Of a DNA stretch of 59,033 bases, positions 1 to 59,033 are shown piece by piece; the stretch's first letter is position 1; each line of letters starts with the position of its first letter. Source of the DNA: Nitrososphaeria archaeon (GTDB taxonomy: Archaea > Thermoproteota > Nitrososphaeria > Nitrososphaerales > JANXEG01); contig JARVKA010000007.1 of the NCBI GenBank assembly GCA_029775915.1, forward strand, positions 1 through 59,033, given 5' to 3'. The notes below the pieces were generated by a model, which saw only the letters and a program-made list of their open reading frames with translations, was not told the DNA's origin and made no database searches. A program made the translations under genes and the position numbers.

Positions 1-126
1 GCAAAGCAGGATCAAATGTTAGCAAAGCAGGATCAAATGTTAGCAAAGCAGGATCAAATGTTAGCAAAGCAGGATCAAATGTTAGCAAAGCAGGATCAAA
101 TGTTAGCAAAGCAGGATCAAATGTTA
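1..126 (+). repeat. six perfect tandem copies of a 21-bp unit
   Basis: A 21-bp unit starting gcaaagcagg repeats at 1, 22, 43, 64, 85 and 106 with no mismatch, and may extend left of the window. Each unit encodes exactly one heptad (AKQDQML), so copy-number changes would lengthen or shorten the coil without a frameshift. Identity at third codon positions shows recent expansion or homogenisation. Confidence 0.95.
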
Positions 127-252
127 GAGCTTCAAAAGCAAACTCTTAGTGAAATAAAAGCTTTAAGAGCGGATTTAAGAATAATGTTTGATGAGAGACT
201 TAGAGTTATTGAACGCGATATAGCACTTATTAAAGCTAAATTAAGTTTATAA
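1..252 (+). CDS. coiled-coil protein, C-terminal part (5' end outside window)
   Basis: The frame is open through the left edge, so only the C-terminal 83 residues are seen and the true start lies upstream. Residues 1-42 are six exact copies of the heptad AKQDQML. A non-repetitive, charged helical tail (about 40 residues) follows and ends in IKAKLSL. The heptad pattern, with L and M recurring every seven residues, predicts a long parallel coiled coil, probably an oligomerisation module. From memory, similar KQD-rich tails occur at the C-terminus of some archaeal proteins, including some annotated as acylphosphatases, but the head domain is not in this window, so no function is assigned. Confidence 0.75.
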   Translation, partial: AKQDQMLAKQDQMLAKQDQMLAKQDQMLAKQDQMLAKQDQMLELQKQTLSEIKALRADLRIMFDERLRVIERDIALIKAKLSL

Positions 253-339
253 TCAAAAGTGCATGAAATAAATTTACGTATGTTAATAAATGGCATTAAA
301 TGTTAGGGATAATCTACAAAGCTAATTAAGGGAGGGGTG

Positions 340-956
340 TTGATTAAGAGAGTTAATTATAGGCGTCTTAGTTTATCAAGATGATATAAAAGAGCATATC
401 GCCAAAATTCACATTAAAGGAGCTACAATTTAATGGTAGAGTGATAACTGTGAAGAAAAGTTATGGTTTAAAGGCTTTGAATGGTTTGATCATAGCTGTG
501 GAAAGAGTACTGTAATAGGTAAGCTCTCAACCTTTAACTAAACCATTACTATAATGAAAGAGAGAATTCAAAAAGGAATGCTAGTTATGGGATTTATAAT
601 GCTTGCCTCAAAAGTTTACGATAGAATTGTTAGTGAAATGAATCAACCAACTTAGTTCTTAATGTGGTGATAGAGAGATGCTTTTGGTAGGCAAAAAGAG
701 ATTTGAAGTAGATCCTGATATAACGATAATTGGGGATAAGAAGTTTAAAGGGTTTTATTAGAGCACTTGTAATTAGAGGGATAGGACCTACGTTCAAATA
801 CTTCCAAAATTAAACGATCGCATTGTGGCCGTTCAACAAGAAAATATTATCGGGGTGGTTTTTCATCCTGAATTGACAAATGATAGTAAATTGCATTAAT
901 ACTTCATAAAGATCGTTGCTGGAGCTTCAAAAACAAAAATACTCCTTATCACATAA
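340..956 (+). pseudogene. pdxT: pdxT remnant (PLP synthase glutaminase subunit)
   Basis: No intact frame exists here, but successive frames give PdxT blocks in the right order. IIGVLVYQDDIKEHI (356-400) matches the PdxT N-terminus. GLIIA followed by ESTVIG after a 2-nt insertion (about 481-522) matches the GGES region. GMLVMG...IMLASKVYDR comes next, with the catalytic Cys segment missing. NQPT...LNVVIER follows, then VAVQQENIIGVVFHPELTND (about 820-887) with the His/Glu part of the triad, and finally KLH-stop-YFIKI (891-914), where a Glu codon has become TAA. A good Shine-Dalgarno sequence (gggagggg, 330-337) still precedes a TTG at 340. Several frameshifts, stops and deletions show long decay rather than one sequencing error. 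No pdxS partner is in the window. Confidence 0.85.
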
Positions 957-1002
957 ATAAAATCACATACTCATAATGGGTTATCCCTAAAGTTGAATAT
1001 TA

Positions 1003-1422
1003 TTATCTGTATGATTTTTGCCTTCTTCTTCTTGGTCCAGGTCCTCCAAATTTTTTAGGCTCGGTTTGACGAGGATCACCGGTTAAAAGATGCTTATCAA
1101 ACTCAATTATTCTTTTTTTCAAATTCTCATCTTTAAACCAACCTACTAAAGCTCTTGAAATCGCTATAGCGGCAGCTTCAGCTTGACCCATGAACCCTCC
1201 ACCTTTAACCTTAACCTCAATATCTACTTTATCTCTTAAATCTCCAGCCAATTCTAATGGAGTCATAATTCTTTCACGCGCAACTTCAGGAGTGATTAAC
1301 TCAACTGGTATTGAATTTATTCTTACTACTCCCTTACCTGGCATAATAGCCGCTGTAGCCCTAGCCGTTTTTCTTGAACCTGAATAAAGCTCGAAGGCTT
1401 TTGCCTTTTTCGCTGCAGGCAT
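1003..1422 (-). CDS. rpsI: 30S ribosomal protein S9
   Basis: Archaeal/eukaryotic-type S9 (uS9), 139 residues. The basic C-terminus RRRRQKSYR is the conserved tail that reaches towards the P-site tRNA. The internal segment with [19 protein letters not shown] is the family core. ATG at 1422 is preferred to the upstream GTG at 1431 because ggaagggtg lies just before it and it leaves a one-base gap after the rplM stop. It is the last gene of the rpoD-rpl18e-rplM-rpsI operon. The rpoN, rpoK and rps2 genes that often follow in archaea are absent; a pdxT remnant lies downstream instead. Confidence 0.97.
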
Positions 1423-1423
1423 T

Positions 1424-1879
1424 TTATTCACCCTTCCAACCTAATTGTAAAGCTAAATCACCTAACATTACATAATATGATAAAGGCTTTTTTGCTTTTG
1501 CATCCTCAAATGTAACTTTTTCCACATGATTATACTCTTTTGGTACGCCTACATAAACTCTTAATCTCTTTAATGCTTCTCTACCCTTACTCTTCCGTCG
1601 GGGTATCATACCTCGAATCATTTTGGTGAGGATTCGAGCTGGATTTCTTGGATGAAATGGTCCATATTTTGGTTGTACAACGCTACTAATCTCCAATTTC
1701 TCTAACCACTCATTAATTACACTCTCTCTTTTACCAGATATAAGAGATTTTTCAGCATTAACAACGATTACGCGATTACCTTGAAGTAAAAGCTTTGCAA
1801 CGTGTGAAGCAAGCCTACCGCAAATTAAATATTGAGCATCTACCACTATTTGAGAAGTTTTCTTTTCACTAACCTCCAA
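1424..1879 (-). CDS. rplM: 50S ribosomal protein L13
   Basis: Archaeal L13 (uL13), 151 residues, with the family signatures [18 protein letters not shown] near the N-terminus and [12 protein letters not shown]...[15 protein letters not shown] in the middle. It probably starts at TTG 1879, overlapping the end of rpl18e, which implies translational coupling. The order L18e-L13-S9 is the conserved archaeal arrangement. Confidence 0.97.
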
Positions 1880-2234
1880 TTAAAATCACCCCACTTCCAT
1901 CAGGATACCTATCCATAAACTCTAAGATATGTAAAGCTTCACCACCTGCCTTTAAGATCTTACTCTTTGCAGAATTTGTAAAGCTATAAGCTCCTACAAT
2001 TACATTGTGATTTATTATACCGCCGCCTAAAACTTTTCCAGGAACTAAAACCTTATCGCCACTCTTTGTTAACTTGGATATTTTACCTACATTTACGCAC
2101 GGCCTTTTAGAGCGGTGCTTTAATAAATATTCAGCAGCTGCTTCCCAAATTTTATAACGACCTTTAGCTGAGGCTTTTCTTAACCTATAAATCGTTGTAT
2201 TAAAGATTGGATTACCAATTTTAACCATACTCAC
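1869..2234 (-). CDS. rpl18e: 50S ribosomal protein L18e
   Basis: Archaeal L18e (eL18), 121 residues, the normal length. It shows the characteristic RPCVNVGKISKLTKSGDKVLVPGKVLGGG core. The gene ends with TAG immediately followed by TGA, and overlaps both rpoD upstream and rplM downstream, so the cluster is translated as one compact operon. Confidence 0.97.
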   Translation of the reverse strand: MSMVKIGNPIFNTTIYRLRKASAKGRYKIWEAAAEYLLKHRSKRPCVNVGKISKLTKSGDKVLVPGKVLGGGIINHNVIVGAYSFTNSAKSKILKAGGEALHILEFMDRYPDGSGVILIGG

Positions 2235-2862
2235 TACTCACCTTGTTGATAAATTCACTCAACTTACGCTCAAGAATCTCTACCGCTTTAATAAATATTT
2301 CATACGCTGGAATAGCACCTACAGATTCAATATAAAGGATGAATTCATCTTCTTTATCATTAACTGGCATTAATACCGATACAGTAGCAGGTTGCCATTT
2401 TGCATGCTCTTTACCCTTACCAAGCCTTGCATAAGCTTCTAACTTCACTTTTTGATTAGGGGCGAGTTTAACGATAGGTATAGAATCACTTACAGGTATT
2501 ACAGATTTATCTTCGGAAATTAACTCATTTGAATATACCGTTCTACTCATATCCTTAGCCTCAGCATCCAAAACTAATAAAACTCGGCACTTTGGACAAC
2601 CCAAAGCACTTTTACAATCGCATTCTTCAGGTAAAACATATTTATTAAGATCGGTTTTTAAAGGAATCATACCCAATCGATGAGCAATTAATTCATCATA
2701 CATAATTGAAGAGTTCTCAATAATAACCACATCATCTATAGCCATTGTTGGGACCTCACTAATCGCAAAGCGCCTTACCGCATTTGCGTAGCTCCGCTCA
2801 ACACCTTTCAATAAAACTCTAATCTTTTTATCATTACACTCTAATACTTGGATTTCAACCAT
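2221..2862 (-). CDS. rpoD: DNA-directed RNA polymerase subunit D
   Basis: RpoD (counterpart of bacterial alpha and eukaryotic Rpb3), 213 residues, which with subunit L nucleates RNA polymerase assembly. The N-terminal dimerisation block contains VERSYANAVRRFAISEVPTMAID. Cys81, Cys83, Cys89 and Cys92 form a C-x-C...C-x2-C set resembling the Rpb3 zinc loop. The length leaves no room for the extra ferredoxin-like Fe-S domain present in some longer archaeal RpoD proteins. rps13, rps4 and rps11, which usually precede rpoD, are missing; an AT-rich region and a divergent operon lie upstream. Confidence 0.96.
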   Translation of the reverse strand: MVEIQVLECNDKKIRVLLKGVERSYANAVRRFAISEVPTMAIDDVVIIENSSIMYDELIAHRLGMIPLKTDLNKYVLPEECDCKSALGCPKCRVLLVLDAEAKDMSRTVYSNELISEDKSVIPVSDSIPIVKLAPNQKVKLEAYARLGKGKEHAKWQPATVSVLMPVNDKEDEFILYIESVGAIPAYEIFIKAVEILERKLSEFINKVSSEYG

Positions 2863-3170
2863 TTCTATTCATCTCATAAGTGCATATTAATACCATTATT
2901 AACATAACACCAGTGTAAGCTAGAAAATAGTTTGAGCTAATTTAAATATTTATCACCAAAATAGATTGAGAACCATTATTTTATGTTTAAAGATTTAAAT
3001 ATAGATTCTTCTTAATAAGAATTTTAAACAATTGCCCTATATTCTCATCAATGTAAATAAAAATAAATAAATTTGATAAATTTGTTTATTTTCCTTATAA
3101 TATTTGAAAATTTGTTTATTTTGATATACATTTTTATATTTGCAATAACTCAATACATATTGGAAGATTA
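2863..3170. promoter_or_regulatory. divergent AT-rich promoter region between rpoD and the kor operon
   Basis: This 308-base region has no gene I can support. It separates rpoD (-) from the 2-oxoacid oxidoreductase operon (+). Towards the right a TATA-like tttttatatt (3131-3140) lies about 30 bases before a plausible start of transcription, and ggaag (3162-3166) precedes ATG 3171 at Shine-Dalgarno spacing. It also holds two identical 15-mers listed separately. Confidence 0.6.
3078..3122 (+). repeat. 15-bp direct repeat pair, 30-bp period
   Basis: AAATTTGTTTATTTT occurs at 3078-3092 and again at 3108-3122, exactly 30 bp (about three helical turns) apart, just upstream of the TATA-like element of the kor operon. 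This geometry suits two copies of a regulator binding one DNA face, but low sequence complexity makes chance possible. Confidence 0.4.
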
Positions 3171-3425
3171 ATGAATGAAACTTTAATCAAGGTTTATTAG
3201 CAAAAGGGAACTTCAAAGGGTCGAATATGTATAATAGAAGAGAGATGTAAGGGTTGCGGATTTTGTATAAAGTATTGCCCTCATAATGTGTTGGAATTTT
3301 CTGATGGATTTAATAAATATGGATATCATCCTCCAAGAGTTAAGGATATTTCTCGATGTACATTTTGTAGATTTTGTGAAGATATCTGTCCAGAATTTGC
3401 AATATTTATCGTAAAAGGTGAGTAA
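3171..3425 (+). CDS. korD: 4Fe-4S ferredoxin subunit of 2-oxoacid oxidoreductase, with internal TAG
   Basis: The frame from 3201 to the TAA at 3423 encodes a two-cluster ferredoxin: RCKGCGFCIKYCP and RCTFCRFCEDICP, each C-x2-C-x2-C-x3-C-P. This matches the delta (KorD) subunit and sits directly upstream of the alpha-beta and gamma genes. The only in-frame start is ATG 3171, well placed behind ggaag (3162-3166), but codon 10 is TAG (3198-3200). Downstream of that TAG there is no ATG, GTG or TTG before the first cysteine motif. Options are amber readthrough or pyrrolysine insertion, a non-standard start such as ATA 3225, a true nonsense mutation, or a sequencing error. With the TAG read through, the protein is 84 residues, a normal KorD length. 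Confidence 0.65.
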
Positions 3426-3431
3426 TGAATT

Positions 3432-5486
3432 ATGGTAGATGAAGAAATTCTTACTGGAGAGCATTTTATTAGTGGTAATTTTGCGTGTGCTGAAGGTGCG
3501 ATTGCAGCTGGTTGTAGATTCTTTGCTGGATACCCTATTACACCATCAACCGATATAGCTGAACGAATGGCTCAAAGATTGATTAAGTTAAACGGTATTT
3601 ATTTAGAGATGGAGGATGAGTTAGGCTCTATAAATGCAGTATTAGGCGCATCTTGTGCAGGTGTGAAAGCTATGACAGCCACATCTGGACCAGGCTTTTC
3701 TCTTATGATGGAAGGTATTGGTTATGGGATAATGGGTGAAATACCTTGTGTTATAGTGAATGTTATGAGGGGGGGTCCATCAACTGGTTTGCCCACTTTA
3801 GTTGGACAAGGGGATGTAATGCAAGCAAGATGGGGTACTCATGGCGTTCATGAAATCATAACATTAGCACCTTCCTCACCTCAAGAGATGTTTAATCTTA
3901 CCATTAAAGCATTCAACCTTTCAGAGCAATTCAGAACGCCAGTGATTTTACTCAGTGATGAAGTTGTTAGTCATATGAATGAAAAAGTTGTCATACCTAA
4001 TAAAAACGACATTTACATATATGAGAGAAGAAAGCCAAAATTATTAAGAAAAGAGGATTACTTACCGTTTAAGCCAGATGAAGATTTAGTCCCACCAATG
4101 GTAAATGCTGGTGAAGGATATTATATCCATATAACAGGTTTGACTCATGATGAACGTGGCTATCCAGCAACGAATCCTGAAGCTCAAGAACGATTGGTAA
4201 GAAGGCTTGTAGAGAAGATTAGAAATAATGCTGATAAAATTATAGATTATAAGGAGGTTAAAGTAGAGGATGCTGACGTAATCGTTGTAGCTTATGGTAT
4301 TACTTCTAGAGTTGCGATGAAAGCGATTGAATTAGCTAGAAATGAGGGTATAAAAGCGGGTTTATTACAATTGATTACAATTTGGCCCTTTCCAGAGAAA
4401 AGGATTAGAGAATTAGCTGAGAGGATAAAAGGCTTCGTTATTCCTGAGATTAATTATGGCCAAATTGCATTTGAAGTAGAGCGATGCGCATCTGGTTTAT
4501 GTAATACAATAGCTGTACCAAAAATGGGTGGAGCGATTCATAAACCTAGTGAGATATTGGATGCAATTATTGAGGCGGCGAGGGCTGAAAAGATAGAGTG
4601 TAAGAAATCAGCACCATTAAGGTTTATATATAAAACTTTAGAGGGAATAGAAGCGCTTACTAAACCTGCGATTGAACAGCATCCAAGAGATAAATACTTA
4701 AGGAGTGATCGCTTACCACATATCTTTTGCCAAGGTTGTGGGATTGGTATAGTAATAAATTGTTATGTGAAAGTGTTAGAAGAGGCTGGATTAAATAGAG
4801 ATAAAGTTGTGGTAGTTTCTGGAATAGGGTGTACAGGAAGGATTCCAGGATATTTAAAGTTAGACTCATACCATACATTACATGGTAGAGCAATACCATT
4901 TGCAACTGGTTTGAAGCTAGCTAATCCAGAGTTGAAAGTTACTGTATTTGGTGGCGATGGTGATTTATTCGCTATAGGAGCGAACCATTTTATTCATGCA
5001 GCGAGAAGAAATGTCGATTTGAATGTTATATGTGTTAATAACTTTAATTATGGTATGACTGGTGGTCAATCAGGTCCAACAACACCATTTAGCGCAAAGA
5101 CTACTACTACACCATATGGGAATATTGAGAACCCATTCAATCTACCCTATTTAGCTGCAGCCTCAGGTGCTGTTTACGTAGCTAGATGGACTACTTATCA
5201 TGTTAGACAATTGAGAAGGTCTATGATTGAATGCTTCTTAAAAAAAGGTTTTACATTCATAGAAGTGATTTCACCTTGCCCAACCGGTTATGGAAGGCCA
5301 AATAAAATTGGTGATAGTTTGGCTCAAATGGAATACTTTAGGGAGAATGCAAGGATAAAATATGGTGCAAATCCAATTGAAGGAAATATTGAATTAGGAA
5401 AACCTTTCATCGTTGGAAAGTTTTTAGATACTGAAAGACCATCTTTTATTGAGGTATATAATCAAACATTTAGAGCTGGTGGTTGA
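3432..5486 (+). CDS. korAB: 2-oxoglutarate:ferredoxin oxidoreductase, fused alpha-beta subunit
   Basis: 684 residues. Residues 1 to about 375 are a KorA-type alpha subunit (GYPITPSTDIAERMA, MEDELGSINAVLGASCAG, ATSGPGFSLM). From about residue 415 to the end is a KorB-type beta subunit with RLPHIFCQGCGIG, the thiamine diphosphate/Mg motif GDGDLFAIGANHF...NN, and GMTGGQSGPTTP. In most archaea these are two genes; here they are one frame joined by a linker of about 40 residues. The enzyme oxidatively decarboxylates a 2-oxoacid to the acyl-CoA and reduces ferredoxin. The alpha signature favours 2-oxoglutarate, but exact substrate is inference. It lies 6 bases after korD and abuts korC. Confidence 0.93.
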   Translation: MVDEEILTGEHFISGNFACAEGAIAAGCRFFAGYPITPSTDIAERMAQRLIKLNGIYLEMEDELGSINAVLGASCAGVKAMTATSGPGFSLMMEGIGYGIMGEIPCVIVNVMRGGPSTGLPTLVGQGDVMQARWGTHGVHEIITLAPSSPQEMFNLTIKAFNLSEQFRTPVILLSDEVVSHMNEKVVIPNKNDIYIYERRKPKLLRKEDYLPFKPDEDLVPPMVNAGEGYYIHITGLTHDERGYPATNPEAQERLVRRLVEKIRNNADKIIDYKEVKVEDADVIVVAYGITSRVAMKAIELARNEGIKAGLLQLITIWPFPEKRIRELAERIKGFVIPEINYGQIAFEVERCASGLCNTIAVPKMGGAIHKPSEILDAIIEAARAEKIECKKSAPLRFIYKTLEGIEALTKPAIEQHPRDKYLRSDRLPHIFCQGCGIGIVINCYVKVLEEAGLNRDKVVVVSGIGCTGRIPGYLKLDSYHTLHGRAIPFATGLKLANPELKVTVFGGDGDLFAIGANHFIHAARRNVDLNVICVNNFNYGMTGGQSGPTTPFSAKTTTTPYGNIENPFNLPYLAAASGAVYVARWTTYHVRQLRRSMIECFLKKGFTFIEVISPCPTGYGRPNKIGDSLAQMEYFRENARIKYGANPIEGNIELGKPFIVGKFLDTERPSFIEVYNQTFRAGG

Positions 5487-5487
5487 T

Positions 5488-6039
5488 ATGAGGTGGGAAA
5501 TTAGACTCGCAGGTTTTGGTGGGCAAGGGATAATATTATCAGGCTATATATTGGGAAAAGCAGCATCATTGTATGATAAAAAGAATGCAGTATTAACTCA
5601 AAGTTACGGTCCAGAAGCAAGGGGTGGAGCATGTGTTGCAGATGTAGTAATATCTGATGAGAAAATAGATTACCCAAAGATTGAATCGCCAGATGTTTTA
5701 GTAGCGATGTCACAATGGGCATATCATACTTATGTGAAGAGTGTAAAGAATAATGGTATAATATTGATTGATAGTGATTTAGTAAAAGCTGATGGAGTGA
5801 AAAATCTTTACTCAATACCTGCTACTCGCATCGCTGAGGAGCTTGGTAAAAGAATAGTCGCTAATATTTTAATGTTAGGCTTCTTTACTGTTATAACCAA
5901 TATCGTTAGTTATAAAGCAATGAGACAATCGATTCTTTCATCAATCCCGAAGGGTACTGAAGGATTTAATATAAGGGCTTTTGAAAAAGGTTATGAGTAT
6001 GGAAGATTAATCATACAAAAGGGTATTGGCTTTACGTAA
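5488..6039 (+). CDS. korC: 2-oxoacid:ferredoxin oxidoreductase gamma subunit
   Basis: Gamma subunit, 183 residues from ATG 5488, with the signatures GFGGQGIILSG near the start and SYGPEARGGACVADV around residue 45. A TTG at 5449 would give a longer frame that reads into the end of korAB; ATG 5488 fits the family N-terminus and lies one base after the korAB stop, so coupling is likely. Together D, AB and C give all four functional subunits of a Kor-type complex. Confidence 0.94.
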   Translation: MRWEIRLAGFGGQGIILSGYILGKAASLYDKKNAVLTQSYGPEARGGACVADVVISDEKIDYPKIESPDVLVAMSQWAYHTYVKSVKNNGIILIDSDLVKADGVKNLYSIPATRIAEELGKRIVANILMLGFFTVITNIVSYKAMRQSILSSIPKGTEGFNIRAFEKGYEYGRLIIQKGIGFT

Positions 6040-6109
6040 AATTTATAAAAATTTTAAAAAATTATAAATCGAATGTAATATAGTTAAGAGTTAAGAATTG
6101 TGAGGGAAT

Positions 6110-6352
6110 ATGAAGTGCGTAAAGTGCGGAAGTCCCTATGTGAATTATATGAATGTTTGTATAATGTGTGGAACTGAACAACCTCGCTCAACTTACCCAC
6201 TTAGAAGCCATCGATTAAATAAAGAGGAGCGAGAAAGATTAATCTTAGAGATTAAAGAGGGTAAGTCTCCTAAAGAGTTAGCTGAGAAGTATCATGTAAA
6301 TCACAGCCTTATATCACATTTGAGAAGAAAACTTGGTGTGATTAAAAAATAA
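6110..6352 (+). CDS. small zinc-ribbon / helix-turn-helix protein
   Basis: 80 residues. The N-terminus has CVKC and CIMC (C-x2-C pairs at about residues 3-6 and 17-20), a rubredoxin-like zinc ribbon. The C-terminal half (about residues 37-78) reads as a helix-turn-helix: a KEERERLILEIKEGKSPKELAEKY helix followed by HSLISHLRRKLG as recognition helix, similar to Hin/resolvase-type HTHs. Probably a DNA-binding regulator. It follows the kor operon after 70 bases and may control it or itself; target unknown. Confidence 0.7.
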   Translation: MKCVKCGSPYVNYMNVCIMCGTEQPRSTYPLRSHRLNKEERERLILEIKEGKSPKELAEKYHVNHSLISHLRRKLGVIKK

Positions 6353-6364
6353 TGTGGGTTTTTC

Positions 6365-6655
6365 TTACTTTTTCTTAATACTTTTGACGAATTCATTAAC
6401 GGGAAGTGCGGGCATACTCATAATCTTAATTGTACCACGTGATGATAACTCAGTTGAGATACGAAATACTGTATCATTATCTGGCGCTTCAAGTATATTA
6501 ACGAAGTCGTAAGGTCCTAAAACTGCATATTGATGTATAACTTTAGCACCCATGCTTTCAATCTCCTTGTTCACTTCAAGAATTCTTTCAGGCTTTTCTT
6601 TAATCGTCTTACTACCCTCAGCCGTGAGAGTGGAGAGAAGAACGTATATGGGCAT
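6365..6655 (-). CDS. GYD-domain protein
   Basis: 96 residues from ATG 6655. YAVLGPYDFVNILEAPD carries the GYD-type motif (here GPYD) of a small ferredoxin-fold family common in archaea and bacteria, whose biochemical role is not established. ATG 6655 is chosen over GTG 6664 because gaggaag lies directly upstream of it. It is a separate minus-strand unit with a TATA-like run at about 6675-6690. Confidence 0.8.
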   Translation of the reverse strand: MPIYVLLSTLTAEGSKTIKEKPERILEVNKEIESMGAKVIHQYAVLGPYDFVNILEAPDNDTVFRISTELSSRGTIKIMSMPALPVNEFVKSIKKK

Positions 6656-6743
6656 CTTCCTCACAAATATTTATAGTAAACACAAATATATATAGATGTA
6701 CTAAGGTTTGTGAATAAAATCAATACTGAAATAATTAGATTAA

Positions 6744-7973
6744 TTATAATTTTGAGGCATCATCCTTCGATATTTGTATAGGAGCATATGGGTAAATTGA
6801 TACTCTCACTCTCTTATTCTCATACTTTAATTTAAGCTCTTTAAGTGCACCTTCAAAGCTCTTAAACCATCGTGAATTCAATCCAAAGTATTGATGATCT
6901 ACTAATGAATTGTGAGGGGCTATCACGTAAAACTTATCAACTTTATTTAATTTCTCTACATATAAACCTACTCTCCACCCCCTACCACCATAATCGGTAC
7001 CAAACCTCCCACCATAATAATGCCCTCTTTGCCCTTCAGGTGTATGAATTAAAACTATTAAATCACCTCCATCTTTTAAGGATCTATTAGCAATATCGAA
7101 TACTTTATATGCTTCATTCTCCATTGGATAACCATTCACTATTACGATATCAGCATCTACCGTCTCAGTTATATAATGCTTTTTAGCTATTTTCACACCC
7201 TCTCTATGAGCTACTATCGGATCTCCACAAACTAATTCACAACAATCACGATTGGGGTTCACTAATGCATTAACAACAAAATCGAGACCAGCCATACGCG
7301 CAGCTTCCTCAGCATCCAATCTCCTCAAATTCTCTTCAATACAACCAACACCTATTCCTTTTTTAATTTGGGAATGATTATAAGCTATAGTATCAATTGA
7401 TGAAACTCCCGGAAGGATAATCTTGCCACCGCCACCATAACCAAAACTTAGATGAGGAATTATACAACCAATCCCTATTTTAAGATCACACTTCATAACC
7501 TCTTTATTAATGTGTATTGGAGTACCATTCGATGTTTTACCGAGAAATACATGATTTTCAAAAACGTTGTGATTAAACACATTATATTTTTCTGGTATTT
7601 CATCTCCCAACTTCTTTTTAATATCATCCAATCTCATCCAATGGTGAGCACCAATTGCCATTACAAACCTAATATTCTCATCTTTTATTCCTCCTTCATG
7701 CAATTCTTTTAATACATGAGGTATTAATTGATATGCTTTCGTAGGCCTCGTAAGATCATCAACAATTATTACACATTCCTTTTTATTCATAGCTAATTCA
7801 TGCAATGGTTCAGAATTTATAGGCTTACCCAATTTTTCACTTATTTGATCTTCAGTTAAGCGGGGAGCGTTATGCCCTTTCATTTTGAATATATTAACTT
7901 CCCAATTATCTGGTAGCTCTATACTTATTTCATAATCTCCATACCATGCATACGCAGGTAATTTTACAATCAT
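6744..7973 (-). CDS. LarA-family (lactate racemase-like) protein
   Basis: 409 residues. It matches the LarA/DUF2088 family of nickel-pincer racemases and epimerases: VDDLTRPTK at about residue 71, a GAHHWM histidine (about residue 110), and PHLSFGYGGGGKIILPG, whose His174 and Lys184 fall at the positions of the catalytic His and the cofactor-carrying Lys of characterised LarA. All three key residues seem present, so an active enzyme is likely, but substrates in this family vary widely. No larB, larC or larE homologues lie nearby, so the cofactor would have to be made from genes elsewhere. Confidence 0.85.
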   Translation of the reverse strand: MIVKLPAYAWYGDYEISIELPDNWEVNIFKMKGHNAPRLTEDQISEKLGKPINSEPLHELAMNKKECVIIVDDLTRPTKAYQLIPHVLKELHEGGIKDENIRFVMAIGAHHWMRLDDIKKKLGDEIPEKYNVFNHNVFENHVFLGKTSNGTPIHINKEVMKCDLKIGIGCIIPHLSFGYGGGGKIILPGVSSIDTIAYNHSQIKKGIGVGCIEENLRRLDAEEAARMAGLDFVVNALVNPNRDCCELVCGDPIVAHREGVKIAKKHYITETVDADIVIVNGYPMENEAYKVFDIANRSLKDGGDLIVLIHTPEGQRGHYYGGRFGTDYGGRGWRVGLYVEKLNKVDKFYVIAPHNSLVDHQYFGLNSRWFKSFEGALKELKLKYENKRVRVSIYPYAPIQISKDDASKL

Positions 7974-8140
7974 ATAACCGAGATTTCATAAATCAAATAT
8001 ATTAATTTTTGCTCATTCAAGAATTTTATTTTTTAAAAGTGCTTAAAAATTGAGGAAAGTAATAATTTTATCCATCTATGATTAATTTTGATTCATTGTA
8101 AGCGCACAAGAAAATTGATAAAGTAAGAGTAAAATACTTG

Positions 8141-8148
8141 TATAAAAA
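8141..8148 (+). promoter_or_regulatory. TATA box of rps6e
   Basis: TATAAAAA lies about 26 bases before TTG 8168, so transcription would begin at or next to the start codon. This supports a leaderless rps6e message with a TTG start. An ATG at 8161 is out of frame and quickly hits a stop. Confidence 0.6.
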
Positions 8149-8167
8149 TCCTTTAAGCTGATGCAAC

Positions 8168-8509
8168 TTGCCAACATTTAAACTTGTAGTCTCAGATCCA
8201 AAAACGGGTAAAGCTACAACTTATGAACTTAAAGAACAAAGAGCTCAAATGTTTGTAGGATTGAAGATTGGCGATATTGTAGATGCTAGTGTAATAGGGA
8301 TAAAGGGTAAGATTAAAATCACGGGAGGGAGTGATAAAGCTGGTTTTCCTATGAGAAGTGATATTTCTGGCGGTGTGAAGAAGTATGTTTTATTAACGAA
8401 AGGTGTAGGTTTAAGATCAGTTGAAAAAGGAGAAAAGCGTAAAAAATTGGTTAGAGGTAATGTAATAACTGATGAGATTTATCAAATAAATGCTGTATTA
8501 ATCGAATAA
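8168..8509 (+). CDS. rps6e: 30S ribosomal protein S6e
   Basis: Archaeal S6e (eS6), 113 residues, containing FVGLKIGDIVDASVIG and KITGGSDKAGFPMRSDISGGVKKYVLL, the conserved core. It is a single-gene unit with its own TATA box and probably a leaderless TTG start. It is divergent from the LarA-family gene and convergent with the respiratory complex operon. Confidence 0.96.
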   Translation: MPTFKLVVSDPKTGKATTYELKEQRAQMFVGLKIGDIVDASVIGIKGKIKITGGSDKAGFPMRSDISGGVKKYVLLTKGVGLRSVEKGEKRKKLVRGNVITDEIYQINAVLIE

Positions 8510-8533
8510 TTTTTGCCAATTTAACAAATTTTT

Positions 8534-9967
8534 TTACTTATAAGTTAAAGTTGAGGCTATAAATGGAGCGATTCCTAAACCTAGTATAATCGTTACAATA
8601 GTGGTGATGATAATTACGATAAGCTCTGGATCTTTAACTCTCTCAACACCCTCAGCTTTACTACTTAAAAAGAATACAGACTTTATCACTTGAACATAAT
8701 AACCAACTGAAATCCCACTATTTATAATCGCGATTAATGTGAGCCATGGAGCTATATCTATGGTTGATAAAAATAAATATGGGAATTTGCTCCAAAAGCC
8801 TAATAATGGTGGCACACCTATAAGGCTTAATAACAGTATGATAAGTGATACAGATGTTATAGGCATTTTTTTACTCAAACCACTTAAACCTTCAAGATCA
8901 AGCTTCAAACCAATCCTACTTAAGTAAGCAAGAGTTACAAATATTCCTATTTTCGCAAATATGTATGTCGAGATATGAAGGGCTATACCTTGAAGGCCGT
9001 AAAGATAACCTGCACCTGTAGCTGCTGCAAAGCCCAATAAGATATAGCCAGCATGTGCTATACTACTATAAGCCATCATTCTTTGAACATTTCTTTGAAC
9101 TAAAGCTGCAATATTACCAAAAGTCATCGTGCTAATTGAGAGTATAGAAAAGATAATTAACCATGCATTACCCATTATTTGAGCGAATGGGTATATAACT
9201 CTGAGAAGTGCTGCAATACCAACTAATTTAACAACACCAGCTATAAATGAGATAATTGATGGATGTACCCCGCCATAAACATCTGGTAACCATCCATGAA
9301 AAGGTACAACTCCAATTTTAAAGCTAAATGAAATTATTAAAAGGATAATCCCGATGATGAGGAGAGGCTCATTTCGCAATGGTTTTGCATATTGAATTAT
9401 ATCAAGAATTTTGGTTGAACCTGTTAAGCCATATATAAGTGCTAAGCCATATAATAAAAAGGTAGTAGCGATAATACCCATTAAAGCATACTTTGCTGCT
9501 CCTTCAAGTGAATTCTCATCTTTTTTAATTCCTACAAGAGCGTAAGAAGCTACGGAGACTAATGTCCATGCTATGAATAATAATATAATATCGTTAAGAA
9601 AGATTATGTAATATACACCAAGAAGGGTTAATGGTAAAAGTGAGTAAAAACTTGGTGCTGTACTCCATCTTCTCACCTCATACATGGATGCTATTAAAAC
9701 CAATAATGTACCGATAGTAGCTAAGAATGCAAGAAAAGTACCATAAAAATCAACTTTAATCACACCATCGTAAAGTAAAACATTACTCACATTGTAAGTA
9801 ATGTAGAGCAAAGCTATTGATATAATTGAAGCTATAAATATAACAAATAAAACAATATACGCACTAACCCTTCTTTTAAATGTGTAATCCAAAGTTGGTG
9901 TAATAATTCCAGATGATACAAGAATTATGGCAAGGATATTCATTAAAGTTTCGATATACGTAAACAT
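8534..9967 (-). CDS. fpoN: NADH dehydrogenase-like complex subunit N (FpoN/NuoN)
   Basis: 477 residues, about 14 hydrophobic segments, with the antiporter-like core (KIGVVPFHGWLPDVYGG, RNVQRMMAYSSIAHAGY) that contains the proton-channel lysines. It is the last gene of the complex I-like operon and begins one base after the fpoL stop. Subunits N, M and L form the membrane arm that pumps protons or Na+. Confidence 0.94.
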   Translation of the reverse strand: MFTYIETLMNILAIILVSSGIITPTLDYTFKRRVSAYIVLFVIFIASIISIALLYITYNVSNVLLYDGVIKVDFYGTFLAFLATIGTLLVLIASMYEVRRWSTAPSFYSLLPLTLLGVYYIIFLNDIILLFIAWTLVSVASYALVGIKKDENSLEGAAKYALMGIIATTFLLYGLALIYGLTGSTKILDIIQYAKPLRNEPLLIIGIILLIISFSFKIGVVPFHGWLPDVYGGVHPSIISFIAGVVKLVGIAALLRVIYPFAQIMGNAWLIIFSILSISTMTFGNIAALVQRNVQRMMAYSSIAHAGYILLGFAAATGAGYLYGLQGIALHISTYIFAKIGIFVTLAYLSRIGLKLDLEGLSGLSKKMPITSVSLIILLLSLIGVPPLLGFWSKFPYLFLSTIDIAPWLTLIAIINSGISVGYYVQVIKSVFFLSSKAEGVERVKDPELIVIIITTIVTIILGLGIAPFIASTLTYK

Positions 9968-9968
9968 A

Positions 9969-12068
9969 TCATATCAACCATATGAATGTTAAGAATAAAG
10001 CTAGACCGATGATAAAGATCAATATATAATGATTCACCCTACCCGTTTGAATACTTCTAAAGATATTTGAAAAGATTAAAGTGATTCTAACTGTAAGATT
10101 ATTATAACCTCGATCTATACCAGCAGTTTCAATTACTTTAAATGTTTGAATTGAGGTTAAAGTAGTAACTTTGGGTATGAGTATGTGATAAATATTATCT
10201 ATAATGAATGTATCGAACCATTTGAATATACTTCTTGAAAGCCATCTCATTCCATTAACTATAACTCTATAATAAATGGGATTTATATACCATCGATTAT
10301 AAAGGAAATTATGTAAACCTTTAAGTAAAGGATTTACAGCTAACGATTCATTAATAAATTTAGCGTATGTTGGCCCTGTATAAGCAATAACTCCTAAACC
10401 AATACCAATGAGCACCATAGATACAGATAAACCAGTAAGTATTGGGTCGATATGAACTGCAAATTTCATATGAACTTCTTCCAAACCAAGAACATGCTTT
10501 GTAATTGCTTTATTCAAATTACCAGCCATGAAATACCATAATAACCCAACTATTAATGAGGTTAATGCAAGGATTGTATAAGGTAGCATCATTATTGGAT
10601 GGGCTTCATGAACTTTATGTTCCTTTATTAAATGCTTAACATTATGAGATGGTGGGATGATAAATGCTCTTAATACAATCTTCATAGAGTAAAATGCAGT
10701 TATACTAGCGGTTATAATCCCAAATATGAAAGGAATTAATAAACCAGTCTTACTAACTACCTCAAGTATGGTATCTTTAGTCCAAAAGCCCATTAATGGT
10801 GGGAAGCCTGATAAACTTAAAGCGGCTATAAGGGTTGATGCGAATGTTACCTTCATATATTTTGATAAACCTCCCATATCGTCAAGATATTTAGACTCAA
10901 CCGTATGAATTATACCACCAGCCGCTAAGAAGAGGGATGCTTTGAATATTGCATGACTCATTAAATGGTTAAAGGATGCTAGAAAGCCTTCAACAAACTC
11001 CTCAAGCAAACCAGCAGCACCAATACCAAGAAACATATAGCCGAGTTGAGAGGCTGTTGAGAATGCTAATACAAGCTTCAATTCACGAGCTACAATAGCT
11101 TGGGATGCCATTAAGAAAGCTGTAAAAGCACCGATATAAGTGATTATTGTGAAGTATGTATGCACACCATCAAGCTTTGATATAAGGTAAAAGATTGGAG
11201 CGAATCTCAACATAAAGTACACACCGGCTTTAACCATCGTTGCTGCATGTATAAGTGCACTAACTGAAGTTGGACCAGTCATAGCTGTTACAAGCCATTC
11301 ATGGAATGGGAATTGAGCACTTTTCGCTAAAGCTCCCAATGAGAATAACAATAAGAAAGGTAGGAGTAAGCCTCTAACTGCTAACCACTCACCCCATACT
11401 TCAGTATTTTTAGCAATCTCAGGTATGCTTAAAGTCCCATTAATTATGTAAAGTGTTATTATACCAATTATAAAGCCAACATCACCAATTCTTGTAAAGA
11501 TTAAAGCCCTCACACCACTATGGCTTGGTGTGAAAAACATTGATGTGCCAAGTGCAGTTCTACCTACATCACCTACACACTTCTCTTCTTCATCCTTATA
11601 CCAATGGCCTATTAATGCATAGGATGCTAAACCAGTCCCTTCCCATCCAATAAACATGAGTATGAGATTGTCTGCTAAAACTAATAATAGCATGCTACCA
11701 GTAAAGAAATTGAAAAAGAACCAATATCGAGTAAGTCCAGGATCACCCTCCATATACTTCAAGCTGTAAAATCCTATTAAGAAGCAAAGCCAAGCCACTA
11801 TGAAAGACATGAATACAGCTAATGTATCAATATAAATTCCAACATTAATACCGAGTGTTTTAACCCAAGGATACGAGTAATGTAAAAAGCCTTCATGACT
11901 CTCTAAAACTTCTTTTAAAAGTATTGTGGAGAAGATTGCACTGAGAAAGAGTGTGCTAACAGCGATATAATCTCTAACTCTACCAATCTTCAATAATAGG
12001 AGCGCTAAAGCAGCTCCAATGTACGGAGCTAACCAAGTTAAATGAGCTATAAGCTCTGATATAATCAT
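9969..12068 (-). CDS. fpoL: NADH dehydrogenase-like complex subunit L (FpoL/NuoL)
   Basis: 699 residues, the largest antiporter-like subunit. It has the NuoL signatures FIGWEGTGLASYALIGHWY, AKSAQFPFHEWLVTAM(T)GPTSVSALIHAATMVKAG and a long C-terminal extension with a further membrane segment, as expected for the lateral helix of NuoL-type proteins. It lies between fpoM (4-base gap) and fpoN. Confidence 0.95.
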   Translation of the reverse strand: MIISELIAHLTWLAPYIGAALALLLLKIGRVRDYIAVSTLFLSAIFSTILLKEVLESHEGFLHYSYPWVKTLGINVGIYIDTLAVFMSFIVAWLCFLIGFYSLKYMEGDPGLTRYWFFFNFFTGSMLLLVLADNLILMFIGWEGTGLASYALIGHWYKDEEEKCVGDVGRTALGTSMFFTPSHSGVRALIFTRIGDVGFIIGIITLYIINGTLSIPEIAKNTEVWGEWLAVRGLLLPFLLLFSLGALAKSAQFPFHEWLVTAMTGPTSVSALIHAATMVKAGVYFMLRFAPIFYLISKLDGVHTYFTIITYIGAFTAFLMASQAIVARELKLVLAFSTASQLGYMFLGIGAAGLLEEFVEGFLASFNHLMSHAIFKASLFLAAGGIIHTVESKYLDDMGGLSKYMKVTFASTLIAALSLSGFPPLMGFWTKDTILEVVSKTGLLIPFIFGIITASITAFYSMKIVLRAFIIPPSHNVKHLIKEHKVHEAHPIMMLPYTILALTSLIVGLLWYFMAGNLNKAITKHVLGLEEVHMKFAVHIDPILTGLSVSMVLIGIGLGVIAYTGPTYAKFINESLAVNPLLKGLHNFLYNRWYINPIYYRVIVNGMRWLSRSIFKWFDTFIIDNIYHILIPKVTTLTSIQTFKVIETAGIDRGYNNLTVRITLIFSNIFRSIQTGRVNHYILIFIIGLALFLTFIWLI

Positions 12069-12072
12069 AAAC

Positions 12073-13620
12073 TCATGCCCTCAGTGATTCATAAAAGTTG
12101 CGGAATGGATCGATGAATAAACTTGGATAGAAGAATAGAATTAAGCCAACCACTCCAATTATAATAATTGGTATTAAGATTTCCCATTTTCCTTCAGTAA
12201 CCTTCACATGACCTTCACTCACATGTCCAAAGAATATTCTCTTCATTGTGAGAAAAGCGTAAGCTGTTGATATCCCTATACCTATTGTAAGCCCTGCGAT
12301 AAAGATTAATAAAGTGAGTAAAGAGCTTGTAATAATTTTACCAATAGCCCCCCAAATGATTAAAACTTCACTCCAAAGTCCAAGTGTTGGTGGTAATCCA
12401 GTAATATGCATGAATCCGATTAAAGCCAAACTTGCTGTAATAGGCATCGCTGTAGCAAATCCTCCCATTTTACTTATACTTCTAAGACCATGTGCTTGAA
12501 CTATTATTGTACCAGCAACCATGAAGAGAACCGCTTTACCAACTGCATGAGTAACGTAATGGAGTATTGCCCCAGCTATGCCAAAGAATGTTAAACTCGC
12601 AATTCCTAATAATATGTAACCCATTTGACTTATACTTGAGTATGCAAGTAATCTCTTAAAGTCATCTTGAGCTAAAGCCATTAATCCACCATAAATTATC
12701 GTGATTAACGCTAATGCTATAAGGTATGGCGAGGCTTTGCTGAAAGTATTTGGGAATAGTATGTAAACAATTCTTATTAATGCATAACCACCAATACCGA
12801 TTAAGTTTGGAGATAAGAGTGCAGATACTGGTGTTGGCGCTTCGGCATGAGCGTATGGAAGCCAAATATGAACACCAAAGATAGCCATTTTAACGAATAA
12901 GCCTATCATTAAAGCGATTGCTACCGGGATTGTTAAATCTTTAAGCCCTTCACCAATTCCCATATTAAATTTGAGTGTTCCAACATTCAATATATCGAAT
13001 ACTTTGGTTGTGAAACCGATTGCAACAACTCCCAATAAGAAGAGAAGTGCTCCAACATGTGTCCAAATTAAGTACATAATCGCTATTCTCACTCTATCAC
13101 CATAGCCATAAAAAGCGATGAGTAAGAAACTTGGTATTAACGTTAATTCTAAAAATATGTAAAATTGAATGAGATTCGTTGAGAGTGTTGTACCTAACAT
13201 AGCTGCTGAGAACATTACATAAAGCATATAATAAATACCCCATGATGGAGGATGGGTGCCTTCTTTTTCCATCTCCTCAAATCTATGCTTCATGTATGGC
13301 AATGAGAATATAGCTACAAAACTTGTTACTAAAGCTATGGAGAATGCTATTGGTCCACTCAAGCTATCTAAGAGCATCGTTAATGAACCGATCAATGCAT
13401 GACGGAAGTGTATAGGATCGACTATGCCCTCATTTAACCCATAACGCAATATTAATGAAGTTATAACTGCTAATGAATACAATAATGTAAGAGTGCTTAT
13501 GATAGCTATTGTTTTCACACTTACTCTCTTATCGAGAAATGGCATAATTAATGAGAAAATGAATGGTACAAGGATTGTAGAGAAGAGTAATGGAGTATCT
13601 AAAACGATCATTCTCATCAC
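12073..13620 (-). CDS. fpoM: NADH dehydrogenase-like complex subunit M (FpoM/NuoM)
   Basis: 515 residues, about 14 transmembrane segments. FVKMAIFGVHIWLPYAHAEAPTPVSALLSP is the hallmark of NuoM-type subunits, followed by DFKRLLAYSSISQMGYILLG. It overlaps the end of fpoK by four bases. The order K-M-L-N matches the arrangement seen in Fqo-type clusters rather than the K-L-M-N order of Methanosarcina fpo. Confidence 0.95.
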   Translation of the reverse strand: MMRMIVLDTPLLFSTILVPFIFSLIMPFLDKRVSVKTIAIISTLTLLYSLAVITSLILRYGLNEGIVDPIHFRHALIGSLTMLLDSLSGPIAFSIALVTSFVAIFSLPYMKHRFEEMEKEGTHPPSWGIYYMLYVMFSAAMLGTTLSTNLIQFYIFLELTLIPSFLLIAFYGYGDRVRIAIMYLIWTHVGALLFLLGVVAIGFTTKVFDILNVGTLKFNMGIGEGLKDLTIPVAIALMIGLFVKMAIFGVHIWLPYAHAEAPTPVSALLSPNLIGIGGYALIRIVYILFPNTFSKASPYLIALALITIIYGGLMALAQDDFKRLLAYSSISQMGYILLGIASLTFFGIAGAILHYVTHAVGKAVLFMVAGTIIVQAHGLRSISKMGGFATAMPITASLALIGFMHITGLPPTLGLWSEVLIIWGAIGKIITSSLLTLLIFIAGLTIGIGISTAYAFLTMKRIFFGHVSEGHVKVTEGKWEILIPIIIIGVVGLILFFYPSLFIDPFRNFYESLRA

Positions 13621-13946
13621 CCTCTAAACTTCCTCAACTCATAAACATCAACGTGTTGTTTAATTTGGAATAAAAGGATTGCTATTGATATTGCTACACC
13701 AATCTCAGCAGCTGCAATCCCTATAGCAAGTAAAGCGATTGCACCACCAATTGCTGGCTTATCTGGTTGAGTAGCTGCATGGATTGGGATTGAGGATAAA
13801 ATGAGTAAAGTGAGTAAAGCTGCGTTAAAGATAACTTCAGCGGATAAAAGCATTCTCACCATATTCCTTCTTGAGACAATACCATAAATCCCAATTGCTA
13901 ACATTATGAATGAAATTGATAAAAACATTCCAGCGGTTAACATCAT
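13617..13946 (-). CDS. fpoK: NADH dehydrogenase-like complex subunit K (FpoK/NuoK)
   Basis: 109 residues, three transmembrane helices; the normal NuoK size. The conserved helix-2 acid is seen in LLSAEVIFNAALL and a second in AAAEIGVAISIAILLF. It overlaps both neighbours by four bases (ATGA-type junctions), which indicates tight translational coupling. Confidence 0.94.
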   Translation of the reverse strand: MMLTAGMFLSISFIMLAIGIYGIVSRRNMVRMLLSAEVIFNAALLTLLILSSIPIHAATQPDKPAIGGAIALLAIGIAAAEIGVAISIAILLFQIKQHVDVYELRKFRG

Positions 13947-14440
13947 ATACCCACCTCCCTTCTAGCTAAAGTTATGGCCTCAATAAGTGTTACTATTAAT
14001 GCTAATGAGGCTATTAATAAGGGGAACCAAAACTTTGTAATGAGAGCATTAGCAAGAGCTTTATAACTTACTATAAAACTCGGTGTTGGAATATTCACAT
14101 ATACGCCATTAATCAAAATTATTGTGAATGTAGCTAATATAAAGATAGTAAAAATCATCGCTAAAACCCTTGTGGGTATATCTGTAAGTGGTGCCTCTTT
14201 AAGCATCGTTATTGAAAAGAGTATGAAGGTAACCGCAGCTCCAACGTATACTGCTAAATGGAATAAAGCTACAAGCGTATAGCCGAGTAAAATGAATAAT
14301 ACAGCATTCGATATACCCAATATTGCTAAGAATGATGCTGCGTAAACGAGTGATTTATGCTCAATAACGATGATAGATGAAAGTATAGCTATGATTGCAA
14401 AGATTATAAAAACAATTAATTCGAGATTAAGTACGTTCAT
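13943..14440 (-). CDS. fpoJ: NADH dehydrogenase-like complex subunit J (FpoJ/NuoJ)
   Basis: 165 residues, five predicted membrane segments, including ALFHLAVYVGAAVTFILFSIT with the NuoJ-type pi-bulge region. This is the single-gene form, not split in two as in some methanogens. It overlaps fpoI and fpoK. Confidence 0.92.
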   Translation of the reverse strand: MNVLNLELIVFIIFAIIAILSSIIVIEHKSLVYAASFLAILGISNAVLFILLGYTLVALFHLAVYVGAAVTFILFSITMLKEAPLTDIPTRVLAMIFTIFILATFTIILINGVYVNIPTPSFIVSYKALANALITKFWFPLLIASLALIVTLIEAITLARREVGI

Positions 14441-14900
14441 ACTTCAACCCCCTCGATTTATCAAGTTTAACTACAATCTTCATCGGCTCCTTTTTAAATA
14501 TTGGTTTTGGTGGCCCTTTAGAAAATTCAATCGGCTTTTGTATTTGCTCTTCACGTGTATAATATGCTAAGTCGTGTATATTGGTAAATTCTAAAGCTTC
14601 CTTTGGGCATATATCAACACAAAATCCACAAAAGATACATCTCATATAATTTATACCTGGTAATTTATTTTCACCTACAGTATACATTTTTATCGCATCA
14701 GCTGGGCAAATTCTCGCACATAAAGTACAACTTATACATCTATCCATATAATACTTAATCATGCCTCGATAGTTTTCTGATAACAATTGTACCATCTCAG
14801 GATACCTTAATGTTAATCTATTCTTAACAAAAATGTATTTCAAACCAGTAATTATAGCTTCTAAATGCCTTTTAATTGTAGATGGTTTAGGGATCATCAT
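14427..14900 (-). CDS. fpoI: NADH dehydrogenase-like complex iron-sulfur subunit I (FpoI/NuoI)
   Basis: 157 residues with two [4Fe-4S] motifs, CISCTLCARICPADAI and CIFCGFCVDICPKEAL, corresponding to clusters N6a and N6b that carry electrons towards subunit B. It starts just after fpoH and overlaps fpoJ. Confidence 0.95.
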   Translation of the reverse strand: MMIPKPSTIKRHLEAIITGLKYIFVKNRLTLRYPEMVQLLSENYRGMIKYYMDRCISCTLCARICPADAIKMYTVGENKLPGINYMRCIFCGFCVDICPKEALEFTNIHDLAYYTREEQIQKPIEFSKGPPKPIFKKEPMKIVVKLDKSRGLKYERT

Positions 14901-14901
14901 A

Positions 14902-15915
14902 TTACTTCACCAAAATTACCAAGCTGAATGATAAAATAAGCGCAACTATTGATAAAACGAACATACCCTCCCAACCTATTCTAAGTGTTTGATCTACGCG
15001 GAACCTTGGGTAAACACTTCTTAAAAATATTCCTATAATCATCACGATTAAACCCTTGATTAATGTGATTATACCAGGCATTATTGGATTTAATGTAAAT
15101 GGCCATACTATTGGATACCAACCTCCAAGAAAGAGATAAGCGAAGAGTAAGCTCAAAATGTATAGCTTAATGTAAGAGTAAGACATACAAAGTCCAAAGA
15201 TTATTCCTGTATATTCAGTAAACGGACCCATTACAATCTCTTGCTCAGCCTCACTTATCTCGAATGGGAATCTTGCAGTCATCATAAATGTACAAATTAA
15301 AAATACGAAAGCTGCGATTGGGTTTAAAAGAATACCCCAAACCCATTTGGATTGAGTTTCAACAATTTCGATAATATCCAAGGTATTGTATAAAATCGCC
15401 ATAGCCAATACTGAGAGGAAGAGTGGAACTTCATAAGCCATAATCATGTAACCTTCTCTCAAACTACCAATAAATGAGAATTTATTATCACTCGCCCAAC
15501 CAATAATTAAAATGAATATAGGCGCTATAGTTAATAAAGCCAATACTACAAGTAAACTGAGATCACTCTTAAAGGCAAAATACTTTGAACTTATTGGTAA
15601 GGCAACAATTGGTATGAATGCAAATCCGAAGGATAAAATGGGCGCCATTATAAATGAGAATTTATCAGCTCTTCTCGGTATTATAACTTCAGCAAATAAA
15701 TAACGTAAAAGATCAGCAACAGTTTGTATAACTCCACCGAGTGGCTTTAATATGTAAAGTGGACCATACCTCAATTGAACCTTTGCAGCTATCTTTCTCT
15801 CAAGCCATATTAAGAATACAATAACAATCAATAGCGCTATTAATCCTGGGAATACAATAGTTATAAAGATGGGAGGGAAGAAGATTAATCGAATTATTTG
15901 ATCTAAACTTATCAT
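14902..15915 (-). CDS. fpoH: NADH dehydrogenase-like complex subunit H (FpoH/NuoH)
   Basis: 337 residues, about eight membrane helices. Family signatures are WLERKIAAKVQLRYGPLY, ARFPFEISEAEQEIVMGPFTEYTG (the acidic loop lining the quinone cavity) and RSVYPRFRVDQTLRIGW. In this family the subunit joins the peripheral arm to the membrane arm and forms the mouth of the quinone or methanophenazine site. Confidence 0.96.
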   Translation of the reverse strand: MISLDQIIRLIFFPPIFITIVFPGLIALLIVIVFLIWLERKIAAKVQLRYGPLYILKPLGGVIQTVADLLRYLFAEVIIPRRADKFSFIMAPILSFGFAFIPIVALPISSKYFAFKSDLSLLVVLALLTIAPIFILIIGWASDNKFSFIGSLREGYMIMAYEVPLFLSVLAMAILYNTLDIIEIVETQSKWVWGILLNPIAAFVFLICTFMMTARFPFEISEAEQEIVMGPFTEYTGIIFGLCMSYSYIKLYILSLLFAYLFLGGWYPIVWPFTLNPIMPGIITLIKGLIVMIIGIFLRSVYPRFRVDQTLRIGWEGMFVLSIVALILSFSLVILVK

Positions 15916-15920
15916 TCATC

Positions 15921-17087
15921 TCACCTATCCGCACTTGGTGGGAAGTAATCTAAACTACCATAAATTGCAGGTATATCTGCCAATCTATGACCAGGCATTG
16001 TATATTTAAAGGCTATTAAATTTCTAAAAGATGGTGTGACGACTCTAAATCTATATGGATTTGGTGAGCCATCGCTTACTATATAATGTGTAACTTCACC
16101 ACGACCAGCTTCAACACGTGAGATAGCCTCACCTTTACGTGGCTTAAGATTTATGAATATGGCTGGCATCTTCCATATACCCGTTTGTTCCGCTTTTTCC
16201 CTCAATTTAGGCGGTATTAACTTTAAGTAAGACTCATTAATTATAGGTCCACTTGGAATCTTTTCCACAACTTGCTTAACTATTTTCATGCTTTGTTTAA
16301 TCTCTTCAAATCTTACGAGTACTCTTGAATAAGCATCACCTTCTTTTCTCACAATTATATCAAAATCTATCTCAGGATACGCACAATAAGGCTCAATTTT
16401 TCTCACATCGTAAGCTACTCCAGATGCTCTTAAATTTGGACCTACAATACCAAGCTTTATTGCATCATCCTTTTTAATAATACCAACATCAATTAATCGA
16501 GCCGTTACAACTGGATTATTAATGAATATCTTCTCATAATCCTTTAACCTTTCTTCCATATATGCTATAGCTTTTGAAAGCTTTTCATTAAATCCATTTG
16601 GAAGATCTCTTCTTACACCTCCGGGTATCATGTATGAGTAAGTGATTCTAGCTCCAGTAAGCTCTTGAGCGAGTTCTATCCATATTTCTCTATCTGCAAA
16701 GCACCACATGAATATAGTTGACGAGCCTATCATTATCCCATGTATTCCCAAACCATACAAGTGGCTATGAATCCTATTTATCTCAGCTAAAAGCGTTCTA
16801 AGATATTGTGCTCTTGGTGGTGCATCAATACCTAATAATCTCTCTAAAGCAAGAATATAGCCAAGATTGATATTTGCAGTATCGGCTAAAATCGGCCTCT
16901 CAACCAATGGCACTATCTGAATATACCTTTTACTCTCAGCTATCTTCTCAACCGCTCTATGAACATACCCTATATCTGGCTCAAATTCACTAATAATATC
17001 ACCATCCATTTTAACTATAAAACGCATATGGCCTGAACCTGGGTGTTGAGGACCTATAAGAACTTGCATGAATTTATCCTCACTCAA
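15921..17087 (-). CDS. fpoD: NADH dehydrogenase-like complex subunit D (FpoD/NuoD)
   Basis: 388 residues, the 49-kDa-type subunit related to [NiFe]-hydrogenase large subunits. It has GPQHPGSGHMRF at the N-terminus, DIGYVHRAVEKIAE and SLDYFPPSADR at the C-terminus. There is no C-x2-C hydrogenase nickel-binding pair at either end (C-terminus ADR), so it is a respiratory and not a hydrogenase subunit. It overlaps the end of fpoC. Confidence 0.95.
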   Translation of the reverse strand: MSEDKFMQVLIGPQHPGSGHMRFIVKMDGDIISEFEPDIGYVHRAVEKIAESKRYIQIVPLVERPILADTANINLGYILALERLLGIDAPPRAQYLRTLLAEINRIHSHLYGLGIHGIMIGSSTIFMWCFADREIWIELAQELTGARITYSYMIPGGVRRDLPNGFNEKLSKAIAYMEERLKDYEKIFINNPVVTARLIDVGIIKKDDAIKLGIVGPNLRASGVAYDVRKIEPYCAYPEIDFDIIVRKEGDAYSRVLVRFEEIKQSMKIVKQVVEKIPSGPIINESYLKLIPPKLREKAEQTGIWKMPAIFINLKPRKGEAISRVEAGRGEVTHYIVSDGSPNPYRFRVVTPSFRNLIAFKYTMPGHRLADIPAIYGSLDYFPPSADR

Positions 17088-17563
17088 GCATCAATCCCCT
17101 CCGTTTTTATTTTAAAATCCTTCCATAAAGGCGGTATTTGATCCCAATCACTTGGTAAAAGAAGTCTTTCAAGCTTTGGATGATCTTCAAATATAATCCC
17201 AACTAAATCATAAGTCTCTCTTTCAAGATACTCAGCACTTGGCCAAATTTTCACTAAAGATTTAACTTTTGGATTGGATTTATCCAATCTAATTTTTAAA
17301 GCGATTATTACTTTAGCTAAATCTATATTTGTATAAGATGATACATGATATACAAGTTCAATTTTCTTTTCAATTGGATAATCCGTACCAGTAACTACTT
17401 TCACATGATCAAAACCCATGTGATTTAACTTAAAAGCAACTTCAAAAAGGTTTGGAGCTTCAACATTAATTATAATGAGATTTGGAGCTTCACTATCCAC
17501 TTTAAATGCTAAAGCTCCAAGCTCTTTCTCTATCATCTCTTTAAGTTCATTTAAGCTCATCAT
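17084..17563 (-). CDS. fpoC: NADH dehydrogenase-like complex subunit C (FpoC/NuoC)
   Basis: About 159 residues, 30-kDa-type subunit with ERETYDLVGIIFEDHPKLERLLLPSDW, the canonical NuoC signature. ATG 17563 (or 17560) is preferred to the longer start at 17575 because gggtggtg lies immediately upstream and the family N-terminus begins there. The start lies inside the last codons of fpoB. Confidence 0.93.
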   Translation of the reverse strand: MMSLNELKEMIEKELGALAFKVDSEAPNLIIINVEAPNLFEVAFKLNHMGFDHVKVVTGTDYPIEKKIELVYHVSSYTNIDLAKVIIALKIRLDKSNPKVKSLVKIWPSAEYLERETYDLVGIIFEDHPKLERLLLPSDWDQIPPLWKDFKIKTEGIDA

Positions 17564-18080
17564 ACTTCGCACCACCCATCTTTTTGATTTTATCTTGAAG
17601 CATCATAATTGAACGAGCTACAGCTTCAGGCCTTGGTGGGCATCCTGGTATGTAAACATCTACAGGAAGGATATTATGAGCTAAAACGATATTGTAACTA
17701 TTCCAAAAGATTCCGCCATCTATTGGGCAAGCGCCCATTGCAATAACAAATTTTGGCTCTGGCATTTGCTCAAAAACCATGCGAGCTGCTTTCGCCATCT
17801 TTCTCGATAACGTTCCTTCTATAAAAACTACATTACATTGGCGTGCAGATGTGAATGGTAAGAAACCAAATCTTTCAGCATCAAATCGTGGGGCTGAGGC
17901 TGCTGCAAATTCAGCCCCACAACATGCAGTAGTAAAGTGAGCTGGCCAAAGCGAGTAAGAAATGCCCCAATCTCTTATATCTCTAATAGGCCTTTTCTCA
18001 ATAATTCTTATAAGAATTCGCCTAAGAAATTTTCCAAAAGATTTCAAACTTCGCGTTATTGAAAAGACCATAATATGCAC
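17547..18080 (-). CDS. fpoB: NADH dehydrogenase-like complex subunit B (FpoB/NuoB)
   Basis: 177 residues, carrier of cluster N2. The four ligands are visible as adjacent CC in TTACCGAEFAAA, one Cys in AMGACPIDGG and one in PGCPPRPEA. It is the first gene after the ArsA-type ATPase; the 110-base gap between them may hold an internal promoter. Confidence 0.96.
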   Translation of the reverse strand: MHIMVFSITRSLKSFGKFLRRILIRIIEKRPIRDIRDWGISYSLWPAHFTTACCGAEFAAASAPRFDAERFGFLPFTSARQCNVVFIEGTLSRKMAKAARMVFEQMPEPKFVIAMGACPIDGGIFWNSYNIVLAHNILPVDVYIPGCPPRPEAVARSIMMLQDKIKKMGGAKYDELK

Positions 18081-18190
18081 CTAATAATTCATCTCTGAAA
18101 AATTAGTGAACTATACTTAAGCTTAACGAATAGATTGTAATTTAAATAAATATAATATTTAAACTTTTTATAGATAAAGTGATGAATGTT

Positions 18191-19147
18191 CTAAAAGAGC
18201 AAACTCTCAACCTTTTTTAAAGCTTCAATCCCTTTTATTTCTCGTGATAATTGTGGTAATAAAGCTAAACCGATATCCTTTCCATATTGCTCATCAAGTA
18301 TACGAATGTAATTTCTTTGCATATTTGCACGCTCCATATGGAATTTACAATTACAAATATCTTCAGTAATCACATAATTAATTAATATTCGACTAATATG
18401 AATACCAAAAGCTTTAAACTCACCAATTAACCTTTTTGTTTGATAAACACCCAACGCTTCAGGAATTGTTACGATTATAGCATGTGTTTTCTCATTTTTT
18501 AGCATATTGAAAACCCTTTGAGTCAATTCCTCCCATGTTTTAATTACCCTTAATGGATCCTCTCTCTTCCCCTTTGATAATATATCCAATGCATGACGTA
18601 CTCTCATATATAATCGAGCAGCATCTCTTAAATGCTTGTAAAACTTATCTTGTAATTTAATTAAGGATAAAGTGCCTCCAGCTGGTGCAGTATCCCAAAC
18701 GATTACATCATAACTCTCTTTCTCATAAAGGTCTAAAACATAACTCAATGAAAATTCTTCATCAATTCCCGGTGCGTTAGCTATATAATCAATGATTTCT
18801 TTATCTATTGGTAAGAATGATGAAATTACCGAGTATACCTCATTACCAAACTTTTCCTTCCATCGCTCAATAATAAGGTTATAATCAAGCTCAATAGCCT
18901 TAAGATTCTCAATATCTATTATTTGGGTTATTTTACCCTTCACATTTACCTCAAATATATCCGATAATGAGGGTGTTGGATCGGTTGATATAATAAGAGT
19001 TTTTAATCCATTTTTTGCAAAATGAAAAGCGGTAGCTGTTGCGCAAGTCGTTTTACCAACCCCTCCCTTTCCGCAAAAGATTATAATACGTGGCTTTTCA
19101 TCATCAAGGTAACTTAAACCTTTTGAATTATGCATTAATACTATCAC
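18191..19147 (-). CDS. ArsA/Get3-family ATPase
   Basis: 318 residues, single ATPase domain. The deviant Walker A motif GKGGVGKTT (about residues 26-34) and ISTDPTPSLSD are the ArsA/Get3 signature, with DTAPAGGTLSLIKL downstream as the switch II region. Family members act in arsenite efflux or tail-anchored membrane-protein targeting; archaeal Get3 homologues are mostly of the targeting type. No arsB or arsR is nearby. It lies in the same direction between fpoA and fpoB, suggesting a role in building the membrane complex (inference). GTG 19147 or ATG 19135 may be the start. Confidence 0.88.
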   Translation of the reverse strand: MIVLMHNSKGLSYLDDEKPRIIIFCGKGGVGKTTCATATAFHFAKNGLKTLIISTDPTPSLSDIFEVNVKGKITQIIDIENLKAIELDYNLIIERWKEKFGNEVYSVISSFLPIDKEIIDYIANAPGIDEEFSLSYVLDLYEKESYDVIVWDTAPAGGTLSLIKLQDKFYKHLRDAARLYMRVRHALDILSKGKREDPLRVIKTWEELTQRVFNMLKNEKTHAIIVTIPEALGVYQTKRLIGEFKAFGIHISRILINYVITEDICNCKFHMERANMQRNYIRILDEQYGKDIGLALLPQLSREIKGIEALKKVESLLF

Positions 19148-19319
19148 TCGCTAAACCATTACATACACTTGCCTAAAAATATGTTACCTTATTGCAAAAT
19201 TCATGTGTCTAAATTTTATTTAATTAATAAAGGGCTATAAAATCAACGATTACATTATTATGTAATTATAAAGGGTTATAGTTTAATGAAGAGTTTGAAG
19301 TTATACAATTATAATGAGT

Positions 19320-19727
19320 TTATGTCATTTCCTTTGAAGTTACTTCACCACTTCTCCATAACTCAAGCCTTCTCGATGCATCAAGGCCAAAGATTAATGG
19401 TGGTATTATCATGAGCAAGATAATAATGAATAGTTGAGTTGCATTTAAGAATAATATGCGATCAACCATAAAGAAAACAAAGCAATATATCATAATCGGC
19501 TCAATGGTTAAGAAGATTATTAAGTAGCTATAGTATTGCATCATAAACCAACCTCTCCCTTTACCTACCGCTGGGTTTGCACATTCAAATCTTTCAAACT
19601 TACTATCATAATACTTCAACGGTGTGATTAACCTACTAATAATATAACCTGCAATACCTGTACCTATACCTATTGTTAAAGCTAGAAGAAAGGTAATGAA
19701 TGCATTAAAATCAATAAGTGGTGCCAA
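19320..19727 (-). CDS. fpoA: NADH dehydrogenase-like complex subunit A (FpoA/NuoA)
   Basis: 135 residues, three membrane helices and the NuoA loop with KFERFECANPAVGKGRGWFMMQYY, including the conserved Cys. It starts at a TTG (19727). It is separated from subunit B by the ArsA-type gene, whereas A-B-C-D are normally contiguous. Confidence 0.93.
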   Translation of the reverse strand: MAPLIDFNAFITFLLALTIGIGTGIAGYIISRLITPLKYYDSKFERFECANPAVGKGRGWFMMQYYSYLIIFLTIEPIMIYCFVFFMVDRILFLNATQLFIIILLMIIPPLIFGLDASRRLELWRSGEVTSKEMT

Positions 19728-19810
19728 GGATCCTCTTGCTTTAAGAAGAAGTAAGCGATTTATAAACTTTAAATTAGTATCTCCTTCAATTTGATGGTAA
19801 GCTTATATTC

Positions 19811-20890
19811 TTATGCTCCAGAACTTTCAGTTGCTTTCTTTCTTTTAAATGTGCTTGATTTAACAACAGTATTAAAACCCTCAGTTGGTAAAGGTTTAGC
19901 TTCAATGTAACCTGCATTTAAAGCCTCATTAAAGAACTTTTCACCTTGTTCACTTCGAATTATAACTGTAGTCCAACCCGGTTCTGATCCTATACCTCCA
20001 ACAGATATATCAGCTAATTCGGCGGTTAATGATAAACATTTATGGCAACTTTGCAGCACGTACGGATCTAACTCTTTAATTGGTGCTTTAAGTAAGACTT
20101 CATCACCACTGTAAATTATAAAGCGCCCTCTTGTTATGTGAAACTTTGTAATTTTGCTAAGATCTACCCCCTTATTTGGAATATATTCTTTCAAGAGTCT
20201 ATTGGAGAAGCACTCCATGCAGAATAAACCGATTGTTAATTTCACATACCCACCAAGTCCCCAATACTCATTTTTTATTAATTGAGACTTTCTAACAGCC
20301 ACGATTGTATGATCCGTTCCTACAAATGCAACACTTTTTTTACCAAGATCCCTTACTGCATTTGATAAGCCTAAAATCATTGGGCAAACTGTGTACTTCG
20401 TGCCAGCATTATTGATTATTTCATCTCTATTTACAGCAACTTTAGGCTCAGCTTTCCATAACTCAGTATTACTTTTTGAGCATATAACTGCGCCATCAAT
20501 CTTACCATTATCCATCATATACAATAATAAGGCTGTAACGAAACCACCATCTGTACCAACCTTTCTTACATCTGGATTTAAAGCTCTAGCTGTAAAGCAA
20601 GATTTATAAACTCCAAATGGTTCATCATCCCTTCTAACTCTACCGAATATGCTCTTTTCAAATTCCTCTATAGAATAACTCGTTTCTGGACATTGATAAT
20701 AACAAATACCGCAATTTATGCATCTATCTATTATCGCTGGCTGCTCACCCTTCATAGTTAAAGCGAGAACTGGACATGATGCTACACAAGCACCACAACC
20801 GGTACAAAGACCTGGTCTAATCACTTCACTTATTAAAGAGCCGAATGCTTTAAGTTTTAAAACTGTTGTCATATCAATTCTATAATCCAA
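19811..20890 (-). CDS. fpoF: F420H2 dehydrogenase input subunit (FpoF/FrhB family)
   Basis: 359 residues. Two N-terminal [4Fe-4S] motifs (CTGCGACVASCP and CINCGICYYQCP, about residues 28-70) are followed by the FrhB N- and C-domains (VGTDGGFVTALLLYMMDNGKIDGAV; IGLFCMECFSNRLL; SCHKCLSLTAELADISVGG). FrhB-family proteins bind FAD and oxidise or reduce coenzyme F420. As first gene of the complex I-like operon it is the probable electron-input module, as in Fpo/Fqo, replacing NuoEFG. A relative acting on another substrate cannot be excluded by sequence alone. Confidence 0.87.
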   Translation of the reverse strand: MDYRIDMTTVLKLKAFGSLISEVIRPGLCTGCGACVASCPVLALTMKGEQPAIIDRCINCGICYYQCPETSYSIEEFEKSIFGRVRRDDEPFGVYKSCFTARALNPDVRKVGTDGGFVTALLLYMMDNGKIDGAVICSKSNTELWKAEPKVAVNRDEIINNAGTKYTVCPMILGLSNAVRDLGKKSVAFVGTDHTIVAVRKSQLIKNEYWGLGGYVKLTIGLFCMECFSNRLLKEYIPNKGVDLSKITKFHITRGRFIIYSGDEVLLKAPIKELDPYVLQSCHKCLSLTAELADISVGGIGSEPGWTTVIIRSEQGEKFFNEALNAGYIEAKPLPTEGFNTVVKSSTFKRKKATESSGA

Positions 20891-21067
20891 TATAGACTCT
20901 ATTATAAGTATTCCTCCTAAGAAAAATTACGAATCTTACAAATTAAGGATTATTTATACATCAATCTTATTTTCCATTACAAGCTTTAATTACGATATTA
21001 CAACAAAAGGATTAATTTGGAAGTAAAGCGATAAATAAAAGTCTTCTTTAATAACCTTAAAGAAGAA

Positions 21068-22759
21068 TTGAGAGGAAAAGATCTTATACTCATACACCCG
21101 CCAAGCGTATTTGACTTCAGAAAGAAACCCATATTTTGGGGTCCGATAAGTGATACCGTTCCTTCAACTCCAGTTTTTGAAATGTATCCATTAGGATTTA
21201 TGACAATAGCGAATTATTTGCATCAAAACCATTATAGCGTTGAGATAGTAAATCTTGCTCTTCGAATGATGAAAGATATTAATTTCAATGTAGAGAAGTA
21301 TTTATCTTCATTAAAGGCTAAAGCCTTTGGAATAGATTTTCATTGGCTACCTCATGTTCAAGGCAGTCTTGAAGTTGCACGCTTATTAAAAAAATTGCAC
21401 CCAAATGTACCAATTATTATGGGTGGATTATCTGCAACATATTACGCTCAAGAAATTTTAGAGCACTTCCCTCAAATAGACTTCATTATAAAAGGTGACT
21501 CAACTGAAGAGCCTTTATTATACCTTTTAAGAGAGATTGAGAAAGGCAAAGAGGACTTTTCATTTATACCAAATTTAAGTTGGAGGAATCGCGATGGTAA
21601 AATTTATCATAATTCAATCACATACGTTCCAAATGACTTAAATCACTTAAGTGTTGATAAGTGGTTCCTTGCTTCTTTTATTCTAAAAGGGATGCTTAAT
21701 GATAATCACAAACCATATTATTTATGGGATAAAGCACCTATGGCAGCGATTTTAACTTGTAAAGGATGTAGCTTTAATTGTGTTACTTGTGGTGGCTCTT
21801 GCTACACATATAGCCAATTTTATGGTCGAGAAAGAATTGCTTTTCGTAGCCCAAAGAATTTAATAGAGGATTTATCAATTATTGCTTCATTCACAAAGGA
21901 TATGCCTGTTTATATAATTGGGGATTTGAGACAAGGTGGTAATAAATACGTTGAAGAGTTTTTAAGTAGATTGAGAAATGAAAATATAGATATTCCAATC
22001 ATTTTTGAAATTTTCACACCAGCCTCAAAAGACTTTATTGATAATATAGCGAAGAGTGTTCATACTTATGGTTTTACCCTATCACCTGAATCAGCTGATT
22101 TAGAGGTGAGAATGGCTCAAGGAAGGCATTATACAAATGATGAAATAGAGCGTTGTATTATTCATAGCTTAGAAGCTGGTGCCTCAAGATTCGATCTTTT
22201 CTTTATGCTTGGTTTGGGTAAGGAGACTGAAGATAGTGTACAAAAAACTTTCAAATACTGTCTCAAATTAACTAAAGCCTATCATAATAAAAATTTTTAC
22301 ACATTTTTATCTACTCTTACACCATCTCTCGATCCAGGCTCCCAAGCTTTCGAATATCCATTTGCTCATGGATTTCGATTGAGGTATAAAACGCTTTTAA
22401 ATCATTACCACGCTTATTCTATGCCAAGTTGGGCTTATTTTATAAATTACTCCACACAAAACTTTTCTTCACAAGATATCGTTGAGTTAACTTATAGAGT
22501 AGCATACTTTACAGCAGAGCTTCGTAGAATTCATTCAAATAAAGATGAAGTAGATTTAATTAAAAGTAGGATTGATGCTTCAAAGTTGCTTTTAAAAAAG
22601 ATTGATGAAATAATGCAATTGAAAGATGATTTAAAGCGTGATGAAGAATTACAGCGACTTACAGCTATTATTCAATCTGATATAGGAAACGGTATTCTTC
22701 ATACACCCTTTGAGCTTTTGAGAGCACTTAGCTATGGATATAAAAACGCTCAATCCTAG
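21068..22759 (+). CDS. B12-binding domain radical SAM protein
   Basis: 563 residues from TTG 21068. Residues 1 to about 150 form a cobalamin-binding-like Rossmann domain (LILIHPPSVFDF...). The radical SAM motif C-x3-C-x2-C follows as CSFNCVTC (Cys234, 238, 241), with extra cysteines around it (CKGC, GGSC). The arrangement resembles the uncharacterised archaeal family typified by Thermoplasma Ta0216 (recognition from memory). The reaction is unknown; B12-radical SAM enzymes often methylate or rearrange carbon skeletons. Stop codon is TAG. Monocistronic, divergent from fpoF. Confidence 0.82.
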   Translation: MRGKDLILIHPPSVFDFRKKPIFWGPISDTVPSTPVFEMYPLGFMTIANYLHQNHYSVEIVNLALRMMKDINFNVEKYLSSLKAKAFGIDFHWLPHVQGSLEVARLLKKLHPNVPIIMGGLSATYYAQEILEHFPQIDFIIKGDSTEEPLLYLLREIEKGKEDFSFIPNLSWRNRDGKIYHNSITYVPNDLNHLSVDKWFLASFILKGMLNDNHKPYYLWDKAPMAAILTCKGCSFNCVTCGGSCYTYSQFYGRERIAFRSPKNLIEDLSIIASFTKDMPVYIIGDLRQGGNKYVEEFLSRLRNENIDIPIIFEIFTPASKDFIDNIAKSVHTYGFTLSPESADLEVRMAQGRHYTNDEIERCIIHSLEAGASRFDLFFMLGLGKETEDSVQKTFKYCLKLTKAYHNKNFYTFLSTLTPSLDPGSQAFEYPFAHGFRLRYKTLLNHYHAYSMPSWAYFINYSTQNFSSQDIVELTYRVAYFTAELRRIHSNKDEVDLIKSRIDASKLLLKKIDEIMQLKDDLKRDEELQRLTAIIQSDIGNGILHTPFELLRALSYGYKNAQS

Positions 22760-22903
22760 CTTTTGAAAATGTTCAAATGAGATTTATTATAAATTCTATT
22801 GCATTACAATATTATTTCAAAGTGTAAAAATTTGTTTTTATTAATCTTCTGAATAATATTGGGCTTAACATCATTACATAATTATTATATATTGATTTTT
22901 TCT

Positions 22904-22990
22904 ATGATATTATCGGTGTCGAGCTTGACGTGCTGCGGAAGTAAGAAGAAGAAAAAAGAGGAGAAGGAGGAGAAGAAAGAGAAGAAATAA
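22904..22990 (+). CDS. 28-residue Lys/Glu-rich microprotein with CCG motif
   Basis: ATG 22904 opens a 28-residue frame, MILSVSSLTCCGSKKKKK followed by a 10-residue E/K tail, ending TAA. The purine-rich, third-position-G-rich stretch stands out against very AT-rich flanks, which argues that codons are under selection. A short hydrophobic N-terminus, an adjacent Cys pair and a charged tail suggest a membrane- or metal-associated peptide. It sits alone between convergent genes, with a T-rich run (about 23004-23015) that may end its transcript. GTG 22916 is an alternative start. Not recognised as a named family. Confidence 0.5.
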   Translation: MILSVSSLTCCGSKKKKKEEKEEKKEKK

Positions 22991-23071
22991 AAATAACTCC
23001 CTCACATTTTTATTTTAATCCTAGAATTTAAAGATTTACTTATACCCTTATGGAATTACTCATAAAATAAA

Positions 23072-25723
23072 TTAATTATTTTTTGCTTTTATAGCTGCTT
23101 GTGAAGCAGCTAATATAGCAACAGGAATTCGGTATGGTGATGCACTAACGTATGTTAACCCAGCTTTATGGCAGAATGTTATCGATTCTGGATCGCCACC
23201 ATGCTCCCCACATATACCAATCTCAAGCTCAGGGTTAGCAGCTTTTCCAAGCTCAACCGCTATTTTAATTAATTTACCTACACCTTCTTCATCAATAGTT
23301 TGGAATGGATTATGCTTCAATATCCCTTTTGATATGTATATAGGTAAAAATTTATTCTCTACATCCTCTCTACTGAAGCTGAAAGTTCCTTGAGTTAAAT
23401 CATTAGTGCCAAAGCTGAAGAAATCGGTAATTTTGGCTATTTGATCAGCTGTTAAACAAGCTCTTACAACCTCAATCATCGTTCCATACTTAATCGGTAT
23501 CTTAACTCCATACTTCTTCTCAACTTCTTCCTTAACACGATTCACAATATTTTTAATCACCACAAGCTCCTCAGCAATCGCGACTTGAGGAATCATAATT
23601 TGTGGTTTAACATCAATACCTTCAATTATCAATTCAGCTGCAGCTTCACATATTGCTCTCACTTGCATCTCATAAATCTCTGGGTGAGTAATACCAACTC
23701 TTACACCCCTATGCCCAAGCATTGGGTTAACCTCACTCATAACTCTCACTCTAGATAGAATTTTTTGCTTCTCCAAAAGCTCAGATTCAAAGCCTTTTGA
23801 ATATTTTAAGCGATTCACCTCTTCTAAAAGCTCCTCAAATCTTGGTAAGAACTCATGTAATGGCGGATCGAGTAATCGAATAGTTACTGGATAACCCTCC
23901 ATAACTCTCAAAATATCTTTAAAATCATTCTTTTGCATAGGCATAAGCTTATTTAAAGCCTCAATTCTTTCCTCTTCACTATCTGTTAATATCATCTTTA
24001 CAACGATTGGAAGTCGATCAACAGCATTAAACATTCTCTCAGTTCTACAAAGTCCTATCCCTTCAGCTCCAAAACTTCTTGCTAACTTTGCAGCTTCTGG
24101 TGTATCTGCATTCGCTCTTACACCGAGTTTACGAAATTCATTAGCCCAAGATAATAACTCTTGTAAATGGGTTGAAAGTTGTGGCTCAATCATGGGAACT
24201 TCACCTATGTATACATTTCCTGATGCACCATCAATAGTTATTAAATCACCTTCTTTTACTATTACATTGCCAACTTTGAATTGACGCTTTTCATGATCAA
24301 TTACAATCTCTCCAGCCCCAACTACACACGGTTTACCCATACTTCTTGCTACTACAGCTGCATGGCTCGTTTTACCACCTCTACTCGTTAATACACCTTG
24401 TGCAGCGAAGAATCCATGAATATCCTCTGGTTTCGTCTCTTCTCTAACTAAAATCACTCTCTCACCACTCCTACCACGCCGCTCAGCTTCATCTGCATCG
24501 AAAACCACCTTACCACAAGCCGCACCTGGTGAGGCATTTACACCTTTAGTGATTGGCTTAACATTAGCTTTTGGATCAACAGTTTTATGTAATAATTGTT
24601 CGAGTTGATCTGGTTTTACTCGTAATAAAGCTTCTTCCTTCGTTAAAATACCCTCTTTACACATATCTACAGATGTTCTAACAAGAGCTAACGCATTCAT
24701 TTTAGCATCTCTTGTTTGAAGTATATACAATTTACCTTTTTCAATTGTAAATTCAACATCTTGAGGTTCTTTATAAAATCGCTCTAATCGATCACAAATC
24801 TCAACTAATTCACGATAACTTTCAGGCATTTCATTCTTTAATTCATCAATCGGTTTTGGCGTTCTTATACCAGCAACCACATCCTCACCTTGAGCATTCA
24901 CTAAGTAATCTCCATACAAACCTTTAGCTCCTGTAGCTGGATCTCTCGTAAAAACTACACCAGTAGCGCTATTAAAACCAGTATTCCCAAATACCATAGC
25001 CATCACATTTACTGCAGTCCCATCAGCAATATCTGGAGTTATTTTAAACTCTCGCCTATAATCAACCGCTCTCTTTCCCATCCAACTCTTAAATACACCA
25101 CCTATCGCCATCTCCAATTGAATGTAAGGGTCTTGAGGGAAGGGTTTACCAGTCTCTTTCTCACAAATTTCTTTAAACCTTTGTACAACAATCTTTAATG
25201 ATTCTACATCAAGCTCATAATCATTTTTCACACTTAATTTTCTCTTCGCTTCCTCAAAAACTTCTGCGAATAATTTATCATCGATACCGAGAACGATTTT
25301 ACCAAAGAGTTGTATGAATCTTCTATACGTATCATAAGCGAATCTTGCATCACCAGTTTGCTCTATTAAACCATTTACCGTAGTATCATTTAAACCAAGG
25401 TTTAAAATGGTATCCATCATACCTGGCATGGAGATTGCAGCTCCAGACCTTACGGAGACTAGAAGTGGATTATGCGGGTCTCCAAACTTTTTACCCGTTT
25501 TCCTCTCAATATGAGCTATTGCTTCTTTAACCTTATCCATTAATCCATTAGGAAGGCGCCTTCCAGCCTCATAATATTTTTTACATACTTCAGTGGTAAT
25601 TACAAATCCCGGTGGTACTGGTAAACCGAGTTGTGTCATTTGGCATAAACCAGCACCCTTACCACCCAATAGCTTCTTATTCGTACCATCGCCTTCCTCA
25701 AAGAGGTAAATTTCTTTAGCCAT
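23072..25723 (-). CDS. ppdK: pyruvate, phosphate dikinase
   Basis: 883 residues, the full PPDK length. Domain order is ATP-grasp (GGKGAGLCQMTQLGLPVPPGFVIT; SVRSGAAISMPGMMDTILNLG), phosphohistidine domain (LTSRGGKTSHAAVVARSMGKPCVVG, catalytic His) and PEP/pyruvate barrel (EGIGLCRTERMF; GHRGVRVGIT; GICGEHGGDP with the catalytic Cys). It interconverts pyruvate, ATP and Pi with PEP, AMP and PPi in gluconeogenesis or glycolysis. ATG 25723 fits the family start; a TTG at 25732 would add three residues. A TATA element near 25758-25764 lies about 30 bases upstream, consistent with a very short leader. Confidence 0.97.
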   Translation of the reverse strand: MAKEIYLFEEGDGTNKKLLGGKGAGLCQMTQLGLPVPPGFVITTEVCKKYYEAGRRLPNGLMDKVKEAIAHIERKTGKKFGDPHNPLLVSVRSGAAISMPGMMDTILNLGLNDTTVNGLIEQTGDARFAYDTYRRFIQLFGKIVLGIDDKLFAEVFEEAKRKLSVKNDYELDVESLKIVVQRFKEICEKETGKPFPQDPYIQLEMAIGGVFKSWMGKRAVDYRREFKITPDIADGTAVNVMAMVFGNTGFNSATGVVFTRDPATGAKGLYGDYLVNAQGEDVVAGIRTPKPIDELKNEMPESYRELVEICDRLERFYKEPQDVEFTIEKGKLYILQTRDAKMNALALVRTSVDMCKEGILTKEEALLRVKPDQLEQLLHKTVDPKANVKPITKGVNASPGAACGKVVFDADEAERRGRSGERVILVREETKPEDIHGFFAAQGVLTSRGGKTSHAAVVARSMGKPCVVGAGEIVIDHEKRQFKVGNVIVKEGDLITIDGASGNVYIGEVPMIEPQLSTHLQELLSWANEFRKLGVRANADTPEAAKLARSFGAEGIGLCRTERMFNAVDRLPIVVKMILTDSEEERIEALNKLMPMQKNDFKDILRVMEGYPVTIRLLDPPLHEFLPRFEELLEEVNRLKYSKGFESELLEKQKILSRVRVMSEVNPMLGHRGVRVGITHPEIYEMQVRAICEAAAELIIEGIDVKPQIMIPQVAIAEELVVIKNIVNRVKEEVEKKYGVKIPIKYGTMIEVVRACLTADQIAKITDFFSFGTNDLTQGTFSFSREDVENKFLPIYISKGILKHNPFQTIDEEGVGKLIKIAVELGKAANPELEIGICGEHGGDPESITFCHKAGLTYVSASPYRIPVAILAASQAAIKAKNN

Positions 25724-25848
25724 CGTCTTCAAAGTGGAAGATTATATTCACCATCCTTATAAACTTAGTTCAAAGTTAATGAAGACTTATCCATCCTTGA
25801 TTTAAATTCACTTATATTCATCATTAGCATAATATTATTTAGATTTAG

Positions 25849-26571
25849 ATGAGTAGAATAAAAATTGGAACATCGGGTTATAGTTACTTTTGGAATGAAG
25901 GTAAGCCTACGCCATTTGAATGGTATGTGAAACAAGGCTTTGATACTGTAGAGATTAATGCAAGCTTTTATCGATTCCCCTCACCTATATGGATAAAGGC
26001 TTGGAGAAACAGCCCAAAGGGCTTTGACTTTTCTATTAAAGTGCATCGCTTTATCACGCATTACGCTAAATTAAGAGGTAAAGCTATTGGATTATGGAAG
26101 AGATTCATACAACCTCTAAAGTCTATGGAAGATAAAATCTCTTTTTGGCTTTTTCAAATGCCACCAAGCTTTAAATATAGTGATAAAAACATGATGGTTC
26201 TCACCAATTTCTTTAAAGAATTGAATTTGGGTAATAAAGCGGTAATAGAGTTTCGGGATGAATCATGGTGGAGAAATATAAATGCTCTTCGTGATTTAGG
26301 TATAGCATTTTGCTCTGTAGATGCTCCTGAGCTTCCTCGTGATATAGTTGCAATGAATGATGTAGTGTATGTTAGGTTACATGGTAGAGATGTTTGGTAT
26401 AATTATGAATATTTGGATGAAGAGTTGGATGAGATTGTAAATTCTATAAATCAACTTCAAGCTTCACGCAAATATATTTATTTGAATAATAATCATGGTA
26501 TGTTACCAAATGGTAAATATTTGATGAAAATAATTCGTAAAAATGATAATCCAAAAGATTTAAAGGCTTAG
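25849..26571 (+). CDS. DUF72 (YecE-like) protein
   Basis: 240 residues with the DUF72 signatures IGTSGYSYFWNEG at the N-terminus, TVEINASFYRFPS, FWLFQMPPSFKYS, AVIEFRDESWW and VYVRLHGRDVWYNYEY, ending in NNNHGMLPNGK. The family folds as a TIM barrel; its function is not known. It ends in TAG, overlapping the convergent phosphatase gene by four bases, so TAG clearly terminates translation here. Confidence 0.9.
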   Translation: MSRIKIGTSGYSYFWNEGKPTPFEWYVKQGFDTVEINASFYRFPSPIWIKAWRNSPKGFDFSIKVHRFITHYAKLRGKAIGLWKRFIQPLKSMEDKISFWLFQMPPSFKYSDKNMMVLTNFFKELNLGNKAVIEFRDESWWRNINALRDLGIAFCSVDAPELPRDIVAMNDVVYVRLHGRDVWYNYEYLDEELDEIVNSINQLQASRKYIYLNNNHGMLPNGKYLMKIIRKNDNPKDLKA

Positions 26572-26969
26572 CGCTTTAAGTCTTTTATAAGATTTAAAAC
26601 TCTCTCTTTTATCATATCTCTAACCTTTCTCGCCCCTTCTAAAGGCATCTTAGTTGGATCTGGTATATTCCATTCTTCAACGTATTTAGAGTGGATTAAT
26701 GGGCATAAAGATCCACTACAAACTATTACCGCGATTTCAACTTTTTCTTGAAGCTCTTTTGTTATTAACTTAGTTTTTTTATGACTTATATCAATCCCTT
26801 CCTCTAGCATGAGTTTGATGGCATTTCGATGAACCTTCTTCGCTGGTTTTAAACCTGCACTTATAGCTTTCCAACCTTTTGGTGCAAATTTATTAAAATA
26901 AGCTTCTGCAATTTGACTTCTAAAACTATTTTCAACACACACGAATAAAATAGTCTTCAAAGCGCGCAC
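26568..26969 (-). CDS. ArsC-type low-molecular-weight tyrosine phosphatase / arsenate reductase
   Basis: 133 residues from GTG 26969, the normal size. LFVCVENSFRS contains the C-x5-R catalytic loop, and IPDPT is the general-acid Asp loop. CSGSLCPL supplies further cysteines as in thioredoxin-coupled arsenate reductases. A frame extending to 27074 adds 35 basic residues without family support; aaaggtg just before GTG 26969 supports the shorter start. It may reduce arsenate or dephosphorylate protein tyrosine; which cannot be decided here. Confidence 0.8.
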   Translation of the reverse strand: MRALKTILFVCVENSFRSQIAEAYFNKFAPKGWKAISAGLKPAKKVHRNAIKLMLEEGIDISHKKTKLITKELQEKVEIAVIVCSGSLCPLIHSKYVEEWNIPDPTKMPLEGARKVRDMIKERVLNLIKDLKR

Positions 26970-27108
26970 CTTTTTACATTTTTTGTAATTTTTACCATGT
27001 AAATTATATCTATTTCTATTACTTCTTATTTTGATACGATAATCACATTTAAGATCAAATGTATATTTTAACACATGTGAATAAAAAATAATGTTGCCTC
27101 CCTCATTT

Positions 27109-27128
27109 TAATTGATAAACATCAATTA
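27109..27128. promoter_or_regulatory. 8-bp-arm inverted repeat in divergent promoter
   Basis: TAATTGAT-AAAC-ATCAATTA is a perfect inverted repeat midway between the ArsC-type gene (-) and the rubrerythrin-VIT1 gene (+). Its position suits an operator for a dimeric metal- or redox-responsive regulator acting on both genes. Confidence 0.45.
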
Positions 27129-27247
27129 TTATTTATCTTCTTTTACATTATGCAATTCTTTGCTAACATTATTCCGCTAAAAATTTACAATATGGAAGAA
27201 AAGCTTAATGTTAAGCGTTTAATATAACGGAATGATTGTGGGGTTAT

Positions 27248-28117
27248 ATGTTAAATGAGGAAGTTAAAAAAGTAATTTTAAATGCACAAAAGAATGAAAT
27301 TACTGAATATTTTATTTATAAGAAGTTAAGTGAAACGGTGAAAGAGAGTGGTAATAAAGAAATTTTAAAGCGTATTTCAGATGATGAGCTTAAACATTAT
27401 AAGCTTTGGAGAGAATATACTAATAAAGATGTAAAGCCAAATAAAATCAAATTTTTGATTTATTTTTTAATTTCAAAAATCTTTGGGATAACTTTTGGAA
27501 TAAAACTTATGGAAAAAGGTGAAAAGATCGCTAAAGCAAATTATGAAAAAGTATCTGAATTCATAATCGATGCAAAAAGTATTGAGAGGGATGAAGATGA
27601 ACATGAGAAAAAACTTATAAATTTAATCGATGAAGAAAGGTTAAAGTATTTTAGCTCTATGGTTTTAGGTCTTAATGATGCACTCGTTGAACTCACTGGT
27701 GCTCTTGCAGGATTCACATTAACCCTTCAAAATACTCGATTAATCGCAATAATAGGGCTTATTACTGGATTAGCAGCTTCATTATCAATGGCTACATCAG
27801 AATACTTATCAACAAAATCTGAAGGGAATGCTAAAAATCCTTTTAAAGCAGCTATATACACTGGAATTGCTTATATTTTTACAGTTCTATTTTTAATATC
27901 TCCTTACATGATTCTTACAAATGTATATTTATGCTTAAGTTTAACGATAATAATAGCTATTATTATCATCTTTTTATTCACATTTTATATCTCAGTTGCA
28001 AAAGATTTACAATTCAGAAAAAGGTTTTTAGAAATGATAATTATCAGCCTTGGGATAGCGGGCTTAACATTTATTATAGGATTTTTCGTAAAGGTATTTT
28101 TAAATATCGAAGTATAA
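27248..28117 (+). CDS. rubrerythrin-like / VIT1-family membrane transporter
   Basis: 289 residues from ATG 27248 (ggggtt upstream; TTG 27236 is an alternative). Residues 1 to about 130 are a ferritin-like four-helix domain with paired Glu and E/D-x-x-H motifs (NEITEYFIYKKL, DDELKHYKLW, RDEDEHEKKL). The rest is a VIT1/CCC1-type membrane domain: GLNDALVELTGALAGFTLTL, a hydrophobic segment with ATSEYLSTKSEGN, and further helices. VIT1 relatives export or store Fe2+ or Mn2+; the fused ferritin domain is known as an iron sensor or oxidase in such fusions. Its 3' end overlaps glnA by 18 bases. Confidence 0.88.
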   Translation: MLNEEVKKVILNAQKNEITEYFIYKKLSETVKESGNKEILKRISDDELKHYKLWREYTNKDVKPNKIKFLIYFLISKIFGITFGIKLMEKGEKIAKANYEKVSEFIIDAKSIERDEDEHEKKLINLIDEERLKYFSSMVLGLNDALVELTGALAGFTLTLQNTRLIAIIGLITGLAASLSMATSEYLSTKSEGNAKNPFKAAIYTGIAYIFTVLFLISPYMILTNVYLCLSLTIIIAIIIIFLFTFYISVAKDLQFRKRFLEMIIISLGIAGLTFIIGFFVKVFLNIEV

Positions 28118-29578
28118 ATAAAACTCATGTGGATGTGGTCTTGTATCTACCTCCATAACCTCTTTCTTCTTTAAAGATATGTATGCTTCTATAACATCAT
28201 CACTAAATATTGGCTTTAAAAACTCATGATCACTCTCTAAGCATTCTATCGCTTCTCTTAAGCTACCTGGTAGCTCTTTAATACCCAATTGCCTTCTTCT
28301 TTCAGGTGTGAGTTTGTAAATATCTTCATCAATAGGCTCGCCCATATCGATCTTCTTTTTTATGCCATCTATACCAGCTGCAACTATAGCTGAGAAGCAA
28401 AGGTAAGGATTTGTTGATGGATCTGGAGGTCTATACTCAATCCTCTTCTCATTCATGAATTTATCACCTTTACGATAAATTGGAATTCTTATACTTGCAG
28501 ATCTATTACCAATACTCCAAGCGATATAAACGGGAGCTTCATAACCAGGTACAAGCCTTCTGTATGAGTTTGTTGTAGGAGCAACAATCGCTGCTAATGC
28601 TCTACTGTGATCCATTAAACCTCCACCAAAGTATCTTGCAATTTGACTAAGCTCTGCATACTCATCATTGGAATCGTAAAATACATTTTCTTTACCTCTC
28701 CACAAGCTTATATGAATATGCATACCTGAAGCGTTATCACCATAAAGAGGCTTAGGCATGAATGTGGCTACTTTACCTATTGAATGTGCAACATTCTTTA
28801 CTACATATTTAAAGGTCATTACACTATCACCTGTACTCACAAGATCATCGTAACGAATATTAATCTCACATTGACCTGCAGTAGCTACTTCATGATGATG
28901 AGCTTCAACCGCTATGCAAAAATACTCTTCTAACAATCTCACACATTCATTTCGATAATCCATAAGTGTATCTTGGGGTGGTGTAGAGTAATAACCCTCT
29001 TTAAATCTCGTTGAATAATTTATACCTTCACCACTCCATGCACCCTCTTTAGACTCGATTGTATAACTTTGACCACGATATGATGATAATGTATCCCAAG
29101 CAACTCGATCAAAAACGAAAAATTCAATTTCAGGACCCCAATAAGAGTTATCATAACCCAATTCGTAAATCATTTGCTCAGCCTTTTGAGCTATAAATCT
29201 TGGATCTCTAGAGAATCTTCCTCGATCAGAGCCCCAATAAACATTACAAATGAATCTTGCAACTTTTAAACTCTCAGAAGACCAAGGTATAATAGCAAAG
29301 GTTGTTGGATCTGGTATTAAAACCATATCAGACTCATAAATCTCTGTAAATCCTTTAACCGCTGAACCATCCAATTTTGGCATACCAGATTTAAATGTTT
29401 CAATATCGATTGTGGATGATGGTATTGTAACATGGTGGAATCTACCAAGTAAATCGGTAAATTGTAAATCGATAAATTTTATATTCTCTCTTTTGATTAT
29501 ATCAATTACTTCTTGATCATTTCTTTTCACTTGAATCAACTCTCCCTTTGAGTTTCTTATATATGGCATTTTAAACAC
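28100..29578 (-). CDS. glnA: glutamine synthetase type I
   Basis: About 492 residues. The active-site blocks are present: EIEFFVFD, VEAHHHEVATAGQCEI (glutamate site), MPKPLYGDNASGMHIHISLW, PTTNSYRRLVPGYEAP and NRSASIRIP. Overall length, the YSTPPQDTLMDYR insert and the DEDIYKLTPERR segment align with the GSI-beta form, with a Tyr where bacterial enzymes are adenylylated. No adenylyltransferase is visible here. An Lrp-family regulator lies directly upstream on the same strand. ATG 29569 (MPYIRNSKG) is an alternative start. Confidence 0.96.
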   Translation of the reverse strand: MFKMPYIRNSKGELIQVKRNDQEVIDIIKRENIKFIDLQFTDLLGRFHHVTIPSSTIDIETFKSGMPKLDGSAVKGFTEIYESDMVLIPDPTTFAIIPWSSESLKVARFICNVYWGSDRGRFSRDPRFIAQKAEQMIYELGYDNSYWGPEIEFFVFDRVAWDTLSSYRGQSYTIESKEGAWSGEGINYSTRFKEGYYSTPPQDTLMDYRNECVRLLEEYFCIAVEAHHHEVATAGQCEINIRYDDLVSTGDSVMTFKYVVKNVAHSIGKVATFMPKPLYGDNASGMHIHISLWRGKENVFYDSNDEYAELSQIARYFGGGLMDHSRALAAIVAPTTNSYRRLVPGYEAPVYIAWSIGNRSASIRIPIYRKGDKFMNEKRIEYRPPDPSTNPYLCFSAIVAAGIDGIKKKIDMGEPIDEDIYKLTPERRRQLGIKELPGSLREAIECLESDHEFLKPIFSDDVIEAYISLKKKEVMEVDTRPHPHEFYLYFDI

Positions 29579-29670
29579 CTAACCAATATACCATACTATA
29601 AAAAACATCTATATATATTTTTCGTAATTTTCTGGATATTTATTAATAAATGATTTAAATTATTGAACAT

Positions 29671-30126
29671 TTATTCATTTAACAATCCTCTAAAATCCTC
29701 TTTAACAGTGGTTAAAACCACTTTTGTATTTGTTCGCTCTACAAAAGGCATTGATAAAATCTTTTTAGTGAATACACTTAACTCTTGCCTACTTTTGAAT
29801 TTAGCTATTACAATCGCATCTGATAAGCCTGTCACATCATAAACCGCGCATGTATTTGGTAATTTTGCTAATTCAACTTCCATCTCCATTAACTTACCCT
29901 TAGATACAGTAACCTCGGTTATAGCGGTAAGTTCATAACCCAATTTTTCATAATCAATAATTGCTGAATATCCTTTTATAATGCCCAAATCCTCTAACTT
30001 TTTTGTTCTTTGAAGAACCGTTCCTACAGCCAAACCTAATTTTTTCGCAATCTCTCTAAATGATTGTCTTGCATTTCTTAAATACTCTTTTAAAATCTTT
30101 ATATCGATTTCATCATACTCCGACAT
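29671..30126 (-). CDS. Lrp/AsnC-family transcriptional regulator
   Basis: 151 residues. The N-terminal winged helix-turn-helix (DIKILKEYLRNARQSFREIAKKLGLAVGTVLQRTKKLEDLGIIKGY) is followed by the RAM/ACT-like ligand domain (YDVTGLSDAIVIAKFKSRQELSVF). In this family it would respond to an amino acid. Located 92 bases before glnA and co-directional, so control of glnA is the obvious hypothesis. Confidence 0.93.
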   Translation of the reverse strand: MSEYDEIDIKILKEYLRNARQSFREIAKKLGLAVGTVLQRTKKLEDLGIIKGYSAIIDYEKLGYELTAITEVTVSKGKLMEMEVELAKLPNTCAVYDVTGLSDAIVIAKFKSRQELSVFTKKILSMPFVERTNTKVVLTTVKEDFRGLLNE

Positions 30127-30194
30127 ATATAATATTTAATAATGTTTATTTATTTTAACTTTTAAAGCTTAATAAAAATAGTGGTGAATGTATC

Positions 30195-30806
30195 TTATTT
30201 TAGTAACCTCTCAATTCTTTTATTAACTTCATCAAAGTTAACGATATTCCAAAATGCTTCAATGAATTTAGCTCTATCATTTTTATAATCGATATAGTAT
30301 GCATGCTCAAAAACATCCAAGACCATTAATATTCTAAATGCTGGATACACATTAGTGTTATGCTTCTCGATTTGCATTATTAATGGCCTTTGAGTTTGCA
30401 TACAGTATGTGAGCGCAGCCCAACCCGAGCCTTCAACACTTAAAGCTGCTTGGGAAAACTCCTTTTTGAATCTTTCAAAACTCCCAAACTCTTTTTCTAA
30501 AATATCATTTAACATTCCACTAGGCTTTCCACCACCCTTTCCTGGTGGAGCAAGATTCTCCCAAAAGATTGAGTGAAGGAGATGCCCACCTATATTCCAT
30601 GAGAGTTCTTTTAATGTTGCTTTAATATCTATATCTATATTTTCCTTACGTGCATTATCCAATCTTTGCAATATTGCATTTGCACCATTCACATAAGCTT
30701 GATGATGCTTAGTATGATGTATTTTTAATTGTTCTTCAGATATATAAGGAGCTAAATCTCCATAACCATATGGTAATTTAGGTAAAGTATAGAATTTTGA
30801 TTCCAT
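30195..30806 (-). CDS. sod: superoxide dismutase (Fe/Mn type)
   Basis: 203 residues from ATG 30806. Metal ligands are visible: His in [11 protein letters not shown], His in [15 protein letters not shown], and D-x-x-x-H in [15 protein letters not shown]. It removes superoxide, showing exposure to oxygen. ATG 30806 is chosen because the TATA box at 30829-30838 lies about 28 bases upstream, making a leaderless message; the longer frame to 30845 would run through the promoter. Confidence 0.96.
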
Positions 30807-30828
30807 AAAAATTTTTGGAAGCTCTAGC

Positions 30829-30838
30829 CTTATATACT
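30829..30838 (-). promoter_or_regulatory. TATA box of sod
   Basis: On the minus strand this reads AAGTATATAA, centred about 28 bases before ATG 30806. It implies a leaderless sod transcript. The dead insertion element begins only 18 bases further upstream, so any original upstream operator may have been displaced. Confidence 0.6.
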
Positions 30839-30855
30839 TTACCAAAGGTGTTGTA

Positions 30856-31506
30856 GGTGCTGTTACCTTAAGTTGATCACCTCCTTTGCTAACTCTATGA
30901 GTTTAAGATACTCTGGTTGCTTATGTAGATAGAAGAGCCTTATCCAATTCCTTACGTGCTCTTGCTTGCATTCTTTCTTTATGCATGGAAAGTAGTCATC
31001 AAACGATTCGGTTCGATCCTTCACATATTGTATAGCTCTTTCCATAACTTCATACAACCACTCACCCCTCTGGTATGTGCAATGCTTTAACCCCAAGCTC
31101 CTGCATGCCCAAGGTACCATGTGGCACCATCCGTCCATACCATATGCTTACCATATCTCCTTACAAGCTCCTTTAAGAAGAGCTCTACCACCAAGCTAAC
31201 CCAAGAAACCTTCTCTGATATAGCTCACAGCATACCATATCCAAGCCTCACATCTACCAACTCGCTGTTTCATTGATCAAGAACATAGATACCTTCCTAA
31301 CATGAAAGAGCCTTTCTAAAGGAGAGAGCTCTTGAATCCAGCACCATATTGATTTATGGCCTCTTTTAATGAATGGTCTCAATGCTTTAGAAGAGGCACG
31401 GAGGTTCAGGCCCTCAACCAAGTAAACACTATAGATAGAGGTGTCCTTTCCCTTATGAAAATATATATGAAGGATAAGATTAACTCATCCTTAACGTAAC
31501 AGCACC
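30856..31506 (-). mobile_element. degenerate IS6-like insertion element, 651 bp, both terminal repeats kept
   Basis: The ends are a 17-bp inverted repeat with one mismatch: GGTGCTGTTACCTTAAG at 30856-30872 and the complement of GGTGCTGTTACGTTAAG at 31490-31506. The GG-n-n-CTGTT start, the size and the transposase remnant fit the IS6 group. No 8-bp target duplication is evident. Family assignment is by memory of the terminal-repeat pattern. Confidence 0.75.
30863..31460 (-). pseudogene. DDE transposase remnant
   Basis: The minus strand gives transposase fragments in order: LVEGLNLRASSKALRPFIKR and a MFLINETASW segment where the first catalytic Asp is replaced by Asn and a stop follows. Then come VWTDGATWY around the second Asp, a frameshift, and PWACRSLGLKH plus a C-terminal block with MERAIQYVKDRTESFDDYFP (30863-31138) holding the catalytic Glu. 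Stops and frameshifts make it inactive. The C-terminal 91-codon frame is not a gene of its own. Confidence 0.8.
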
Positions 31507-31823
31507 GTAAGATTTTAAGAAAAAATTAATTTTTCAAATATGGCACTAACATTAATTATAACCTTAAGTTTATCACATCATTAAATCTAATTTAAATTTT
31601 AAAATAAATTCTATCTCAAAAATGCATAACCAAATTTTTAATTTTTTGTTTTATCTTTACTAAATCTTGCTTTCAACAACTACATTTAAATATAAGAATT
31701 CCTAAGATTTTAAAGGTGAATCTTTATAAAAGGGGATTATTTTCATTAATAAAAAGCACTACCCTTTATGTATAAGGTTAAAAAAGCATATTACAAATCT
31801 AATAATAAAAGGTGAGATGAGTT
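31507..31823. promoter_or_regulatory. AT-rich upstream region of the his operon
   Basis: A 317-base gap with no gene I can support. It runs from the insertion element to hisG. A gtataagg TATA-like run lies near 31770 and the Shine-Dalgarno ggtgag (31811-31816) precedes the hisG TTG at normal spacing. Two oligo-T/A blocks give no clear attenuator. Confidence 0.5.
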
Positions 31824-32804
31824 TTGAATAAAGTTAAATTCGCAATACCGAAGGGTTCATTAGAGAAGGATACATTAAAAATTCTTGAGCGCGCATGGTA
31901 TAAAATTTATGGTAGTGAGCGAACTTATAGACCTTTAATTAGTGATCCAGAGATTGAATTAAAAATATTGAGACCTCAAGAAATTCCTGTTAGTGTATCA
32001 GAAGGGCTGCATGATGTAGGTATTACAGGTGAGGATTGGATATTAGAGACGAATGCGCAAGTTGAAAAGCTATTGAACTTAGAGTATGGTCGGGTTAAAT
32101 TGGTATGCGCAATACCACAAAGTTCTCCTTTAAATTCATTATCTGATTTACTTAAAGCATTCCATAAAGATAGGAAAGATTTGAGAGTTGCGACTGAATA
32201 TTTGAATCTCGCTTCAAAATATATAAAGTCTAATCCTATTTACAAAGAGCTTTACGGTGATGAAGAACCATTAATCGTTACACCTTGGTGGAGAAAAGGT
32301 AATAATTCTAAAGTAACAATTTATCTCTCTTTTGGTGCTACTGAAGCAAAGCCTCCAGAAGAAGCGGATATGATTATCGATATAACGGAAACTGGCACTA
32401 CTTTAGAGCAAAATAACTTAAAGATTATTGAGAAAATTCTTGAATCATCAGCTGTATTAATAGCTAATAAAGAAGCAATGAAAGATGAATGGAAGTGTGA
32501 GAAGATTTATGATATACTCACTTTATTAAAGGGTGTTTTAGATAGCGATAAGAAACTTCACATATTTGTTAATGTAAAAAAAGAGAATTTGAATAAACTT
32601 CTTAAACAATTACCTGCATTAAAAAAGCCTACAATTAGCCCATTATCTCAAAAAGGATGGTACTCCGTAAATACCGTTATAGATAAGCAAGAATTTCAAA
32701 GGTTATTACCAATTCTCCGTAAACTCGCTCAAGGTCTTGTTGTGCATGAGCCTCAACAAATTTTATCATTAGAAGATATTTTTAAGAAAAGTGGTAAAGA
32801 TTGA
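31824..32804 (+). CDS. hisG: ATP phosphoribosyltransferase (long form)
   Basis: 326 residues, catalysing the first step of histidine synthesis. The N-terminal catalytic part has FAIPKGSLEKDTLKIL and DVGITGEDWI, and DITETGTTLEQNNL is the PRPP-binding signature. Residues from about 235 form the HisG_C regulatory domain (long form), so feedback inhibition by histidine without HisZ is expected. The start is TTG 31824; the ATG at 31818 is out of frame. First gene of the operon. Confidence 0.95.
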   Translation: MNKVKFAIPKGSLEKDTLKILERAWYKIYGSERTYRPLISDPEIELKILRPQEIPVSVSEGLHDVGITGEDWILETNAQVEKLLNLEYGRVKLVCAIPQSSPLNSLSDLLKAFHKDRKDLRVATEYLNLASKYIKSNPIYKELYGDEEPLIVTPWWRKGNNSKVTIYLSFGATEAKPPEEADMIIDITETGTTLEQNNLKIIEKILESSAVLIANKEAMKDEWKCEKIYDILTLLKGVLDSDKKLHIFVNVKKENLNKLLKQLPALKKPTISPLSQKGWYSVNTVIDKQEFQRLLPILRKLAQGLVVHEPQQILSLEDIFKKSGKD

Positions 32805-34090
32805 TAAAAATTGAGATAATCACAAAAGAGAATTTAGAGATTACAGTGAATAAATTAAGGTTTACGGGATGGGTAAGTCAAGAAGTTGAACAATATGTAA
32901 GGAATATTATTCAAGATGTTATTAAAAGAGGTGATGAGGCATTAATAGATTATACTGAAAAGTTTGATGGTGTGAAATTAAATAAAGATGAAATCATTGT
33001 TAAGCGAGATGAGATTAATGAGGCATATTCAAAGGTTAGTGATAAAGAAATTTCAGCTTTGAAGATTATAAAGGATAATATTATGAGAGTTGAAAGAAAA
33101 AATTTAGAAGGGTTAAAATGGAGAATTTGTGATGAAGATATTGAAATTTTTAGTAATATTAAGCCAATTGAAAGTGTAGGATGTTATATACCGGGTGGAA
33201 GAGCATCTTATCCAAGCTCGGTATTAATGACTACTATACCACCAATCGTTGTTGGCGTTCCAAGAATCGCTATTTGCAATCCACCTTCAAAATTAAAAGC
33301 TTTGAATCCACTCGTATTGATAGCAGCTGATATTTGTGGCGTAAAAGAGATTTATAGAGTTGGTGGAGTACAAGCGATAGCAGCATTAGCGTATGGTACA
33401 GAGAGTATAAAACCTGTAAAGAAAATAGTCGGTCCGGGAAATATTTATGTAACTTTAGCTAAAAAGGTCGTTTCAAATGATGTAGCTATAGATATGCTTG
33501 CAGGACCTACAGAGTTATTAATTATTGCAGACCAAACAACCAATTTGAATAATGTAGTAAGAGATTTAATCTCACAAGCTGAGCATGGTGATGAAAGTAT
33601 ATGTGGTGTAGTAACAATCTCTAAAAATATAGCTAATCAAATAATCAATCTTCTTGAAAAAACTATACAATTTATAGAAAGGAGAGATATTGTAATAAAT
33701 GCATTATCAACTAAAGGATTTATCGCTATATGTGAGAATGTTGAGCAAGTAATTGAGTTTGTAAATTTATTCGCTCCTGAACATCTTGAGATTATGGTAA
33801 AAAATTTTGATGAGTATTTAGATAAAATCAATTCAGCAGGGCTTATACTTCTTGGTGAATACTCTCCAGTAGCTATTAGTGATTATTGCGTAGGAACGAA
33901 TCATGTCCTTCCCACTGGCGGGTATGCTTCAATACGTTCAGGACTCTCAGTTTTAGACTTTATTAAGCAAATAAATGTGGTAAAGTGTTCAAAAAAAGGT
34001 TTGAAAAAATTTGCTGAACCTCTTCAAATTATCGCTTCTGCAGAAGGCTTGTATAACCATTGGTTAGCGATTAAAGAGAGGCTTGGGTGA
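32801..34090 (+). CDS. hisD: histidinol dehydrogenase
   Basis: 429 residues, last two oxidation steps to histidine. Signatures include CYIPGGRASYPSSVLMT, VGGVQAIAALAYGTESI, KIVGPGN and AGPTELLIIAD, QAEHGDES with zinc ligands, and VGTNHVLPTGG. It starts at a TTG overlapping the hisG stop. Being second in the operon is normal in archaeal his clusters. Confidence 0.97.
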   Translation: MIKIEIITKENLEITVNKLRFTGWVSQEVEQYVRNIIQDVIKRGDEALIDYTEKFDGVKLNKDEIIVKRDEINEAYSKVSDKEISALKIIKDNIMRVERKNLEGLKWRICDEDIEIFSNIKPIESVGCYIPGGRASYPSSVLMTTIPPIVVGVPRIAICNPPSKLKALNPLVLIAADICGVKEIYRVGGVQAIAALAYGTESIKPVKKIVGPGNIYVTLAKKVVSNDVAIDMLAGPTELLIIADQTTNLNNVVRDLISQAEHGDESICGVVTISKNIANQIINLLEKTIQFIERRDIVINALSTKGFIAICENVEQVIEFVNLFAPEHLEIMVKNFDEYLDKINSAGLILLGEYSPVAISDYCVGTNHVLPTGGYASIRSGLSVLDFIKQINVVKCSKKGLKKFAEPLQIIASAEGLYNHWLAIKERLG

Positions 34091-34094
34091 TTTT

Positions 34095-35225
34095 TTGAAT
34101 TATATTAAATTGAATATAGATGGAAATAGTTGTTATATAAGAAAGGATTTTATTAATTTAATCAAATTTGTTGATGGGGTAATTTTTGATTGTGATGGTG
34201 TATTAATCGATGCAAGTAAATCGTATGATAAAACGATTCAAATAACTGTAAATTACATTCTCTCACAAATCTTAGGTTTTTCATTACCTGAAGATTTAAT
34301 ACCTATGAATATTATTTACCGTTTTCGAGCGAGTGGAGGATTTAATAATGATTGGGATACAACATATATAATATTGCTTTACATATTTTCACAACTCCCT
34401 CAAAATTTTCAAAGATCATTTACAAATATTTACAAAAATCTTTTGGATAAATCTAAAGAGCCTAAGGAGAGATTGATAATAGTGTCTTCCCATTTAAGAG
34501 AGATTGAGAGTGTAAAGGATTTGAAAATAAATATTGATGAATTACGTGATGGTTTATTAAAATTTGCTGAAAAGGCTGATAGCTCGGGTATTGATTCTTT
34601 AGAGCGTCTTTTAAATGGTGAAGCTTTATCAACTTTTAAAGAGTTTCTAAATTATCCAAATTCAATTGGTGAAAATTTAATTACAACATTCTTTGAAGAA
34701 GCTTATTTAGGAAGTGAAATTTTTGAAAGGGTTTATGGAATTAAGCCAAAATTTTGGTTTAATAAAGGGATGATAGAGAATGAAGAATTAATAATTAAAG
34801 AAGAGACTTTAATTGAGCTTACAAACCTTTTTGGAGAAGGTAAGTTAGGTATAGTTTCAGGTAGGGGTTATTATGCGACTCGAAAAACTTTAGGAAAGCT
34901 TATGGATTACTTCAATCCTAAAGCGATGGTATTCACTGCTGATGATTTATTAAAAGAGAGTTCATTTGATAAGCAAAAAGAATTAGCTAAGCCATCACCT
35001 TATCCTCTTTTAAAAGCTGCTAATTATTTTCATGGTAAAGTGATATATGTAGGTAATTCTACTGAGGATTTATTAATGGAAGAGAGAGCTAATAAAATTG
35101 TGAATAAATTCCTTTTTGCTAGTGTTTGTAATGATAAAGAGCGATTGGAATTCTTCTTGAATAAACAGGTTGATATAGCTTTACACTCAGTAAATCAATT
35201 ACCAAAGGTTTTGAGGGGATTTTAG
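34095..35225 (+). CDS. HAD-superfamily hydrolase, candidate histidinol-phosphate phosphatase
   Basis: 376 residues from TTG 34095 (gggtga just upstream; TTG 34083 would overlap hisD). Motif I is FDCDGVLIDAS, motif II GIVSGRGYYATRK, motif III Lys in LAKPSPYP, motif IV YVGNSTEDLLM. The long helical insert after motif I (about 170 residues) is a cap. It lies between hisD and hisB in an operon with no other histidinol-phosphatase, so it is the best candidate for that step; related HAD proteins occur in haloarchaeal his loci. Stop is TAG. Activity is inference. Confidence 0.8.
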   Translation: MNYIKLNIDGNSCYIRKDFINLIKFVDGVIFDCDGVLIDASKSYDKTIQITVNYILSQILGFSLPEDLIPMNIIYRFRASGGFNNDWDTTYIILLYIFSQLPQNFQRSFTNIYKNLLDKSKEPKERLIIVSSHLREIESVKDLKINIDELRDGLLKFAEKADSSGIDSLERLLNGEALSTFKEFLNYPNSIGENLITTFFEEAYLGSEIFERVYGIKPKFWFNKGMIENEELIIKEETLIELTNLFGEGKLGIVSGRGYYATRKTLGKLMDYFNPKAMVFTADDLLKESSFDKQKELAKPSPYPLLKAANYFHGKVIYVGNSTEDLLMEERANKIVNKFLFASVCNDKERLEFFLNKQVDIALHSVNQLPKVLRGF

Positions 35226-35227
35226 AG

Positions 35228-35803
35228 ATGAGGATTGGAAGAGTAAAAAGAGAGACTCGTGAGACAAAGGTTTTGATAGAATTAAATGTAGATGGCAATG
35301 GTATAGCTGAAGTAAATACTGGTATAAATTACTTTGATCATTTAATAAAAACAATCGCCACTCATAGCTTATTTGATATAAAGTTAGAGGCTAAAGGAGA
35401 TTTACAACATCATATTATTGAAGATGTGGCCATATGTCTTGGAGAGAGTTTAAATAAAGCTTTAGGTGATCGTGAAGGCATTGTGAGATTTGGATACGCA
35501 ATAATACCTATGGATGAATCTTTAGCATATGCATGTGTAGATTTAGTGAGAAGACCATTTTGTGTATTCGATTTGAAGATAGAGAAGGAAGGTATTGAAA
35601 ATGTTCCAAGAGAGGATATTTATCACTTCATTCAATCATTCGCATTTTCTCTACAAGCAACCATTCATTTACATGTGCAATACGGTAATAATGATCATCA
35701 TAAAGTTGAAGCAGCATTTAAAGCCTTAGCATTAGCATTAAGGCAAGCGGTTATGATAGATTTAAAGCGTAAAGATATTCCAAGCTCAAAAGGTGTTATG
35801 TGA
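35228..35803 (+). CDS. hisB: imidazoleglycerol-phosphate dehydratase
   Basis: 191 residues, single-domain IGPD without a fused phosphatase. Metal-binding and active-site motifs are FDHLIKTIATHS, DLQHHIIEDVAICLGE and NDHHKVEAAFKALA. Two bases after the HAD gene. Because this HisB lacks the N-terminal HAD domain of the enterobacterial type, a separate phosphatase is required. Confidence 0.97.
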   Translation: MRIGRVKRETRETKVLIELNVDGNGIAEVNTGINYFDHLIKTIATHSLFDIKLEAKGDLQHHIIEDVAICLGESLNKALGDREGIVRFGYAIIPMDESLAYACVDLVRRPFCVFDLKIEKEGIENVPREDIYHFIQSFAFSLQATIHLHVQYGNNDHHKVEAAFKALALALRQAVMIDLKRKDIPSSKGVM

Positions 35804-36405
35804 TGAATATAGTTGTGTTAGATTATGGTGTTGGCAATTTATTCAGTATAAAGTGTGCTTTAGAGAGATTGGGTGCTATCGTTCATATAACACCTCATTT
35901 GAGTAAGAAAATGGATTTTAATGGCATAATTTTACCAGGTGTGGGAAATTTTACACATGCTGCTAAACATTTAACCCAAAATATTGAGGATATTATGAAT
36001 GCTGTGAATAAAGGTTTGCCAACTTTAGGGATTTGCTTAGGAATGCAGCTTCTCTTTGAGAATAGTGAAGAAGGTTATGAAGATGGGTTAAAATTACTAT
36101 CTGGAAAAGTATTGAAACTTCCAAAAAATTTAAAAACTCCTCATATAGGTTGGAATCGTATAAAGATTAAAAAACCTCATAAAATTGTAGAAGGTGTAGC
36201 AGATAACTCTTGGGTATACTTTATCCACTCTTATTATCCAAAGCCTAATAAATCGGATATTTGTGTGGCAGAGGTTGAATATGGTATTACATTTCCAGCA
36301 ATTGTAGCTGAAAGAAATATTTTTGGGACTCAATTCCATCCAGAAAAGTCTGGAGATGTTGGTAATCGAATATTAAAAAACTTTCTTGAATTTTGTAAGA
36401 GATGA
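35800..36405 (+). CDS. hisH: imidazole glycerol phosphate synthase, glutaminase subunit
   Basis: 201 residues, class I glutamine amidotransferase. Catalytic Cys lies in PTLGICLGMQLLF and His/Glu in GTQFHPEKSGDVG. It supplies ammonia to HisF. Four-base overlap with hisB. Unlike the dead pdxT at the window's left edge, its triad is intact. Confidence 0.97.
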   Translation: MMNIVVLDYGVGNLFSIKCALERLGAIVHITPHLSKKMDFNGIILPGVGNFTHAAKHLTQNIEDIMNAVNKGLPTLGICLGMQLLFENSEEGYEDGLKLLSGKVLKLPKNLKTPHIGWNRIKIKKPHKIVEGVADNSWVYFIHSYYPKPNKSDICVAEVEYGITFPAIVAERNIFGTQFHPEKSGDVGNRILKNFLEFCKR

Positions 36406-37130
36406 ATAAATTGGAAGTATGGGCTTCTATCGATCTTATGAATAGTAAAGTAGTAAGGCTTAAAAGAGGTGATCCAAATTCAATGAAGATTTACAGTGAT
36501 GATCCAATTGCAATTGCAAAAAAGTGGATGAATTTAGGTGTTGATGGGTTGCATATTGTGGATTTGGATGCAGTTTTAGGTAAAGGTGATAATCAATTAA
36601 TAATAACATCAATAATAAAATCAGTTAAAATTCCAATTCAAGTTGGTGGAGGAATTAGAGATTTTAATCATGCAAATAAACTTTTAAAAGAAGGAGTTTA
36701 TAGGGTTGTTTTAAGTACATTAGCATTTAAAAACCCATTTGAATTAAAGAGCTTATTAAAAGAGTATGGGGATGAAAGAGTTATGGTAGCTCTCGATTAT
36801 AAAGACAATATCGTTATGATTAATGGTTGGAGGGTTTCAACGAATACTTCTCTTGAAAGTGCTTTAAAGAGATTTAAAGATGGGGGTGTAAAACTTTTTC
36901 TTCTCACTTCAATAGATAGAGATGGTGAATTATGTGGCCCAGACTTTAACACTTTTGAGTTAATAAAGGGTATTAAGGATGTTGGAATTTTTGCGAGTGG
37001 TGGTATAAGAAGTCTTAATGATATAATAAAGTTGAAAGATTTGGGTGTAAGAGGTGTGATTTTAGGTAAAGCAATATATGAGGGTATTATAAACCTTAAA
37101 AAAGTGATTTCAATATCTAAAGGTGTGTGA
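36402..37130 (+). CDS. hisA: ProFAR isomerase (HisA)
   Basis: 242 residues, (beta/alpha)8 barrel. The conserved phosphate-binding repeats are QVGGGIRD and [11 protein letters not shown]; catalytic Asp residues are in ASIDLMNSK and [10 protein letters not shown]. It overlaps hisH and hisF by four bases each. Confidence 0.96.
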
Positions 37131-37906
37131 ATATGAGTTTAGCGAAAAGAATTATACCGTGTTTAGATGTGGATCATGGTAGAGTTTTAAAAGGGACTCA
37201 CTTTCGTGATATGAGAGATATAGGTAATCCAGTTGAACTCGCTAAAAAGTATAGGGATGATGGGGCTGATGAGTTAGTCTTTCTTGATATAACTGCATCT
37301 ATAGAAAAGAGAAAAACCTTAATAGAAATGGTTCGTAATGTTGCATCCAATTTAGATATACCATTTACCGTTGGTGGCGGGATTAGAAGTGTGGAGGATG
37401 TAAAGATGATTTTATCAAATGGTGCAGATAAAATCTCTATAAATACTGCTGCTGTAGAAAATCCATTACTCATTAAAGAGTTAGTGAGTCGATTTGGTCA
37501 ACAATGTGTAGTTGTGGCGATTGATGGTAAGCGTAAAGTTAAAGAGAATGGTGAAATTTGGTTTGAGGTTTATACCTATGGTGGCACTAAACCTACAGGC
37601 TTGAATGCTATTGAGTGGGCTAAGCGTTGCGAGGCTCTTGGAGCTGGTGAGTTATTAATTACATCAATCGATAAAGATGGTACAAAGAGTGGTTACGATT
37701 TAGATTTAACTAGAATGATTGCTGAAGCTGTAAATATTCCAATAATTGCGAGTGGTGGTTGTGGTGAGCCCAAACATATTTTAGATGTTTTAACCATAGG
37801 AAAGGCTGATGCTGCATTAGCAGCGTCTATCTTTCATTATGATGAGTATCCAATACCTTTGGTGAAAAGGTATTTAAAAGAGAATGGGGTGAATGTTAGG
37901 TTATGA
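37127..37906 (+). CDS. hisF: imidazole glycerol phosphate synthase, cyclase subunit
   Basis: 259 residues. [16 protein letters not shown] at the N-terminus, [11 protein letters not shown], and [14 protein letters not shown] with the second catalytic Asp are diagnostic; [13 protein letters not shown] completes the phosphate site. Works with HisH to form imidazole glycerol phosphate and AICAR. Confidence 0.97.
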
Positions 37907-38226
37907 TTAGTGTTAATGAATTGGATTTTGAGAAAGGTGGCGGGCTTATACCCGTTGTTGTGCAAGATTATTCTACACGTGAGGTTTTAATGGTCGCTTA
38001 TGTAAATAAAGAGGCTTTGGAAAAAACGATAGAGAGTGGTTATGCACATTATTGGAGTAGATCGAGAAAGAGTTTATGGAAAAAAGGTGAGACTTCTGGA
38101 AATGTACAAAAAATAAGAGAGATTTTTGTGGATTGTGACCAAGATGCATTACTCTATTTAGTAGATCAAGTAGGTCCAGCTTGCCATTTAAATAAGCGCT
38201 CTTGCTTTTTTAGAAGGTTATTGTAA
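37903..38226 (+). CDS. hisI: phosphoribosyl-AMP cyclohydrolase
   Basis: 107 residues, single-domain HisI. Signature blocks are [48 protein letters not shown] and [12 protein letters not shown], which supply the zinc and magnesium ligands. There is no C-terminal HisE domain, and no hisE follows, so the pyrophosphohydrolase and the aminotransferase HisC must be encoded elsewhere. Confidence 0.96.
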
Positions 38227-38338
38227 GTCTTATTAAAGATTTTAAGATTTTATTTTACTTCTTTTCATGATAAAAAGTTTAAGGCTAATAGCAGAATTTC
38301 GCTAAAAACTTTGGACTTTATAGTAAATAAAAAATAAT

Positions 38339-39166
38339 ATGAAAATCTTTATAAAATCAACAACTATAATACAACGTGGATCCTTGCGCGAAAAAGATCT
38401 TTTCATAGGAATATACTCTCCCGAAAGGAGATTAATAGAGTTTCAAGTTGAAATGAAGAACATTAAAGGTGCATTATCAAAAGTCTCGAACATTATAGCA
38501 AAGCTTGGTATCAATATTTGCTCGGGATTCATAACAGCTTATCCAGAAAAGCCAGACGCTCTTTTTAGTTTTATAGCTGATATAACAAATGTTAATATAA
38601 CAACTGAGCAAGTAGTTGAAAAGTTAAAAAAGCTTGATATAGTTTTAAAAGTGAGCTTTTATGAGCCTAAAATTAAAGGTTTTATGATCGATAATTTACA
38701 TTTTCCCATACTCGTTTTAGGAGAAAGAAGTTTAACATTTAGGATTGAAAGTATTGGAAGAATGTTTAAAAGACTTTATGAGATTTTTGGTTCTGGTGCA
38801 TCTTTTATTATATATCAAATGGGCCTTGCACTCGGTGGTGAAAAGGTAGAGAGGTTGCGAAGTAAGTATAATATGAGTGATGAGGAGATTTTGAGTATAA
38901 TTTTAAATGAAAGAATCGCAAAAGGATGGGGCATACCAGAGTTAATCGATTTTAGTAAAATTGAATCAAGAGCTATTATAAGGGTTTATGAATTATTCGA
39001 GTGTTTGCCATTTAAAGGAAAGGAGAAAGAAGCTAAAAGTTATTTCTTTAAAGGGTATTTGGAAGGTGTATTAGCAAAGATCTTTGGTAAAGAAGTGAAA
39101 ATATCAGAAGAGAAATGTATAGCTAAAGGGGATGATTATTGTGAATTTACATATTGCTCCTTATAG
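38339..39166 (+). CDS. ACT-like plus V4R domain protein
   Basis: 275 residues. The N-terminal third (about residues 35-110) looks like an ACT domain (IEFQVEMKNIKGALSKVSNIIAKLGINI). The C-terminal half is a V4R (4-vinyl reductase) domain, with RVYELFECLPFKGKEKE and the terminal Cys set EEKCIAKGDDYCEFTYC that may bind a metal. Such proteins are usually ligand sensors. Location just after the his operon, 112 bases away, hints at amino-acid sensing, but the ligand and partner are unknown. Short, possibly leaderless 5' end. Confidence 0.75.
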   Translation: MKIFIKSTTIIQRGSLREKDLFIGIYSPERRLIEFQVEMKNIKGALSKVSNIIAKLGINICSGFITAYPEKPDALFSFIADITNVNITTEQVVEKLKKLDIVLKVSFYEPKIKGFMIDNLHFPILVLGERSLTFRIESIGRMFKRLYEIFGSGASFIIYQMGLALGGEKVERLRSKYNMSDEEILSIILNERIAKGWGIPELIDFSKIESRAIIRVYELFECLPFKGKEKEAKSYFFKGYLEGVLAKIFGKEVKISEEKCIAKGDDYCEFTYCSL

Positions 39167-39256
39167 CGATAAAATTAACTATAGTAAGGCTTATAGTTAG
39201 CTATTTATAATTGTATATGTGTTTAAGTTAAGATGTTGTCAAAATTGAATTAATCG

Positions 39257-40519
39257 GTGGATATATTGAGTGTTAAAGTAGATTCTGTTACATTGTATAA
39301 AATGAGGAGAATTCTCTCAGAACTCTCTAATAAAAAAGGGAGAGGAACAGAGCTCATCTCATTATATATACCTCCAAATAAAGCATTACATGAGGTTATG
39401 AGTTCTTTAAGAGAAGAGTATGGTACAGCTGCAAATATTAAATCTGATACTACTCGAACTCATGTACAAGATGCTTTAGTAAGAACGATGCAAAGATTGA
39501 AGCTTTATAAGAGTACTCCAGAAAATGGTTTGGTAATATTTTGTGGTGCTTTACCTACTAATGGGCCTGGCAGTGAGGTGGTAAAGATTTATGAAGTAAT
39601 ACCTCCAAAACCGATTCAAACCTACCTATATAGATGTGATGACCATTTTCACTTAGATATTTTACGTGAGATGTTAAAGGAAGAGAAGGTAATAGGAGTT
39701 TTATCAATCGATACTACTGAAGCTGGTTTTGGAATAATTTCTGGAAATAATTTTGAAATTTTAGAAGTGGTTACATCGGGCGTTTCTGGAAAGACACGTG
39801 CTGGAGGTCAATCTGCAAGAAGGTATGAGAGATTGAGGGATATGGAGATTACATATTATTTCAATCGTGTTGCTAATCATGCAAAAAAGAATTTTCTTGA
39901 AGATTATAATATAAATGGCTTAATTATTAGTGGACCAGGCCCAACTAAAAATGATTTTTTAAAAGGCGAATATTTAGATTATCGCTTACAAAAAAGTGTT
40001 ATCGCTATTATAGATACTTCTTACGCTGGTAGTGAAGGTGTGAGAGAAACTTTGGAGAAAGCGGATAAGGTTTTAGAAGGTTTAAGATTGATGGAGGAAA
40101 GAGCTTTAGTACAAAAATTCCTTTATGAGGTTAATGCTACAAATGGTTTAGCAATATATGGTATAAATGATGTTTTGAATAATCTTCGTAAAGGTAGTGT
40201 AGATACGGTTCTTGTCTCTGAAGATATTGGAGCTTTATTTTTAAAAGTAACTTGTAAGAAGTGTGGTATGGTTAAAGAGCTGGTTGTGAAAAATGAGGAA
40301 TATATTAAGGAGAAGCAACGTATAATCACAAATGCATGTAATGAATGTAAAAGTACGGAGTATGAAATTGAGGAAAAGGATCTCATAGAATATTTAGCTG
40401 ATGAAGCTGCAAATTCTGCAAGTAAAGTAGAGGTAATTTCATCAAAAACTGAAGAAGGGAATATGTTAAAAAGTTTTGGAGGTATTGCCGCTATTTTAAG
40501 ATACAAAAATGTAGCGTAG
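39257..40519 (+). CDS. prf1: peptide chain release factor aRF1
   Basis: 420 residues, normal aRF1 length. Domain 1 has TAANIKSDTTR (stop-codon recognition, NIKS), domain 2 has KTRAGGQSARRYERLR (GGQ, peptidyl-tRNA hydrolysis). Near the C-terminus C-x2-C pairs (CKKCG, CNEC) form a minidomain zinc site. It reads UAA, UAG and UGA in this family, relevant to the internal TAG in the korD gene. Its own stop is TAG. The start is GTG 39257, or possibly the TTG nine bases later. Confidence 0.96.
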   Translation: MDILSVKVDSVTLYKMRRILSELSNKKGRGTELISLYIPPNKALHEVMSSLREEYGTAANIKSDTTRTHVQDALVRTMQRLKLYKSTPENGLVIFCGALPTNGPGSEVVKIYEVIPPKPIQTYLYRCDDHFHLDILREMLKEEKVIGVLSIDTTEAGFGIISGNNFEILEVVTSGVSGKTRAGGQSARRYERLRDMEITYYFNRVANHAKKNFLEDYNINGLIISGPGPTKNDFLKGEYLDYRLQKSVIAIIDTSYAGSEGVRETLEKADKVLEGLRLMEERALVQKFLYEVNATNGLAIYGINDVLNNLRKGSVDTVLVSEDIGALFLKVTCKKCGMVKELVVKNEEYIKEKQRIITNACNECKSTEYEIEEKDLIEYLADEAANSASKVEVISSKTEEGNMLKSFGGIAAILRYKNVA

Positions 40520-40523
40520 GGAA

Positions 40524-41777
40524 ATGATATTAATGAAGGATTTAAGAAAGAATCGCTTTCTTATTATTGGAAGTTTAATTATAATTATCCTTTTAACAAT
40601 TTCATTATTCACTATAAAGCCCCATCAAATTGAGAGAGATGAATATTTCATTAAAGCAAAAGCTCTTTTGAATGATGTGATAGAAGGGTTGGTAAAGGTT
40701 AGAGGTTTAGCATTCACAAATACAGTTGATTTGCGTGTGGTATCGATAGAGTGGGTAAAAGAGAATTGGGGGAGGAGACTTGTAGAAGAAACTTCTAGAG
40801 AGGTGATGATTGAAGAGGAGATTTATAAATTATTATTTTTAATCCCTGAGAATACGAGTTTGAAAAAGATTCGCATAGAGCAATCGGGGTGGATTTTAGC
40901 TGCTACTATCGGTCATGAGATATACATAGTGAGAGATTATTTTGAGTTAACTGATGAATTTAAAGTAAGAGAGATTTTTGCTCATGAACTTACACATGTT
41001 TTACAAAGTATGCATTTTAAACAACCTGAAATCAAATTTCATGATGAAAAGCAAGCTTGGAATTCTTTAATTGAAGGTGATGCAATATTAACCGCTGAAA
41101 TGTATATGAAGTTTTTGAATTTCTCATTAAGCTTTAAAAATTCATCAAAGAGTTTTAAAGATCCATTAATAGAGATTTGGTTATTCCCATACAATTATGG
41201 GAAGAAATTTGTAAAAAAAGTGTTTGAGGATCAAGGTTGGATTGGTGTGAATAATCTATACTTAAGAGTGCCTAAGAGTACAACAGAGATAATGCATCCA
41301 GATAAGTATATGAGAGCATGGAGATTTAATGAGATAGATTTGGATTCAATGAAGGTTGAAGGGTGGGATCGAGTTAAAGTTGAGCGTTTTGGAGAGCATT
41401 TTATATTTGTAATTTTAGGTACACATATTCCAATAGAGATAGCTATGAAAGCTGCTGAAGGATGGATAGGTGATAAATTCATTTATTATAAAAAAGGTAG
41501 CGATTATTTATTTTTATGGAGGATTTTATGGGAATGTGAGAATGATAGTGATGAGTTTGAAGAAGCGTTCAATCGATTAATGAGTGCATTGAATGGAATA
41601 GAATTAAGTCAAAATTATTGGAAGATGCCAAAGCAATACATTTACCTTATGAAAAAAAGCTTTGAAGTATTAATAATAAGCTCTTCTATAGAATTAAAAG
41701 GGTTATTAAATGAGTTATCAATACACGAAATGATGAGTAATCCGATAATATTCAATACATTAAGAGAAGATGGATAA
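40524..41777 (+). CDS. membrane-anchored zinc metallopeptidase-like protein
   Basis: 417 residues. One N-terminal membrane segment (about residues 12-30, FLIIGSLIIIILLTISLF) with a short basic cytoplasmic start predicts a C-out orientation. REIFAHELTHVLQ (about residue 153) is an HExxH zinc site, and a Glu 30 residues later in SLIEGDAILTAEM fits a gluzincin third ligand. The remainder lacks recognised domains. It starts five bases after prf1, so it is probably co-transcribed, an odd partner for a release factor. Substrate unknown. Confidence 0.75.
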   Translation: MILMKDLRKNRFLIIGSLIIIILLTISLFTIKPHQIERDEYFIKAKALLNDVIEGLVKVRGLAFTNTVDLRVVSIEWVKENWGRRLVEETSREVMIEEEIYKLLFLIPENTSLKKIRIEQSGWILAATIGHEIYIVRDYFELTDEFKVREIFAHELTHVLQSMHFKQPEIKFHDEKQAWNSLIEGDAILTAEMYMKFLNFSLSFKNSSKSFKDPLIEIWLFPYNYGKKFVKKVFEDQGWIGVNNLYLRVPKSTTEIMHPDKYMRAWRFNEIDLDSMKVEGWDRVKVERFGEHFIFVILGTHIPIEIAMKAAEGWIGDKFIYYKKGSDYLFLWRILWECENDSDEFEEAFNRLMSALNGIELSQNYWKMPKQYIYLMKKSFEVLIISSSIELKGLLNELSIHEMMSNPIIFNTLREDG

Positions 41778-41871
41778 GAGAACGATTTATCAATTATTTA
41801 ATGGGTTGATTAGGAATAAGTTTATTATACAATGTCAGAACAAAAAATATAAAGATACGTGATGAGTAAAT

Positions 41872-44199
41872 ATGAGCTTCAATCCTAAAATCGTGGAAAA
41901 GGCTTGGAATCCAGAAATAGAGCGAGAAATCTTTTACCAATGGGAAAAAGAAGGTATATACAAATTTAATATCAATACACAACGTGAAATTTTTTCAATA
42001 GATACACCGCCACCTTATCCATCTGGAAGGCCTTGGCATATAGGTGCTGCAGCACATTATTCACAAATCGATATGATCGCTAGAACAGCGAGAATGATGA
42101 ATTACGAAGTTTACTTTCCAATAGGTATAGATCGGAATGGTTTACCTGTAGAACTATATACGGAGAAGAAGTATAAAGTTAGTATTCGTGATTTACCGAG
42201 AGAGAAATTCATTGAGCTTTGTAAGCATGCTTTAGATGAATTAGAGGCTGAAATGATTGAAATTATGAAGATGATGGGTTTGAGCGGGGATTTTGAGAAT
42301 TATTATCGTACAGATTCTGAAGATTACAGAAGATTAACTCAAACTACCTTTATTGAATTATGGAAAAGAGGCTTAATTTATGAAGCTACTCGACCAAATA
42401 ATTATTGTTTAGATTGTGGAACTACGATAGCGGATGCTGAGGTAAGTTATATTGAGCAACCAAGCCAACTTGTTTATATAAAATTTAAGATTAAAGAAAG
42501 TAATGAAGATTTAATTATAGCTACTACGAGGCCTGAGCTTCTTTGCTCTTGCCAATTGATTATTGTTCATCCTGAAGATCAGAGATATAAGCATATACAT
42601 AATCTACATGCAATCATACCCATTTACAATAGGGAGGTGGAGATTAAACCCCATCCCAGCGCAAAGCCAGAATTCGGTAGTGGTGTTGCGATGATTTGTA
42701 GTTATGGAGATTACACAGATGTACTTTTATTTAGAGAATTGGGTTTGCAAGAGATTATTGCAATTAATGAGAATGGAAAAATTACCGATGTTGGTGGGAT
42801 TATTGCTGGATTAACGGTAAATGAAGCACGTAAAAAAATTATCGATGAATTGAGGAATAGGGGATTAATCGTTAAAATAGAAGAGATTAAACATCGTACA
42901 CCAGTTTGCGAAAGAAGTCGTACACCTATTGAGATTATACCTATGAAGGAATATTATTTAAAACAAGTCGATCAAGTACCAATATTAAAGAAATTAGTAG
43001 AAAGTATGATCTTTCATCCAGAAGCTCATCGCCAAATACTACTTGATTGGCTCAATTCAATAAAGATCGATTGGGCAATTTCAAGAAGAAGATATTATGC
43101 TACAGAGATTCCTGTTTGGTACTGTAAGAAATGTGGTGAGCCTCATGTGCCTGAGCCTGGACCATATTATTTACCTTGGAAGGATAAGCCACCATTCGAT
43201 AAATGTAATCGGTGTGGCAATAATGAGTTTATTGGTGATACTAGAACTTTAGACACATGGGTTGATTCAAGTATATCACCATTGTATATTTCAGAATATT
43301 TAAGGGATGAGAAAAAATTCAATATTTTATATCCTACAACCTTAAGACCTCAAGCTAAAGATATTATCAGAACTTGGTTACATTACACGATTTTAAGATG
43401 TTATCAACTCACAAATAAAGCGCCTTTCAAGCATGTATGGATTATGGGTTATGGTGTTGATGAGAAAGGAGAGAGAATGAGTAAGAGTAAAGGGAATGTG
43501 ATAGATCCTATACCTATTTTGAAAAAGTATGGTGCGGATGCATTTAGATTATGGGCAGCTTCAGAGGCAAAGTTAGGCTCTGACTTTCGATGCTCAGAAA
43601 AGAAGATTGCAGCTGTTAAAAAATTCCTCACCAAACTTTGGAATATATCAAGATTTATCTCATGCTTTCCTCAACCAATTGAAGTAAATTTAATACCTTC
43701 AGATAAATGGATTCTTGGTGAGCTCTCTAAATTGATAAATGATTGTTTTGAGGGTTATAGAGATTTTGATTTTTACATACCTGCTAATAAAATTAGAGAG
43801 TTCTCTTGGAATTTATTTGCATCACATTATATAGAGATGGTTAAGGCTAGAGCTTATGGATTAGGATTTTCGAGTGAAGAGCAAAAAGCTGCATGGTATA
43901 CTTTGCATACTTGTTTAAAAACGATACTCTTACTCTCAGCACCCATAATTCCTTTTATCACAGAGTATATTTGGCGAAAATTGTATAGTAATGAGAGTAT
44001 TCATAAACAACTCTTTCCTGAGGCGAAATGGAGTATAGAATTAACGTCGCTTACAAAATCATTAATCAATTTCAACTCAAAGGTTTGGAATATGAAAAAA
44101 GAGAAAGGATTATCACTTAAAGATAAAATTCAAATTGAAATTCCGAATGAGTTAAAGATTTTTGAAAAAGATTTGAAAGTAATGCACAATATTGTGTGA
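41872..44199 (+). CDS. valS: valyl-tRNA synthetase
   Basis: 775 residues, class I synthetase of the Val/Ile/Leu group. PPPYPSGRPWHIGAA carries the HIGH-type motif (HIGA here), ERMSKSKGNV the KMSKS loop. IATTRPELL marks the editing (CP1) domain. DTWVDSSISPLYI and LRPQAKDIIRTWLHY are typical of archaeal ValRS, not LeuRS or IleRS. Zinc C-x2-C sites occur in CLDCG and in CKKCG...CNRCG. It is somewhat short at the C-terminus compared with many ValRS proteins. Confidence 0.88.
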   Translation: MSFNPKIVEKAWNPEIEREIFYQWEKEGIYKFNINTQREIFSIDTPPPYPSGRPWHIGAAAHYSQIDMIARTARMMNYEVYFPIGIDRNGLPVELYTEKKYKVSIRDLPREKFIELCKHALDELEAEMIEIMKMMGLSGDFENYYRTDSEDYRRLTQTTFIELWKRGLIYEATRPNNYCLDCGTTIADAEVSYIEQPSQLVYIKFKIKESNEDLIIATTRPELLCSCQLIIVHPEDQRYKHIHNLHAIIPIYNREVEIKPHPSAKPEFGSGVAMICSYGDYTDVLLFRELGLQEIIAINENGKITDVGGIIAGLTVNEARKKIIDELRNRGLIVKIEEIKHRTPVCERSRTPIEIIPMKEYYLKQVDQVPILKKLVESMIFHPEAHRQILLDWLNSIKIDWAISRRRYYATEIPVWYCKKCGEPHVPEPGPYYLPWKDKPPFDKCNRCGNNEFIGDTRTLDTWVDSSISPLYISEYLRDEKKFNILYPTTLRPQAKDIIRTWLHYTILRCYQLTNKAPFKHVWIMGYGVDEKGERMSKSKGNVIDPIPILKKYGADAFRLWAASEAKLGSDFRCSEKKIAAVKKFLTKLWNISRFISCFPQPIEVNLIPSDKWILGELSKLINDCFEGYRDFDFYIPANKIREFSWNLFASHYIEMVKARAYGLGFSSEEQKAAWYTLHTCLKTILLLSAPIIPFITEYIWRKLYSNESIHKQLFPEAKWSIELTSLTKSLINFNSKVWNMKKEKGLSLKDKIQIEIPNELKIFEKDLKVMHNIV

Positions 44200-44445
44200 A
44201 TTAGTGAATAAAATTATCAAAGCTATTTTATCTAATTATTCTCTCTAGCCGATACTTTAACAATATAGATAAATTTTAACTCATATTGATTTTTGTTATT
44301 ATCATTCGCTTGATTGTAAAAATATGCGAAATTTATGATTGATCTTTATTTAATAAATTTATTATTTAATTTTTAATGAGAGTGAGAATAGATTGTCAAT
44401 ATTAAATATAATCTTTCAAGTTCACATTTACCGATAAATTGAGAG

Positions 44446-44552
44446 TGCGGTGGCCGGGATTTGAACCCGGGTTACCAGCGTGGCAGGCTTCCACACCATA
44501 GGTTTGATGTCCTAGACCAAATTATCCGCTTTAAGCTCTAGACGACCACCGC
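44446..44552 (-). tRNA. tRNA-Gly (GCC) with two inserted segments
   Basis: Acceptor arms GCGGTGG/CCACCGC (44552-44546 and 44453-44447) and discriminator A at 44446 are intact, and CCGGG-TTCAAAT-CCCGG is a perfect T arm. The anticodon loop CTGCCAC gives GCC (44484-44482). The D stem is GTCT/GGAC, but the D loop holds about 16 extra bases within 44519-44537. The 5' anticodon strand is interrupted by 16 bases (44490-44505); removing them restores TCAGC pairing with GCTGG. Without both inserts the length is about 74. They are probably archaeal introns at non-canonical positions; I could not draw a clean bulge-helix-bulge for either. CCA is not encoded. Confidence 0.85.
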
Positions 44553-44666
44553 CAAATTATAAAATTTAATCTCCAAGGCTTAAAGTTTTTGCTTAACATT
44601 ATAAAAAGGGGTATTTTTAAGGATATAATTTGGGAAGGTTAAATAATCAATTGTAATATGTGAATT

Positions 44667-45755
44667 CTAAAAATTCCTTAAAAATTCTCTTAAATTTATA
44701 CCCAATTCTTTTTTAAATATATGCTCTAAAGCATTGATACTTTCTTGTTGTGAAAGAGTGGTATTAATAATCGAGACGCCCGTATTGTGTATAGTAATTT
44801 TAGTATCTTCATTATAAGTGAAGGTAAGGCTTAACTTACCTTTAACATTTATTTTATAACCATCATTACTTAATTTATCAGCAAGCTCATTCAAATTTAA
44901 ATTCAATATCTCCTTTGGCGCTACGGTAAATACTCTCATCCCACCTCTACCACAAAGCTCCATAACCGTAATTGTGGGTGGTATTGATTCTAAAATTCCA
45001 TTATCTCCACATACGATGCATTTTGAATCTCTCTTCACATTAACCTTATCGAATGTAAGATCCTTCAAATCACATAATAGTAAGCTTCCAGCAAGGCTCG
45101 GCTTTTGATTAAGAATTAACTTAATAGCTTCAGATACTTCTATACTGGCGATAAGAGATACTATTGATGGATGAACACCAACGATTGCACATTTAGGGAG
45201 CTCATTATCACGTAAATTGGGAAAAATGCATTTGAGGCAAGGTGTCTTGTAAGGGATTATTGTTGAAGCTGCAGCTAAAGTTCGAATAGCAGCACCATAT
45301 ACAAATGGAATTTTATGCTTAACACATGCATAATTAATAGCATAGCGTGCTTCAATCGAATCTAAACCATCTATAACCACATCTACGCCACGCACAACCA
45401 TTTCAGCAGTTTTATAATTAATAACTAATGGTAATGGCTCTACCCTTACATCAGGGTTTATTCGCTGTATAATATTAGATGCAGCCTCAACCTTCGCATA
45501 CCCAATAAAATCCATAGTATAAATCGATTGGCGATGCAAATTTGATAAATCCACCACGTCTTGATCCACAATTCTTAAAAAACCTATACCCATTCCTGCC
45601 AATTGTAAGATGATATGACTTCCTAATCCACCAAGCCCTATTACACATACTTTAGCTTCCTTCAACTTTAATTGACCTTTATAGCCAATATCATCCAACA
45701 CGATTTGCCTAGAATAACGATCTAACTCAATATCTGATAAACTCAAATCAACCAC
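44667..45755 (-). CDS. E1-like adenylyltransferase (MoeB/ThiF/UbaA family)
   Basis: 362 residues. Nucleotide site GLGGLGSHIILQLAGMG, activating region RIVDQDVVDLSNLHRQ, and two C-x2-C pairs (CLKC, CIVC) for structural zinc. KCAIVGVHP positions a Cys like the catalytic Cys of MoeB/UbaA enzymes. After residue about 260 a C-terminal extension of about 100 residues has no recognised family. It overlaps the ThiS/MoaD-like gene by eight bases and should adenylate that protein's Gly-Gly end for sulfur transfer (tRNA thiolation, molybdopterin or thiamine). Confidence 0.88.
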   Translation of the reverse strand: MVDLSLSDIELDRYSRQIVLDDIGYKGQLKLKEAKVCVIGLGGLGSHIILQLAGMGIGFLRIVDQDVVDLSNLHRQSIYTMDFIGYAKVEAASNIIQRINPDVRVEPLPLVINYKTAEMVVRGVDVVIDGLDSIEARYAINYACVKHKIPFVYGAAIRTLAAASTIIPYKTPCLKCIFPNLRDNELPKCAIVGVHPSIVSLIASIEVSEAIKLILNQKPSLAGSLLLCDLKDLTFDKVNVKRDSKCIVCGDNGILESIPPTITVMELCGRGGMRVFTVAPKEILNLNLNELADKLSNDGYKINVKGKLSLTFTYNEDTKITIHNTGVSIINTTLSQQESINALEHIFKKELGINLREFLRNF

Positions 45756-46029
45756 CAGCTACCGCTGGTAAAATATCTATTCTGTCACCATCTTTAAGTA
45801 TAGCCATTAAACCACCTATAAGCCTTGAGTTCCTTCCATTTATGTAAATGTTAATAAAGCGATTCAATTTATCATTACTCTCTAAAATTCTCTTTTTAAA
45901 TTCTTCACCATACTTTTCGATAAGAATATTTATCAACTCATTTAAAGTATTAGCATTAATCTCTATAATCCTTTCACCACTTGTGTATTGGGAGAAGATT
46001 GATGGTAAGGAAACTTTAATCCGAGCCAA
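45748..46029 (-). CDS. MoaD/ThiS/SAMP-like ubiquitin-fold sulfur carrier
   Basis: 93 residues with beta-grasp features: FINIYINGRNSRLIGGLMAILKDGDRIDILPAVAGG. The C-terminus is exactly Gly-Gly with no extension, the form needed for adenylation by the adjacent E1-like protein. It may serve sulfur transfer for molybdopterin or tRNA, or act as a small archaeal modifier; the context with threonine synthase does not decide this. Confidence 0.88.
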   Translation of the reverse strand: MARIKVSLPSIFSQYTSGERIIEINANTLNELINILIEKYGEEFKKRILESNDKLNRFINIYINGRNSRLIGGLMAILKDGDRIDILPAVAGG

Positions 46030-46036
46030 CTTTAAC

Positions 46037-47254
46037 TCATACTCCTATAACTTTAGCCAATAATTCAATATCAGGCTTTATCGTTTTTAAAATAGGTGTA
46101 GAAATAATCTCAAGACTTTTTAAACCACTACCTGTTACACAACATACAACCTTTTCATCCTTGGAAATCTTACCTTGCTCTACTAACCTCTTTAATACAG
46201 CAATAGTTATACCACCTGCAGGCTCTGCAAATATCCCTTCAGTCTTAGCGAGGAGTTGAATCGCTTCCAAAATATCTAAATCTCTAGCACTTTCTGCATA
46301 ACCATTTTGTTTTTTAATCTTTCTTAAGGCATACAACCCATCACCAGGCTCGCCAATCGCTAAACTCTTCGCAATAGTATCGGGATGCTCTATAGGAATT
46401 ATCTCCTCATTACCATTTTTAAATGCTTTAACTACAGGTGAGCAACCTTCAGGTTGTGCACCCGTTATCTTTGTATAAAACTCATTTATCAACCCTATTC
46501 TTTCCAACTCCTCAAACCCTTTACACATTGAGTGAAGCAAAGCACCACTACCAATAGGGATGATGATATGATCGGGTAAGTTCCAATTCAATTGCTCCGC
46601 TATTTCAAAGGCAAGAGTCTTTGACCCCTCAACATAGTATGGTCTTAAATTGATATTCACTATACCTAGATTGAATAAATCTGCAGCTTGGGAAGCAAGT
46701 CGATTAACATCATCATAATCTCCATCCACCTCTATCACATAAGCACCATAAGCTGAAGCTTGAACAATCTTAGCCCTTTCTATCCCACTGGGTATAAAGA
46801 CGTAACATTTAAGCCCACCTTTCGCAGCACATGCAGATGTAGCTGCAGCAAGGTTGCCAGTAGAAGCGCATCCCACAGAAGAGATGCCTAACTCTAATGC
46901 TTTTGAGACACCTACACTAGCCGGTCTATCTTTAAATGAATAAGTTGGATTAAGCGTATCATTCTTTATATATAGTTGATTCAAACCAAGAATCTTACCA
47001 AGCTTCTCACATTTTATTAAAGGTGTGAAGCCTACAGTTAAATCGATGATATTTAATGGGTTAAGAATTGGTAAAAGTTCAAAGTACCTCCATAAATTTC
47101 TCGACCTGATATTGAGCTTATCCTTTGTCAAATTTATTGCATCATAATCATAAATAACATCGAGGGGGCCGAAGCATTCATCACAAACATATTTAAGTGT
47201 AGGTTCATATTCGGTTGAACATTCTCTACATTTAAGGCTTTTAATTCTTCCCAT
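46037..47254 (-). CDS. thrC: threonine synthase
   Basis: 405 residues, PLP enzyme converting O-phosphohomoserine to threonine. An N-terminal zinc ribbon (CRECSTEYEPTLKYVCDEC) precedes the PLP domain with the cofactor Lys in NPTYSFKDRPASVG, and the phosphate loop is in IPIGSGALL. First gene of a three-gene operon with the sulfur carrier (7-base gap) and the E1-like gene. The linkage with a ThiS/MoaD protein recalls sulfur-relay-dependent amino acid enzymes, but thrC itself needs no sulfur. Confidence 0.93.
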   Translation of the reverse strand: MGRIKSLKCRECSTEYEPTLKYVCDECFGPLDVIYDYDAINLTKDKLNIRSRNLWRYFELLPILNPLNIIDLTVGFTPLIKCEKLGKILGLNQLYIKNDTLNPTYSFKDRPASVGVSKALELGISSVGCASTGNLAAATSACAAKGGLKCYVFIPSGIERAKIVQASAYGAYVIEVDGDYDDVNRLASQAADLFNLGIVNINLRPYYVEGSKTLAFEIAEQLNWNLPDHIIIPIGSGALLHSMCKGFEELERIGLINEFYTKITGAQPEGCSPVVKAFKNGNEEIIPIEHPDTIAKSLAIGEPGDGLYALRKIKKQNGYAESARDLDILEAIQLLAKTEGIFAEPAGGITIAVLKRLVEQGKISKDEKVVCCVTGSGLKSLEIISTPILKTIKPDIELLAKVIGV

Positions 47255-47387
47255 ATTTATTCGCTAGAACCCCTAGCGATGGGGCATTACTTAAACAATT
47301 CTGAATAAAAATTTAATAATACTGAACAACATTTAATCTTTTAACGACTTAGAATTAAACTTTATTTCACTCTATTCAATTAGCTGA

Positions 47388-47459
47388 GATTGTTAAGATA
47401 AGGTGAATAAAATAGACAGAAATTTAATCTATTTTATTCAAGTTATTATCTTGACAATC
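47388..47459. repeat. long imperfect inverted repeat between thrC and copA
   Basis: GATTGTTAAGATAA...TGAATAAAATAG (from 47388) is matched by its complement ending at 47459, CTATTTTATTCA...TTATCTTGACAATC, around a 13-base loop. The arms are about 28-31 bp with a small internal loop and one mismatch, and weaker matching extends outward over the copA stop. In RNA this is a stable hairpin: a terminator or 3' stabiliser for copA, a thrC leader structure, or a small transposon-like (MITE) remnant. Confidence 0.65.
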
Positions 47460-47464
47460 CCAAA

Positions 47465-49651
47465 TTAGCTTATCTTAAACCTTTTAAGCAAAATGGAATT
47501 GCCAACTACAGAAATATCACTCAATACCATTGCAATAGCTGAAATTGTAGGTGTGATTAAAATCTTAAAGAAAGGATATAAAACTCCAGCCGCTATGGGA
47601 ATTGTAGAAATATTATAAATAAATGCCCAAAATAAGTTTTGCTTGATTTTACTTACAGTCTTCTCACTTAACTTTATTGCTGAGATAACATCTCTTAAAT
47701 CATCCTTTATGAGTACAATATCGCCAGCAGATTTTGCTATATCATTACCAGAGCCAATAGCTATCCCTATATTACTTTGAGTTAAAGCTGGTGCATCATT
47801 AATACCATCCCCAACCATTATAACAATTTTTCCATTTCTCTGTAATCTTTCAATCTCTTTTGCCTTATCTTGTGGCAATACTTCAGCTAAAACTTTTTTG
47901 ATCCCAAGCTCTTTAGCTATATAACTTGCAACCTTTTTATTATCTCCAGTTAGCATAATTACTTCTAATCCAATTTCTTCAAGCTTTTGTATAGTTTCTT
48001 TGGAAAATTCTTTAAGGGTATCTGCTACCCCAACAATACCAATAACCTTTTTATTTAAAGTAACAATTATAGTTGTAATTCCACTTTCTTGTAAGGATGA
48101 AATTTCCTTTTCAAACTCCTTTACATCGATTTTATAATCATCCATAAGAGCTAGGTTCCCAACCAAAATTTCCTCATTTTGATATTTTGCAATAACTCCC
48201 TTTCCCGGTATAACCTCAAATTCTTCGGGATCATTAGGTTCAATTTTTCTTTCTTTAGCTGCATCGATTATAGCTCGAGCTATTGGATGCTCAGAATTTT
48301 TCTCTGCAATTGCAGCCAACTCTAAAGTCTTTTCATTAATTATTTTAACCACTTCCAACTTCCCTTTAGTTAAAGTACCAGTTTTATCAAAAATGATTGT
48401 ATCAGCTTTACGAATTATTTCCAACTTTCCTGCATCCCTTATTAAAATACCAAGCCTTGCACCATTTCCCATACCAACCATTAAAGCGGTAGGGGTTGCT
48501 AAACCTAAAGCGCAAGGGCAAGCTATAACTAAAACAGAAACGCTAGCGGTTAATGCGAAAAGGATACTCGAGCCTAAAATAAAATACCAAATTGAAAACG
48601 TGATAAAGGATATTAAAATCACTATAGGAACAAAATATCCAACAACCCTATCAGCAATTCTTTGAATAGGCGCTTTGGTAAGTAAAGCCTCCTCAACGAG
48701 TTTAACTATTTGTGCAAATAAAGTTTCTTTACCAACCTTTTCAGCCCTTATTTTTAACACACCGAATTTGTTAATAGTACCAGCAATAACTTTATCCCCA
48801 ACTTTTTTATCAATGGGAATACTCTCTCCAGTAATCATAGATTCATCAACATTGGAATAACCACCAATTACTATTCCATCAACTGGAATAGTCTCTCCAG
48901 GCTTTACCAATAGGGTATCACCAACCTTAACCTCTTCTAATGGGATTTCAACCTCCTTACCATTCTCAATTAAAGTGGCTTTTTTCGGTTTTAAAGAAAT
49001 CAACTTTTTTATAGCCTCTTCAGCTTTCTTTCTTGTTAAGCTTTCGAGGAAATAGCCAAAGTAAACAGTTGTTAAAATTGTGGTTGAAGCTTCATAAAAC
49101 ACATGTCCTTCAAATAAAAAGGTAGCGGATATGGAGTAAAAATAAGCTACAGAACTACTTAATGCAATTAAAACATCCATATTCGCATTTCTATTTTTTA
49201 ATGAATAGTATGAGCTTTTATAAAATTTATAACCAACCAAAATTTGAACTGGAGTAGCTAAAAGAAATAGTAAAATATTGTATTTAGGAGAGTAATAAAA
49301 AATTTCGATGATGAATACTGGCAATGTAAAAATCAAACCTATGAAGAATATTATAAGTTGCTTTCTTACCTCGTATTTCTCTCTTTTTCCATTTAAAATC
49401 TCTTCCCTTTCTATACCATATACTTCATAGCCAAGTTTTTCAATCGCATCTTTAATCTTTCCCTCATTAATTTCATTAAGATTATAAAAAATAACCGCTT
49501 TCTTTATAGTGAAATTTACAGAAGCTTTAATTATACCTCTCAATTTAGATAATTCTTTCTCTATGATATTTGCACATTCAGCACAATGCATACCTTCTAT
49601 TTTCAAAATGATTTTTTCTTCCCTTACTTTGTTCGAGTTTTTATTAAGCAT
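47465..49651 (-). CDS. copA: heavy-metal P1B-type ATPase, copper type
   Basis: 728 residues. The N-terminal HMA domain has GMHCAECANIIEK (C-x2-C at residues 23-26). Membrane region includes the CPC motif in VLVIACPCALGLATPTALMVG, typical of Cu+/Ag+ transport. Phosphorylation site DKTGTLTKG, SEHP and GDGINDAP loops are all intact. It moves copper across the cytoplasmic membrane. No copper-responsive regulator or chaperone gene is adjacent. Confidence 0.95.
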   Translation of the reverse strand: MLNKNSNKVREEKIILKIEGMHCAECANIIEKELSKLRGIIKASVNFTIKKAVIFYNLNEINEGKIKDAIEKLGYEVYGIEREEILNGKREKYEVRKQLIIFFIGLIFTLPVFIIEIFYYSPKYNILLFLLATPVQILVGYKFYKSSYYSLKNRNANMDVLIALSSSVAYFYSISATFLFEGHVFYEASTTILTTVYFGYFLESLTRKKAEEAIKKLISLKPKKATLIENGKEVEIPLEEVKVGDTLLVKPGETIPVDGIVIGGYSNVDESMITGESIPIDKKVGDKVIAGTINKFGVLKIRAEKVGKETLFAQIVKLVEEALLTKAPIQRIADRVVGYFVPIVILISFITFSIWYFILGSSILFALTASVSVLVIACPCALGLATPTALMVGMGNGARLGILIRDAGKLEIIRKADTIIFDKTGTLTKGKLEVVKIINEKTLELAAIAEKNSEHPIARAIIDAAKERKIEPNDPEEFEVIPGKGVIAKYQNEEILVGNLALMDDYKIDVKEFEKEISSLQESGITTIIVTLNKKVIGIVGVADTLKEFSKETIQKLEEIGLEVIMLTGDNKKVASYIAKELGIKKVLAEVLPQDKAKEIERLQRNGKIVIMVGDGINDAPALTQSNIGIAIGSGNDIAKSAGDIVLIKDDLRDVISAIKLSEKTVSKIKQNLFWAFIYNISTIPIAAGVLYPFFKILITPTISAIAMVLSDISVVGNSILLKRFKIS

Positions 49652-49823
49652 AATTTTACCTCGATTTATCTTTAAAGTACTTTTATAATGTCTATGCTAT
49701 AATATTTTCGATATTTTAGCTCAATACCTTTTAAATTTCAATGCACTCAAATCAAAATGATGAAGAATGCAATGTAATTTATAATTTTCGTAAGTTCATT
49801 ACCCTACAATCTCATTATCATGC

Positions 49824-50651
49824 TTGGATTATCAACAAGTTTTTAAGTTTGGGAGCTCAAATAGTAAAAGGTTGGGAATTTTTCAAAATCATTGGATTAA
49901 AAGAGGTTTAGGGTTATTAGCGATAATCTTAGCCTTCCTTATATCAAACAGCTTTATACAGAGTTATAATTTGCCGAATATCGCTATTAAAGTAGTTACA
50001 GCACAACTTAATTCCTCAATTAATGCAACATCTAACTCATCAAACCAATCAACTCATACAGTTAGAGTAATAGTTAGAGTTTCAAAAATGGTAAATAATG
50101 CACTTTATCCATTACAAAATTTCCAAATTGAAGCTTATAAAGTTAATTTTCTTGAAAATTCAAATAAATCTATTTTAACCCTTTTTTCATCACGCTTAAC
50201 CAATAGATATGGATATGCAATACTACCATTACCTATAGGAGAGTATGTATTGAGAGCGTTTAAAGATTATCATCAACTCGATGATGTGAAGATTAAGCTT
50301 AATGCAAGTGATAAAGAGATTTTCGTGAATTTAATCATCCATGAAAGTATTGTAAAGCCACTTATTATACGATTTTACGATATATTTGGTGAAGAAGGAG
50401 TTATGGAGTTTGGTGATTATTTAGAAGCTTGGTATCCTTTTATTAATGTGAAAAAACTTCAATTGGTATTATTAAATTTAAATGATAAAGTTGAGGTAAA
50501 GATGTTTGTAAAAGAATTGAAAGAGTTAAATAATATCTCATATATCTCTTTATCACCAATTAAACCTTTCCCATTATCTGAAATTCGTAATATCGATTCA
50601 ATCAAGCTCCTTCTTTATAAATATGAGGTGGAGGTATTCAAGAGAAGTTGA
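49824..50651 (+). CDS. unassigned secreted/membrane-anchored protein, first gene of MoxR-DUF58 cluster
   Basis: 275 residues from TTG 49824 (other TTG codons follow, so the start is uncertain). A hydrophobic segment at about residues 28-48 acts as signal anchor. Residues about 70-145 look like a beta-sandwich carboxypeptidase-regulatory-type fold (VRVIVRVSKMVNNALYPLQN...YGYAILPLPIGEYVLRAF), suggesting an extracellular structural module. The C-terminal third is not recognised. It opens a run of tightly packed co-directional genes. Confidence 0.65.
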   Translation: MDYQQVFKFGSSNSKRLGIFQNHWIKRGLGLLAIILAFLISNSFIQSYNLPNIAIKVVTAQLNSSINATSNSSNQSTHTVRVIVRVSKMVNNALYPLQNFQIEAYKVNFLENSNKSILTLFSSRLTNRYGYAILPLPIGEYVLRAFKDYHQLDDVKIKLNASDKEIFVNLIIHESIVKPLIIRFYDIFGEEGVMEFGDYLEAWYPFINVKKLQLVLLNLNDKVEVKMFVKELKELNNISYISLSPIKPFPLSEIRNIDSIKLLLYKYEVEVFKRS

Positions 50652-51160
50652 ATATTATTACTACAAATGTAGAGCATCAACTTTTATTCATCTTTACAAC
50701 CACAATAATCCCAGCTTTAGGTATTTTAATTTTAATAGGCCTCATTTATCCAACATTAAAAAATAAATCAAAGTATAAAAAGTGTGAGTTACAAATCGTA
50801 AATAATAATAGTAAAACGATTCAACTTACAAATTCTTTAAATACAATAAAGAGCTTATATGAGAGTAAAAAGTATCGTGAGGGTATTTTATTAATTTACA
50901 AGAATGTGAAAGATTATATAATAAATGAACTTAAACTCAATATAGATAAAAGCCTTACTGAACGAGAGATATTAATCCAAATTTTAAATCAAGCTCATAA
51001 ACTCACATTTAACATTAATCTTTTTACAAAATTATATGAAATTTATGAATTAACTAGATTTAGTAATAAAGAAGTTTTTGAGCAAGATTTTAACACGTGT
51101 ATTAACATATTAAATTCAATTTGTAAAGATTCATTTATGCAAGAAAATGGTGTGAAGTAA
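50648..51160 (+). CDS. single-span membrane protein with DUF4129-like cytoplasmic domain
   Basis: 170 residues from TTG 50648, overlapping the upstream gene. One membrane helix at about residues 15-36 is followed by a helical domain (LYESKKYREGILLIYKNVKDYI...SLTEREIL...YELTRFSNKEVFEQDF), whose spacing resembles the C-terminal DUF4129 domain commonly found with MoxR-DUF58 genes. Assignment by pattern only. Confidence 0.65.
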   Translation: MNIITTNVEHQLLFIFTTTIIPALGILILIGLIYPTLKNKSKYKKCELQIVNNNSKTIQLTNSLNTIKSLYESKKYREGILLIYKNVKDYIINELKLNIDKSLTEREILIQILNQAHKLTFNINLFTKLYEIYELTRFSNKEVFEQDFNTCINILNSICKDSFMQENGVK

Positions 51161-51562
51161 ATGGATTTATGGTTAATTTTACCATTATTCATCACATTAA
51201 TATTGATAATTGTATTCCTTTATTACATAAGGAAGCAAACAGATTTATCTTATATTAATGATAAAAGGGAAAATCTTTATGGTGAAAGCCAATATGCAAA
51301 AGCTGTTAAAGGTTTGAATGAGTCTCCACCAAACTTTAAAGAAGTGGTAAAATTAATGGAAGAAAAAGTTCGAGAAGAGATTAAAGATTTATTAAAAAAT
51401 GGTAAGTATCAAGGTAAAATCGATCGAGAAATTCAAGTATTTCTTAAAGAGTGTGCTACTGTAAATTCAAAGAATAAAGTTTTAAGTAATGAGTTTAAAA
51501 AGTTATATAAAGACTTTATGAAAGTTAAAGCCTTAATAAATGATTGTTATGAACGATTATAA
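51161..51562 (+). CDS. small membrane-anchored helical protein
   Basis: 133 residues. An N-terminal membrane helix (LILPLFITLILIIVFLYYI) is followed by a charged, entirely helical cytoplasmic part of about 110 residues. It begins immediately after the previous stop, and its end overlaps the moxR start. No family recognised; probably a cluster-specific partner. Confidence 0.65.
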   Translation: MDLWLILPLFITLILIIVFLYYIRKQTDLSYINDKRENLYGESQYAKAVKGLNESPPNFKEVVKLMEEKVREEIKDLLKNGKYQGKIDREIQVFLKECATVNSKNKVLSNEFKKLYKDFMKVKALINDCYERL

Positions 51563-52523
51563 TCTTCCAAAGCGTATTTATGAAAATGTACTACGCGAGG
51601 TATCAAGGATAGTAATTGGAAAGAATGAAATTATTAAAATGCTTACAATAGCGATTTTCTCAGAGGGGCATGTATTATTAGAAGGAGTTCCTGGTGTGGC
51701 AAAGACCCTTCTCGCTAAAGCTTTTGCAAAATCTATGGGGTTGAGATTTAAAAGAATTCAATTTACACCAGATATGCTACCATCAGATATTATAGGTACA
51801 TTTGTTTTTAATCAAAAGTTGCAAGACTTTGTATTTAGAGAAGGGCCAATCTTTGCCAATGTAATTTTGGCTGATGAGATTAACAGAACTACTCCTAAAA
51901 CTCAATCCGCACTTTTAGAGGTGATGCAAGAGAAGCAAGTAACGGTTGAAGGATTTACTAAAAAGGTAAATGATCCATTTATTGTGATTGCAACTCAAAA
52001 CCCCGTTGAGCATGAAGGTACATATCCACTACCTGAAGCTCAACTGGATCGATTTATGTTTAGATTGATTATGGATTATCCAACACACAATGAAGAAGTA
52101 AAGATTCTTAAGCTCGCATCTTCAAATGTTGATTTTAACTCAATATCTACTGTAATCTCTAAAGATGATGTTTTGAATGCACAATCTGTAGTGAAGAGGA
52201 ATATTTATGTGGACTCTGATATTATGCATTACATCACTTCCATTGTAGAAAATACTCGGAATCATAAGCAAGTTATATTGGGAGGGAGCCCAAGAGCTTC
52301 AATCCATTTATTAAATGCGAGTAAAGCTTTAGCAGCGATTTATGGAAGGGATTATGTAATACCCGATGATGTTAAAGAACTAGCATTCCATGTATTAAAC
52401 CATCGAATATTGTTAAAACCTGAGCTTTTAATAGAGGCAAAATCTTTTAACGACCCATTTCATTACAATGAGCTTCGCTCTATAATCCTTGACAGTTTGA
52501 GTAATACAGAACCTCCGAGGTAA
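51540..52523 (+). CDS. moxR: MoxR-family AAA+ ATPase
   Basis: 327 residues (ATG 51540 or 51549). Walker A GVPGVAKTLLAKA, Walker B VILADEINRTTPKTQSALLEVMQE, sensor I IATQNPVEHEGTYPLPEAQLDRF and sensor II GGSPRASIHLL are complete. MoxR ATPases act as chaperones for partner VWA/DUF58 proteins and membrane complexes. It precedes the DUF58 gene by five bases, the standard pairing. Confidence 0.95.
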   Translation: MIVMNDYNLPKRIYENVLREVSRIVIGKNEIIKMLTIAIFSEGHVLLEGVPGVAKTLLAKAFAKSMGLRFKRIQFTPDMLPSDIIGTFVFNQKLQDFVFREGPIFANVILADEINRTTPKTQSALLEVMQEKQVTVEGFTKKVNDPFIVIATQNPVEHEGTYPLPEAQLDRFMFRLIMDYPTHNEEVKILKLASSNVDFNSISTVISKDDVLNAQSVVKRNIYVDSDIMHYITSIVENTRNHKQVILGGSPRASIHLLNASKALAAIYGRDYVIPDDVKELAFHVLNHRILLKPELLIEAKSFNDPFHYNELRSIILDSLSNTEPPR

Positions 52524-52528
52524 TCTTT

Positions 52529-53845
52529 ATGAAATTAACAGCTAGGGGTAGTGTTACTGCGAATTCATTATGCATTTTAATCTTAATCAGTTGGATTATT
52601 TTTAATTCAATGTTTATAGCTACATCTATTGTGCTTTTTTTATTATTCACAATTGAAGCCATACACTTTCATTTATTAAGTAAAAACTTAAAGCGGCTTA
52701 AATTTGAACGAAATGTGGATCAAAAGCCATTCTTTGTAGGTGATTTTGTAAATATTAATTTAACCATTAAAAATATGGGGAATAAACGATTAAGTAAGTT
52801 GGATATTGAGGATAAAATACCTAATACATTTCTCATCACTTCTGGATTTAATCGAGCACTCATTAATTTAGATGGTGAATGTACGTATAAGCTCAACTAT
52901 AGTGCAATACCTTTGGAGAATGGTCAGCATAGCATTAAAGGTATCTCAATACGCTTTTATGATCCTTTAATGCTCTTCTGGACTTCATATGAAGTTGATC
53001 TTAATACGGTGATTAAAGTTTATCCTAAAATTCAATTTATGGATACAATTAAAAATCAAAAGATATTACTACCTCGATTATACTTTGGAACTCATCAACT
53101 TCAAAAGGGGGGTTTAGGAACTGAGTTTTATGAAATTAGAAATTATAATCTTGGAGATGATTATAAATTAATAGCTTGGAAAGCTGTTGCACACTCACCT
53201 GAACATGAATTAATGATTAAGTTGCAAGAGAAGCAAAAAAGTATGAAATTATTTATAGTAATTTGTAATGATAAAGCTATGGATGATGGTTACATCGGAA
53301 GGAGGAAGATCAATAAAGTGGTAGAAGCGATTCTATCTCTTTTAACCTTAATTGAGGAAGAAAATCAAGTTATTCTCACCTTTTTTAATCAATACGGTAA
53401 GGTGCGAGTTGAATCATTTTTAGGTAAGGATCGTTTTATAAGAGCTTTAAACATTTTAAATGAAATTAAGCCTGTAATGATGAATGATCCATTAAAACTT
53501 TTAGATTATGTGATAATAAATAAAGATTCAAAAGCAATGATTATTTTAATTCTTAATCCAATCTCCAATATAGAGCCTTTATTATCAAAGCTTAAAGTTA
53601 TGAAGATTAAACATAATTTAATTCATCTTTTTATCCTCGATACTTCAAAATTTTTACCATCCCCAAATAATGTGAGTATTGAGGTTAAGAATGCTTATGA
53701 GTTATTAAATAATGAAGAGAGGCTAAATATAGAGAAGTTATACTCAGCTTGTGTATCAAAAGGTTTATTGGTTAAGATTTGTGGTCCTGATGATTTGTTA
53801 GATAATCTCATACATCAATATTTGTTAACAAGGCTTCAAGTGTGA
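52529..53845 (+). CDS. DUF58 domain protein
   Basis: 438 residues. Two N-terminal membrane helices, a beta-rich region (about residues 55-180), then the DUF58 core GTEFYEIRNYNLGDDYKLIAWKAVAHSPEHELMIK (about residues 195-230) and a VWA-like C-terminal domain. The first VWA strand reads LFIVICNDKAMDDG, where the usual DxSxS metal site is not conserved. Partner of the upstream MoxR. Confidence 0.92.
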   Translation: MKLTARGSVTANSLCILILISWIIFNSMFIATSIVLFLLFTIEAIHFHLLSKNLKRLKFERNVDQKPFFVGDFVNINLTIKNMGNKRLSKLDIEDKIPNTFLITSGFNRALINLDGECTYKLNYSAIPLENGQHSIKGISIRFYDPLMLFWTSYEVDLNTVIKVYPKIQFMDTIKNQKILLPRLYFGTHQLQKGGLGTEFYEIRNYNLGDDYKLIAWKAVAHSPEHELMIKLQEKQKSMKLFIVICNDKAMDDGYIGRRKINKVVEAILSLLTLIEEENQVILTFFNQYGKVRVESFLGKDRFIRALNILNEIKPVMMNDPLKLLDYVIINKDSKAMIILILNPISNIEPLLSKLKVMKIKHNLIHLFILDTSKFLPSPNNVSIEVKNAYELLNNEERLNIEKLYSACVSKGLLVKICGPDDLLDNLIHQYLLTRLQV

Positions 53846-54780
53846 TTACATTGATGATAAATTTGCTTAAAGTATTATTCCTCTTTGGATTTCTCCTCCC
53901 TACACTTCATTATGCATCATTAATAAAATACCATCAATATATTATGAGGCTTGCAGAGCCATTCGCTATATATAATGTTGGCATGGTAAATGTAATATTA
54001 GTAGCATTCGTAATTTTATGGTCAACTTTCAGTAAAGAGTTAAAAAGTGAGCGTATCAAAACGATTGGAACATTTTTATTAATGATTTGTATCTTAACAC
54101 CATCCTTACTTTTACTTATAGCGATATTTATAGCGAGAAGTATGATTCAAATTGTATCAAATTTTTACTTAAGTTGGATTGGGTCTGTAGTAATAATGTT
54201 ACCGATTTTATGGATTATTAAATTAGCTGATAGTGTTGTTAATCTAAAGGGTAGCGTTACCACACCAATAAATCACACTATAGCTGGATACATCTCCATA
54301 ATTTTCTTAAATTCAATTGAAAATATAGGATTTGGTTATTTAATGGATATTGATAATCTCTCATACATTGGTTTAAAAGCTTTGATTATCTTTGCTGATT
54401 TCTTATTTTTAATATTGAATAGCATTGCACCTATAAATATTACAAGACAATTTTCATTCGTCTCAGAATTATCAACTATAGGTGAGTTGCCAAAATGGTT
54501 AATTGCAACCTTTATAATCACCTCTGCCACATACTTTTACTTTAAATTGGAGCTTAGTAAAGATGAGTTGATTTTAGAAAAGAATTTTAATCGATTAGAA
54601 CCTACTACTATTGAATCAACATTATTCAGAATAGGTTTAACCATTTTAATAGCTGTAACATTAACAGTGATTTTATTATGGATTATGGGACCACTTTTAT
54701 CGATTGGTTTACCTATAATTGCAATTTTATTAACGATTATATGTGTGATGGAGATATTAAAGAGGTTAAGAGTTAATTGA
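53842..54780 (+). CDS. multi-pass membrane protein of MoxR-DUF58 cluster
   Basis: 312 residues with about eight hydrophobic segments spread along the chain and no soluble domain. It overlaps both neighbours by four bases. No family recognised; its place suggests it is the membrane core of the complex handled by MoxR. Confidence 0.7.
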   Translation: MITLMINLLKVLFLFGFLLPTLHYASLIKYHQYIMRLAEPFAIYNVGMVNVILVAFVILWSTFSKELKSERIKTIGTFLLMICILTPSLLLLIAIFIARSMIQIVSNFYLSWIGSVVIMLPILWIIKLADSVVNLKGSVTTPINHTIAGYISIIFLNSIENIGFGYLMDIDNLSYIGLKALIIFADFLFLILNSIAPINITRQFSFVSELSTIGELPKWLIATFIITSATYFYFKLELSKDELILEKNFNRLEPTTIESTLFRIGLTILIAVTLTVILLWIMGPLLSIGLPIIAILLTIICVMEILKRLRVN

Positions 54781-56480
54781 AGAAAAAAGAGCTTTATTTC
54801 ATTTTACTTACACTCCTTTTATTATTTTTATCTTTACCATCAATCCCTATAACTTTTGGAGAAATTAAGATTGAGATAGGATTTTCACCAAAACGCCTCT
54901 TTGATATTAATCTTGGATCACCAATCTTTATGCCATTTGAGCAACTTTGGATAAATGTGTTTGATGGAGCATCGGTGAGATTGAAAAATCCTTTGGGCAA
55001 TGTAATTAAATCGTTAAGAGTTATGCCCAATACTCCAACGCTTATTTACACATTCAACCAATTTGATACTCAAGGCTTATGGTATTTAGAGGTGATTTCA
55101 ACAACATGGAGTAAAGTTATACCAATTTATTTAGAAGGTGTTAATTTAAATGCAAGAGTTGAATCGCTCAAATTTGCCTTACAAAATGATACATTGGTTA
55201 TTCAAGGTAATATAGCTATAAAGAATATTAATCATGAAGGTGGTATGCTTCTTCTTATTGATAAAAAAGCTGAAAATCAAACATTAACCATTTCATCAAA
55301 ATCTAATTTAGGCGATATGCCCATTTATTTAGAGATTATTCAAAATCCAAATCAATTTGGAGTTTTAATTTTAAAGCCATACGCACCAAGCTTAAAAATC
55401 ACAACCTTAGCTTCAGTTTGGGCTGAAATTTCTATTGATTTACCATTAATAAAGAGTGAAGATAATCGCTCAGTAATTATTTACACAAATGAAGTTATAG
55501 CGAAAACATCAAAGATGTTAATAAATATTACCACAATACCCAATGAGGGGTTAAAATTACAATTACCAAAAATTCATGAGGTAGGGAGGGGTGGATTGGT
55601 ACCATTCAGACCTTCAATAGGAGTTATTAACTTTTATCTCCAAATCGATGATTTAATATACACTCTTAATACTAAATTTTTATTTATCCCAGATGTTTTT
55701 AGTAAATCTGTAAAGGGATTTGTAGAATTAAATCCATTATCAAATACCTTTCCTTACGAATTTGCACTTAATTTACAAAATTTATCCACATATCAACTCA
55801 TTCTAATTTTGAGAGTTAATGGGGTTGATAAAATTTGGAGCACGGATATTACCCCACTATTAGCAAAGGTTAAAATTCTTAATCAACTTACACACGAGAT
55901 TGTGAAGGATTATGAGATAAGCTTTGATAAGGGGGTTATTGATAGCATAATTAAAGATGGTGAAACTTATGCTTTACTCGATAATAATGAAGTATCTACA
56001 ACTTTTAATTTAATTGTGAATGGAATACAACTTTTAAATGATGAAACTAAACCTAATATTTTAAATCTTAAGCCATTTACTGAAAATGTGATAAATGTAA
56101 ATCTCAGTAGAGTATCATTTTTAATTGTAGATTATTTAGATAATCCCATAAAATCTGGTAGAATCAAAATCTTTAGAGAAGGGTTGAATAAAAGTTCCGA
56201 AATTAGTATTATTTGGAATAATGATATCAGTTTAAGAAATATTTCATTACCAATTAATGGTATATTTAAAGCAATTGTTGAAGTTGATGGATTTAATATT
56301 ACTAAAAGCTTTATAATTAATGATAAAATTATGTTAATCAAAATTCAACTCGAAAAATATATTAAAGGTAGTGATTTTATTGTATCAACACTCTTTTATT
56401 TGAGCGTAATTATTATCATCATTGAAATCTTTATTGCGATTAAGGTTTGGTTAAGAGCTATTCAATTAACAAAGGCTTAA
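54777..56480 (+). CDS. large extracytoplasmic beta-rich protein, C-terminally anchored
   Basis: 567 residues. An N-terminal signal-like helix (LYFILLTLLLLFLSLP) and a C-terminal membrane helix near residues 535-558 enclose about 500 residues rich in beta strands, with several NxS/T sites, consistent with repeated Ig-like domains outside the cell. Topology (both ends anchored, bulk outside) resembles the large surface proteins seen in some MoxR-DUF58 operons. Last gene of the cluster; convergent with the HMG-CoA reductase gene. Confidence 0.7.
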   Translation: MKKKELYFILLTLLLLFLSLPSIPITFGEIKIEIGFSPKRLFDINLGSPIFMPFEQLWINVFDGASVRLKNPLGNVIKSLRVMPNTPTLIYTFNQFDTQGLWYLEVISTTWSKVIPIYLEGVNLNARVESLKFALQNDTLVIQGNIAIKNINHEGGMLLLIDKKAENQTLTISSKSNLGDMPIYLEIIQNPNQFGVLILKPYAPSLKITTLASVWAEISIDLPLIKSEDNRSVIIYTNEVIAKTSKMLINITTIPNEGLKLQLPKIHEVGRGGLVPFRPSIGVINFYLQIDDLIYTLNTKFLFIPDVFSKSVKGFVELNPLSNTFPYEFALNLQNLSTYQLILILRVNGVDKIWSTDITPLLAKVKILNQLTHEIVKDYEISFDKGVIDSIIKDGETYALLDNNEVSTTFNLIVNGIQLLNDETKPNILNLKPFTENVINVNLSRVSFLIVDYLDNPIKSGRIKIFREGLNKSSEISIIWNNDISLRNISLPINGIFKAIVEVDGFNITKSFIINDKIMLIKIQLEKYIKGSDFIVSTLFYLSVIIIIIEIFIAIKVWLRAIQLTKA

Positions 56481-56484
56481 TTCT

Positions 56485-57765
56485 TTAATTTTTACCTTCT
56501 TTAAATTCACGAATTAACTCTAAAGCACGATCCATTTTAATCTTTCGCTCCTCAACCATTCTTTGCGCTACTAAATCGATCAAATCACCCGTAGCTCCAG
56601 CCATTATAGCAATATTCCTTGCATGAAGCTTCATATGGCCTCTTTGTATACCCTCAGTAACTAAAGCTCTGAGTGCAGCAAAGTTTTGAGCTAAGCCGAC
56701 TGAAGCCATAACTTCAGCCAACTCTTTAGCGGTTTTAACACCAAGTATTTTTATACAAATTTTAGCTATTGGATGAACAGCGGTAGCACCGCCAATCAAA
56801 CCTACCGCTAAAGGAAGCTCTATCGTACCAACCAAATCACCATTCTCATTCTTCTCCCATGTAGTGAGAGGTTTGTATGATCCTTTTAAAGCAGCATAAC
56901 TATGTGCACCAGCTTCTAAAGCCCTTATATCTTGACCAGTTGCTATACCAACTGCTACTATACCATTCATAATCCCTTTATTGTGAGTTGCGCAACGATA
57001 AGGATCAGACTCAGCGAATGAATATGCTTGAATAATACCATCGACAACCTCCTCACCACCAATAGTATCTTTATCAAAAATCGCTCTAGCCCTTGCCAAT
57101 CTCAATGTAGCAAGATTTGAAACGATTCTTAATAAAACTTTGCCATTCGTAAGTCTTTCAATAATTGGTGCAACAGCTTCAGCCATTGTATTAACAATAT
57201 TTGCACCCATTGCATCTTTACAATCAACGATTAACTCTACAATTACCATTTTACCAGTAAATGTGTTAATTACTTTAACATTCAAGTCTTTTGCTCCACC
57301 ACCTAAAGATACTAAAAGTTTATCTTGCTCATTCGCTTTAGCAAGTATTTCATCCTTAGCAGCCAATATCTTCATACGTGCATTGTAAGGGTCTTTTACA
57401 TCCACCACTTGAATTTGACCTATCATTAATGGTTCTGTGGTTGTAGCAAAGAATCCACCCTTCACTCTTGCCATTCGTGCAGCATTACTAGCAGCTGCTA
57501 CTACTGAAGGCTCTTCCAATGCCATTGGTATTAAATAATCCTTATTATTAATAAGAAAGTTAACTGCAATCCCTAGCGGTATAGTTATACCACCAATAAC
57601 ATTCTCAATCATACGATTCGCTAAATCCAACTTCAAACCAGACATAGAGTATATTAACTCTGCCTCCTCATCACTTAATCCCGCAAACTCCTTTACTATA
57701 TTCAATCTTTCACGTGGGCTTAATTTATAAAAGCCAGATATTTGTGAAGACTTCATTTTTATCAT
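56485..57765 (-). CDS. mvaA: hydroxymethylglutaryl-CoA reductase, class II
   Basis: 426 residues. Signatures are those of the class II (bacterial-type) enzyme: EEPSVVAAASNAARMAR with the catalytic Glu, VDCKDAMGANIVNT (Asp/Lys region), CATHNKGIMNGI and the His in GHMKLHARNIA. It makes mevalonate for archaeal isoprenoid lipids. Most archaea use class I; class II occurs in a minority (for example Archaeoglobus) and is thought to be a bacterial acquisition. Possible start also at the Met four codons in (MKSSQ). Confidence 0.94.
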   Translation of the reverse strand: MIKMKSSQISGFYKLSPRERLNIVKEFAGLSDEEAELIYSMSGLKLDLANRMIENVIGGITIPLGIAVNFLINNKDYLIPMALEEPSVVAAASNAARMARVKGGFFATTTEPLMIGQIQVVDVKDPYNARMKILAAKDEILAKANEQDKLLVSLGGGAKDLNVKVINTFTGKMVIVELIVDCKDAMGANIVNTMAEAVAPIIERLTNGKVLLRIVSNLATLRLARARAIFDKDTIGGEEVVDGIIQAYSFAESDPYRCATHNKGIMNGIVAVGIATGQDIRALEAGAHSYAALKGSYKPLTTWEKNENGDLVGTIELPLAVGLIGGATAVHPIAKICIKILGVKTAKELAEVMASVGLAQNFAALRALVTEGIQRGHMKLHARNIAIMAGATGDLIDLVAQRMVEERKIKMDRALELIREFKEGKN

Positions 57766-57816
57766 ATTCCTACTTAACTTTGGTTAAATATATATCAATC
57801 GTTGTTTAATCATTAA

Positions 57817-58788
57817 CTAAGATTTCGAGATTTGATTATAATCAAGCTCTTTAAGGCTCTTATTCAACTCATTTAAAAAATCCTCAAATTTTTCCTTTGG
57901 TAATCTCGCTCCAGCAGCTTTTGAATGTCCTCCGCCACTACCACCAAATTTCGGAGTAATTAATCTCAATATTTTATTAAGATCGATTTTTGGATTTGAT
58001 GTTCTTAAACTCATATCGATCATACCCTTTCGCTCTTCTGCAGCAATACCTATTAAAGCATCAGTCAATCCCTTAGCGTAAATAGCAGCTTTACCCAAAG
58101 AGAAAGGAAAGTTAAGAGTATAAGCGATTTTACCATTAAAGTGAATGTAATCTTTAATTTTTTGTATAGCCAATTCTTCTAAATGGGATTGCTCTAAAGC
58201 GAGCTCAACCAATCTTTTATCTGAGCTAGGTAAAAAATTATTCGCTAATTTGAATAATATACTTCTTTTAAGCTCATAATCCCTCTTCCTCCCTTCAATC
58301 CCTTGAGTTAATAAACCACTTTCAAAGTATAAAGCTCGCTTATCCCATCTTTCTAAAAGATGTTTAATAAATGGGGTGTTATCTAAATAATCGCCTATAG
58401 CACCAAATATCGCTACTCTAGAGAATTTAGGATCTATATTAGATTTGAATAAAGAGTAAGTCAATTCGGATGAAGAAGCCAATCCATGAATTATTTTACT
58501 TGGCATATCTTCCTTTAATATAGCTTCAGGCCATGGATGATGATCTATATAAATTAACTCACCCTTCTCAGCAATTCTTGAAAATCTTTGTATTATTTGT
58601 TTTAAATGATTTTCAGAAAGAGCGATATCACATATTATAACTTTATCCTCATCATTAGCGATGGTTAAATCTTCAATAAGCCCGTATGGATTGGTGAAGA
58701 AGATTTGGGCATTGGGATTTGCAGCTAAAGCTATAGCTCCAGCACATATACCATCTGTATCTCCATGAGTAAATATCCATGTTGCCAT
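57817..58788 (-). CDS. DHH-family phosphoesterase
   Basis: 323 residues. FTHGDTDGICAGAIALA (motif I), VIICDIALS, LIYIDHHPWPE (DHH) and C-terminal DHHA1 motif GGSGGGHSKAAGARLP are all present. The family includes RecJ-like nucleases and oligonucleotide or cyclic-dinucleotide phosphodiesterases; the short size is closer to the archaeal RecJ-like/NrnA type. Stop is TAG. Confidence 0.9.
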   Translation of the reverse strand: MATWIFTHGDTDGICAGAIALAANPNAQIFFTNPYGLIEDLTIANDEDKVIICDIALSENHLKQIIQRFSRIAEKGELIYIDHHPWPEAILKEDMPSKIIHGLASSSELTYSLFKSNIDPKFSRVAIFGAIGDYLDNTPFIKHLLERWDKRALYFESGLLTQGIEGRKRDYELKRSILFKLANNFLPSSDKRLVELALEQSHLEELAIQKIKDYIHFNGKIAYTLNFPFSLGKAAIYAKGLTDALIGIAAEERKGMIDMSLRTSNPKIDLNKILRLITPKFGGSGGGHSKAAGARLPKEKFEDFLNELNKSLKELDYNQISKS

Positions 58789-58847
58789 AAATTACCACTT
58801 AAACCTTAAGTTAATGGTAATTGCTAATAAGGTTAAGGTGAAAAGAT

Positions 58848-59033
58848 TTGGTTATAGTCTCGCCAAATTTGATTTACTCGCATTTAAAAGAGCCTAATAT
58901 AGAAAAAGTATTCAATCTTTTAGAAAATGATATTGAAATTCAAACTTATTTGAGAATGGCAAATTACATGGCAGTGGATCGCTTAGGATATAATGATCAT
59001 GGACCCGTTCATTCTCGAATCGCATCGGGTAGC
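58848..59033 (+). CDS. HD-domain phosphohydrolase, N-terminal part (3' end outside window)
   Basis: 62 codons from TTG 58848, open at the right edge. aaggtg (58835-58840) gives a Shine-Dalgarno at 7-base spacing. MANYMAVDRLGYNDHGPVHSRIASGS carries the start of an HD domain typical of a conserved archaeal phosphohydrolase family (NDHGPVH followed by a helix). Substrate unknown. It is divergent from the DHH gene with 59 bases between. Confidence 0.8.
   Translation, partial: MVIVSPNLIYSHLKEPNIEKVFNLLENDIEIQTYLRMANYMAVDRLGYNDHGPVHSRIASGS

Follow-up and report, generated by a model that had tools for sequence, protein, structure and literature searches.

The minus strand of the window, by which we mean the whole 59,033-nucleotide stretch of DNA that was analysed, carries a tRNA-Gly(GCC) gene at 44446..44552, and direct reading, threading and the orthologs of relatives confirm that this gene, read from 44552 to 44446, is real and interrupted twice. 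It covers tRNA positions 1-73 with no encoded CCA. Direct reading identifies the standard parts already recognised in a sequence-only reading of this DNA, namely a 7-bp acceptor stem, the T arm CCGGG-TTCAAAT-CCCGG and the anticodon loop CTGCCAC. That reading had also proposed interruptions in the D loop and the anticodon stem, neither at 37/38, and a hand-made threading script, which permits introns in either the D arm or the anticodon arm and slightly rewards splice-site pairing when it chooses boundaries, placed two inserts of 16 nt each at 15/16 and 29/30. Threading and removal tests thus delimit exon 1 (44538..44552; acceptor 5' strand and positions 8-15), intron 1 (44522..44537; AGCTTAAAGCGGATAA, in the D loop, with introns at the same site in relatives), exon 2 (44505..44521; remaining D loop, D stem 3' strand and positions 26-29, also matched in a relative), intron 2 (44489..44504; AACCTATGGTGTGGAA, in the anticodon stem, again with introns at the same site in relatives) and exon 3 (44446..44488; position 30 to the discriminator base, with the anticodon GCC at 44484-44482, supported by reading, threading and a relative's match). 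The boundary of intron 2 may shift by one base with no change in the spliced product, as the two removals give identical sequences; the interval 44490-44505 first proposed for this intron therefore yields the right product, although it lies one base off 44504-44489. Removal of both inserts leaves a 75-nt tRNA, and the three exons lie in order within 107 bases, so the gene is neither split nor permuted. A TATA-like element (TTTTTATAAT; 44598..44607, minus strand), about 46-55 bases upstream, is a possible but weak promoter, since 37 tRNA genes showed no common promoter spacing. The upstream window gene at 41872-44199 was considered as a leucyl-tRNA synthetase and rejected as such; it is valine--tRNA ligase.

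Both inserts can be drawn with the helix-bulge pairing of a bulge-helix-bulge (BHB) splice site, having 3-base bulges divided after their second base. For intron 1, the central helix of 4 bp, two of them G-U, joins GTCT of the exon (10-13) to GGAT of the intron and is flanked by the bulges AG-A and AA-T (hyphen at the cut) and a 3-bp inner helix, GCT/AGC. For intron 2, the central helix sets ACAT of the exon against GTGG of the intron (3 bp and one A.G mismatch), the bulges are CA-A and AA-G, the inner helix is ACC/GGT (3 bp), and an outer exon-exon helix of 4 bp joins 20b-23 with 31-34. The earlier statement that no textbook BHB could be folded is corrected by these drawings; at 29/30 the A.G mismatch makes the motif a slightly relaxed form. 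Shuffling of the intron equalled the observed pairing in 16 of 20000 trials for intron 1 and 134 of 20000 for intron 2, figures that are somewhat generous because the boundaries were picked with a pairing bonus. Threading returned, only 0.9 points lower, a second solution in which the gene still has two introns and the D-loop boundary lies elsewhere, at 13/14; as its inner helix contains no pair at all (H4 h0), while the bulges AG-A/T recur at 15/16 in all 13 genes compared, we consider such a placement very unlikely.

To compare the gene with its relatives, 61 genomes of the order, source genome included, were scanned with a Gly T-arm/acceptor pattern, which was found in 56. With loci from an earlier search added, the set came to 76 distinct fitted sequences; 64 are Gly (29 GCC, 19 CCC and 16 TCC). 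The Gly tally leaves out 12 of the 76 with a non-Gly anticodon, two of which are real Glu (L153) and Asp (L160) genes while the others (L150, L151, L168, L170, L172, L183-L186 and L199) resemble Gly(TCC) genes whose introns are too many for the script; L191, which has no acceptor match, is also outside it. Fifteen of the 29 distinct Gly(GCC) sequences have no intron, five have introns at 15/16 and 37/38, three at 29/30 and two at 37/38, with single cases at 38/39, at 15/16, at 29/30 with 37/38, and at 15/16 with 29/30, the last being the window gene only. A further tRNA-Gly(GCC), from genome G025 (L162), fits three introns, at 15/16, at 37/38 and directly before the T loop, and was kept out of the tally as its T arm is interrupted. 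Across the Gly genes, the 15/16 intron also occurs in 12 further distinct genes of relatives, besides that of G025, and the 29/30 intron in 11 further distinct genes, one of them within the source genome. A direct comparison is offered by an intronless Gly(GCC) gene of another genome (L213, G046), which aligns to the locus in two collinear segments (its bases 13-32 with 44524-44505, 95%; 32-75 with 44489-44446, 98%) and differs from the spliced window tRNA at 2 of 75 positions, both in one exchanged acceptor pair, 6-67. Splicing would thus yield a standard tRNA like those encoded by intronless orthologs. The neighbourhood of aRF1 offered no such comparison, since the named loci L028-L107 yielded no tRNA-Gly(GCC) but intron-bearing tRNA-Leu(CAA) genes instead. 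In many named relatives the tRNA-Leu(CAA) gene adjoining aRF1 has a D-loop and a 30/31 intron (loci examined: L029, L030, L035, L036, L047, L048, L068 and L085), and in others it has none (L042, L049, L051 and L054).

The inner helices of the two splice sites show compensatory change among these Gly genes. At 15/16, 36 of 39 inner-helix pairs are kept across 13 distinct genes with introns of 16 to 90 nt (families f1, f4, f8, f10 and f12), whereas exchange of 3' sides among the genes leaves 18.8 on average and 30 at most; at 29/30, 35 of 36 are kept across 12 genes with introns of 14 to 21 nt (families f1, f4, f11, f13 and f17), against a mean of 26.7 and a maximum of 33. Both exceed all 2000 swaps, a comparison that is not a probability because related sequences are not independent. 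Introns at 37/38 in 11 genes keep 23 of 33 inner-helix pairs (swapped, mean 18.9, maximum 25). The central helix shows no covariation beyond the swaps (43 of 52 against 42.6 at 15/16; 42 of 48 against 40.7 at 29/30) and is uninformative because there is little variation on its exon side. The outermost central-helix pair is G.A in 7 of the 13 genes that have the 15/16 intron and A.G in 6 of the 12 that have the 29/30 intron, so the relaxed form is common among them. Comparison with relatives thus supports the predicted intron boundaries.

Energy-based folding of the precursor is less favourable. The RNAfold minimum contains no BHB; the best structures holding the 15/16 BHB, the 29/30 BHB or both lie 2.5, 6.3 and 9.9 kcal/mol above it, and the hand-drawn double-BHB fold lies 13.6 kcal/mol above it. 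As model predictions these values count against the BHB fold of the precursor; the median gap over 45 introns of the source genome is 6.3 kcal/mol, so the single-intron gaps of the window gene are at or below it, and the spliced cloverleaf is itself predicted to lie 4.4 kcal/mol above its own minimum. The minimum structure features an alternative stem, GTGTGG/CCACGC, with a loop, AAGCCTG, that also contains GCC. We note that the GTGG at the end of intron 2 (within 44489-44504) can also pair with CCAC of the anticodon loop (44482-44477), and that this pairing gives the alternative stem around GCC, in competition with the splice fold. Such a stem would suit a mature tRNA that keeps the inserts as an enlarged D loop and anticodon arm, but its AAGCCTG loop has no U33, the 15 intronless Gly(GCC) genes have ordinary arms, and insert length at these fixed positions ranges from 14 to 90 nt in Gly genes, which together render retention of the inserts exceedingly improbable.

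Ordinary tRNA detectors miss the gene. ARAGORN reported no tRNA over the window and Rfam none at gathering score, the Rfam tRNA model scoring 14.4 bits at the locus against a cut-off of 29. ARAGORN was also tried as a boundary test and set aside as non-discriminating: among 1326 arbitrary paired 16-nt removals it called some tRNA from 475 and tRNA-Gly(gcc) from 249, only 2 of which are the predicted product, and on the half-spliced form it gave a spurious tRNA-Ile(tat). Rejection by standard finders is what a decayed or silent gene with random insertions would show, GGC and GGU then being read by another gene. A second intact tRNA-Gly(GCC), which had been named as grounds for abandoning the two-intron reading, was looked for in the source genome by pattern, by the Rfam tRNA model (150 of 170 candidates scored) and by matching a relative's gene, and was not found. 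With exons that match an intronless relative save for one compensated pair, and relatives whose introns share these positions and have stems that covary, decay is extremely unlikely. Among 253 Gly codons in 13 ORFs near the gene (16 were listed, of which three overlapping ones were left out), GGT and GGC account for 146; because of this, and because no other Gly(GCC) gene was found, the cell probably needs the window gene.

The earlier reading had also called for a splicing endonuclease of broad specificity, and candidate genes for one are present. The source genome contains, away from the window, two PF01974 genes, both above the TIGR00324 endA cut-off, which would supply separate catalytic and structural subunits. 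Residues 8-185 of the putative alpha subunit (186 aa) align with the catalytic subunits of Sulfolobus and Aeropyrum; the protein has Tyr125, His131 and Lys162, with His131 over A. pernix His133. Its K40-P41-K42 lies over A. pernix K44-P45-R46 (3P1Z) and follows the loop rule of Lys, then Pro/Val, then Lys/Arg given in the consulted part of PMC12397907; the loop lysine is tied to broad endonuclease specificity in the portions consulted of that paper and of PMC6379350. The second protein (beta) has no His at all and is therefore probably the structural subunit. A single RtcB ligase gene is also present. The resemblance to the Aeropyrum pernix (alpha-beta)2 endonuclease 3P1Z thus extends to a near full-length catalytic match, the K-P-K loop and a separate structural subunit; in this comparison of sequence, assembly and specificity are predictions. 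The evidence as a whole supports the earlier interpretation, two short non-canonical introns served by an endonuclease of predicted broad specificity.

Taken together, the anatomy of the locus, the exon match to an intronless relative, the covariation and the enzyme genes, all of them read from sequence, lead us to conclude with high confidence that the gene is functional, that it is the sole copy of tRNA-Gly(GCC) and contains two non-canonical BHB introns, at 15/16 and 29/30, and that both are very probably cut out by the cell with a broad-acting tRNA-splicing enzyme. We infer that the gene is transcribed into a precursor in which the end of intron 1 would pair with positions 10-13, the D stem's 5' strand, the end of intron 2 with positions 25-27, and 20b-23 with 31-34. 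An assembled (alpha-beta)2 splicing endonuclease would then cleave every 3-base bulge behind its second base and RtcB would join the exons, the D stem and anticodon stem presumably forming afterwards in this order of processing.

Splicing of such introns appears to be used in most tRNA genes of the source genome. Of 41 distinct tRNA genes (loci L001-L027, L110-L126, L163-L166 and the window), threading fitted introns in 35, to a total of 57 that may be off by a few since some fits are weak. The 38 genes first threaded came down to 36 when a duplicate of Thr(TGT) was omitted and Leu(CAA) treated separately, and 30 of the 36 have 45 fitted introns; five harder genes add 12 (Leu(CAA), Tyr and Ser(GGA) three each, Gln(CTG) two and His one). 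Leu(GAG) entered the count with its second-best fit, and the weak fits include Ser(TGA) at 22/23 and Gln(TTG) at 25/26, with one central pair each. Only 8 + 3 of the 57 lie at 37/38; sites elsewhere include the D arm, anticodon arm and variable region, together with an acceptor-stem intron in Ser(GGA) and a T-loop intron in His. Six genes were fitted with no intron (Pro-TGG, Ser-GCT, Cys, one CAT, Leu-TAG and Phe). The whole-genome search assigned no gene to Leu-TAA, Glu-CTC, Thr-CGT, Pro-CGG or one of initiator Met and Ile2, and these genes may be broken in ways that it does not see. The CAT gene at C5:37171 is ambiguous between initiator Met and Ile2. One initiator tRNA-Met pattern had no match in the source genome and a stricter one none in 15 genomes, but both patterns are poor and the result is uninformative.

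In the source genome, a second copy of the last 46 bases of tRNA-Ile(GAT) and the 12 bases after them lies about 5.1 kb away (L167; G000:C5, ~95284-100430), and between the copies are ORFs that resemble, by eye, a tyrosine integrase and a DNA methyltransferase, so that an integrated element appears to use this intron-bearing gene. Coding sequence runs through the attachment repeat, as the integrase-like ORF has the peptide MVGLPGFEPGTFRLSAE at its start and an ORF at the other copy has it close to its end (L167:2293-3159 and L167:7106-7450). Genes for tRNA-Thr stand at contig ends (L012, G000:C1:89-179; L013, G000:C3:248492-248582; L123, G000:C5:11590; L131, G000:C7:45-102); Thr(TGT) is identical on C1 and C3, the visible part of Thr(GGT) on C7 agrees with the C5 gene, and repeats at these genes may break the assembly.

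The introns are of a known type, in an unusually intron-rich genome outside the Thermoproteales. Judged by aRF1 relatives only, of which the best named is 'Nitrososphaerota archaeon isolate XS84Bin3' (70% identity), the source genome (1.47 Mb, 99% complete) appears Nitrososphaeria-like; the Thermoproteota setting first suggested is corrected in that the lineage is not one of the classical Thermoproteales. tRNA genes with multiple non-canonical introns in Crenarchaeota and Thaumarchaeota are already described in the consulted part of PMC8450103. Multi-intron Thermoproteales such as Pyrobaculum calidifontis likewise have several short BHB introns per gene, up to three, at canonical and non-canonical sites (sections of PMC8450103 and PMC4390854); the source genome differs in its lineage and in the 15/16 and 29/30 pair of tRNA-Gly(GCC). 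Its fitted total is near the published record, 71 introns in 46 genes for P. calidifontis with a Thermoproteales mean of 0.84 per gene (from sections of PMC8450103), as far as counts from dedicated software can be set against 57 introns in 41 genes from a hand-made script. Thaumarchaeota and Caldiarchaeum are related archaea with non-canonical introns, D-arm sites included, but C. subterraneum has introns in only 13 of 45 tRNA genes, against 35 of 41 fitted here (sections of PMC8450103 and PMC3293823). The tri-split tRNA-Gly(GCC) of Caldivirga maquilingensis also has three exonic pieces and BHB-type junctions (sections of PMC4390854), but its pieces are separate transcripts whereas the window gene holds all three exons. 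We also drew on parts of PMC3218864, PMC4090602, PMC4033280 and PMC6000648. The titles and abstract openings listed by searches on such introns mention no 15/16 or 29/30 tRNA-Gly introns in Nitrososphaerota, and as subscription papers are mostly outside this survey, this is weak evidence of novelty.

A joint reading, which we put forward tentatively and regard as possible but on balance doubtful, is that this Nitrososphaeria lineage underwent its own tRNA-intron expansion rivalling that of Pyrobaculum, with 15/16 and 29/30 position families that Gly isoacceptors share in several of the order's families, and that splicing would act as an obligatory folding switch because the two introns occupy both D-stem strands, with no tRNA-Gly(GCC) core before both cuts. 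For annotation, the finding corrects the record of a genome whose only Gly(GCC) gene found escapes ordinary detectors. Many Gly(GCC) genes of the order are intronless, yet the source genome is close to the published record load. Comparisons within this order can test how tRNA introns are gained, lost and spread, and whether they are linked, as has been proposed, to the loop of the endonuclease.
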